From positions 1 to 35,835 of IMG/VR virus record IMGVR_UViG_3300037862_000118: DNA of 35,835 nucleotides; one strand, 5' to 3'. Within the stretch, counting starts at the first letter, position 1; each line of letters opens with the position of its first letter. Under the pieces are notes generated by a model that did not search any database, was not told the DNA's origin, and saw only the letters and a list, made by a program, of their open reading frames with translations. Below, piece after piece: positions 1 to 35,835 of the stretch. This DNA comes from a virus. The position numbers and the translations under genes are program-made.

Positions 1-673
1 CGTCGATGATGCCGGTGTAGCCCCACTCGCGGGCAAGCCAGGTCTGTAGCCCTCGCCAGGCGTTCTTGCCTGCAAAGCCCCCGAAGTCAACGCCCGAGGC
101 CACGCTGGTGGTGGCCGCGGGTGCTGGTGCCGGTGCTGCACCGGGCGTTGGTGTATCACCTGCGGGCTCTCCCAAAAGTTCTGCCGCCCGCTGGGTGATG
201 GCCGCTACCGGGTGCGGTCCTGGGCAAAAGGTTGCGTAGGAGGCGCGGTGTTGTAGCCAGAGGTCGCGGTGGCCGATGACTGTGCGGATGGAATACCGCG
301 CCCGCAGGTCGTTGAGTAGCCGCGCTGCTGCGTCAGTGGCGGCGGCAGAGATGGGCCAGTCTGGGGCTCCGCTCTCATTTTCAATTTCGACGGTGATGCT
401 CCGCCGGTCCCACGCGGCACCCTTGCCGCCATCGCGGGTCGAGCCTGAGGTCCACGCTCGAAGGTCCTCGTCGACGACGAGGGTGGTGCGCCCCTCGTTG
501 CTGATGGTGTAGTTCGAGGAGACCTGCCGAGTGCGGTTGACCATCATGTCGATTACTGCGTCGTCGTTTGTTCCAGCCTGGTGGTGAATGAGGTAGGTAT
601 CAATGGTTGTGCCGTTGCGGTCTGAGGACTGCGGGGACAGTCGAATCTGGTTAGTGAGGGCCGAGTGGGTCAT
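1..673 (-). CDS. N-acetylmuramoyl-L-alanine amidase endolysin (C-terminus beyond window)
   Basis: The frame is open from the ATG at 673 to the window edge, giving 224 codons with no stop. An AGGAG ribosome site lies six bases before the ATG. The N-terminal ~160 residues read as an Amidase_2/PGRP-type zinc amidase, which cuts the MurNAc-L-Ala bond of peptidoglycan. A YLIHHQ motif holds H30/H31, an IEIEN strand follows, then VIGHRD, then H142 and C150 in a CPGP motif. The eight-residue spacing of H142 to C150 matches the T7 lysozyme zinc pair. A Pro/Ala/Thr linker follows (about 170-190). A segment containing AWRGLQTWL and WGYTGIID then resembles the peptidoglycan-binding modules of actinophage endolysins, from memory. 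No signal peptide is seen, so export probably needs a holin, which is not visible here. It is one of two probable lytic enzymes in the left 4.3 kb. Confidence 0.9.
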   Translation of the reverse strand, partial: MTHSALTNQIRLSPQSSDRNGTTIDTYLIHHQAGTNDDAVIDMMVNRTRQVSSNYTISNEGRTTLVVDEDLRAWTSGSTRDGGKGAAWDRRSITVEIENESGAPDWPISAAATDAAARLLNDLRARYSIRTVIGHRDLWLQHRASYATFCPGPHPVAAITQRAAELLGEPAGDTPTPGAAPAPAPAATTSVASGVDFGGFAGKNAWRGLQTWLAREWGYTGIID

Positions 674-736
674 GATTTCTCCTTCGGTATAGCGGTGGGG
701 TTGAGCACAAGTACGTGAGGTACGTGATGTACGGCG

Positions 737-2839
737 TTATGCAACGCCCACAAAGTCGACCTGGGTTCCGCCGTCGAAGTGCGTTATCACTCGGTACGGA
801 GTTTCCATGGGGAGATAGTTGGGGAGCTCCTTGCGAAGCTGCTCTAGCCGGGAAATCTTGTTCATGTACTTGTAGGAGATAGAGGCGTTATCGACCCCGG
901 CCCAGCTCGCGCCACCTGCTACGTAGGTCCCGTCAAAGTAGTCTCGCGGTTCGTACGTTGTTTCAATCTGCCCCGCATCGAGTTCTAGAGTGACGTTGTT
1001 CGCGTCGGTCTCTACCGAGAGCGTCACTGCGGGGTTTGCACCGAGTTGGTCTGGCCCAATCCCGCAGGCGGCGCAGGTGCTGACTACCGCGTAGAGCCGC
1101 TGCCATGTCGCCGTCAGGGTGTAAGGCACCTCGATGCGCGCCGCGGGGGTTTGGTCTGAGTAGCTGACTGCCGCCACCATGCGCACTGCGACTTCGCCCA
1201 CCGTGCAGCGCGCGTAGATAGCGCAGGAGTGCCAGACCCCCAGTGGTCGGTCGGTAATCGTGGCAGAAACACCGCTTTGCCCAGCGGCGTTAGTCACAAC
1301 CCTCAGCACTCGCGCCCCGGTGTCAACACCCGCTGGTCCTTGGCTTTCAATAACGTCACTGCTGGCGGCGTCGATAACCCAGCCGGTAGTGCTTGCGTCG
1401 GCGGCCAGGATAGCGGCTCTTCCAGGACGGGCAGCACGCGCCCCGGTGGCCTCAAAGCTGGGGTTAGGGAGCAGGTTTGTTTTACTGGGTTCCAAAAAGA
1501 CATCCACCGAGCGCGGCTCAAAGTACTCTGTAACGCTCGACAGCGAAAACTGCACCATGTCGATATGCACCACACTTGCGGCGCTAAAACGAACGCTGAG
1601 GGTAGCGAACGCCGCTGTGGCCGGGGCAACGAGCGGACCCTGCGAGAGACGCGTCCAAGCAGCAGTAGCTGCTGTGGGAGTTCCAGTTACGGTCGACAGT
1701 GCAGTGCCGCGGAAGTCATGCCAGGTCACTGCCAGTGTGATGTTTGTATCGACAGTGCGCTGAGCGTACAGCGAGAAGGCATACGACACGTCCCCCCTAA
1801 CGGGTATCCCGAGAGTGCTGGGGCTGGAAAAGCCATAGCTCAAAAAGGCGTTAGGGCTTGTGACTGTTGCTTTGCCAGTAAAGAACCTGTCGATGGAGTT
1901 GGGGGCTTGAAGAGACGTCGGCGGCGGGAGGGTATCCACGGCGTCTAACAGAACTCCGGCGTTGGCCTCCCAGAGGCCGGTGTCTTGGGCAAAAGTTCCA
2001 TCCTGGTAGCGAAGGAGCCTATTGGGAGATTCTGTCACTGTCGGAGCAAAGCCCGTGATTGCCTCGATGGCGTTGGCCGCACCCTGCAGTGTCCCCTTTG
2101 TGGCGAACAGGTTCCGGGCATCTTTGACCATCCTGCGCTGGTGGCGGGTGCTGCTGGTGGTCTCTAGGGGAAGGCCCAACTCCTGCGCCCGAAGAGCGAG
2201 CCGCTCGGGGGAAAGATTCAACGCATCGCGGTCTGGGATGAGCAGGTCAGCATACGTCATCAGCTCATCAACGGTGTAGGAGATGCTGGCCAGAAACGTC
2301 CAGAGGTCACTGTCGATGTCGACCTCATCGAGGGGGTTACCGGTGGCGGTGGTGTACACCCGCGGCAGGAGGTCCATGATGCGCTCATGGGTCGTCTGAG
2401 TTCGGGCATCGCCGTCACCCAGGGGCACAGCGTGGTCCGTAGCCAACAGGGTGTAGGCGTAGCTTGCGGGGAACCAGCCATCGTCGAGCAAGAGCCAGAT
2501 GGCGTAGAAAACAAAGCCCCCCGGGGTCAGCCCTACTGCTGCCGCTCCGACGTTTTCTTGACCGTCTCGGTAGAGCCGCGTATTGCGGTACTCACTCTCG
2601 ATTGCGGTGTCAATAAGGTAGACGCCGTCTTCTTCGTTTTCGGGGATATTGCCCTGATTGCGGATAAGCCGGAAACGGCTAAAGGAACCCGAAGGAGGTA
2701 CCCACCGAACGTCGATTCTGCGGTAGTCCAAGGCCTGGACGGCGAAGGGCTCGACATCCAGAGATGAGGAGGGCTGTGTGCCGTACAGGACAGCTCCCGC
2801 ACCGGGCGGGTTGTACAGAAAGGTGCCATAACGTGCCAC
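737..2839 (-). CDS. Tail P2-gpI-like baseplate protein with C-terminal lectin-like modules
   Basis: This 700-residue protein starts at a GTG. The first ~150 residues look like a fibronectin/Ig-type domain. Residues ~155-300 contain a block (DLLPRVY..., LALRAQELGLPLE..., KGTLQGAANAIEAITGF) typical of phage tail protein I-like baseplate components, which sit at the outer baseplate and connect tail fibres. The remainder holds two predicted jelly-roll carbohydrate-binding-type segments. The second begins with TNLLPNPSFEATG, a classic CBM-like opening, and the C-terminus ends in a short helical stretch. P2 gpI is about 180 residues, so this protein is greatly extended. I infer that the extension binds host glycans or carries fibres. 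It lies between the 145-residue fibre-like protein and the amidase, at the end of the baseplate/fibre cassette. Confidence 0.75.
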   Translation of the reverse strand: MARYGTFLYNPPGAGAVLYGTQPSSSLDVEPFAVQALDYRRIDVRWVPPSGSFSRFRLIRNQGNIPENEEDGVYLIDTAIESEYRNTRLYRDGQENVGAAAVGLTPGGFVFYAIWLLLDDGWFPASYAYTLLATDHAVPLGDGDARTQTTHERIMDLLPRVYTTATGNPLDEVDIDSDLWTFLASISYTVDELMTYADLLIPDRDALNLSPERLALRAQELGLPLETTSSTRHQRRMVKDARNLFATKGTLQGAANAIEAITGFAPTVTESPNRLLRYQDGTFAQDTGLWEANAGVLLDAVDTLPPPTSLQAPNSIDRFFTGKATVTSPNAFLSYGFSSPSTLGIPVRGDVSYAFSLYAQRTVDTNITLAVTWHDFRGTALSTVTGTPTAATAAWTRLSQGPLVAPATAAFATLSVRFSAASVVHIDMVQFSLSSVTEYFEPRSVDVFLEPSKTNLLPNPSFEATGARAARPGRAAILAADASTTGWVIDAASSDVIESQGPAGVDTGARVLRVVTNAAGQSGVSATITDRPLGVWHSCAIYARCTVGEVAVRMVAAVSYSDQTPAARIEVPYTLTATWQRLYAVVSTCAACGIGPDQLGANPAVTLSVETDANNVTLELDAGQIETTYEPRDYFDGTYVAGGASWAGVDNASISYKYMNKISRLEQLRKELPNYLPMETPYRVITHFDGGTQVDFVGVA

Positions 2840-2855
2840 GAGTTAGGTCCCTACG

Positions 2856-3293
2856 TTAGGCGCTGCCGCCGTCGAGTGACAGCGCGCGCAGTGCTCCGGC
2901 GGGGGTAATAGCGGCGACCGCTATTCCACCCGAGTTTCGTGCTTCAAAGAGATTCGCGGTCTGGCTCACGGCAGACCGAAGTGCGAGGTTGACAGTTGTT
3001 GTCGCGGTCGGCAGGATGACTGAGCCACCAGCCAAACGCACGAAGTCGTTAATGACGGTGAAGACACCGTCTTCGACGTTTTTGATGCGCTGCCCGACCG
3101 TGACAAGCGACGTTGCTGCGCTGGAGAAGGACCCAATGCCCCATGCGGTGGAACGCGCTTGGGGGTTGAGGCCGACAGTGTTTGCAATCGCCGCAACCTC
3201 TTCATAGACGAGGTTGATGTCGTTAGCGTCGACGGCATCTTGCAGGTTGACCTTGGTGGCGAATGAGACTGACGCACCGGGATAGTTAGCCAC
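2856..3293 (-). CDS. Short fibre-like structural protein
   Basis: The start is a GTG preceded by AAGGAG with good spacing. The product is 145 residues. The opening (ANYPGASVSFATKV, then LQDAVDANDINLVYEEVAAI) resembles short phage fibre or appendage proteins that begin with a particle-binding segment followed by a helix. The remainder is rich in Ala, Thr, Val and Ser with repetitive beta-type patterns (GGSVILPTATTTVNLAL), as in small trimeric fibres. It lacks Cys and His apart from chance. It is sandwiched between the M23 hydrolase and the gpI-like baseplate protein, which supports a tail-tip role. I cannot name the family, and a role as a trimerising base for a larger fibre is inference only. 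Confidence 0.6.
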   Translation of the reverse strand: MANYPGASVSFATKVNLQDAVDANDINLVYEEVAAIANTVGLNPQARSTAWGIGSFSSAATSLVTVGQRIKNVEDGVFTVINDFVRLAGGSVILPTATTTVNLALRSAVSQTANLFEARNSGGIAVAAITPAGALRALSLDGGSA

Positions 3294-3318
3294 AGGAACT
3301 CCTTACGAGATATTGGCG

Positions 3319-4281
3319 CTACGGCTTGTTTTGGCTGAGGAACTTAGTGAGTGCTTCAGAGAGCACTTGGACAAAGCGAGTGAACCATCCTGGGGTGGTA
3401 TCGGTACTCGGGGGTACGACTACCGGCGGTACGACGACTGCTGGCAGAGGTACGACTACAGGCTCTGGAACAACTACCGGCTCCGGAACAACTACCGGCG
3501 GGGGGACAACTACCGGCGGTACGACGATTGGCACTGGCACGACCACGGGAGGCGCTACGGCTACCGGCGGAGGTACAACGACCGGCGGTGGTACAACGAC
3601 CGGCGGGGCGGGGAGGGGCGTGACGTCCGCTAGGCCGGAGGTGCTCATGGAGGTGAATCCGCCGCTCCAGTACCAGAGACCGCCCGCGGCGCTAAACCAG
3701 ACAGAATTGCCGCCGACGCTCTCGCCGCGAAGAGTAAAGCCCACCAGAGTGACGACAGAGCCACGAGGCGCGAGAGCTCCCGCTGCTCGGCTTCGGTTGG
3801 GGTCTTGGCGAGAATACGCGCCGTTAGGACCCACTTGGCGCTGGTTAGCCGCCAACGGCGGAGGTGTATCGGTTCCCGGCAGGTTACGCGAAAAGTAGGG
3901 GTTAGGGTCGACGCGGGTGCCGGAGATGTACAACTCAAAGTGCAGGTGGATTCCGCTGGCGCGTCCGGTGTCGCCCATTGTTCCAAGGTGCTGACCTGCA
4001 AACACAGTCGCTCCCACGGCTACCGTGAGGCTCCCTGTCCGTAGGTGGCTGTACGCGGTGCGGACCGTGGGGGTGTGCTCCACCACGATGCGGTTGCCCC
4101 AACCGAGGTTGTCCCCGCCGCCATCTTGAACAGAGACCACACGGCCCGGAGCAGAAGCGACTACCCTCCGTGACCCGGTGATGTTTGCGTTGAACCAGCC
4201 GTAATCTTTGCCCTTGTGACCGGCGTAGGACATCCAATCAGCAGATTCCCAACCGGCGGGTGCGGGGGATATGAGCTTCAT
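3319..4281 (-). CDS. M23-family peptidoglycan endopeptidase with SH3-like domain, Pro/Val rod and amphipathic tail
   Basis: The product has 320 residues and an ATG start behind an AAGGG site. Residues 1-130 form a complete M23 metallopeptidase. H22 and D26 (GHKGKD) and HLH at 112-114 supply the zinc ligands and catalytic His, and YSHL holds H79. Such enzymes cut peptide cross-bridges of the cell wall. Residues ~145-215 look like an SH3-type wall-binding domain (Q.GPNGAYSRQDP..., then GGLWYWSGGFTSM). Residues ~220-293 are an unbroken proline/valine rod made of PVVVPP-like units. The last ~25 residues (GWFTRFVQVLSEALTKFLSQ) form a predicted amphipathic helix. It has no signal peptide. It could be a second endolysin or a particle-associated hydrolase. 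The gene follows a 374-bp gene-poor region, so it may have its own promoter, but none is convincing. Confidence 0.85.
   Translation of the reverse strand: MKLISPAPAGWESADWMSYAGHKGKDYGWFNANITGSRRVVASAPGRVVSVQDGGGDNLGWGNRIVVEHTPTVRTAYSHLRTGSLTVAVGATVFAGQHLGTMGDTGRASGIHLHFELYISGTRVDPNPYFSRNLPGTDTPPPLAANQRQVGPNGAYSRQDPNRSRAAGALAPRGSVVTLVGFTLRGESVGGNSVWFSAAGGLWYWSGGFTSMSTSGLADVTPLPAPPVVVPPPVVVPPPVAVAPPVVVPVPIVVPPVVVPPPVVVPEPVVVPEPVVVPLPAVVVPPVVVPPSTDTTPGWFTRFVQVLSEALTKFLSQNKP
3400..3616 (-). repeat. Degenerate tandem repeat coding the Pro/Val rod of the M23 enzyme
   Basis: On the plus strand the stretch is built from recurring units such as accggcgg and ggtacaacgac with near 18-21 bp spacing. Read on the minus strand these encode PVVVPP-type motifs interrupted by A, E, L or I variants. 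The units are diverged at third positions, so this is an old coding repeat and not a CRISPR or satellite. Confidence 0.8.
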
Positions 4282-4404
4282 GGTCTACCCTTCACTTTTT
4301 TGCGGCGGTCAATCAACCTCTATTGTCTCCTGCGGGTGGGGGGTTCAGTGGCCTGAACCGAGACAGCGCTGTAGCCGCTATCTGTAGCCGGTAACTGGCC
4401 TGCG

Positions 4405-4518
4405 CTACTCAAGCACCCAGGTTGTTGAGCCAGAGATAGTTAATCCGCTACTTAGTGACCCAACAAACTGAACCGCATTTGACGTAAGTCGGACGTTATT
4501 AAGAAACCCTCCAGACGC
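4405..4518 (-). pseudogene. Possible decayed gene remnant in the 26-residue ORF's frame
   Basis: After the stop of the 26-residue ORF (4552-4554), the same frame continues. It meets one further TGA at 4519-4521, then 37 open codons to a TAG at 4405. The translated segment (GGFLNNVRLTSNAV, then SSGLTISGSTTWVLE) looks like a beta-rich fibre C-terminus. It has no ATG, GTG or TTG start in frame. It may be the broken tail of a former single gene running from 4632. Chance is also possible for so short a segment. Confidence 0.25.
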
Positions 4519-4551
4519 TCAGCCCGTGCGGGTGGCTGAACCGGAGCCAAG

Positions 4552-4632
4552 TCACTTAAGATACTTCTCGGTTTTGTTAAGATACTTCTCGGTTTTGTCC
4601 CAGCTACCCGAGACGGTAAATTCAGCGCCCAC
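4552..4632 (-). CDS. Putative 26-residue protein with internal KTEKYL duplication
   Basis: A GTG start at 4632 is preceded by AGGAGT five bases upstream, a strong ribosome site, and lies 23 bases after the stop of the tail fibre gene. The short product opens with GAEFTVSGSWD and then has two copies of KTEKYL separated by N. The duplication is the 21-bp repeat at the DNA level. The opening resembles the first residues of some gp10-like phage neck proteins, from memory, so it could be a truncated gene instead of a functional peptide. The good ribosome site argues for translation. Function unknown. Confidence 0.4.
   Translation of the reverse strand: MGAEFTVSGSWDKTEKYLNKTEKYLK
4557..4598 (-). 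repeat. Perfect 21-bp tandem direct repeat, two copies
   Basis: The unit taagatacttctcggttttg plus one t occurs at 4557-4577 and again at 4578-4598 with no mismatch. The length is a multiple of three, and it lies inside the 26-residue frame. A perfect copy suggests a recent duplication by slippage. Confidence 0.95.
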
Positions 4633-4655
4633 GGTTTACTCCTATTTTGATAGAT

Positions 4656-5630
4656 TTAGCTAAGTCGTTTAACTGTATACATTCCGAGATAGGAAGCGCC
4701 ACCGTATAGAAGTCCTCCGGCTGAGTTACCGCCAGCGGTAATAAGCTCTCCAGCATTCAACAGCCCTATGTATTTGGATGTTGAAAAATTACTAGCGCCA
4801 GCGGCATGGTCGTGTGTCCAAACGCCTTCCAACCGGTTAAACAGCGTTTCTCGATTGCCGCTTAGACCAATTCCAATAAAGTCCGAGGAGGTAGTCCCGC
4901 GTTGAAAAGCTTCTACTTCATATTGGCCCGTTGTTAAAATTTGTATACTTGTTGTTGAAAAGTACGGGTTAATGTCAACCCCGCCGCCTCGTCCGCCGTT
5001 CCAAACGGTGTTATAAGACGAATTAAACGCCATCGGAGAATGTTTGGCACCCCAATGTACTGAGTTGTCGTGTCGCACTACCCTAGACCAGGGAGACCAA
5101 GTGGTTCCGCTGTGATACGCGCGTTTCCAGGTGTGATTTGCTCCAGAAATGACGGTAAAAGTTTGACTTACCCAGTCGTTACTGTACGTTTCAACATTAA
5201 GTACGGCAATTTCGTTTGTAATCGGCGTATTCAAAAAGACGAAGCCAGTATAAACGCCTGTTTCACGCATGTTGTTGGCGTTTATGGTTATTGGGCCAAA
5301 ATCTCTTTGAGAAATGACACTTTGCCCGTTGTTCTGAAAGAGCTGCCCCTGGGCGTCAAGCGAGCCACGACCGGGGGTAAACGCCTTACCCAAACCAATT
5401 CCGGTAGTTCCAGGAAGAAACGCTGAAAGGGCCGCTGGAGTGACCGCCCGCGCAACGGCAGTGCCCGCAAGGGTCTCAGCGGAGGTAGCGAGTTGTACAA
5501 GACCTAGGTTAGTGGTGGAGGCTTCCAGGGCAGAAAAGCTCGTTCTTGCCCAGACACCTTTTGCGGTGCTGTATTGGTAGCCCGCATACACCTGACCATT
5601 TGTTGGCGCGTTGGGGAAGTTTAATGTCAT
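4656..5630 (-). CDS. Tail fibre protein with pyocin-knob-like domain and C1q-like tip
   Basis: The product has 324 residues. It opens with NFPNAPTNGQVYAGYQYS and then GLVQLATSAETLAGT..ARAVTPAAL, both common in the shaft bases of phage side-tail fibres. Residues ~115-185 (NNMRETGVYTGF, then HTWKRAYHSGTTWSPWSRVV) match the pattern of pyocin-knob or receptor-binding knob domains. The last ~125 residues form a beta-rich tip ending in a jelly-roll-like pattern, consistent with a trimeric receptor-binding head. The gene is visibly AT-richer than its neighbours, especially between 4680 and 5330. That suggests that the tip was acquired by exchange. It follows a 53-residue gene with a three-base gap. 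The ligand cannot be told from sequence. Confidence 0.8.
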   Translation of the reverse strand: MTLNFPNAPTNGQVYAGYQYSTAKGVWARTSFSALEASTTNLGLVQLATSAETLAGTAVARAVTPAALSAFLPGTTGIGLGKAFTPGRGSLDAQGQLFQNNGQSVISQRDFGPITINANNMRETGVYTGFVFLNTPITNEIAVLNVETYSNDWVSQTFTVISGANHTWKRAYHSGTTWSPWSRVVRHDNSVHWGAKHSPMAFNSSYNTVWNGGRGGGVDINPYFSTTSIQILTTGQYEVEAFQRGTTSSDFIGIGLSGNRETLFNRLEGVWTHDHAAGASNFSTSKYIGLLNAGELITAGGNSAGGLLYGGASYLGMYTVKRLS

Positions 5631-5633
5631 AAC

Positions 5634-5795
5634 CTAGCTCGCTTCCGGTGTTGGCTGTTCTTGCTCCCACACTAAGTACGCCTGATAGTCGGAGTTGTTT
5701 TCGTCTTTAGGAATAAACCACACAGTACCGTCGTCGTCTGTTCGCGTGACCTGTTCTTGGGCTAGTGCCCCTGCTGGAATTATTTCGTAAGACAT
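5634..5795 (-). CDS. Small 53-residue protein between two fibre genes
   Basis: The ATG at 5795 overlaps the stop of the upstream fibre gene in a TAATG junction, so translation is probably coupled. The product is acidic. It begins MSYEIIPAGALAQEQVTRTD, continues TVWFIPKDENNSDYQAYLVW, and ends EQPTPEAS. The IP.D..NSDYQAYL.W motif is familiar, from memory, from short proteins or C-terminal tails that sit beside phage tail fibre genes, where they may act as fibre assembly factors. No membrane segment is present. Length, coupling and motif make this a real gene. The assembly role is inferred. Confidence 0.75.
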   Translation of the reverse strand: MSYEIIPAGALAQEQVTRTDDDGTVWFIPKDENNSDYQAYLVWEQEQPTPEAS

Positions 5796-7753
5796 TACAG
5801 TTCCGCCGATGCTTGAATGAATGGAGTTGTTCCGTTTATGTCTGTCCTAATTGTTCCTGCACTATTGACAGGCGCACCTGAGGCGACGTTAATGTCACAC
5901 GTAATGGTGTTAGTAGTTACCGAACCGAATCCGAAGTTGGTAAGAAGGAGGTTTGCGTTATTGGTAAGCACATGCCAAATGCCGGACGCTGACGCGGAGG
6001 GGGCTACACGCATGGGTACCGGTAACTGAAAAGCCCCCCAAGCCCGATTGTCTGTCCAAAAGCTTATAGTGACTAGCCCGGCAGCTAAATTGCCACTCCA
6101 GCGGTAGTAGTACCGTTGGCAAGCAGCCAGTTCCGCCTGAAGAGAGGGGGCATTACGGCGGAAGGGGGTGGCGGTAGTGCCAGCCTCTAGCTGTACTCCA
6201 GTAATGAAGAAGTCCCCCGCAAATGCACCGCTGTTGAGGTACGGAACGACTACTAACCCTCTAGCAGTAGACAAAGGCGCTACACCGACGGTGAAGGTCT
6301 GTGAATACCTAACCCATGCTGAGGTGCTTGCGCCGATGTTTGTCGAATCAAAAACAGGGGTAGCGGCTGTGTACACTCCCTCGGAAAAGGCGACAAATAA
6401 ACCAAGAGTTGCTGCGAGCGATGTTGACGTGCGCGCGAAGAAAGAAACCGTCCAGGTGCTTCCTACAACAAACTCTCCCGCGTTCCCTTGAGCAGGCAGT
6501 TCTATGGCTTGTCGGATAGCGGGATTGGCGGTGGCGTTAGATATCCGTGCCGAGAACGCAATGCCGGGAGGACCCGCCTGCCGGGAAACTACCCCGGTGT
6601 CGGAGGTGAACCTGTCTGCGGTGTATGAGTTGCCAGCAGCAACGCTGACACCCCTCTGCCAAATATCCATTCCACCGTTGATGATGTAGTTCTGGGACAG
6701 GGCAGTGTTGCTGACCTTAGTCACCAGGGCTGTCTGAACTTCAGTATCAAAGTTGCCGGAACTGGATGCCGCGCAAATAATCCATTTGACTACTGTGTAG
6801 GGCTGGAGGTTGTTATGCGCGCTCGCCGCTGGCGTTGTGCTCGTTGTGCCGCTGACGCTGTGCGCGTGCGAGTCTGACGCTGTTGTGCCGCTGACGCTGT
6901 GCGCGTGCGAGTCTGACGCTGTTGTGCCGCTGAACCCATGCGCGTGAGAGGTACCTGCCAAAGTAGCCGAATATCTTCCACTAGCATCATTTCCGGCTCT
7001 GACTCTTGTTGAACCCGAAACGCCGTCGCTGACTGAGAACGAAGCACCTATATCGTTATTTGTGGTTGTGCCGCTGAATCCGTGATTGTGCGAGTCCGAG
7101 CTTGTCGTCGTGCTGAAGGTGTGGGTATGCGAGTCCGAGCTTGTCGTCGCGCTCACAGTGTGACTGTGAGCGGGTGTTTCTGTCGTGCTCAGCTCATGAA
7201 CTTTAGCGCCGCCAGTTTCGCCTAATACATCGAACTCTGTCTGGCTGGCATCATGCCCTACCAGTGTGCGGCCACGGTAGTCAGGAATGTTGAACGTCGT
7301 TGTACCGTCGCCTGCACCGTAGCTCGTGCCCAGCAATGCAAACAGGCCGGAGTAGATAGTCCGAGACACCGCCTGCCCGGTAAGCTCCAATGCCCACGAC
7401 GGAATGGCGTTAGCGGCCCACGGCGTAATAGCCCCCAGCTGGAACGAGCCGCTAGTGCCTGATACGGCAACCCACTGGCTAGAGTCGGCATCTACATACC
7501 GGATATAGGTCTGACCGTCTGTGGAGTCGAACCAGAGGTCCCCGCTTAAAGACGTTGCCGGGGCTGTCGGAGAGACCGTGACGCTACTGCTGGCAAAGTA
7601 GACTAGCTCTGACCAGGTGGATACTCCGTCACCAACTTTAAGCCGCTTAGTGTCGGCCTCGTAGCCCTGCTCACCGCTTGCTAATACCGGGTTAGCGGTG
7701 GTCCACTCGGTAGCAGTTCCCTGTCGTAGTCGAATTGTTGTTTGCGCGGGCAT
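5795..7753 (-). CDS. Tail fibre with Mtd_N-like base, collar domain, His-rich array and carbohydrate-binding-type C-terminus
   Basis: The product has 652 residues and its start overlaps the previous stop (TAATG). Residues ~5-52 (IRLRQGTATEWTTANPVL, KRLKVGDGVSTWSEL) match the N-terminal domain seen in major tropism determinant-type fibres. Residues ~105-190 form a phage tail-collar domain (GAITPWAANAIP, FNIPDYRGRTLVG, EFDVLGETGG). Residues ~188-306 carry HTH, HNH and HAH motifs in 13-residue repeats such as SDSHAHSVSGTTA, which in T4 gp37 tips coordinate metal along a trimer axis. After residue ~345 comes NYIINGGMDIWQRG, the opening of a common fibre lectin module, and a beta-rich C-terminus. 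It shares the collar and His-array architecture with the adjacent spike gene. Confidence 0.85.
   Translation of the reverse strand: MPAQTTIRLRQGTATEWTTANPVLASGEQGYEADTKRLKVGDGVSTWSELVYFASSSVTVSPTAPATSLSGDLWFDSTDGQTYIRYVDADSSQWVAVSGTSGSFQLGAITPWAANAIPSWALELTGQAVSRTIYSGLFALLGTSYGAGDGTTTFNIPDYRGRTLVGHDASQTEFDVLGETGGAKVHELSTTETPAHSHTVSATTSSDSHTHTFSTTTSSDSHNHGFSGTTTNNDIGASFSVSDGVSGSTRVRAGNDASGRYSATLAGTSHAHGFSGTTASDSHAHSVSGTTASDSHAHSVSGTTSTTPAASAHNNLQPYTVVKWIICAASSSGNFDTEVQTALVTKVSNTALSQNYIINGGMDIWQRGVSVAAGNSYTADRFTSDTGVVSRQAGPPGIAFSARISNATANPAIRQAIELPAQGNAGEFVVGSTWTVSFFARTSTSLAATLGLFVAFSEGVYTAATPVFDSTNIGASTSAWVRYSQTFTVGVAPLSTARGLVVVPYLNSGAFAGDFFITGVQLEAGTTATPFRRNAPSLQAELAACQRYYYRWSGNLAAGLVTISFWTDNRAWGAFQLPVPMRVAPSASASGIWHVLTNNANLLLTNFGFGSVTTNTITCDINVASGAPVNSAGTIRTDINGTTPFIQASAEL
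6843..6920 (-). repeat. 39-bp tandem repeat coding His-array units of the fibre
   Basis: Two adjacent near-identical 39-bp units begin at 6843 and 6882, and a third, diverging unit starts at 6921. They encode the 13-residue HAHSVSGTTASDS module. Related diverged units recur at about 7067-7165, so the array grew by unequal exchange. Confidence 0.85.
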
Positions 7754-10014
7754 TACGGTGTCCCTCCGAAAAGCGTTGTTGGTCCGTTTTGTATAGCAGT
7801 CTGCTGAGCGGTAGAGACGGGCTTGTCCGCGTCAGAAGTGTTGTCTACATTCGCTAAGCCGACATCGTTTTTCGCCAAGACGACAACGCCCTGCCGCCCG
7901 GCAACAGAGCTGACTAGGTTGGAACCGGGGACACCCTGCGGACCCTGCTCTCCGGTTGCGCCCGTAGCGCCAGTAGCTCCGACAGGGATGCCGAAGGCAA
8001 ATGTCCGCGCTTCGGGCGTACCCCCCAACGTGATGGTAGGAGCGGCACCAACGGCCAGCCCCGTAGCTGTTGCGGAAGTAATTGTCCCGGAGGGGCCAGT
8101 GGCTCCCGTGTCGCCGGTGACCCCCTGCGCGCCAGTAGCTCCGACGGGGATGCCGAAGGCAAATGTGCGTGCCTCCGCTGTGCCTCCCAAGGTGACAGTA
8201 GGCGTAGCGCCAGCGCTGAGTGCGGTGCTAGTGGCTCCGGTGATAGTGCCTGAAGGCCCCACGGGTCCGGGGACGGTAGAGGCTGCACCCTGCGCGCCGG
8301 TAGCTCCGGTGGCTCCGGTTGTTCCCGTTGCGCCGACGGGTCCTTGGGGACCTGTCGCACCGCCCGCGACGGCAACGACATATCGACCCACGAGGTAGGG
8401 CTGGAGATTATTGTGGGCTTCACCTAAGCCGGAGTTTTGGTTTGTAGCGGTAGTGGCTTGATTTGTTGCTGTCGTGGCGTTGTTGGTTGCGGTAGTGGCT
8501 TGATTTGTTGCTGTCGTGGCGTTGTTAGTTGCGGTAGTGGCTTGATTTGTTGCTGTCGTGGCGTTGTTAGTTGCGGTATTTGTGTTCGACTCCGCCCAGG
8601 TCCCCTGGATGAGGCTTGGGTTATTACTCGGCGCGGAGCCGCCAGTGGCGAGCGAGTTGGAGAAGTAGACAGTAGCGCCGCCGTTATTACCCCAATAAAT
8701 AGTGTGTGAGCCACCCTTAAAGGAGTGTGCGTGAGCGTTCTGCGAGTGGTTGTGTGAGTTCTGGGTGTGGTTGTGACTGTTCTGCGAGTGGTTGTGTGAG
8801 TCCTGGGTGTGGTTGTGACTGTTCTGCGAGTGGTTGTGTGAGTCCTGGGTGTGGTTGTGACTGTTTTGCGTGTGCGTATGGGTACCGTTCTGGTTAGCAG
8901 TCAACGAAACTGTTTTAGCACCGCCTACTTCTCCCAGAACATCGAACTCGACCTGTCCGGTGTCTCTGCCGACAAACACCCTCCCACGGGCATCCGGCAG
9001 AATCAGGTTTGCTCCGGATACCCAGTCGGGGTAGATAGCGGCCAGTTCTGGGTAGAGGGCGACACCGCCGGTGATGGTCTGGCCCTCTAGCGCCAACACT
9101 GCGGGAGACAACACCGCGCTGAACCACAAGAAAATGGAGCCAATAATCATGCCCCTGCCGGTGACCCCCGCTACCCAGGAGTTTCCGTTGTACACCAGGG
9201 AGTCGTTGGCAACCGCAGAAGCCGTAGCGACATCCGAAAGTGAGTCCAAGGTAATCGCAGGAAGCTGGGCGGAACTGAAGACTCCGGTGGTGATGTCTCC
9301 TGCGCCGAGGGTTACTGCAGGCCCGGCGTTGCCGTTGACGGAGGTGACCCCATCTGCCGGAGTAAGAAGCTCTTTCCAGTTGGCTAGCGTTGTCGCGGGA
9401 GACGCCGCCAGCACGAAGCTTTTGGTGACATCGGTGCGGATAGCAAGGTCACCCTTTTGTGCTATCAATGACAGCATTGCTGCTTGGCTGGCGATGACGA
9501 AGGTGTCGTTGATAGCAATAGCCGGGAGGATGGACTCCAGGTCGCTGCTGCCCCACTCACCGGTGGCGCTGTTGTAGCGCAGCACATCGTTGTTGGCAGG
9601 AGCCGGTACCGCCACATCGGTGAGGTCATCGAGCTCATTGGCCTGTGGCGGCAACTGCCGGGACTCCCAGTGACCGGTGACTGCGTCGTAGGTCAGTACC
9701 TGCCCCTCAGCAGGCACGCCGGTCTCGACGTCAGAGAGGTCATCTAAGACAATGACGCGTGAATCCCGTGTCCCAAAGGTCCCTGTCCACAGTGGGTAGG
9801 AGGGGTCACCGCCCTCGAACTCTATCCAGACACCTCCGCCGAGGTTCGGGATTACTAGAGGCAGTCCCGCGGTCTGCTTGGGTGAAATCCAGCCGGTAGT
9901 GCTGGTGCCAAAAACTTTCGGCACCTGCGCCTGGATGCGCCCGGCGTTCAGTGGGTCGCGGGTGCTGACCACCACCCCGCGGTAGGGTCCGTAGAGCCTT
10001 TTTGGCGCGTTCAT
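7753..10014 (-). CDS. Chimeric baseplate spike (gp5/gpV OB-fold) fused to collar, His-array and collagen-like fibre
   Basis: The product has 753 residues. Residues ~7-85 (GPYRGVVVSTRDPLNAGRIQ, then LPNLGGGVWIEFEGGDPSYP) are the OB-fold of gp5/gpV-type spikes, which cap the tail tube. Residues ~88-270 contain three L.DL.DV.....VL.Y....W shaft repeats. Residues ~290-370 form a tail-collar domain (PDARGRVFVGRD, EFDVLGEVGG). Residues ~378-428 are a His array of HNHTQ/HNHSQ units, and residues ~480-525 an Asn/Thr array. Residues ~545 to 715 carry collagen-like G-A-T and G-P-Q runs around two copies of a TLGGT.EARTFAFGIPVGA module. The start lies three bases after the gpJ stop. A usual gpV is about 200 residues, so this protein joins spike and fibre in one chain. 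Confidence 0.85.
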   Translation of the reverse strand: MNAPKRLYGPYRGVVVSTRDPLNAGRIQAQVPKVFGTSTTGWISPKQTAGLPLVIPNLGGGVWIEFEGGDPSYPLWTGTFGTRDSRVIVLDDLSDVETGVPAEGQVLTYDAVTGHWESRQLPPQANELDDLTDVAVPAPANNDVLRYNSATGEWGSSDLESILPAIAINDTFVIASQAAMLSLIAQKGDLAIRTDVTKSFVLAASPATTLANWKELLTPADGVTSVNGNAGPAVTLGAGDITTGVFSSAQLPAITLDSLSDVATASAVANDSLVYNGNSWVAGVTGRGMIIGSIFLWFSAVLSPAVLALEGQTITGGVALYPELAAIYPDWVSGANLILPDARGRVFVGRDTGQVEFDVLGEVGGAKTVSLTANQNGTHTHTQNSHNHTQDSHNHSQNSHNHTQDSHNHSQNSHNHTQNSHNHSQNAHAHSFKGGSHTIYWGNNGGATVYFSNSLATGGSAPSNNPSLIQGTWAESNTNTATNNATTATNQATTATNNATTATNQATTATNNATTATNQATTATNQNSGLGEAHNNLQPYLVGRYVVAVAGGATGPQGPVGATGTTGATGATGAQGAASTVPGPVGPSGTITGATSTALSAGATPTVTLGGTAEARTFAFGIPVGATGAQGVTGDTGATGPSGTITSATATGLAVGAAPTITLGGTPEARTFAFGIPVGATGATGATGEQGPQGVPGSNLVSSVAGRQGVVVLAKNDVGLANVDNTSDADKPVSTAQQTAIQNGPTTLFGGTP
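8447..8572 (-). repeat. Three-copy 42-bp tandem repeat (Asn/Thr array)
   Basis: Units start at 8447, 8489 and 8531 and are nearly identical; a partial unit follows from 8573. Each codes 14 residues of alternating NNATTAT and NQATTAT. Near-identity at third positions implies recent duplication. Confidence 0.95.
8737..8862 (-). repeat. Three-copy 42-bp tandem repeat (His array)
   Basis: Units start at 8737, 8779 and 8821, and a partial unit runs from 8863. Each codes 14 residues containing two HNH triplets (SHNHTQDSHNHSQN type). The first unit differs from the others at one visible base (agttct for agtcct), so copy number may vary between isolates. Confidence 0.95.
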
Positions 10015-10016
10015 AG

Positions 10017-11864
10017 TTAGGCCTTGACGATTGTGAGACGGTAGCTGTTTTGCGTCACGCCGTCTTGGGCTACAACAACGATGGGCACAACCGTTGTCGC
10101 AGTGGGGAGCAGTACCGCCTGCGCCACCTGCGAGGTAGCGACAACACCGGCGATAGTGAACCGCGCGGCAGCACTGGTCACTGCTGTGATGTTGACGGTT
10201 GTCGCCGCCGTGGCTACAAGCAGGGTGTAGTTAAAGAACTCTGCACTGAAGGCGGGGGAGAGGGTTCCGCTGCTCGGGGTCAGCGCAGTGACGCTGGCCT
10301 CGCCGCTCGCGGGAATAATCTCCAGCTCTGATGGGTCGAAGTAGAAGAGTTCTCCCGGCTGTGCCACCAGGATGTCGCGCGCAGCGGATGCCCCGCGGTG
10401 GAGCGCCGTTACTTGCACGTTGGTTGCTCCCGGAACTTCGCGCAAAACGGCCTCTACCTGCTCGGGGTAGATGGTGGCGTTGAAGTTGGTGTTGATGTAG
10501 GAAAAAGCGTCCAACAACCGCACCTGGAGGGCACCGGTGACTTCGGCGCTGGAGAACCCCGCCGCGCGGGTGTACAGCACGCTGCAACTGATGTCGATGT
10601 AGGTCGGGGGGCTCACGGTGACCGTTGCACCAATCTGTCGCCGTGGCTCAAGGACATCTTCAATGGCGCTACGGAGTCCCGACCACTCCAAGGTCAGCGC
10701 GGTGTTGGACTCGTCGTAGAGGGGGTAGGGGTCGCCCACTGCGGTCGTTCGTACGGGGGCAGCAAACACGGTAATGGAGGCAAAGGTGCTCGCCACGGCG
10801 CTCGCCTTGGCGACGTTGGCCGCGCGAAACGTCAGTGAGCCGTAATCTCGGAGGGTCACTGCTCGGTCATTAGTTCTGACGGACTGCTCAGCGGCGGCGC
10901 GAATAACCTCGACACTGTCGGGGTCACTGCCGCCTACGCCTGTGTCGGGGTTTGTAAAGGTGAGAACTCCCGCCAGGCTAAACACTTGGTTATCCGTCAT
11001 ACCCGGGATTCGTACTAAGGTGTTCAGGGTGTTGCTGGGGATGTTACCGCGCACCCCGCCACCCACCGTGTACTGCGCTTTGATGGCGGCAAAAGCGGTG
11101 GGGATAGCACCCGACACCCCATCGCCAAAAATGACACTGACCCTGTTTTCGGCGTCGACCACAACAGAGTAGGCGGGGTCGGTCGGCCCGGCATCGGGCA
11201 AGAAAGAACTCACAGCCCAGATGCCGTACGAGTCCCCGTACTGCACAAATACTCTCAGACTGTCAAGTGCTACTTCCGTCTCCTGCAGGAAGAACCGCTG
11301 AGCGGGCTCCCCGTTTGAAATTCCAAGGGTCTCAGCTGCAATGTCGGTGCTTGCTGCATTTGCTGCTAAAGGATACCGAGAAGAGATGGCTTCACCGTGA
11401 AAGGCAAGGACGGAAGCAGTGCCGTTAGCGGGCACCGTGGCCGAGGCGGAGGTAGTAAACACCACGCTTTCAACGGCATCTCCGACAAGATAGTTGCCGG
11501 AGATTTCAGCTCCCGCGGGGAGTTCTACTGCTTGGTCGCTTTGGCTGGTAACCCGGACAGTGCAAAACGCCGAAGAGAAACCGTTGGGGGTGTACCCCGC
11601 AGAAGCGGCGAGCGCCAAAATGCTGGAGCGCTGAGTCGCTGTCAGGAGAGAGCCCTCGTTAGCGACGCGGTCGGTGTAGTAGCCCAGGACGTCTCCAACG
11701 TACGAGAAGGCCTCGACGAGGGCTAGAGCAAAGTCTGCGGGGTCATTGCCAAACCAGCTGCCCACTCGCGCGCGGACGCGCTCGATGAGGTCTTCGCGCA
11801 GGGAGAAGAAGTCTCGGCTGGTGTAGTCGATGGCTACCGGGCTGGAAAAGTCTGAAATGCTCAC
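10017..11864 (-). CDS. Baseplate J-like (gp6-type) wedge protein
   Basis: The product has 615 residues. It opens with DFSSPVAIDYTSRDFFSLRED, then ALVEAFSYVGDVLGYYTDRVANE, the signature opening of phage baseplate J-like proteins. The middle has VIFGDGVSGAIP and YTVGGGVRGNIPSNTL, also diagnostic, followed by DRAVTLRDYGSLTFRAANVAKA. The C-terminal ~85 residues add an Ig-like cadherin-type domain (ALTPSSGTLSPAFSAEFFNYTL, then NSYRLTIVKA), resembling bacterial Ig-like repeats. Proteins of this family form the wedge dimers that ring the baseplate and drive sheath contraction. The start overlaps the gp25-like gene by four bases (ATGA). Confidence 0.92.
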   Translation of the reverse strand: MSISDFSSPVAIDYTSRDFFSLREDLIERVRARVGSWFGNDPADFALALVEAFSYVGDVLGYYTDRVANEGSLLTATQRSSILALAASAGYTPNGFSSAFCTVRVTSQSDQAVELPAGAEISGNYLVGDAVESVVFTTSASATVPANGTASVLAFHGEAISSRYPLAANAASTDIAAETLGISNGEPAQRFFLQETEVALDSLRVFVQYGDSYGIWAVSSFLPDAGPTDPAYSVVVDAENRVSVIFGDGVSGAIPTAFAAIKAQYTVGGGVRGNIPSNTLNTLVRIPGMTDNQVFSLAGVLTFTNPDTGVGGSDPDSVEVIRAAAEQSVRTNDRAVTLRDYGSLTFRAANVAKASAVASTFASITVFAAPVRTTAVGDPYPLYDESNTALTLEWSGLRSAIEDVLEPRRQIGATVTVSPPTYIDISCSVLYTRAAGFSSAEVTGALQVRLLDAFSYINTNFNATIYPEQVEAVLREVPGATNVQVTALHRGASAARDILVAQPGELFYFDPSELEIIPASGEASVTALTPSSGTLSPAFSAEFFNYTLLVATAATTVNITAVTSAAARFTIAGVVATSQVAQAVLLPTATTVVPIVVVAQDGVTQNSYRLTIVKA

Positions 11865-12277
11865 GCGGGTCCCTCGCTAGGTGGTGAGATTCCGTCGATG
11901 AGGAGGGAACCGATTGATGTGGTGACAGTGTCCTGGTTAGGGAGCTGATACGAAATTGCGACGAGAGTCTGTTTTGCTAACTCATCCCAGACCACCTCGA
12001 CGGAGTCCAGGGTGAGGGCCGGAAGCAACCCGGAAAAGGTTCGTCCCACCTCGTCTTTGATGGCGGTCTCGTTTACCTGCCCCCCGTCAAACACCATCTC
12101 TGCGAGTCGGGAACCGTACGCCATCCGAGAAAACCGCTCTCCTTTTCGGGTAAGCAGTGCCGCGCGCACTCGTTGGTCCCAAATCTGCTCGGGAGAGACT
12201 ACTTCGTTCGCCACTAGCCGAGAAGAGAACCGGAAAGGGAAGCCCAGGGCGCGCTCACCGCTGACGTTTACAGCCAT
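11861..12277 (-). CDS. gp25-like baseplate wedge protein
   Basis: The product has 138 residues. It reads GFPFRFSSRLVANEVVSPEQIWDQRVRAAL and then LTRKGERFSRMAYGSRLAEMVFD. This matches the gp25/GPW family, where the E-R-x-x-x-x-x-G-S/C-x-L pattern is conserved in phages, type VI secretion and other contractile systems. It links the wedge to the first sheath ring. The location just upstream of gpJ is the canonical order. The last codons overlap the gpJ start, so the two are translated together. Confidence 0.9.
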   Translation of the reverse strand: MAVNVSGERALGFPFRFSSRLVANEVVSPEQIWDQRVRAALLTRKGERFSRMAYGSRLAEMVFDGGQVNETAIKDEVGRTFSGLLPALTLDSVEVVWDELAKQTLVAISYQLPNQDTVTTSIGSLLIDGISPPSEGPA

Positions 12278-12290
12278 AGTCGTGCCTTCC

Positions 12291-13556
12291 TTAATCTGCT
12301 ATCCATTGTCCTGGACTTGTCGGTCGGTTTGTGGCGGTAATAGAGGTGCTTAATACCCGAATGGGGGCCTTAAGAACTGTTCCTGCTAACGGCTTATTGC
12401 CTATAGACGCCAGCCTAGAACGGATGTCCACCTGTGCCTTGTTATGCTCAAACTTTCTCCGGAAGGTGCTTCCTGCGTTATTGCCTAAGCCGTCGGTGAG
12501 CAACTGCGCATCGACGGTGTACAGCCCGCTGAGGTCGATACGGTGGTGGGCTTCTGCAACTGCCCAGTAGCCGTCCGTACTGTTGCCGGTGCCGGACACC
12601 AGAACAGTGGAGTAGACCCCCACCCGTGGGTCTCCAAAGCCTTTAAGGTTCGCTGTCGTTGTGAGCCGCACCCGCTGTGCCGCATCCTGCGCGGCGCGGT
12701 CTGCTTCCTGCTGGTTGCCGACTGTTTCTTCTGTTTCATACCCGGCAAACCACGTATCAGAAAGGCCAGCTCGTATGGGGGAGCCGACCTCTTGGGGAAA
12801 ACTTTCCTGCTGGATGACTTCTCTGCTCGCCAGGTCCACGGTAGCTACCGACTTACTGGTGCGGGGCTCTTCGACAGCTTCGGAGTAGTCCCCCTGTAGA
12901 ACTTGGAAAGAGTCCAGTGTCCGTGCGCGGAGGTTGCGCAGCCCACTGTTGATGAGGTTTCCATCAAGCGAGTACAGCGGGACGTAGCTCATGCGACTGT
13001 CCAGGGTCCGGTCGATGCTTTGGAAGAGCAGGTTTGCCCCTTCCACAATGGCGATATAGCCGATGCGGGCGGCTTGCGCTTGAATCCACTGCCAGTAACT
13101 TTCCCCCGAAATAGACAGCTGGTTGAAAACGCGGGGATGCGGCTCTCCCACAAAGTTCAAGCCAAGTTCTTTAGCGATGACGCCTACTGCATCGGGGATG
13201 GAGGTGTTAGAAAAGACGCGTGTCCCGCGGTTTTTGAGGGGGAAGGATGAGCCGATGCAGTAGATTTTGGTGGGCCGCTTTAGCTGCGCGGCGTTGACCT
13301 GCGAGGTGAAGTTGACGTAGCCGGTCCAACGGAGGGTGCTTTCTCCGTTGGACAGCAGCAGCACAATGGGAGTTCCGGTGGTCAGCAGGTTGCCCCACAC
13401 GGGGCGGTAGTTAGGGAAGGTCAGCACCGCGATGTCGTGCTGACCCACAGCTTGATGTAGCTCCAAGATGCTGGGCCGCGCGGTGAGCGAGGGGACAGTG
13501 GGTAGCTCGACAGAGTACTGTCCACTAAACCGATACGCGTTCCCGGACTTAAGCAT
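12291..13556 (-). CDS. Baseplate hub protein, gpD/gp27-like
   Basis: The frame extends upstream of 13556, but that part overlaps the LysM-like gene and has low-complexity, non-protein-like sequence, so I chose the ATG at 13556, which overlaps the upstream stop by eight bases. The product is 421 residues. It has an N-terminal beta domain (SILELHQAVGQHDIAVL..., STLRWTGYVN), then IPDAVGVIAKELGLNFV, typical of late-control D or gp27 hub proteins that form the trimeric ring between tube and spike. Residues ~215-350 contain DSFQVLQGDYSE and a helical segment EADRAAQDAAQRVRL, both usual in gpD-like proteins. No strong ribosome site precedes the start, which fits coupled re-initiation. Confidence 0.75.
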   Translation of the reverse strand: MLKSGNAYRFSGQYSVELPTVPSLTARPSILELHQAVGQHDIAVLTFPNYRPVWGNLLTTGTPIVLLLSNGESTLRWTGYVNFTSQVNAAQLKRPTKIYCIGSSFPLKNRGTRVFSNTSIPDAVGVIAKELGLNFVGEPHPRVFNQLSISGESYWQWIQAQAARIGYIAIVEGANLLFQSIDRTLDSRMSYVPLYSLDGNLINSGLRNLRARTLDSFQVLQGDYSEAVEEPRTSKSVATVDLASREVIQQESFPQEVGSPIRAGLSDTWFAGYETEETVGNQQEADRAAQDAAQRVRLTTTANLKGFGDPRVGVYSTVLVSGTGNSTDGYWAVAEAHHRIDLSGLYTVDAQLLTDGLGNNAGSTFRRKFEHNKAQVDIRSRLASIGNKPLAGTVLKAPIRVLSTSITATNRPTSPGQWIAD

Positions 13557-13827
13557 TAGCCGGAATCCGCAACTGAGTGCCGGGAGTGATAACCATGGGG
13601 TTGAGGATTTCAGGGTTGTAATCCATAATGCGCCACCATAGGTCGCCATTACCCAATAGCTCAAGTGCAACTTGGTCGATGCGGTCGGCACTTTTCCAGA
13701 CGTAGAAGAAGAACTCTCCCGTGACGCGGGGGAAGGCGCGGGGCACGGTGACGTCGTATTGCCGCTTTCTGGCGTTGTACGACAAGTACACCGGGCTATC
13801 AACGTAGCGGCTGTCGCTCATAATCAT
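13549..13827 (-). CDS. LysM/gpX-like baseplate hub protein
   Basis: The product has 92 residues with an AGAGGAG site before an ATG; a second ATG two codons later is also possible. The C-terminal half (ALELLGNGDLWWRIMDYNPE, then NPMVITPGTQLRIP) is a LysM-like fold of the P2 gpX or T4 gp53 type, found in small proteins that bind the hub of contractile tails. The N-terminal half (SPVYLSYNARKRQYDVTVPR) is less clear. It lies between a large hub-like protein and the gpD-like hub. Confidence 0.82.
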   Translation of the reverse strand: MIMSDSRYVDSPVYLSYNARKRQYDVTVPRAFPRVTGEFFFYVWKSADRIDQVALELLGNGDLWWRIMDYNPEILNPMVITPGTQLRIPANA

Positions 13828-13845
13828 GGTTATCTCCTCTACTTA

Positions 13846-15147
13846 CTAGACGGCGAATCTGCCGCGGGAGGTGTTTGTGGTAGTGGGCGGCGGCGGGGTG
13901 GCCGCGTCTCTCGTGCTAGCACCCGTTGCTCCACTGTCGCCGGATGTTGCGTAGTCGGGGATTCGGTTAAACGTCAAGCTCAAGGTGCTGAAAGTTGGCA
14001 CCATTCGCTCATTGAAGATGATGTGCCGCAGCGACGCTCCCTGGGTCATTGCCAGGTACTTCAGCGACTTCCCTAAAAAGAGCTCCACCGGGTGTCCGCC
14101 AATCCAGCCAAGGTCGGCAGTGTTGCCGCGGAACTGGGTACCGGCACGAAACCCCAGGATGCTGCTGAGCAGGAACTCAACGTCATACATCGTGCCACGG
14201 TTGTAGATTTGTTCTTGGTCTTTAGCGCTCGGTTTTTGCGGGGAGTAGAGGCTGGGTGGGGAATCACTGCGTAACTGTCCTGCCGCAGTGTAGTACTGCA
14301 TGTCAAAGACGCGATTCAAGATGAGCTGAAATGAAATGCTGGCCTGAGAGACCTGCGAGCCGACGAGGTTGAACACATCCTCGCCGGAGCCGACATAACC
14401 CACGTCAATGTCTGGGATTCCGGCGTAGGTCATGTCGATGCTGCCGGGGTTGTAGTGGAATTGGAACCCAAAACGAGACTGTGTGTTGGTCTTAACGTCG
14501 CTAGGCAGCGCGGCGTTGAAGGAGTAGCTACTCAGCCCTGACCGTGGCACAAAGGACTGAATGATGCCCTTGTTTCCGGCACTGGTTTCCCACAGCTGTT
14601 CAGCCTGTTGAATTACCCGCGGGCGGTTATTGGTCTGGAGGTTAAAGGTCTTGGCAAACGAGGTCAGTGGGCTGAAGTAGGCCTCGGTGACCATGCCCAC
14701 GTTTTGTATTCTCTCGTCAGGGTTTTTGCTTCCCTGTTGTTTTCCTTGAATCCTGTCGAGGATGCCTTGGGACATGAGGCCCGTGCCACTTCCGTTGCCC
14801 ACGCCGAGGCTGAGCCCAACTGCTCTGTTTGTTACCTGTTGCTGCGCTTGGCGTTCCGTGGGCGCTAGAAGTTTTGACCGTTCGCGCACGAGCTGGGATA
14901 TTTCAAGCGACCAGATGCCCTGTATTTTCCTCACGCTCTCAATAGAGGAGGGGATGAAGCCGTACCTCGCAAAGTAGGCTTGCCCGGCAAACGCCACAAT
15001 GAGTCCCGCACTGTTAAGTCCCTCTCCAAACCGTAAGAGCTTCCGCAGTTCTTCGAGTCTCGCGTTGATGCGCGCAAGGTCCCCTATCATGTTGGGCTTT
15101 GGCGGGCTAGAAGTTACGGTTTTGGACGGGGGAACTGGTGATGACAT
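13846..15147 (-). CDS. Large tail hub/baseplate protein of unknown family
   Basis: The product has 433 residues and its ATG overlaps the tape-measure stop (TAATG). Residues ~20-110 are helical with basic and hydrophobic patches. The central part (FGFQFHYNPGSIDMTYAGIPDIDV) and the segment SQASISFQLILNRVFDMQ resemble baseplate proteins found directly after the tape measure in actinobacterial myophages. The C-terminus is a flexible Ala/Thr/Pro tail. I infer that it contacts the tape measure or starts the tube at the hub. I do not recognise a domain that I can name with confidence. Confidence 0.65.
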   Translation of the reverse strand: MSSPVPPSKTVTSSPPKPNMIGDLARINARLEELRKLLRFGEGLNSAGLIVAFAGQAYFARYGFIPSSIESVRKIQGIWSLEISQLVRERSKLLAPTERQAQQQVTNRAVGLSLGVGNGSGTGLMSQGILDRIQGKQQGSKNPDERIQNVGMVTEAYFSPLTSFAKTFNLQTNNRPRVIQQAEQLWETSAGNKGIIQSFVPRSGLSSYSFNAALPSDVKTNTQSRFGFQFHYNPGSIDMTYAGIPDIDVGYVGSGEDVFNLVGSQVSQASISFQLILNRVFDMQYYTAAGQLRSDSPPSLYSPQKPSAKDQEQIYNRGTMYDVEFLLSSILGFRAGTQFRGNTADLGWIGGHPVELFLGKSLKYLAMTQGASLRHIIFNERMVPTFSTLSLTFNRIPDYATSGDSGATGASTRDAATPPPPTTTNTSRGRFAV

Positions 15148-17501
15148 TAGTGGCGTCCCATTCGGCTCATCATTGCGTCTTCTTCGATGTACTCTTTGAC
15201 CTTGCTGGCAAGCTTGCGAGCCTCCGATTCGGAGGCGCTGGCGACAGTGACATTGATAGTCACGTTGGCTCCTCCGCCACCGCTGTGAAGGCCCAGCTGC
15301 TGCTGGCGGTAGGACCGCGCATCCGACTCATTGAGGATTGCCTCCCCCGCATGGACATTGACGGGTCCATCTTGCGCAACGTAGGAGTCGCCGTTCTTGG
15401 CACGGCGGACCCCCGGCATGTAGGTCGATGGCGAACGCCGCTGGCCAGTTCTACTTCCCAATGAAATACTGCTGTTGTCGCCGCCGGTGGCGCTGTCTTT
15501 CCGCCGAAACCCGAAGGTTTCCAGGGTGGAGAGTTGTTCTGTGACTAGGGAGGTGAGGTCCTGGTTTATGGGGAGCAATCCACTACCGCTCATTTTGGTG
15601 GCAGAGGGCATCCCCGCTTTAAGGCTGTTTCCTGTACTAGCGGAATCTACTGTCCCTGCGGCAGTACCTCCCGCGGTTCCATCTCCGACGGTTTGAGACC
15701 CATTGAGAACGCCCATCGGGTCGACGTGAGTGCCGTCTTTCATAATTTCAATGTGAAGGTGCGCCCCCCGTGATGCGCCGGTGTTTCCGACTTTTCCAAT
15801 AACGGTGCCCTTTTTGACTCGCTGCTTATTTGCGACAAGCGTCTGGGACATGTGCGCGTAGAGGCTGGTGTAGCCGTTTTCGTGGTCAATCTTTACGTAC
15901 TTACCCCAGCTCACCTTTCCGGTATCCGCCACAGTGACCACTACCCCATCGGCAATGGCCTGGATAGGTGTTCCCTCTCGGGCACCGATGTCGGTTCCGT
16001 TGTGGTGCTTTCTCTGGCCATCGATAGTTCGCATGCCGAAGCCCGAAGTTACCGCCCCCGGCGTAGGCGTGGCCCACGCAGACGCGTCGCCCGCCGCCGC
16101 CGCCGCGGTGGTGGTTCCCCCCGCATTGCGGTTGCTCGCATCGCCGCTACCAAAGCCGAATGACCCTGCCGCGGTGCCCGCGCCGAGGGTAGTGGCTCCC
16201 AGTGCCAGGCTGCTGTTGTTGTCCCCAGTACCGCTTGTTGCCCGAGAGGAGACCCCCAGCGACAGGCTGCTGTCGCTGCCCCCGATGCCGCCCGTTGCCC
16301 GCGAGGAGACACCCAGCGAAAGGCTGCTGTTGTTGTCCCCGACTCCGAAAACCCGCAGTGCGCCCCTACCGGTGTTGCTGGAGTTAAGCCCCGCACCGAG
16401 GTTGGCGATGTAGATGACCGTGTCGACAAAGGTCTTCATCGGTCCGTCAGAAAGCGTCTGCATCAGGCCTGTAAAGGTGTCCGTTACATCAGCCGCCTTG
16501 GTGATGCTGCGCAGGTAGGTGTCCATGTTGTCGTCTATCAGCTTGGTGTCGTTAGCTGCCATCCGGTTGTACGCCAGGCTGGGGTTTTTATCGGGGTTGC
16601 TCGCCGCCTGCTCTCGCGTCATGCCCGTGTTTGTCAGGTCCATCGGCTTCCCACCGGCGTCTGAGATGAGGCTTGCGCGCACCATCTCCTGCATGTTGCC
16701 GTCGAGTCCGAGGCCTTTAAGGCTTGCGCCTAGCCCCCCGCGGTAGAAAGAATCATTGACGCCCTTTTCCGTAAGGGGTCCTTTGCCAGTGTACAGTCGG
16801 CTTTTAATCTGCTCGATGATGTCCGTTGTACTGAGCTGTTCGCCGGTGGCGGGGTCGGATGTGTAGATACCGAGCTGGCGCATCATGTTGGCGGAGCCCG
16901 CACCACTGGATAGTTGCAGGGCGGACTGTTGAACATCTTCGGGGTCCAGACCCAGGAGTGCCGAGGCGTTTCCTCCTAGACGCATTGTTTCTTTTCCGAA
17001 GCGGCCCGTAGGGTCTACTCCATAGTTGACCTGTTGTTGGGCCATGACCGCATCTTGACCCCGGTACTGCATTCCTCCCGTACCGCTGAGGTTGGTAAAC
17101 GCCGCGTTCCGAACCTGCTCCATCGTGGTCCCGCCCCCGATGCGGATGGCGCTGGAGTAAAGCCGAGCGGCGCGGGCCGCTGAGTCTTGGGGGGTACCTG
17201 CGGACTCAATGGCAACATTGCCAAACCGGGCCGCGACGTCGACTATTCCACTAAGCGCTTGGCCGCCGGGACCGGGGACCAGGCTGGCGGCACCTTGAGC
17301 CACACCCGCGACGGCACCGTATAGACCACCGTTCTGCGCTCCGGACTGGACGGTCGCAAGTGCTCCAGCCATGGAGTTGCCGCCGCCGCCACCGGCACCA
17401 AAGCGGGAACCACTGTCCAGAGACTTGTCTATCTTCTGCAGGACTGTTGCCAGGCTCTCGGCTTGCGCCAAGACCTTAGTCAGGTTATCCATCAGGCTCA
17501 T
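15147..17501 (-). CDS. Tape measure protein with internal M23 peptidase
   Basis: The product has 784 residues and starts four bases into the upstream small frame (ATGA). The first ~400 residues are Gly/Ala-rich helical segments (VAGVAQGAASLVPGPGGQAL and others), as usual for tape measures. Residues ~498-595 form an M23 metallopeptidase with HHNGTDIG and HLHIEI zinc motifs, which probably opens peptidoglycan during DNA ejection. The C-terminus reads KNGDSYVAQDGPVNVHAGEAILN, a common ending of tape-measure proteins, and closes with an Ala/Ser/Lys helix. At roughly 0.15 nm per residue (a general rule) the length would suit a tail of about 110-120 nm. A Ser/Leu/Gly repeat sits before the peptidase. 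Confidence 0.85.
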   Translation of the reverse strand: MSLMDNLTKVLAQAESLATVLQKIDKSLDSGSRFGAGGGGGNSMAGALATVQSGAQNGGLYGAVAGVAQGAASLVPGPGGQALSGIVDVAARFGNVAIESAGTPQDSAARAARLYSSAIRIGGGTTMEQVRNAAFTNLSGTGGMQYRGQDAVMAQQQVNYGVDPTGRFGKETMRLGGNASALLGLDPEDVQQSALQLSSGAGSANMMRQLGIYTSDPATGEQLSTTDIIEQIKSRLYTGKGPLTEKGVNDSFYRGGLGASLKGLGLDGNMQEMVRASLISDAGGKPMDLTNTGMTREQAASNPDKNPSLAYNRMAANDTKLIDDNMDTYLRSITKAADVTDTFTGLMQTLSDGPMKTFVDTVIYIANLGAGLNSSNTGRGALRVFGVGDNNSSLSLGVSSRATGGIGGSDSSLSLGVSSRATSGTGDNNSSLALGATTLGAGTAAGSFGFGSGDASNRNAGGTTTAAAAAGDASAWATPTPGAVTSGFGMRTIDGQRKHHNGTDIGAREGTPIQAIADGVVVTVADTGKVSWGKYVKIDHENGYTSLYAHMSQTLVANKQRVKKGTVIGKVGNTGASRGAHLHIEIMKDGTHVDPMGVLNGSQTVGDGTAGGTAAGTVDSASTGNSLKAGMPSATKMSGSGLLPINQDLTSLVTEQLSTLETFGFRRKDSATGGDNSSISLGSRTGQRRSPSTYMPGVRRAKNGDSYVAQDGPVNVHAGEAILNESDARSYRQQQLGLHSGGGGANVTINVTVASASESEARKLASKVKEYIEEDAMMSRMGRH
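16210..16345 (-). repeat. 57-bp tandem repeat in the tape measure
   Basis: Units begin at 16210, 16267 and 16324; the third is partial. Each codes 19 residues around NSSLSLGVSSRAT. The copies differ at several bases, so the array is moderately old. It precedes the M23 domain and looks like a flexible spacer. Confidence 0.85.
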
Positions 17502-17626
17502 TGCGGGTCTCCCGAGTTAGTGCCCAGCAGGGCAAGCCAGTTCTTTCGCTCTCGTGGGCTGAGCGACTGTACTTCTGTGAGAGTCCAGGCGGGGAAGCCT
17601 CGGGTGAGGCGTACCCAATGAGTCAT
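17498..17626 (-). CDS. Small tail assembly partner (possible +1 frameshift extension of chaperone)
   Basis: A protein-like stretch of 42 residues begins MTHWVRLTRGFPAWTLTEVQ and ends before the tape measure, overlapping it by four bases. The ATG at 17626 has no clear ribosome site and lies 22 bases after the chaperone stop. The same frame stays open back through that stop, so it might be reached by +1 frameshifting instead. In contractile-tail gene clusters a short protein of this size often stands between the gp26-like gene and the tape measure. Its exact translation mode cannot be decided from sequence. Confidence 0.55.
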   Translation of the reverse strand: MTHWVRLTRGFPAWTLTEVQSLSPRERKNWLALLGTNSGDPQ

Positions 17627-17648
17627 GAGGGTGACGTATGTTGCCAGG

Positions 17649-18464
17649 TTAGAATCGAAACAACGCCCCAATGCTAATTGGGACCACCACTTCAGCCCCG
17701 CAATCGGGGCACTCGGCAGTCGTTTCTTCAAAGATGGGGCCGGGATTGCGTTTGGCGATTTCAGCAGAAATCTTGCGACGGTCTGCAATGCCAAGGTTTT
17801 GAATCTGGGCATCGGAGTAGACGGGGTGGTTGTCGATTTTCACGATGCAGCCGCGCAGCAGGACAGTGCTGAGTTCAGGTCCAGACTTTGAGCCGCTGTT
17901 AGTCAGCTCCTTTTGAGTTTTTCCGTCGGGGAAAGTCACCAGGAAGGTGGACTTCTTGCCTTTGACTTCAAAAACACGGTCATTGAGGGGGTCCGCAAGG
18001 ATTCGCTGTTTGATGTCCACGGTGATGTCGACCAGGGCTTCTTTCGGCTCCTGACACTTTGTGCAGAAGGCCTGCAGCGGTGCGGGAGTACCGAAAGTGG
18101 CCGTGAAAATACCCACCAACAAAGCTTCACGGTCACCGATGAGGAGTCGGTCCAACAAAGCCTCTGTGCAGGGTTCAGTACCGATGTGCGTCACGCCCTG
18201 CACAAGCGCGGTATTTAGGGCCGCACCGGCGGTGCTGTGCCGAAAGATAGCCTCCTCATCGCGGCCCGTCAGTTCCCGGACGCTCGCAGTGCGGATAATA
18301 TCTCCGTCGACAGTCATGAAGCCTCCCGGAAGAGCCACCACGAGGTCTCCCGGGAGGGAGAGCTCGATACCTGTCGCTTCCTCCGGCTCCCCGGCCAGCG
18401 CCTGCTCGATGAGGGCGCTGGCCAGGTCCGGACTGGTACCGGCGGAAAGAGTTTTTTGTGCCAT
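17649..18464 (-). CDS. gp26-like tail/baseplate assembly chaperone with zinc knuckles
   Basis: The product has 271 residues. The N-terminal part (LPGDLVVALPGGFMTVDGDI, then TASVRELTGRDEEAI) resembles the T4 gp26-type baseplate hub assembly family. A CTKC pair (about 136-139) and a CPDC pair (about 256-259) make two zinc-binding half sites, and the protein ends GALFRF. It lies between the tube and tape-measure genes, where tail assembly chaperones are found. The sequence TTT CGA TTC TAA at the end could permit a +1 shift. I judge the family assignment likely but not certain. Confidence 0.7.
   Translation of the reverse strand: MAQKTLSAGTSPDLASALIEQALAGEPEEATGIELSLPGDLVVALPGGFMTVDGDIIRTASVRELTGRDEEAIFRHSTAGAALNTALVQGVTHIGTEPCTEALLDRLLIGDREALLVGIFTATFGTPAPLQAFCTKCQEPKEALVDITVDIKQRILADPLNDRVFEVKGKKSTFLVTFPDGKTQKELTNSGSKSGPELSTVLLRGCIVKIDNHPVYSDAQIQNLGIADRRKISAEIAKRNPGPIFEETTAECPDCGAEVVVPISIGALFRF
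17652..17660 (-). other. Candidate +1 frameshift site at the end of the chaperone gene
   Basis: On the minus strand TTT (17660-17658) is followed by CGA and TTC before the TAA at 17649. A Phe tRNA on TTT can re-pair perfectly with TTC after a +1 slip, and CGA is often a slow codon. The new frame gives 52 residues and joins the small ORF that ends at 17498. No experimental support is available here. Confidence 0.35.
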
Positions 18465-18485
18465 GTTGTGTCCCTAAGTAGTCGT

Positions 18486-19088
18486 TTAGAAGTTGGGTGC
18501 CGAAGTGGTCAGGTTTTCTGCCCAGTTGAGGTCGAATCCTTCGTGGACAAGTGTCATCTGTTCCACGAAGATAGCGTTGTCTCCGGCGTTCAGGTCGCTA
18601 TACGCGATAGAGGTAATCCAGGCGTTGTAGATGTTGAAGCGCAGAGCAACGTGGTCATTCTGCGACGTCGAGTTTGCGTCCGTAACTCCAGAGCCCGCAA
18701 TGGGGTGTGACAGCACGCGGAGCTCGATGTCGTAGCGAAAGTTCTGCGTGACATCGGTGGCGGCGGAGCTAGCCTGCACGGTGCGGAAAAGCTTCCGCAT
18801 CCAGTTCCAGTTGTGGTGGGTACCGAGGGTTACACCCCGCTGAAAGGTCACCGGCGAGAAGGTGGTCTGCCCAGGAATCTGGTGAACCGTGGTGTTGTAC
18901 CCGCCCTCTCGGTAGGGGATGCTGTCGGTTGTTACCGAAAGTCCCGACACCGAAGTGAACCCCATCTCCGCGGTTTGTCCAAAGACACTGGTGCCGCTGA
19001 TTTGGTGGGGCTTTAGGCTCACGAGAAACCTAAAGTTACGTACCGGGTCGGTCGCCAAACTTGACCGGTTGTTAATGATGGTAGCCAT
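18486..19088 (-). CDS. Tail tube protein (gp19-like)
   Basis: The product has 200 residues. It has DPVRNFRFLVSL near the N-terminus, then GFTSVSGLSVTTDSIPYREGG and a TFSPVTFQRGV strand followed by WNWMRKLFRTVQ. These match the T4 gp19/phage tail tube family (PF06841-type) of contractile tails, whose hexamer rings form the inner tube. It directly follows the sheath gene, the canonical order. The N-terminus and length fit the family. Confidence 0.92.
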   Translation of the reverse strand: MATIINNRSSLATDPVRNFRFLVSLKPHQISGTSVFGQTAEMGFTSVSGLSVTTDSIPYREGGYNTTVHQIPGQTTFSPVTFQRGVTLGTHHNWNWMRKLFRTVQASSAATDVTQNFRYDIELRVLSHPIAGSGVTDANSTSQNDHVALRFNIYNAWITSIAYSDLNAGDNAIFVEQMTLVHEGFDLNWAENLTTSAPNF

Positions 19089-19108
19089 GTGCTAACTCTC
19101 CTTAGTGG

Positions 19109-20647
19109 TTATTCGCCGGTCTTCTGGCTGAGGTTAATAACGATGAACTCGGCGGGGTACTGAAGTGCCACGCCGACCTGGATGTTGACCTCACCATTGG
19201 CGATTGAGACCGATGAGTTGGTTTCTGAGTCACACTTGACGAAGAAAGCATCGTCAGGAAGGACTCCTGCCAAGCCGCCTTGGTTGCGGTACTCATTGAG
19301 GAAGACGCCGAGGCTGGTGCGCAGGCGTCCCCACAGCCGCTCATCGTTGGCCTCAAATAATGCAAACTGCGCGATTTCTTGGAGACGGTTGCGGATGAAG
19401 AGCAGCGAGCGGCGGGTTGAGACGTAGCGGTTTGCGGTGCCGTCTTGCTTCAGTGTCCGCCCACCCATAACCACGACTCCCGCGCCAGGGATGTCGCGGA
19501 TAGCGTTGAGCGGGAAACTGCCCCCATTGATTTCGTCCAACTCCGCATTGGTGAACCGACGCTCGATAGCAATGGCTCCCCCCAGGGCGCTACGCAGCCC
19601 TGCCGGTGACTTAAACGGACCAAACTGCAGGTCGGTAGCAAGGTACAGACCTGCGACCGCGCCTGCAGGGCCGACCAGTCGACGCGACGAGGCATTTCGC
19701 CCCAGCGGGTCAGGGATGAATACGTTGGGGTAGTACACCGCGCTGTTGGCGGAGCTGCCCCGACCGGTGGCATATGCTTTCGCCGCCGCTACCGTGAGCG
19801 CGGGGGGAGTATCAATGACAGCAAAGCCGTCGTATTCTCCGACCCAGGAGACGAGGGCATCGTGTACCGCAGCGCCGTCAGACAAGCCGAGGTCTTTGAT
19901 AATCTCTGGAGCAAACAGCACCAGCGGGCTGGTGAGGCTTTCGAAGTCCTCCAAGGCTGCAACGAACTCCCCTGGGAGGGCCTTATTGCCGTTGCTGCCG
20001 CTGACCAGAGGCAGCACTCCTGCACCTGGAGCCAGAGTGTTAGCGTTCTGGATAGTGACCGTGATGTACGCAGACTCTTCGTTCACTACGGTGGACACAA
20101 AGTCGTTGGATGCAGCGTCGGTGAGAATGACGTTGGGGTATCGCTCTACCAGCTCATCGTCACTCGTCCCTACGTCGGCTCCGGTCTCTACGTACACATC
20201 GAGGTTGTACGACTGCACACCCGACACAAGAACACCTTCAGTGAACTGAACTCGCAGACGGTTCCCGTCGAGGCCCTTGTTTTTGGCAGTTACGCTGCCG
20301 ATGGTTCCTGTCGTAGCCGCCGGAATCGACACGGTTGCGGCGGCGGCGGTTGCGCCGAGCACACGGCGGACAAAGAGGCTTGTCCCACCGTTGCGGAAAA
20401 ACTGCCCGATACCGAACGTCGCGGGAAAGGCGCTGTCGTAGCCACCAAAGCGGCGTACAAACTCAAACCACGAGGAGATAAGGACGGGGCTCTCGGGACC
20501 AGAAGCAAAGTGGCCAACGGCAGCACCGACCGCGTCGGCCTGGCTGTTGGGGGCGATGGGCGCAGCAAGATTGCGCTCACGGATGTACACCCCGGGACGT
20601 CCGAAGGACGTGGAAGAGGAGGTGTTTCCTCCGTAGGATATGGACAT
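19109..20647 (-). CDS. Contractile tail sheath protein
   Basis: The product has 512 residues. It opens with GRPGVYIRERN and has SWFEFVRRFGGYDS, then FFRNGGTSLFVRRVLG, all classical for tail sheath subunits. The C-terminal third (YVSTRRSLLFIRNRLQEIAQ, FEANDERLWGRLRTSLGVFL, then VQVGVALQYPAEFI-type strands) is the conserved core that forms the handshake between neighbouring subunits. The middle (about 125-240) is a variable outer domain. The gene makes the phage a myovirus. It has an ATG start and is followed 20 bases later by the tube gene. Confidence 0.96.
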   Translation of the reverse strand: MSISYGGNTSSSTSFGRPGVYIRERNLAAPIAPNSQADAVGAAVGHFASGPESPVLISSWFEFVRRFGGYDSAFPATFGIGQFFRNGGTSLFVRRVLGATAAAATVSIPAATTGTIGSVTAKNKGLDGNRLRVQFTEGVLVSGVQSYNLDVYVETGADVGTSDDELVERYPNVILTDAASNDFVSTVVNEESAYITVTIQNANTLAPGAGVLPLVSGSNGNKALPGEFVAALEDFESLTSPLVLFAPEIIKDLGLSDGAAVHDALVSWVGEYDGFAVIDTPPALTVAAAKAYATGRGSSANSAVYYPNVFIPDPLGRNASSRRLVGPAGAVAGLYLATDLQFGPFKSPAGLRSALGGAIAIERRFTNAELDEINGGSFPLNAIRDIPGAGVVVMGGRTLKQDGTANRYVSTRRSLLFIRNRLQEIAQFALFEANDERLWGRLRTSLGVFLNEYRNQGGLAGVLPDDAFFVKCDSETNSSVSIANGEVNIQVGVALQYPAEFIVINLSQKTGE

Positions 20648-20689
20648 GGTGACTCCTTAAGTTGACGGTTATCGGGGGGGTCCGAGTAG

Positions 20690-21337
20690 TTACGTGATGG
20701 TGACTACGCCTAGACCAAAGTTTCCATCAGGAGACTCCTCGGTCCGTGCGGAGATGTTGATGATGTCCGTAATCCTGACTGTGCTGACCTTGTACAGCTC
20801 GTCCAGCGCTTTCTGTACGACCTCGCTAGAGATGCGCACTGTTATTGCGTTGATAAACAGCCGCTTGTCTTGCTCGGTCACGTCACGCTTGCTGACGTCT
20901 TCAACGTCGAGACGGCGAACCGTCCCATCGTCAAGTTCTAGGGAGCCCGCCCGGAGAGGCAATTTGGAGGACATGAGCTGCGCCAGAATGGCGCGGTCAT
21001 GCCGAGGGTGGCGGGCATAGGTGGTGATTTGGTAGAAGAGACTTACCGGAATCGGGTAGTCCATCAGGGTCGTTTGGGTCACAGCGTTGAACCCCGCGCT
21101 GGGGGTGAGGTACGCCGGTGCGGTAATCACCCCGCGGTGTTCGCGGTCGGTGTCGCGCACAATGTCCACCATGTCGATGGTTACGTAGGGGTAAGACTGC
21201 GCGCGGATTTCTTGGTCAGGCTGGCCAAACCAGACACCGACCTTGCGGGTAACGTCAGCCCCGGCAGCGGTTTGGTCTGACACCACCATGCCCTCTAGGC
21301 GGGCGCGGATACCGTGGTCTTCTGACAGGAGGAACAT
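20690..21337 (-). CDS. Tail terminator/completion-type neck protein
   Basis: The product has 215 residues, and its ATG overlaps the previous stop. The pattern QEIRAQSYPYVTIDMVDIVRD and the segment PIPVSLFYQITTYARHPRHDRAI are found in small tail completion or terminator proteins that cap the tube at the head end. It lies immediately before the sheath, the usual place for such a gene. There are no recognisable catalytic motifs. I give the name on position and resemblance only. Confidence 0.6.
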   Translation of the reverse strand: MFLLSEDHGIRARLEGMVVSDQTAAGADVTRKVGVWFGQPDQEIRAQSYPYVTIDMVDIVRDTDREHRGVITAPAYLTPSAGFNAVTQTTLMDYPIPVSLFYQITTYARHPRHDRAILAQLMSSKLPLRAGSLELDDGTVRRLDVEDVSKRDVTEQDKRLFINAITVRISSEVVQKALDELYKVSTVRITDIINISARTEESPDGNFGLGVVTIT

Positions 21338-21651
21338 TAAAGCAGCAGTCCTTCCATATTGCGAAACACTCGCGTCAAGAACAGCTCTTGAGTGGTCTCA
21401 GAGTCGTTGTTGTACTTGCGCAGTACCGCAGTCGGAAGCTTCTCCTCGTTGCCAAACTCGGCCACGAAGGCGCGGTCTTTCACCGGCTCTGCGATAGCGG
21501 TTTCAAAGGCTGTTCCGGTGAACTGCACGCTGGTACCGCCGACGACGTCGGGCTCCCAGCCTGCGTTAGTGGCGCGCTGACGGACCTCCGCGGTCGCGAA
21601 CGCGGTGGTCTGGGCGGCGGCTTGCCGGACTGCAGTGAGGAAGTCGTTCAC
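21337..21651 (-). CDS. Small head-tail connector protein
   Basis: The product has 104 residues and overlaps both neighbours by one base or so. It has an Ala/Gln-rich helix at the start (FLTAVRQAAAQTTAFATAEV) followed by a beta-type segment. Small proteins of this length between head and tail terminator genes are usually neck components, such as the gp10-like family. No distinctive motif is seen, so the function is inferred from context. Confidence 0.55.
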   Translation of the reverse strand: MNDFLTAVRQAAAQTTAFATAEVRQRATNAGWEPDVVGGTSVQFTGTAFETAIAEPVKDRAFVAEFGNEEKLPTAVLRKYNNDSETTQELFLTRVFRNMEGLLL

Positions 21652-21851
21652 TATTTCTTGCCTGTGTGAGGCTTCACGTAAGTGAAGTTGTTGGGGATGT
21701 ACCCCGCGGAGAGCATTGCGACCATCGCTTCTTGGCGATTATTGGGTCGGTAACCAACAGTGGCAGCACCAGCCATAAACTCTTTGTGCTCATCTAGCCC
21801 GTAGTAGTCGTTGGGACGTTCCCACCACGGACGCCAGTTGTTGGACGTCAT
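21651..21851 (-). CDS. Unknown 66-residue protein in neck region
   Basis: I choose the ATG at 21851 instead of the one at 21857 because the GAGGGG ribosome site lies eight bases before it. The product contains NNWRPWWERPNDYYGLDEHK and then GYRPNNRQEAMVAMLSAGYIPNNF, in which G-Y-x-P-N-N occurs twice. The end is basic. No family recognised. The 116-bp gap upstream (21858-21973) contains a possible weak hairpin (gacacct...aggtgtc, 21911-21948) and no gene. Confidence 0.55.
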   Translation of the reverse strand: MTSNNWRPWWERPNDYYGLDEHKEFMAGAATVGYRPNNRQEAMVAMLSAGYIPNNFTYVKPHTGKK

Positions 21852-21973
21852 CCGCATATCCCCTCACGAGGCGCAAACTGGCCAGAGCCAGACAAGTGCC
21901 CGCACGGACACCTGCCTCTCCAGGATAGAGAAGATATAGGTGTCTGTCGGGATGAAAAGGAGTGCTACGGAGG

Positions 21974-22273
21974 CTACTTCTTACCGGCTCGTCGTTTGTT
22001 TTCTTTCCCCACATTGGCCTTGGCGCTAATAGCACGCAGGTTTGAGGGGCTGTCGTTCTTTTTGTTGTTGTCCTTGTGGTCGACGTGCGAGGACTTAGCG
22101 AGCTTCCCGTTCTTTTCTTCATAGTCAGAACGAGCCTTGTTCTGGGAGGTGGTCTTCCACGTCCCGTCAGCCTGCTTGGTCTTGCGCACCACGATAGGCC
22201 TACCGTCGTTTTCTTTCGAGCCCGCGTACGGCCCAAACTTGCGGGTAGTTCCAACTGCGACCTTAGTGGCCAC
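21974..22273 (-). CDS. HNH-like nuclease, small
   Basis: The frame can be extended to 22438, but the upstream part overlaps the 59-residue gene and is not protein-like. The GTG at 22273 shares its G with the stop of that gene (TAGTG), giving 99 residues. The C-terminal half carries HVDHKDNNKKNDSPSNLRAI, an H-x-D-H...N...NL pattern typical of HNH nucleases of phage. The rest is lysine-rich (30 or so basic residues), fitting DNA binding. It might be a homing endonuclease or a packaging-associated nuclease. The active-site architecture is incomplete compared with larger HNH proteins, so activity is uncertain. Confidence 0.65.
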   Translation of the reverse strand: MATKVAVGTTRKFGPYAGSKENDGRPIVVRKTKQADGTWKTTSQNKARSDYEEKNGKLAKSSHVDHKDNNKKNDSPSNLRAISAKANVGKENKRRAGKK

Positions 22274-22452
22274 TACTTGGCGGTCTTTTTTGCAGGAGCC
22301 TTGCTCTTTTTGGAAGCAGCCATGTTGTCGATGAGGTTGGGGTAGGGACGGCCTGCCTTTTTTGCTGCCGCTTTGGCCGAGGCCTTCTGTCCCGTAGTGA
22401 GCTTTTTGTCCTTCTTGGTGGGGTCGGGGGTGTTCCACACTGCTTTAGCCAT
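22273..22452 (-). CDS. Lys/Ala-rich 59-residue protein
   Basis: The ATG at 22452 overlaps the upstream TAA as TAATG, with AGGAGAAG a few bases before it. The product begins MAKAVWNTPDPTKKDKKL and runs through ASAKAAAKKAGRPYPNLIDN to a KAPAKKTAK tail. Its histone-tail-like composition suggests nucleic-acid binding. Proteins beginning with this motif are found, from memory, next to HNH-like genes in actinophages. No function known. Confidence 0.8.
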   Translation of the reverse strand: MAKAVWNTPDPTKKDKKLTTGQKASAKAAAKKAGRPYPNLIDNMAASKKSKAPAKKTAK

Positions 22453-22763
22453 TACTTCTTCTCCTTGGTGTTGAGTCGCTTGCTGATAGCCGCCGCCTTT
22501 GCCTTTGCATCAGACTTGCTGCTTGCCCCCCAGGCATTGAGAGACAGCAGAAGGCGCGTGGGTTCTCCATTGGGCTTGCGTTCGGGGCCAGACATGCCCC
22601 CCATGCGGGCTAAGAACGAAGCCCGGCGGTGGTTGTCCCCCGATTTTACCGGGGACTTCAGGTCTGAGCCGGGGTTAGCCTTCTCGTAGGATTTGCGGCC
22701 TTTTTCGTTAAGGCCCCCCTTGGGGTTTTTGCCGTCTTTACGTTGCCATGCTTCACTAGCCAT
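22452..22763 (-). CDS. Basic protein with KNP.GGLNEKGR motif
   Basis: The ATG at 22763 is preceded by GGAGGGAG, whereas an earlier in-frame ATG at 22796 lacks a good site. The product of 103 residues opens ASEAWQRKDGKNPKGGLNEKG and continues RKSYEKANPGSDLKSPV, then SFLARMGGMSGPERKPNGEP. This conserved pattern is seen in a family of small phage proteins of unknown function (I recall the DUF6321 name, unverified). It overlaps the 59-residue gene, so the small basic proteins form a coupled run. Confidence 0.75.
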   Translation of the reverse strand: MASEAWQRKDGKNPKGGLNEKGRKSYEKANPGSDLKSPVKSGDNHRRASFLARMGGMSGPERKPNGEPTRLLLSLNAWGASSKSDAKAKAAAISKRLNTKEKK

Positions 22764-22825
22764 TGCGCGTCTCCCTCCGGGAAGCTCTGGGTGCAAGAAA
22801 TATCGGGACTGTACTGCGTAGTGTA

Positions 22826-23422
22826 TTACGAAGAGTTCTCCGTTGTGGGCCTTTGCGGCTGTTCGGGCTCCAAAGCGTACTGTTGGAACTGCGCATCGTT
22901 GACAAGCTCTTCGGAGTTAACTTCATTACAGTCGACAGTAACCACGGCGTAGTAGTCCTTGAAGTGCCCCCGTGGCAACAGCCGAGTGGGCGAGAACACC
23001 TGTCCTTTGTATACGATGCGGTCTTTGATGTGCTGGTCGGGAATGGGCAGCATCTGCGGCAAGAGGGCATTGATGTCTTTGACGTTGATGACGAGGCGCA
23101 GTGTGTCAGTGGTATAGAAACCCCGCTCGTTGATAACGCTGCCGCCACGGATAACCTGCGCCATCACGACCGGTACTTTCAGCGGCTCTAGCCACTTGCG
23201 CCCCAAAATAGTGGGGCTGCTAAGCGTTGCCGGGGTGGACTTCGAGGTGTCGTAAATGTCGTCCACGACATCCTCATAGTTTTCCTCCAGGTGGTCCTGG
23301 TCCCACTCCCACCAGTCGACGACGTTTCCCACGGGTAAGCGCAGCTCGTCGTTGATGCCCTCGTAGATAGACAACGCTTCGTAGTCAATGTCAAAGCGCC
23401 CCAAGATGTGTGTTCCGCGCAT
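22826..23422 (-). CDS. Head-tail connector/neck protein, unknown family
   Basis: The product has 198 residues with an ATG start. It opens MRGTHILGRFDIDYEALSIY and later has NPLPVGN-like and YTTDTLRLVINVKDINALL, a beta-rich region. The C-terminal third reads DRIVYKGQVFSPTRLLPRGHFKDY, resembling neck proteins of contractile phages. The C-terminal tail is acidic with proline. It lies 12 bases after the stop of the FN3 gene. Function from context only. Confidence 0.5.
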   Translation of the reverse strand: MRGTHILGRFDIDYEALSIYEGINDELRLPVGNVVDWWEWDQDHLEENYEDVVDDIYDTSKSTPATLSSPTILGRKWLEPLKVPVVMAQVIRGGSVINERGFYTTDTLRLVINVKDINALLPQMLPIPDQHIKDRIVYKGQVFSPTRLLPRGHFKDYYAVVTVDCNEVNSEELVNDAQFQQYALEPEQPQRPTTENSS

Positions 23423-23434
23423 GGTGGCTACTCC

Positions 23435-24745
23435 TTAGACGTTGGTGATGTTGCGCCAGGCCCCACCGCGGTAGACCTTGGCGTTGGTGATGTTTCGCCA
23501 AGCACCTTGCCGATAGACCCTTCCGATAGTGATGGGAACAAAGTCGGTACCCTTCCGCAGAGTTCCATAGGCGGCGACAAGAGTCGAGTTAGTTTCTATG
23601 GAGAGGCTGTTGCCCGTTGCGTTTGTGGCGAAGGCGCGAAAGCGGTAGTTACTGCCGGGGGTGAGGCCACTAAATACGGTGCTACCACTGCTGATGTCTT
23701 GGTTGCCGGTATACGCGCCATCGTTTTCGCTGCGCTGCGCGGTGAAGGAGGTGATGCCACTGCCGCCGTTGTTTGATGAGCCGACAATGTTGATGGTGAT
23801 GGAGGTGCCCACCTGGCTGGCGATAGTAATGGACTGCGGAGCTGTGGGTACTCCGGGAGTAAACGACGCGGCGCTTTCTGCGCCAACGCCTTCAGCCGAC
23901 ACGGCCCTTGTTTGAATGTAGTAAAACTGGGTGGGGGTTGCTCCGGAGGTAGCAACCCGGTCGGTGCCCATGCTGTTCCAGCCACCCCAGGTATAGCCGT
24001 CTGTGCTGGAGCGCCAGTTGTAGTCAGTAACTCCACCATCGGCGGTCACAGCCCCAGAGGTAATGGTGATGGAGCTCCCGTCACTGGCCCTGGAGAGAAT
24101 TGGCGCTCCGGGAGTGGGCGGCAGGTTGAAGATGTACACCGAGCCGGACTGTCGTGCCTGGCTGGCACCGGCACCGTTATTAGCCCACACCCGGAAGACG
24201 TACGAGCTGCCCCGCGCAAGCCCCGTGTATGTATGCGGCCCGCCGTGGGTTGCGGTGGCGGTGAACCCCCCGCCGTTTTGACTCCACTGGGTGGTGTAAC
24301 TGGAGATGTTAGATGCGCCATTGTCGGAGCTTCCGCCGGTGGCGAGTGAAACCGAGGTGCCTGAACGACTGGGGTTGAGGGCTGTGGGTATGGACGGTAC
24401 CGTAAACCAGGTGTACGTTCCAGTAATTGCCCCACTCCACCCAGCACCATCGACGGCTCCAGAAGACGTGTACAGGGTGCTTCTGCCGGTGGCGTCAGGT
24501 CCGCGGCCAAAGTTAGTCTGCCCTCCCACGTTCGTGAGACGGACGGTGCCTCCGGTGATGGAGGCGCTAAAGCCGTTTCCCTGGGGCGAGACGGAGTTGT
24601 ATACCACCACCCGGTTGCCGTCCAGGTTTAAGTTTCCCCCCGGCGAGGGCAGGGGTGACGACACATAGCGACCGACGTTGTAGAAAAACGACAGCGGGCT
24701 GCGGGTTGTTGTTGCGCCGCCGGGAAGGTTTGAGGTGTAAACCAT
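23435..24745 (-). CDS. Fibronectin type III-rich head/neck appendage protein
   Basis: The product has 436 residues. After an N-terminal beta region (about 1-110) it contains three FN3-like domains (about 112-200, 205-290 and 295-385) with the recurring patterns SYVFRVWANNGAG, FYYIQTRAVSAEG and NYRFRAFATNATG. The end has two copies of a short RVYR.GAWRNITN motif. It starts six bases after the fibre-like gene stop. FN3 domains in phage structural proteins are surface exposed and may aid adsorption. Its position within the head/neck module, 14 kb from the tail fibres, suggests a capsid or neck decoration. That placement is inference. Confidence 0.75.
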   Translation of the reverse strand: MVYTSNLPGGATTTRSPLSFFYNVGRYVSSPLPSPGGNLNLDGNRVVVYNSVSPQGNGFSASITGGTVRLTNVGGQTNFGRGPDATGRSTLYTSSGAVDGAGWSGAITGTYTWFTVPSIPTALNPSRSGTSVSLATGGSSDNGASNISSYTTQWSQNGGGFTATATHGGPHTYTGLARGSSYVFRVWANNGAGASQARQSGSVYIFNLPPTPGAPILSRASDGSSITITSGAVTADGGVTDYNWRSSTDGYTWGGWNSMGTDRVATSGATPTQFYYIQTRAVSAEGVGAESAASFTPGVPTAPQSITIASQVGTSITINIVGSSNNGGSGITSFTAQRSENDGAYTGNQDISSGSTVFSGLTPGSNYRFRAFATNATGNSLSIETNSTLVAAYGTLRKGTDFVPITIGRVYRQGAWRNITNAKVYRGGAWRNITNV

Positions 24746-24751
24746 GCCGAC

Positions 24752-25687
24752 CTAGCCCCAGAAGTAGAGGTCGCCTTCGACGACCCCGTTAGCGGCGGCA
24801 GTGGGCTCGGTACTCTGAATCCAGATGCGAATGTTGGTGCTGTGGTTGCCCCAGTTATTGACGCTACCGGCCCCAAAGTCTGCCGCGGCGCGACCAGTGA
24901 GGGCCGAGGAGGGGATAGTGGCAGAGGACGTGACGTTGTTTCCTGCTGCGTTGCCGATGAGATAGCCGCTGAGGGCCACTCGGAGGTTGGCGGTTGTAAG
25001 AACGCTGCTCACGGTGACGTCTGTCGCTGTGAGCGTACTTACTCCGGAGATGTTGTTGTTACCCAAGGCCAAGTTACCGGTCATGGGCTGCACCCCAGTT
25101 CGAAGCAGCGCGGTGTCGTTGACGTAGTTCTGTGTTGCTACCGTCCCGGTCTCGTTGGGAAGAGTCAACGTTCCACCCGCAGCCGCTGCGGCGCGGAGGG
25201 TCGTGGTACCGCTGGTAGAGCCCTGGAACACTGCACCACCGGAACTGATTCCCGGAGTGACCAGTGCGGGGGAGGTGGCAAACACCAGCGCGCCGGTACC
25301 GGTCTCATCGGCAACAACGGTAGCTAGCTCGGCGCTGGTTGTTGCGGCAAAGGCATTGAGCTTCGGCTGCGTCCAGCTAGGTACACCGGCAGCAAGTATC
25401 AGCACCTGTCCGTTGCTGCCTGCGGGCAGAAGCACCGTTGTTCCCGCGCCACTCTGGTAGGCAAGGCTACCGGCGAGCCCCCCAGCAATGTTTGTGGCGG
25501 TCACCGCAGTAGTTGCCTGACCCGCAGCGGCGTACAGCAGCACGTTCCACGCAGCATTGCCACTACCGACCTTGAAGCGGAGGGTATCGGTTTCTACCCC
25601 GAGCTCTCCGGCAGAGAGGACGGGGTTAGTGGCGGCCCAGTTCGCTGCAGTATCGCGGCGATGTTGAATGCGGGTTTCTACGGGCAT
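24752..25687 (-). CDS. Fibre-like protein with Mtd_N-type N-terminus
   Basis: The product has 311 residues. The opening RIQHRRDTAANWAATNPVLS and then DTLRFKVGSGNAAW matches the N-terminal domain seen also in the tail fibre at 5795-7753. It is followed by Ala/Thr/Gly-rich beta repeats (TATNIAGGLAGSLAYQSGAG, STSGTTTLRAAAAAGGTLTL) and a beta helix-like C-terminus ending LYFWG. It belongs to a pair with the FN3 protein, probably forming a trimeric appendage. Whether it sits on the head or the tail is not shown by sequence. Confidence 0.7.
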   Translation of the reverse strand: MPVETRIQHRRDTAANWAATNPVLSAGELGVETDTLRFKVGSGNAAWNVLLYAAAGQATTAVTATNIAGGLAGSLAYQSGAGTTVLLPAGSNGQVLILAAGVPSWTQPKLNAFAATTSAELATVVADETGTGALVFATSPALVTPGISSGGAVFQGSTSGTTTLRAAAAAGGTLTLPNETGTVATQNYVNDTALLRTGVQPMTGNLALGNNNISGVSTLTATDVTVSSVLTTANLRVALSGYLIGNAAGNNVTSSATIPSSALTGRAAADFGAGSVNNWGNHSTNIRIWIQSTEPTAAANGVVEGDLYFWG

Positions 25688-25771
25688 AAGGTCTTCCTAG
25701 TTATCCAGGGATGACACCGCAGGGTGCCGTCGGCTTTTACAGTTTACGGAGAGCTACGGAGCATGTCCGGC

Positions 25772-26842
25772 TTAGCCCCAGCTCTCGCGGACCCGCTCGG
25801 TGAAGAAGTCTCCACCGATAACTTGAATACGGTCGGCCCCGGGAGTCGGCTCCACGATAATCTGCCAGTAGCTGCGCTTGAACAGGCGGCGGGTCTGCTC
25901 CGCCGACAACGAGAGTTGGGCGGTGTAGGTGTCGCCCACCGAGGTGAGCACCATCGCGATGTCCTGCAGTCGCTGAAGACTGCCGCGCTGGTGGATGATG
26001 CGGGCGTAGAACGCGGCCTCGCTGGTGTAGCTCCCGGTGAAAGTGACGGTGTCGTTCCAGGCGAGGGTCTGGTACGCGGTGAGGTCTCCTCCATCGGTTG
26101 GCCATGCCACGGGCACCGAGCCGTAGGTCGGCAGCGGCGCATCGACACGCTTGGGCCACGAGCGGTCGTCGACTTCTTGCGCAATGAAGACCGGGACATA
26201 GCGCCCCGTCATCTTCGACTGGCGACGGAGTGTAAAGACATCAATGGAGTACATTCCGATACCGAGCTGCACACACAGTTCTTGGTACTGCGCCTGGCGG
26301 GTGCGCACCACCTCCATGAGCTGGCGGTAACGCTCAGACCTGGGGATAGTGATGCCATCAGGGGCCTGGATGTCGATGTCGAAAGCGGCGTCGGTGGCGA
26401 GAGTGTAGAGCGCCAGCGTCGTGGCGAGGATAGCTAGCGGGTATTCCTCGACGAAGGGGAGGTTGTACAGCGTGAGCTCGCGTCCCAAAGAGTCGGTGCG
26501 GCGGGCACTGTGCTGGGCAAAGGCCGTTTCAAGCGTTGTTTCCAGCTCGGAGTTGGTGAAGTAGCGAAAGAAGGTCCCGCTAATCAGCAGGGTGCTTCCA
26601 GCGGCGGGGGGATTAGCCAGGACTAAGACCCCCGACTGCTCTTCTACCGAGGCTGTAGAGGAGACATCGACCTGCGAGGTGGGGGTATCAACGAGAACAG
26701 TCAGGCCTAAGCCGTCCAACGGAGAGTGCTGGAGCTGAAAGCGTTCGGTGGTTCCGTCAGCAACGACAGTCTCCACGAAGGACTGCCCGAGGTCACCGAG
26801 TTCCATGCGAACCCGAGCAACTAGGGAGCTAAGAGTGGGCAC
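25772..26842 (-). CDS. Neck/adaptor-like protein, unknown
   Basis: The product has 356 residues and a GTG start. The N-terminus SSLVARVRMELGDLGQSFV and the segment EYPLAILATTLALYTLATDAAF resemble head-tail adaptors (Ad1-type) of actinophages. The C-terminal ~120 residues (TFTGSYTSEAAFYARIIHQR to VIGGDFFTERVR) form a separate beta domain with no match that I can name. Placement immediately after the capsid block supports an adaptor role. A terminator-like hairpin (26907-26945) precedes it, so its transcription may depend on a read-through or on an unidentified promoter. Confidence 0.6.
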   Translation of the reverse strand: MPTLSSLVARVRMELGDLGQSFVETVVADGTTERFQLQHSPLDGLGLTVLVDTPTSQVDVSSTASVEEQSGVLVLANPPAAGSTLLISGTFFRYFTNSELETTLETAFAQHSARRTDSLGRELTLYNLPFVEEYPLAILATTLALYTLATDAAFDIDIQAPDGITIPRSERYRQLMEVVRTRQAQYQELCVQLGIGMYSIDVFTLRRQSKMTGRYVPVFIAQEVDDRSWPKRVDAPLPTYGSVPVAWPTDGGDLTAYQTLAWNDTVTFTGSYTSEAAFYARIIHQRGSLQRLQDIAMVLTSVGDTYTAQLSLSAEQTRRLFKRSYWQIIVEPTPGADRIQVIGGDFFTERVRESWG

Positions 26843-26906
26843 AGTTCCTCCGAAACGGTCTAGACTCTATGGTCTCGCGTTTCGTCCTCACAGACACGGC
26901 AAACAA

Positions 26907-26945
26907 CTGACCCCACTGTGAGGAAGGCGGTCACAGTGGGGTCAG
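26907..26945 (-). terminator. Strong hairpin, rho-independent type terminator
   Basis: A perfect 15-bp inverted repeat (26907-26921 and 26931-26945) with a nine-base loop follows the 123-residue gene by 16 bases. Read on the minus strand the stem is followed by TTGTTTG, a T-rich tract. It would end or dampen the head transcript before the neck genes. Confidence 0.75.
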
Positions 26946-26961
26946 GTCTTAGTCCTGGAGC

Positions 26962-27333
26962 TTAGTTTGGTTGCCAAACGTAGCCGAGCATCTCCAGGTA
27001 GTCAGCAAGTCCTTTGTCGACCTTGTACTTCTGACCGGCTTTGAAGGTGTAGTTGTTGCCTACGCCGTACGTCATGTCTTCGATGTCGACGACGGTGCGG
27101 ATGATGACGCTGTTATCGCGCATCGTCACACCGAGCTCTTCGACCTCATCCAGCACCAGCGGCACGTCGGGGTTCTTGGGGTCAAAGACCTCCGTGCGGA
27201 GGCTGACTTCTTCCTGGGCACGGACGAGGCTAATCTCGTCGGCGCGCTCGCGCAGGGTCTTTGCGTTTTCCTTAGCGGCCTTTTCAGCGGCTGCGCCGGT
27301 TGCGTCACGGGGGTCGGTACGAGTAGCTGCCAC
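26962..27333 (-). CDS. Unknown 123-residue head-module protein
   Basis: A GTG start has an AGGAGAAG site upstream. The product is helical and acidic at first (AAAEKAAKENAKTLRERADE), followed by a beta segment (VIIRTVVDIEDMTYGVGNNY) and a C-terminal motif TFKAGQKYKVDKGLADYLEMLGYV. This type of ending is common in small phage proteins that follow the capsid gene, which bind or decorate the shell. I cannot name the family. A terminator-like hairpin follows 16 bases downstream. Confidence 0.6.
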   Translation of the reverse strand: MAATRTDPRDATGAAAEKAAKENAKTLRERADEISLVRAQEEVSLRTEVFDPKNPDVPLVLDEVEELGVTMRDNSVIIRTVVDIEDMTYGVGNNYTFKAGQKYKVDKGLADYLEMLGYVWQPN

Positions 27334-27402
27334 GATGTTCTTCTCCTTGGTTGGTACTGCGGGGTATGTCGCGCTCTAGTTTTGCCCAGCAGGAGCGGGG
27401 TG

Positions 27403-27927
27403 TCAGCCTAAAAGTTTATGCGCCAATAGGTACTTGTATGCCCTCTGGACATTATCGAGGTCATCACGAAGGTTGCCGATGCCTAAGTTGCAGGGTCGGC
27501 ATAAGAGGCCCCTGACCGCACCGGTGTCGTGGTTATGGTCAATAGCAGGCTGCGTGCCGAGGGTCGCAAACTCCACCTCGCAAATGCAGCAGCGGTAGTC
27601 TTGGCGCTCCAATAGCTCGTTATATTCGTCTTCCGTAATGCCGTAATGCTTCATGCGTGACCGTTTGACGGTCTGCTGACGGCACTGAGGACAGCGGACT
27701 TCCCCCGACCAAATAAGCACCGTAGCGGGGTCCAGGGGGTGCCCGCTGGCGCAGGTATCCGCCAACTGAAATGACGCTATCGGCTTTAGCGCGTTACGAA
27801 GGCGGGCTTCTCGCGCCAATAACGACTTACATGTTCGACAGCGGCGTGAGCCGTCAGCTCGGTAACTCGTGGTCTGTTCGGAAAACAGATGTCCACGGAT
27901 GCAGTGGGACGGAGTCGCGCGCGGCAT
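27403..27927 (-). CDS. Free-standing endonuclease VII-type HNH nuclease with duplicated zinc knuckles
   Basis: The product has 174 residues. Residues 9-33 and 59-82 each show a C-x2-G-H ... C-x2-C zinc knuckle, a tandem duplication, and residues 113-116 (CCIC) and 143-146 (CRPC) form a third zinc site. Residues ~95-165 carry the endonuclease VII signature (YGITEDEYNELL, then IDHNHDTGAVRGLLCRPCN). It stands between a hairpin after the capsid gene and the 123-residue gene, with no clear ribosome site. The setting suits an HNH mobile intron-like or homing nuclease inserted in a conserved head region. An alternative role is resolving branched DNA for packaging. Confidence 0.85.
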   Translation of the reverse strand: MPRATPSHCIRGHLFSEQTTSYRADGSRRCRTCKSLLAREARLRNALKPIASFQLADTCASGHPLDPATVLIWSGEVRCPQCRQQTVKRSRMKHYGITEDEYNELLERQDYRCCICEVEFATLGTQPAIDHNHDTGAVRGLLCRPCNLGIGNLRDDLDNVQRAYKYLLAHKLLG

Positions 27928-28004
27928 AACAATTCGACAATATGGGAATGCTGCTCGGTAAACCGGACAAACTGTTTATCACCGCGGTATTTAAGGGGTT
28001 ACGC

Positions 28005-28040
28005 CAAAGAGCGGGCCAGCAATCGCTGACCCGCTCTTTG
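28005..28040 (-). terminator. Strong hairpin downstream of major capsid gene
   Basis: The stem is 16 bp (28005-28020 with 28025-28040) and has a four-base loop. The single mismatch on the plus strand becomes a G-U pair in minus-strand RNA, so the hairpin is complete in the expected transcript. No long T run follows beyond CTCTTTG, so it may act as an attenuator or a 3' stabiliser after the highly expressed capsid gene. Confidence 0.7.
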
Positions 28041-28058
28041 TTGCCGCAAAAGGATTAC

Positions 28059-29171
28059 TTACGCGGTGTAGACCTTCGTGATGGCCTGGTCGGTGATGAT
28101 ACCGAGGCCCCAGATGGCGTACCATGCCAGCGCGTGCTCACGACCGAAGTCGAGCACGCCACCGTCGCGCAGTTCCACCGGGAGGCTGATGGCGTGGCCG
28201 AAGGCGTTGTCACCAATCATGATGGATTCGTACACGTCGGTCACCGTGGTGCCTGCAGGAGCAGCGGCACCGGGCTCTTCGGGGTTACCACCTGAACCAG
28301 GAGCGGTGTTCGGACGAACCGGCACCGACCCAGCGTTCGGGGGTGCGCCAACGAGACCGGCGTAGTTGACGACCGTTCCCTGAGCCAGCTTTTTGACCTG
28401 AGTCGTCTCAATGAAGACCACGTCGTAAAGGCGACCGATTTCACCGAGCATGAAGTTACCGGGGGCGGCGTACTTCGTAACTTCGATGAACTCCGGGTTC
28501 GAGCGCAAGTCGCGCGACTGCTTCGGGTGAACGAACTGCACGTAGGTCTCACCGATGCGGGGGATGTTCTTGCTGGCAAGTGTCAGAGCGGCATCCTTGA
28601 TGGCACCGGTCGTCAGCTTGTGGTTCGCCGTCACACCAGCGATGCTGGTGGCGCGGCTGCCCTCGTCGTAGTTGGTGAACGCGCCACCGGCGATAGCCGA
28701 GCGGTCGTAACCAAAGACAGCCGACGTCGCGGCACCGAGGGTGTTGCGAGCCTGCACGTCGAGGTACTGAGCCATGTGGCGACCCAGGAGACGCGAAGCC
28801 GATGCCATGATGTCATCGAACGAGGCGTTGAGCAGCAGTTCCGAAACCGCTACGGCGTAGCCGTGCTCGGCAACGGTGATGGCGATTTGCTCGGCAGTCA
28901 GAGCGTTGGTCGTCATACGAACACCCTCTGTGAGGGGGGTCGGGTCGACAGCAAAGTTCTTGTAACGCAGGAAGTTCACGCGGAGACCAGGCGCGACGCC
29001 CAGTTCCGTCTTCTTGACCGCGAACTGCTCGAAACGCAGAATCGGCATGGCCTGGAAGAGGATTTCCTTAGACCAGATGGTCTGGATTGCCTGCGAGAGT
29101 TGTGAATTGCTGCCTGAATAGGCGGTGGGGGCACTGGCAAGCTGGCCGGTACCGGTAATTGCGGAAGCCAT
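28059..29171 (-). CDS. Major capsid protein (N4 gp56-like family)
   Basis: The product has 370 residues. It includes QTIWSKEILFQAMPILRFEQF, then GLRVNFLRYKNFAVDP, then YVQFVHPKQSRDLR and FMLGEIGRLYDVVFIETTQV. These segments match the N4-gp56 major capsid family, an HK97-fold coat. Length fits. Context with scaffold upstream agrees. A flexible Gly/Ala/Pro insertion (about 275-305) lies near the C-terminus and could be a surface loop. It is followed by a strong hairpin. Confidence 0.92.
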   Translation of the reverse strand: MASAITGTGQLASAPTAYSGSNSQLSQAIQTIWSKEILFQAMPILRFEQFAVKKTELGVAPGLRVNFLRYKNFAVDPTPLTEGVRMTTNALTAEQIAITVAEHGYAVAVSELLLNASFDDIMASASRLLGRHMAQYLDVQARNTLGAATSAVFGYDRSAIAGGAFTNYDEGSRATSIAGVTANHKLTTGAIKDAALTLASKNIPRIGETYVQFVHPKQSRDLRSNPEFIEVTKYAAPGNFMLGEIGRLYDVVFIETTQVKKLAQGTVVNYAGLVGAPPNAGSVPVRPNTAPGSGGNPEEPGAAAPAGTTVTDVYESIMIGDNAFGHAISLPVELRDGGVLDFGREHALAWYAIWGLGIITDQAITKVYTA

Positions 29172-29223
29172 TATGGCTGGTCCTTTCGGTTGGGAGGTTG
29201 TTTGTTACGGGTAGTGGGTATTA

Positions 29224-30015
29224 CTACCCAAAAAGCCCCTGCCCACGATTGTTGCCTGCGCTGCCGAGCAGCTTTTGACGATTCTTGGCGTAGTCCGCCA
29301 TCGACATATTTGCAATGTCTCCGGGGTTGTTCGAAATGTAGTCCGGGTCGTTGTCGAGGGGTCCAGAGGTCGGGGCAGTGATGCGGGTCCCCGGCATGTT
29401 TTGGCGAGTCTGCTGCGCGGCTTGCGCTACAGACTCAAAGATTCGAGCAGAGCGCTCACGCAGAGTTGTTGCGCTGGCCTCTAGCTCTTCCACAGTGTTG
29501 CCCTGAATCAGGTCCAACAGTTCTGGAACGATGTTGTCTTGTTCGCGAGCCAGCAGAGTTTGACGCCGTTCTTGCAGCGCCTGGAACTCCTGCTCACGCT
29601 GCAGAAGAGCAAAAGCGCGTTCGCGCTCCGTACGCTCCGCTGTCAGCTGTTCGTGCCACTCTGCCTCTTTAAGACGAAGAAGGTCCTTAGCAGACATCTC
29701 TTCCTCTACGGCAAGCTTGCGCCGCTCATCCGCGAGGTCGGCTTCCTTGCGGCGTGCCTCAGACTCGGATGCTTCGCGGCTCACACGCTCATCCCGCTCT
29801 TTGCGGAGGATAGACAGTTCGTCTTCCATCTTGCTGAGCTGCGGGTAAAGCTTTTGCTTCTCCTGCTCACGAGCACGCTCGATGTCTTCGACGCTAAAGC
29901 TTTTGCCAAAAGGCGAAGCTTCAGGCGCGGGGACAGCTTGGGGAAGCTGGGTAATGGGGTCAGAAGCCACCTGCGGCTCCACATTCTCCGTTGTCAGTAC
30001 GTTGTTTTTCGACAT
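29224..30015 (-). CDS. Capsid scaffolding protein, coiled coil
   Basis: I prefer the ATG at 30015 because AGAAGAG lies a few bases upstream; an earlier in-frame ATG at 30069 lacks such a site. The product has 263 residues. A charged coiled coil (about 45-200) is rich in Glu, Arg and Lys with heptad spacing, and the C-terminus is less charged (NPDYISNNPGDIANM-like, ending NRGQGLFG). This composition and the position between portal and capsid are typical of scaffolding proteins that guide procapsid assembly and then leave. There is no protease motif. Confidence 0.85.
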   Translation of the reverse strand: MSKNNVLTTENVEPQVASDPITQLPQAVPAPEASPFGKSFSVEDIERAREQEKQKLYPQLSKMEDELSILRKERDERVSREASESEARRKEADLADERRKLAVEEEMSAKDLLRLKEAEWHEQLTAERTERERAFALLQREQEFQALQERRQTLLAREQDNIVPELLDLIQGNTVEELEASATTLRERSARIFESVAQAAQQTRQNMPGTRITAPTSGPLDNDPDYISNNPGDIANMSMADYAKNRQKLLGSAGNNRGQGLFG

Positions 30016-30151
30016 GGGTGCTCTTCTCGTTGAGTGGTCGTTATCCGAGTGCCCCGAAGGACGTATCACATGACCTATTAGTTAGGAACGACACAAGTAA
30101 AGCCAAGACAGGTTCAGGTGTCTCCCTAAAACCATGTTCGCACCGAAAAAG

Positions 30152-31882
30152 CTACTCGTCCTTGTCAACTACGCGGCGAGAAGGAAGTTTCGTGCCGTAC
30201 GCAGCCTCAACCAGACGCATTCGCAACTCTTGCTCGCTGCCGCCCAGGAGACCGTCAAGCTGGGCATCGACGGGGCTCGCGCCCTCCGCGGCGGGGCCAG
30301 CGATGCCGTCGCCGAGGACATCCCCGTCACCGAGCATCATCGGGTCCATCGGCATCGCGGTTCCGTCAGGGCCTGGCATCATTCCGGTGAGGTCCACAAT
30401 GGTCTTCTGGATGAGGACCTTGACCAAGTTCAGCGCGCCATCGGCCTCGGTGTCTTCGCGCAGTTCTTTACGGACTTCGGCCAGCTTCTCGTCCGGGAAC
30501 TCGTTGCCCAGAAGACGCAGTGCGCCCTCTTTGGACTCAAGGCCCATCGACATCTTCATCTGCAGCTCGTTGAGCATGATGAGCTTATCGAGGGGTAGCG
30601 GGTCATTGAAGTGGGTGTAGGTCCGATACGTTATCGGGTCATTGGGGTCAAGCTGAGTCAGTTGGCCATCTTTGAGGGGGCCATCCTCTTCTGGGTTGTA
30701 GGTAAGGACTTCAGGCTCTTTAACCGCAAGGGTCAGCATAACCAGCTCGTTGACGCGCTCGATGCCCGCACCGTACTGCGCCGTCTTCTGCGACCAGCGG
30801 TTCATCAGCGGCTGGTACTGAATGCTCAGTGCCACGCCGGAGGTGTTGGAGATGGGCTGCATCTGGCCGAGGGCCGTCTCTGGCACATTCATCAGCTCGT
30901 GCATCGAGGTCTTGAGCATCCGAAGATACTCCATCGCCCCTGCAAGGCCGCTAGCTCCACCTTCGAGGTTGAACACCTGCGCGTCTTTAGGGAGACCTCC
31001 CCAGACCTTCTTGGCACCCTTTTCCAGGTTAGAAGCCTTCGCGCCCACGATAACGGTCACCGGAGCGGCGTGGTAGTTGACGATGTCTGCCACATCGGTG
31101 GAGATTTCGTTGTAGGCGCGGTTCAGGGTAATGATGTCGTGTGCATCCGAAAGACCCCAGGGGGAGCCAGAGACGGGGATGTTGGGGATGTGGATAACGG
31201 GGATAAGCCCCAGGGGGTTTGGTCGACTGTCGATGAGCTCATCGTTGACATACTCTTCGATTATGTCGTCGGTGAGAATCTCGGTGTAGGTGAACACCTG
31301 GCGGGTGCCTTCGAGCGAGGTGCCCCAGAAGCGGTACTTCTGCTTGAAGCGCAGGAGGCGTGTCCGGTCGTGGGGGTGGAACTCGGGAAAAGCAAAGGCG
31401 GGGTTTAGCGGCAGGATACGAACCTTGCCGGGGTGCATGCGACCAATGGAGTCAACCCACGGCTCCTCGTAGGCGACTTTGACGAAGGCATCTCCGGTGA
31501 TGCCGCCAGTCTGCCCCAGCTCCGTGAGGACACGCATCTTGTCGTTGTCTTCTTCCCAGACCCGCTTCAGGCGGTCAGGGACAATGGCTTCGGTGGAGCG
31601 GGCACTGCGGAAGTGGATACCTGCGCCGAAAGTGAATCTAGTCAGGTAGTCGATAAATGCGCGGTAGTAGTTAACCGCAATCTGCATCTCGCCCTGTTCC
31701 CGGCGGTAACCCCAGTGGTGACCTAAGTACATGGCCCAGTTGAGGGAGTACCGGTTTAGCCGCGGGCCGTGGACTTCAAACTCTTCGTCCGCCAGCTCGA
31801 CAAGGCCCAGGGGGGAAATGGAGATGGTGAGGTCAGAAGAAGCGGCCCTATAGGACGGGGGTGAGAAGTCTGCGAATGACAT
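30152..31882 (-). CDS. Portal protein
   Basis: The product has 576 residues. It has YYRAFIDYLTRFTFGAGIHF early, then NPLGLIPVIHIPNIPVSGSP and the helix-rich block LNRAYNEISTDVADIVNYHA, which match actinophage portal proteins. A C-terminal segment (LGLE-like, then RLLGNEFPDEKLAEVRKELR) forms the crown. Twelve copies form the DNA channel at the capsid vertex, binding the terminase. The ATG overlaps the stop of a possible 41-residue frame (TAATG). A 136-bp gap follows before the scaffold and holds nothing recognisable. Confidence 0.92.
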   Translation of the reverse strand: MSFADFSPPSYRAASSDLTISISPLGLVELADEEFEVHGPRLNRYSLNWAMYLGHHWGYRREQGEMQIAVNYYRAFIDYLTRFTFGAGIHFRSARSTEAIVPDRLKRVWEEDNDKMRVLTELGQTGGITGDAFVKVAYEEPWVDSIGRMHPGKVRILPLNPAFAFPEFHPHDRTRLLRFKQKYRFWGTSLEGTRQVFTYTEILTDDIIEEYVNDELIDSRPNPLGLIPVIHIPNIPVSGSPWGLSDAHDIITLNRAYNEISTDVADIVNYHAAPVTVIVGAKASNLEKGAKKVWGGLPKDAQVFNLEGGASGLAGAMEYLRMLKTSMHELMNVPETALGQMQPISNTSGVALSIQYQPLMNRWSQKTAQYGAGIERVNELVMLTLAVKEPEVLTYNPEEDGPLKDGQLTQLDPNDPITYRTYTHFNDPLPLDKLIMLNELQMKMSMGLESKEGALRLLGNEFPDEKLAEVRKELREDTEADGALNLVKVLIQKTIVDLTGMMPGPDGTAMPMDPMMLGDGDVLGDGIAGPAAEGASPVDAQLDGLLGGSEQELRMRLVEAAYGTKLPSRRVVDKDE

Positions 31883-32007
31883 TAGGCCAAAACCTCGTTT
31901 ATGTAGGGGCTAGAGAAGCAGGCTGCTCGCCGCATATTCGACAGTACAGGCTGGCCAACGTGCGTACGGGGGTGAACCGTAGAGCTCTGCATCGCGGGGC
32001 TGGTCAT
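31882..32007 (-). CDS. Possible 41-residue protein upstream of portal
   Basis: An ATG at 32007, or a GTG at 32016, opens a frame that ends as TAATG on the portal start, a junction used by several other genes here. The product begins MTSPAMQSSTVHPRTHV and ends RRAACFSSPYINEVLA. It is the same frame as the preceding 84-residue gene after its TAG stop. No clear ribosome site is present. The protein-like composition and coupling favour translation; chance is possible. Confidence 0.4.
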   Translation of the reverse strand: MTSPAMQSSTVHPRTHVGQPVLSNMRRAACFSSPYINEVLA

Positions 32008-32025
32008 CTGCGTCACGGCGTAGTG

Positions 32026-32280
32026 CTACTTCTTCTTGTCGTCTTTAGCGGCAGCGTGTTCGCCGCCGTGGGCTTTCATCGCCTCTTTGCGTTTCTGCCA
32101 CTGACGACCGAGCTTCTCTGCTTGGGCACGCGCGGTGGTGTCGATAAAGCGCCCGCCGTACTTGACGTACTGCTCGTGGACCCAGTGACTTGCGGCAGGG
32201 GAGGGGTAGGTCTGGTACTTAGCCCGAGCCTGGGCTCCAAGGCTGGCCCAAAGCCTTTCGTTCGCAGGCTTTTGGGCCAC
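32026..32280 (-). CDS. Small basic protein with SHWVHEQYVKYGG motif
   Basis: The product has 84 residues and begins AQKPANERLWASLGAQARAK, followed by YQTYPSPAASHWVHEQYVKY and GGRF. The pattern KP.N..LW......AK......PS..A..W....Y...GG recalls a family of small phage proteins (I recall DUF5872, unverified). The end is a lysine-rich tail. It probably acts in the late regulon, yet no function is known. It follows a hairpin at 32298-32335. Confidence 0.7.
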   Translation of the reverse strand: MAQKPANERLWASLGAQARAKYQTYPSPAASHWVHEQYVKYGGRFIDTTARAQAEKLGRQWQKRKEAMKAHGGEHAAAKDDKKK

Positions 32281-32297
32281 GGTTCCTCCAAGCAGAG

Positions 32298-32335
32298 GGT
32301 CACCCCGCCCGCCTGGTAGTGGGTGCGGGGTGACC
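32298..32335 (-). terminator. Hairpin, possible weak terminator
   Basis: An 11-bp perfect inverted repeat (32298-32308 and 32325-32335) with a 16-base loop lies 11 bases beyond the stop of the 131-residue gene. No strong T run follows on the minus strand, so it may only attenuate or protect mRNA. Confidence 0.55.
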
Positions 32336-32346
32336 GGTGAGGCTAG

Positions 32347-32742
32347 TTAGTCCTGGACGACAGTCGGGTTGAGACGCGCGGTGCGGGCACCGGTGCGGGC
32401 AACAACTTCGACGACCTGCTCGGCGTAGTCCGTGAACGAGCCGTGTGCGAACTCCGCAAGGAAGGTCGGTGCCTCAATCCAGGCGGCGCTACCGACGTGG
32501 GCGCGCTCGCTGAGGGTCTCTGCGGCTGACTTCAGCCACACAGGGGCGTTGCGGTTCGGACGGCCAGGAGCCGAAGCAAAACCGTTCATGATGCCGGTCT
32601 GGAAGTCGGTGGGGACATCCGTGTCGGTGGCAAGGCCCTCTTCAAAGCGCAGCGGTCCGCGGCGGTCGAGGTTGTCGGCAACCTTGAGCTCGTAGGTCTG
32701 GGGTGCGCGTTCCGGGAACATAGGTGCGGGGCCAATGCCCAT
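32347..32742 (-). CDS. Unknown 131-residue head-module protein
   Basis: An AAGGAG site precedes the ATG. The product begins MGIGPAPMFPERAPQTYELKV, contains NRNAPVWLKSAAETLSERAH, and ends in ARTARLNPTVVQD. It has no membrane segment or known motif. Its place between terminase and portal suggests a head or packaging accessory function. It is followed by a hairpin. Confidence 0.55.
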   Translation of the reverse strand: MGIGPAPMFPERAPQTYELKVADNLDRRGPLRFEEGLATDTDVPTDFQTGIMNGFASAPGRPNRNAPVWLKSAAETLSERAHVGSAAWIEAPTFLAEFAHGSFTDYAEQVVEVVARTGARTARLNPTVVQD

Positions 32743-32830
32743 GGGGAAACTCCTTAGCTAGGTGAGAGTACTGCAATCTCTGTTCCAAGTTTGACGACCT
32801 GACGGAGGCTTTGGGGCCTAAACAGTCGGC

Positions 32831-34441
32831 TCAGCTAAAGAACACGTTCGTTGTTGCTTCAATCTCCGGCATAACCAAATCGCGAGTCATGGAGCAGGCA
32901 ATAGCTAGGGAGTCCACAAAGTCATCGTGGGCATGTGCTTCATCCGGCGCGGCGACGGTGAAGGTATTGCCGCGGTACTTGACCTCAGCGTCCGTCAGCT
33001 GCTGAGTAAACCGCTTCCACATCCGCAGTCGCCGGGTCTTGGCGTGGGCGGGGTAGGACAACGCCTGGCGCTGAATAAGCGCCTGGAGGTGCTTGAAGCG
33101 TGTCGACTGTTCGCTGGAGCTAGAGGTCAGTGCAACGACCTGCGCACGGGGCATCAGTACTTTGAGTCGCTGAGCGACCGCGTCACCGACACCGTTGCCG
33201 TCGATTCCTACTGCTAGGACATCGTAGTTAGAGAGGAAGTTGACCATCTGGAAGTACTGCTCCTCCCAGTCATCGCCCTGTATCTCTAGCCAGTTGAGGA
33301 TTCGGTGGTCGAAGTAGCCAAACTCATCGGGGCGGTCCCAGTCGACCCAGACCACAGTGACGACGGTAGAGTCAGCTTTTCGGGCGGGGTCGATGCCGAC
33401 GACGACGGGGGTCTTGTGCCAGACTTTGACGACCTCTTGGCTGGTGTCTCCCAGGGCTTCGAGGGCGGTCTGAGTCACGAACATCCCGCGCTCCAGTAGC
33501 CACTTACAGTTGTAGCTCATCTGGAACTCGTCAGAGTCCTCGCCAATACGCAGCATCTCCTTGCGGATGAACTTCTGGTAGTTCTTGTTGACCTTAGCCA
33601 CGTCGCGCCAATCCCACTGGAAATGGTTCTGGCGCGCGCCTCGGCCCGTCTGCCGCCTCCGGTTGAGCTGAATAGCGCGGTAGAAGTTGTTCTTCGAGGT
33701 AGTTGGGGTCCCGGTCTTTATCATCGTCCCGGCGTAGTACGCCAGCATCGGGCTGATGGACTTCGACACAACGAAGTCATCGGCCTCTTGCGACTCGTCG
33801 ATGACGATGACATGGAAGGACTTCGACTCAATCTTGGCGCGGGGGTTAGCGGTCATCATGGTCAGTGTCGAGCCGGACTTCTTCAGGCGAATCATCCGCG
33901 TTACTCCTCCGACGCGCTGTGCCTGGTCGTCAATCTCCGGGTCACCCAGAACATCGAGCGCCTGCTCGGACGTCAGCCGAGTAACTGTGCGGCTAAAGAG
34001 GGTCTCCGCCTGCGACTCAGTGGGTGCAAACATCCCTACCCAGAGGCCATCTTTAAACTTCCCCAGCAATTCGGGGTAGAGACTTGCCAGCAGGGGCAGG
34101 ATGACCATAAGGGTTGCCAGGACATCGGATACGGTCTCGGTCTTGCCGGACTGCCGTGCCGCCAATGCGGTGATTTCTTCACCGTCGTTGATGAGTATGG
34201 ATTCGATGATGCGCCGAGCGAGCGGCTTTTGGTAGACATGCAGGTCGTGGCCGACCATTACGACCATGAACGCCATTATCTTGTCGATAAGTTTGGCCAC
34301 GAACTCCCGGGAGAGCTCATCTTCGGGCTCCTCCTCAAAGTCTTCTCCCTCGACATGTTCTGCGTAGAACTCCGGGGTTATCTCCTCGAACTGGTCTTCA
34401 AGTCCGTCGAGAACTTCGTCTTCGGTGGGGTCAGAACTCAC
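32831..34441 (-). CDS. terL: Terminase large subunit (TerL)
   Basis: The product has 536 residues. Walker A is ALAARQSGKT (residues ~92-101), Walker B is VIVIDES (about 211-217), and TGTPTT near 244 is a coupling-type motif. The nuclease part includes GIDPARKADST (about 349), an aspartate in DGNGVGD, and HDDFVDS near 510, giving the acidic RNase H-like metal site. The ATP-driven motor packages DNA into the prohead. A small terminase is not evident; the small upstream proteins might serve. The start overlaps the preceding gene by 11 bases. An acidic N-terminal ~45 residues precede the motor. Confidence 0.96.
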   Translation of the reverse strand: MSSDPTEDEVLDGLEDQFEEITPEFYAEHVEGEDFEEEPEDELSREFVAKLIDKIMAFMVVMVGHDLHVYQKPLARRIIESILINDGEEITALAARQSGKTETVSDVLATLMVILPLLASLYPELLGKFKDGLWVGMFAPTESQAETLFSRTVTRLTSEQALDVLGDPEIDDQAQRVGGVTRMIRLKKSGSTLTMMTANPRAKIESKSFHVIVIDESQEADDFVVSKSISPMLAYYAGTMIKTGTPTTSKNNFYRAIQLNRRRQTGRGARQNHFQWDWRDVAKVNKNYQKFIRKEMLRIGEDSDEFQMSYNCKWLLERGMFVTQTALEALGDTSQEVVKVWHKTPVVVGIDPARKADSTVVTVVWVDWDRPDEFGYFDHRILNWLEIQGDDWEEQYFQMVNFLSNYDVLAVGIDGNGVGDAVAQRLKVLMPRAQVVALTSSSSEQSTRFKHLQALIQRQALSYPAHAKTRRLRMWKRFTQQLTDAEVKYRGNTFTVAAPDEAHAHDDFVDSLAIACSMTRDLVMPEIEATTNVFFS

Positions 34442-34670
34442 GGGCGCGTCGCTTTAGCTCTCGTGTAATAGCCAGCAGTGCCTCAGCACCCATCTCCGCT
34501 TCGGAGAGCATCGCCTCGTCGTTGTTTCGACTGCCATGCACAATGTTTTTTCCGATGGCAAAGAGGGCATTCTCGCCCCACACCGCAAGCTCAGAGGTCG
34601 GGATACCCGCTATCCGCTTCTCCAGCCGAGTCTGGGGCGGGGGTCCAGCCTTTGTCTTCGTGAAAATCAT
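34431..34670 (-). CDS. Unknown 79-residue protein upstream of terminase
   Basis: I choose the ATG at 34670 (MIFTKTKAGPPPQTRLEKRI); an ATG at 34749-34751 lies deep in the upstream gene and would give an unlikely N-terminus. Even so, it overlaps the upstream gene by 80 bases. The product is helical in its second half (EAMLSEAEMGAEALLAITRE). It ends 11 bases into terL. It might be a small terminase-like or regulatory protein, but this is not shown. Confidence 0.5.
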   Translation of the reverse strand: MIFTKTKAGPPPQTRLEKRIAGIPTSELAVWGENALFAIGKNIVHGSRNNDEAMLSEAEMGAEALLAITRELKRRAREF

Positions 34671-34920
34671 TATCAGTAAGGTCCCGTCGTTGAATGGCCC
34701 GGTTGAGTGCTTCTTCTTCTGGTAACTGCCCTGTCCAGCGCCCGAAGGCAAGAGCTCGGTGGCGTGGCAGGCGCACGATGATGGGCTCAGAAGTGCGGAA
34801 AGGCTCTTCTATCTCCTGCGTCCAGCCACGTACCCAAACCTTAGCTCCCCACTTAACGGGAAACCGCAGAAACTGAATGAAGTACTTGTTGTCGACGCCG
34901 TAGTCGTGGGTAACGGGCAT
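34591..34920 (-). CDS. Unknown 109-residue protein
   Basis: The ATG at 34920 lies four bases after the stop of the KTSC gene. The product contains YFIQFLRFPVKWGAKVWVRG and RHRALAFGRWTGQLPEEEAL, aromatic-rich, and ends in an acidic tail. No known motif. The C-terminal part overlaps the following gene by 80 bases in another frame. Position suggests a packaging-module accessory. Confidence 0.55.
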   Translation of the reverse strand: MPVTHDYGVDNKYFIQFLRFPVKWGAKVWVRGWTQEIEEPFRTSEPIIVRLPRHRALAFGRWTGQLPEEEALNRAIQRRDLTDNDFHEDKGWTPAPDSAGEADSGYPDL

Positions 34921-34924
34921 TGTG

Positions 34925-35812
34925 CTAGGGGTTCTTTCGTCGTCCGGTCTTTTGTGCGGGGTTCTTGCCCGAAGTTGCAGCGGGGTTCTTGCCCTGACGA
35001 TACGCGACTTGCTGCGCCCGCGGTTGCCGATTAGGTCGGATACCCTGATTGCCCTGGTACAGAATCTGGTTCGTCCGAGAGACTCGGTAAAACAGCTCTT
35101 GGGCCTTCTCCGACAGGTAGCTCATATCGGCGTAGCCGCGGGGCTTAGAGTTCAACTTCTCGAAAATGTACTTGCCCTTGCTTTTGGCAGCTTTGAAGGC
35201 AGTCCACATCTGGTACGCGACGCTGTAGTAGTTGTAGAAGGTGCCATCCCGGAACACCACCGTGAGGGTCTGCCGCTCACGGTCATACCCGGCAGCAACC
35301 GTTCTCGGCCTGCGGGGGTTTGTGGTGGAGGTGGGCCGCACCGTAAGGGCAGCGGGGCCGTTTTCGTGATTGCGGGGGTCAGCAGCCCTGTTTGGGTACT
35401 TATCGTTGGGCGAGTAGAACAAGCCAGCGGTCTGGTCAAAGCCCATGCCCTCCGCTTCAGGCCGGTCCTGCAGTACTGCGTATGCCTCCGTGACGCGGTT
35501 ATTCTCTCCGTAACGCCGCAAGGTTGCACGGTAGTTTGTTGTGCGGGCAAACTCTCCGCGCCCTGAGGCAATGGGCAACGCGGCGGCAAACGACTCATCA
35601 ATGACGTCTCGGTTGCGTAGACGCGTGGGTGCTGGAACGCCCTTAGGAGCAACGTGGCTCTGCTGCGTTGCTCGGAAAGCCTCTTCGGCTACCCCGCGGT
35701 TGAATCCGTAGATACGGTTCCGGGGGTCTGACCTGTTTAAGCGCTCTGCTGTGCTTTCCGCTTCCTGCCGCGAGGGGCGGGAGGGTGGCATATTGGCGGG
35801 CACTTGTGCCAT
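34925..35812 (-). CDS. KTSC-domain protein
   Basis: The product has 295 residues. The central part, about 165-225, reads VAAGYDRERQTLTVVFRDGT then FYNYYSVAYQMWTAFKAAKS and KGKYIFEKL, which fits the KTSC domain (a short beta-helix domain first noted near lysyl-tRNA synthetase C-termini). The domain is common in phage proteins of unclear function. The N- and C-terminal parts are basic and of low complexity (KNPAQKTGRRKNP tail). It is the first gene in the window in reading order and may act in head assembly or DNA handling. Only the domain call is firm. Confidence 0.75.
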   Translation of the reverse strand: MAQVPANMPPSRPSRQEAESTAERLNRSDPRNRIYGFNRGVAEEAFRATQQSHVAPKGVPAPTRLRNRDVIDESFAAALPIASGRGEFARTTNYRATLRRYGENNRVTEAYAVLQDRPEAEGMGFDQTAGLFYSPNDKYPNRAADPRNHENGPAALTVRPTSTTNPRRPRTVAAGYDRERQTLTVVFRDGTFYNYYSVAYQMWTAFKAAKSKGKYIFEKLNSKPRGYADMSYLSEKAQELFYRVSRTNQILYQGNQGIRPNRQPRAQQVAYRQGKNPAATSGKNPAQKTGRRKNP

Positions 35813-35835
35813 TGGTCAAACCCCCGGAGAGTGAG

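Follow-up and report, generated by a model that had tools for sequence, protein, structure and literature searches.

The window, by which we mean the whole stretch of DNA analysed, is a linear virus record of 35,835 bases with a GC content of 0.587. It carries genes for a terminase, a portal, a major capsid protein, a sheath, a tube, a tape-measure candidate bearing an M23 domain and a D-like hub, as well as gp25, baseplate J, fibres and a gpI-like protein. The terminase shares 49-50% identity with its counterparts in the Streptomyces phages LuckySocke, Alone3, BRock, pSt2308 and GiJojo; BRock has been reported to be a myovirus with a genome of 112.5 kb (PMC7453282). The window is probably a fragment of a larger genome, possibly of about 110 kb, of a contractile phage whose actinobacterial host we infer. 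Two separate M23 peptidases are encoded in the tail region (3319-4281 and 15147-17501), one within the tape-measure candidate and one followed by a long PVVVPPP-rich stretch. The protein encoded after the tube gene (17649-18464; phrog_150, baseplate hub) contains two CxxC pairs, which may form a zinc site. The baseplate and fibre genes, and the segments of the gene at 7753-10014, are arranged along the minus strand as follows.

12291..13802, minus strand: D/gp27-like hub (phrog_52, E 8e-11; LuckySocke g95, E 1e-9), with no spike gene before gp25
11861..12277, minus strand: gp25/W baseplate wedge (PF04965)
10017..11864, minus strand: baseplate J (PF04865; LuckySocke g98) with a C-terminal cadherin-like domain (PF12733, E 1.9e-9)
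7753..10014, minus strand: spike-fibre fusion gene of 753 aa (open reading frame; same fusion in the sister contig L002)
9751..9996, minus strand: OB-fold spike domain, residues 7-88 (PF04717, E 8e-11; PDB spike matches; LuckySocke g96, 39% over 82 aa)
9649..9747, minus strand: first shaft repeat, LDDLSDV...TYDAVTGHW, residues 90-122 (sequence)
9544..9633, minus strand: second shaft repeat, LDDLTDV...RYNSATGEW, residues 128-157 (sequence)
9280..9534, minus strand: fibre module common to many actinophage minor tail proteins, residues 161-245 (phrog_5207, phrog_23595; tblastn matches in 338 phage records)
9160..9249, minus strand: third repeat, LDSLSDV...VYNGNSWV, residues 256-285 (sequence)
8881..9153, minus strand: tail-collar domain, residues 288-378 approximately (profile against T4 gp12 1OCY, E 4.4e-5, and A-1(L) fibre 8KEC)
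8719..8880, minus strand: outgoing needle arm, eight HxH heptads from residue 379 (array reading; 42-bp tandem repeat)
8581..8718, minus strand: tip loop of the needle, variable, residues 433-478 (nucleotide identity to L002 about 25%, against 99-100% upstream)
8419..8580, minus strand: return needle arm, seven ATN(N/Q)ATT heptads, residues 479-532 (array reading; 42-bp tandem repeat)
8362..8418, minus strand: collar-closing strand AHNNLQPYLVGRYVV, residues 533-551, the chain end in most relatives (collar-needle alignment)
7909..8361, minus strand: collagen-like runs alternating with two SGTIT..FAFGIPVGA modules, residues 552-702 (sub-threshold match to Pfam Collagen, 25.1 bits)
7756..7908, minus strand: C-terminal module SVAGRQG..GLANVDNTSDADKPVSTA, residues 703-753 (phrog_13892, phrog_30593)
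5795..7753, minus strand: second fibre with Mtd_N, collar and another His needle (Pfam; needle half differs in L002)

The gene at 7753-10014 is read from an ATG at 10014 to a stop at 7753 as a minus-strand frame of 753 residues that is open throughout; the plus strand of 7753-10014 has no long open frame. The first-pass annotation had described here a single chain joining an OB-fold N-terminus, a collar, a His array and a collagen-like fibre. Open reading frame, Pfam and PHROGs bear out both the gene and this domain order and supply the strand, which had been left unstated. The His motifs are likewise present, but their repeat unit is the heptad HNHTQNS and not an isolated HNH triplet. Over the remainder of the protein, PHROGs detected fibre, collar and minor tail modules, and low-complexity linkers are present in the chain. 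It runs from the collar along the needle outwards and back, with the collar revisited before the collagen-like part; the Gly-X-Y runs from residue 552 are short and reach 25.1 bits with Pfam Collagen, below the cut-off of 27.2. The terminal GGTP and stop are encoded by GGAGGGACACCGTAATG (7740-7765, minus strand), in which the codons of the last glycines double as the likely RBS of the next fibre gene. The MellowYellow gp37 protein likewise ends in GGTP and is followed by an Mtd_N gene.

Residues 11-79 score 42.6 bits with Phage_base_V (PF04717), above its cut-off of 23.8 (E 8e-11), profile matches of residues 1-90 in the PDB are VgrG, Pvc8, Afp8, a 210-residue Gp5 and the A-1(L) central spike, and by BLAST the OB region is 39% identical to the short spike LuckySocke g96 over 82 aa (E 2e-13). 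These matches uphold the assignment of residues 1-90 as an OB-fold spike domain. A gpV spike ends in a piercing beta-helix. Here the OB domain is followed by shaft, collar, needle and collagen-like modules, with no C-terminal triple-stranded beta-helix, an element that is typical of such spikes and absent in the diffocin spike.

In LuckySocke, pSt2308, GiJojo and BRock the genes are ordered hub, short spike (201-210 aa), gp25 and J. BLAST paired the window with LuckySocke gene by gene: the hub with g95, the OB region with g96, J with g98, and positions 2856-3293 and 737-2839 with g99 and g100, respectively. The hub and gp25 genes of the window are 13 bases apart, so that no spike gene lies between them and the usual spike slot, whose occupancy is not strictly defining, is empty. 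The OB gene follows J, and fibre genes have been added between J and gpI. Judged by its sequence, the OB domain is an ortholog of the BRock-type short spike encoded by a relocated gene. Since tblastn against the phage collection gave no match to the hub protein, the assignment of the hub rests on phrog_52 and LuckySocke g95. A separate gpV-like gene, which the first-pass annotation had named, together with a lack of similarity of residues 1-90 to OB-fold spikes, as what would speak against a fused spike, was not detected in the 35.8-kb contig, a linear fragment reaching from the terminase to gpI: PF04717 matched in one place, and two OB profiles scored no other open reading frame. Neither a PAAR tip protein nor a reverse transcriptase of a diversity-generating element was found in the contig. 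In the BRock-type short spike itself (L012:11989-12594 and relatives), the C-terminal half matches phrog_16452 (unknown function) as well as a protein of Streptomyces phage Rowa, and may be a small receptor-binding domain.

A collar-needle profile built from 20 aligned segments matched almost all of the A-1(L) long tail fibre (PDB 8KEC; E 9.5e-21; residues about 288-551) and the T4 gp12 collar (1OCY; E 4.4e-5), in line with the collar claimed earlier, whereas a single-sequence PDB search with the collar-needle region gave no match. The arm of the A-1(L) fibre has been described as T4 gp37-like (PMC10966104), and HxH needles are well known in phage fibres (PMC11705849). In most relatives the chain stops at the strand ...NNLQPYIVLNYIIK, while the window protein runs on for 200 residues more.

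The outgoing arm displays eight HxH motifs with an exact spacing of 7 residues (residues 379-430; heptad HNHTQNS), and the return arm carries heptads of its own, ATNNATT/ATNQATT (residues 479-532). At the DNA level each arm is a tandem array of 42-bp units that span two heptads and are 96% matched. The number of return heptads equalled that of HxH heptads minus one in 33 of the 47 homologs with regular spacing, by strict count. Permuted arm pairs obeyed this rule in a mean of 9.4 and a maximum of 22 cases in 50,000 trials, a comparison that yields no clean probability because the sequences are related. Several exceptions were failures of the counter: read by eye, L171 has seven units and L155, L156 and L170 have four. 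With a more tolerant repeat counter the return arm came out one unit too long (22 of 35 exact), and the strict count is quoted instead. Moreover, nine-residue HGHGxxDPG units in the outgoing arm lie opposite TGxxVN inserts of equal rank, counted from the base (3 in L002 and L144, 2 and 4 in L183). Matched arm lengths and insert ranks are what a hairpin needle requires. An AlphaFold monomer of collar and needle was poor (mean pLDDT 51) and was not used, so the hairpin rests on homology and counting. The matched-arm rule provides a sequence-only route to recognise and measure gp37-type needles. In some phage fibres (L200, L206-L211) the arm order looks reversed, an ATNQAQT arm preceding the HxH arm, and the hairpin may be circularly permuted there.

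The search for OB relatives comprised 30 viral-contig loci and 80 loci kept from bacterial and archaeal species genomes. More than 355 residues after the OB domain were present only in the window and L002 (IMGVR_UViG_3300037331_000080), a rarity that holds for the neighbourhood of close relatives favoured by the search pattern. L002 carries the same fusion, with the first 378 residues 100% identical. From 18560 down to 8961 most 150-base blocks of the two contigs share 99-100% identity; in the tip loop the value is about 25%, and along the collagen-like tail it is 83-99% again. In the second fibre gene, the start is near-identical in L002 and divergence sets in from about 7238, that is, in its needle half. 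Receptor-binding parts usually show this pattern, in which the tip is exchanged while the backbone stays the same. The needle, which is swapped between these near-identical phages, would be the receptor-binding tip. L002 contains a further open reading frame (12164-12826) with the same unusual collar (ALAMEGQTITGGVALFPALAAI) and a needle of five HxH motifs with the nine-residue insert, which suggests copying of the collar-needle between fibre genes. Shared fibre modules alone were rejected as a sign of a spike: MellowYellow gp37, a top tblastn match, has an Mtd_N start and no OB domain.

We consider it likely, with a probability of about 0.72, that the protein is the central spike of a BRock-like lineage of contractile actinophages, extended into a fibre with a needle. 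As we infer its arrangement, the N-terminal OB domain would cap the D/gp27-like hub as a trimer, like gpV and gp5, and the shaft, collar, outward needle and collagen-like tail beyond it would replace the beta-helix of gpV or the small C-terminal domain of the BRock-type spike. In the needle, outgoing HxH heptads would pair with returning ATNQATT heptads to form a hairpin with a variable tip loop, probably holding metal ions along its three-fold axis in the manner of T4 gp37. The needle would contact the host surface and, on contraction, the spike-fibre trimer would lead the tube. The collagen-like tail would begin after the return to the collar, and its exit path from a three-fold axis occupied by the needle is not obvious, which counts against the model.

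A variant of this model, not exclusive with it, has the spike-fibre cleaved or shed on contact, so that it would serve adhesion before contraction only. A long flexible fibre ahead of the tube would be awkward for penetration, and the low-complexity linkers fit cleavage or shedding; no protease site or maturation signal was identified, however, and we regard this course of events as rather unlikely. Less probable still is that the OB fold is a mere attachment domain of a peripheral fibre and that another, unrecognised protein forms the true spike. The position of the gene among fibre genes after J, outside the spike slot, agrees with such a role, as does the wide reuse of OB domains, and since the contig is a fragment of a larger genome, a second spike gene could lie outside it. 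This is countered by the orthology of the OB domain to the BRock-type short spike, by the empty slot and by the two OB profiles that single out this one gene in the contig. Although 42-bp tandem repeats are able to mislead assemblers, we dismiss a metagenome assembly or frame artefact as most improbable, because the junction of OB and fibre parts sits in unique sequence well away from the repeats, recurs 100% identical in a second contig with the same fusion, and belongs to an uninterrupted frame.

A similar extension of a spike into a fibre looks frequent in Arthrobacter myophages, whose 'minor tail proteins' match the fibre modules of the window by tblastn. Several such phages, among them Jawnski, Martha and PrincessTrina, have contractile tails by electron microscopy (PMC5513430). 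ArV1 gp22 and its relatives, recognised by their N-terminal region, occur in 72 Arthrobacter records; the ten that were read have 587-828 aa, and genes of this type come after those for a LysM protein, the hub and a protein of about 134 residues. A PF04717 search with the ArV1 gp22-type N-terminus gave no match, and its profile comparison with the spike OB domain was weak (probability 48%, near shuffled controls). Its AlphaFold model has an OB core with pLDDT of about 85-90, for which the best Foldseek matches were the spikes of the Streptomyces coelicolor injection system baseplate, PVC, R2 pyocin, P2 gpV and A-1(L). The top spike matches reached Z 8-9.7, compared with Z 7-8 for generic OB folds (proteasome ATPases, IF-1). 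In this model the OB fold is firm and its identity as a contractile spike probable. The Arthrobacter proteins would be a second, independent spike and fibre in one chain and so lend separate support to the spike-fibre reading of the window protein, and a widespread 'minor tail protein' family would gain an identity and a virion location open to testing.

More tentatively, and at somewhat less than even odds, contractile phages of Actinobacteria may repeatedly have converted the spike into a receptor-binding fibre on the axis, here with a swappable metal needle of variable length and in the Arthrobacter phages with other modules. If true, the tip of the tube itself would detect the host and bind to it, both before firing and while it takes place, and the textbook split between an axial puncturing spike and receptor-binding fibres at the rim would fail for a group of such phages of Actinobacteria, hosts that we assume to have no outer membrane of the Gram-negative type.

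Our literature search found no PF04717 spike combined with a gp37-type needle, nor any account of the spread of such a combination in Arthrobacter phages. The gpV/gp5 spikes (P2 gpV, T4 gp5, VgrG, A-1(L) gp25) resemble the window protein in the OB domain and in the hub, gp25 and J gene neighbours, but carry a piercing beta-helix in place of its long fibre, collar and needle, and the window gene has moved behind J. The BRock-like short spike (LuckySocke g96, BRock gp130) is the closest ortholog of the OB domain and shares the flanking baseplate genes, yet has only 201-210 aa and a small C-terminal domain with a weak phrog_16452 match. ArV1 gp22 (phrog_5207) has a predicted OB N-terminus, fibre modules in common with the window and a gene near that of the hub, whereas its OB domain is too diverged for Pfam and the members read have no collar or His needle. 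The A-1(L) long tail fibre (8KEC), T4 gp12 and gp37 share the collar and HxH needle; unlike the window protein, they sit at the periphery, have chains that end at the collar and carry no OB domain. The diffocin spike CD1369 is likewise an OB barrel without a beta-helix and has an HxH iron site at its tip, but it is short, with the hairpin inside the OB barrel and no fibre (PMC10996793). The premise of the first-pass annotation that spike and fibre are separate proteins in well-known contractile phages is not universal. In Vp4 gp111, the central spike of a Bacillus myophage, a spike-like N-terminal part and host-binding modules share one chain, while the relative Deep-Blue splits these roles over two proteins; gp111 differs from the window protein in its carbohydrate-binding modules and coiled coils, lacks a collar-needle and was described as R2-pyocin-spike-like (PMC11406892). 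Given Vp4 gp111, the diffocin spike and the HxH fibres as precedents, the principle of joining spike and fibre is not new.
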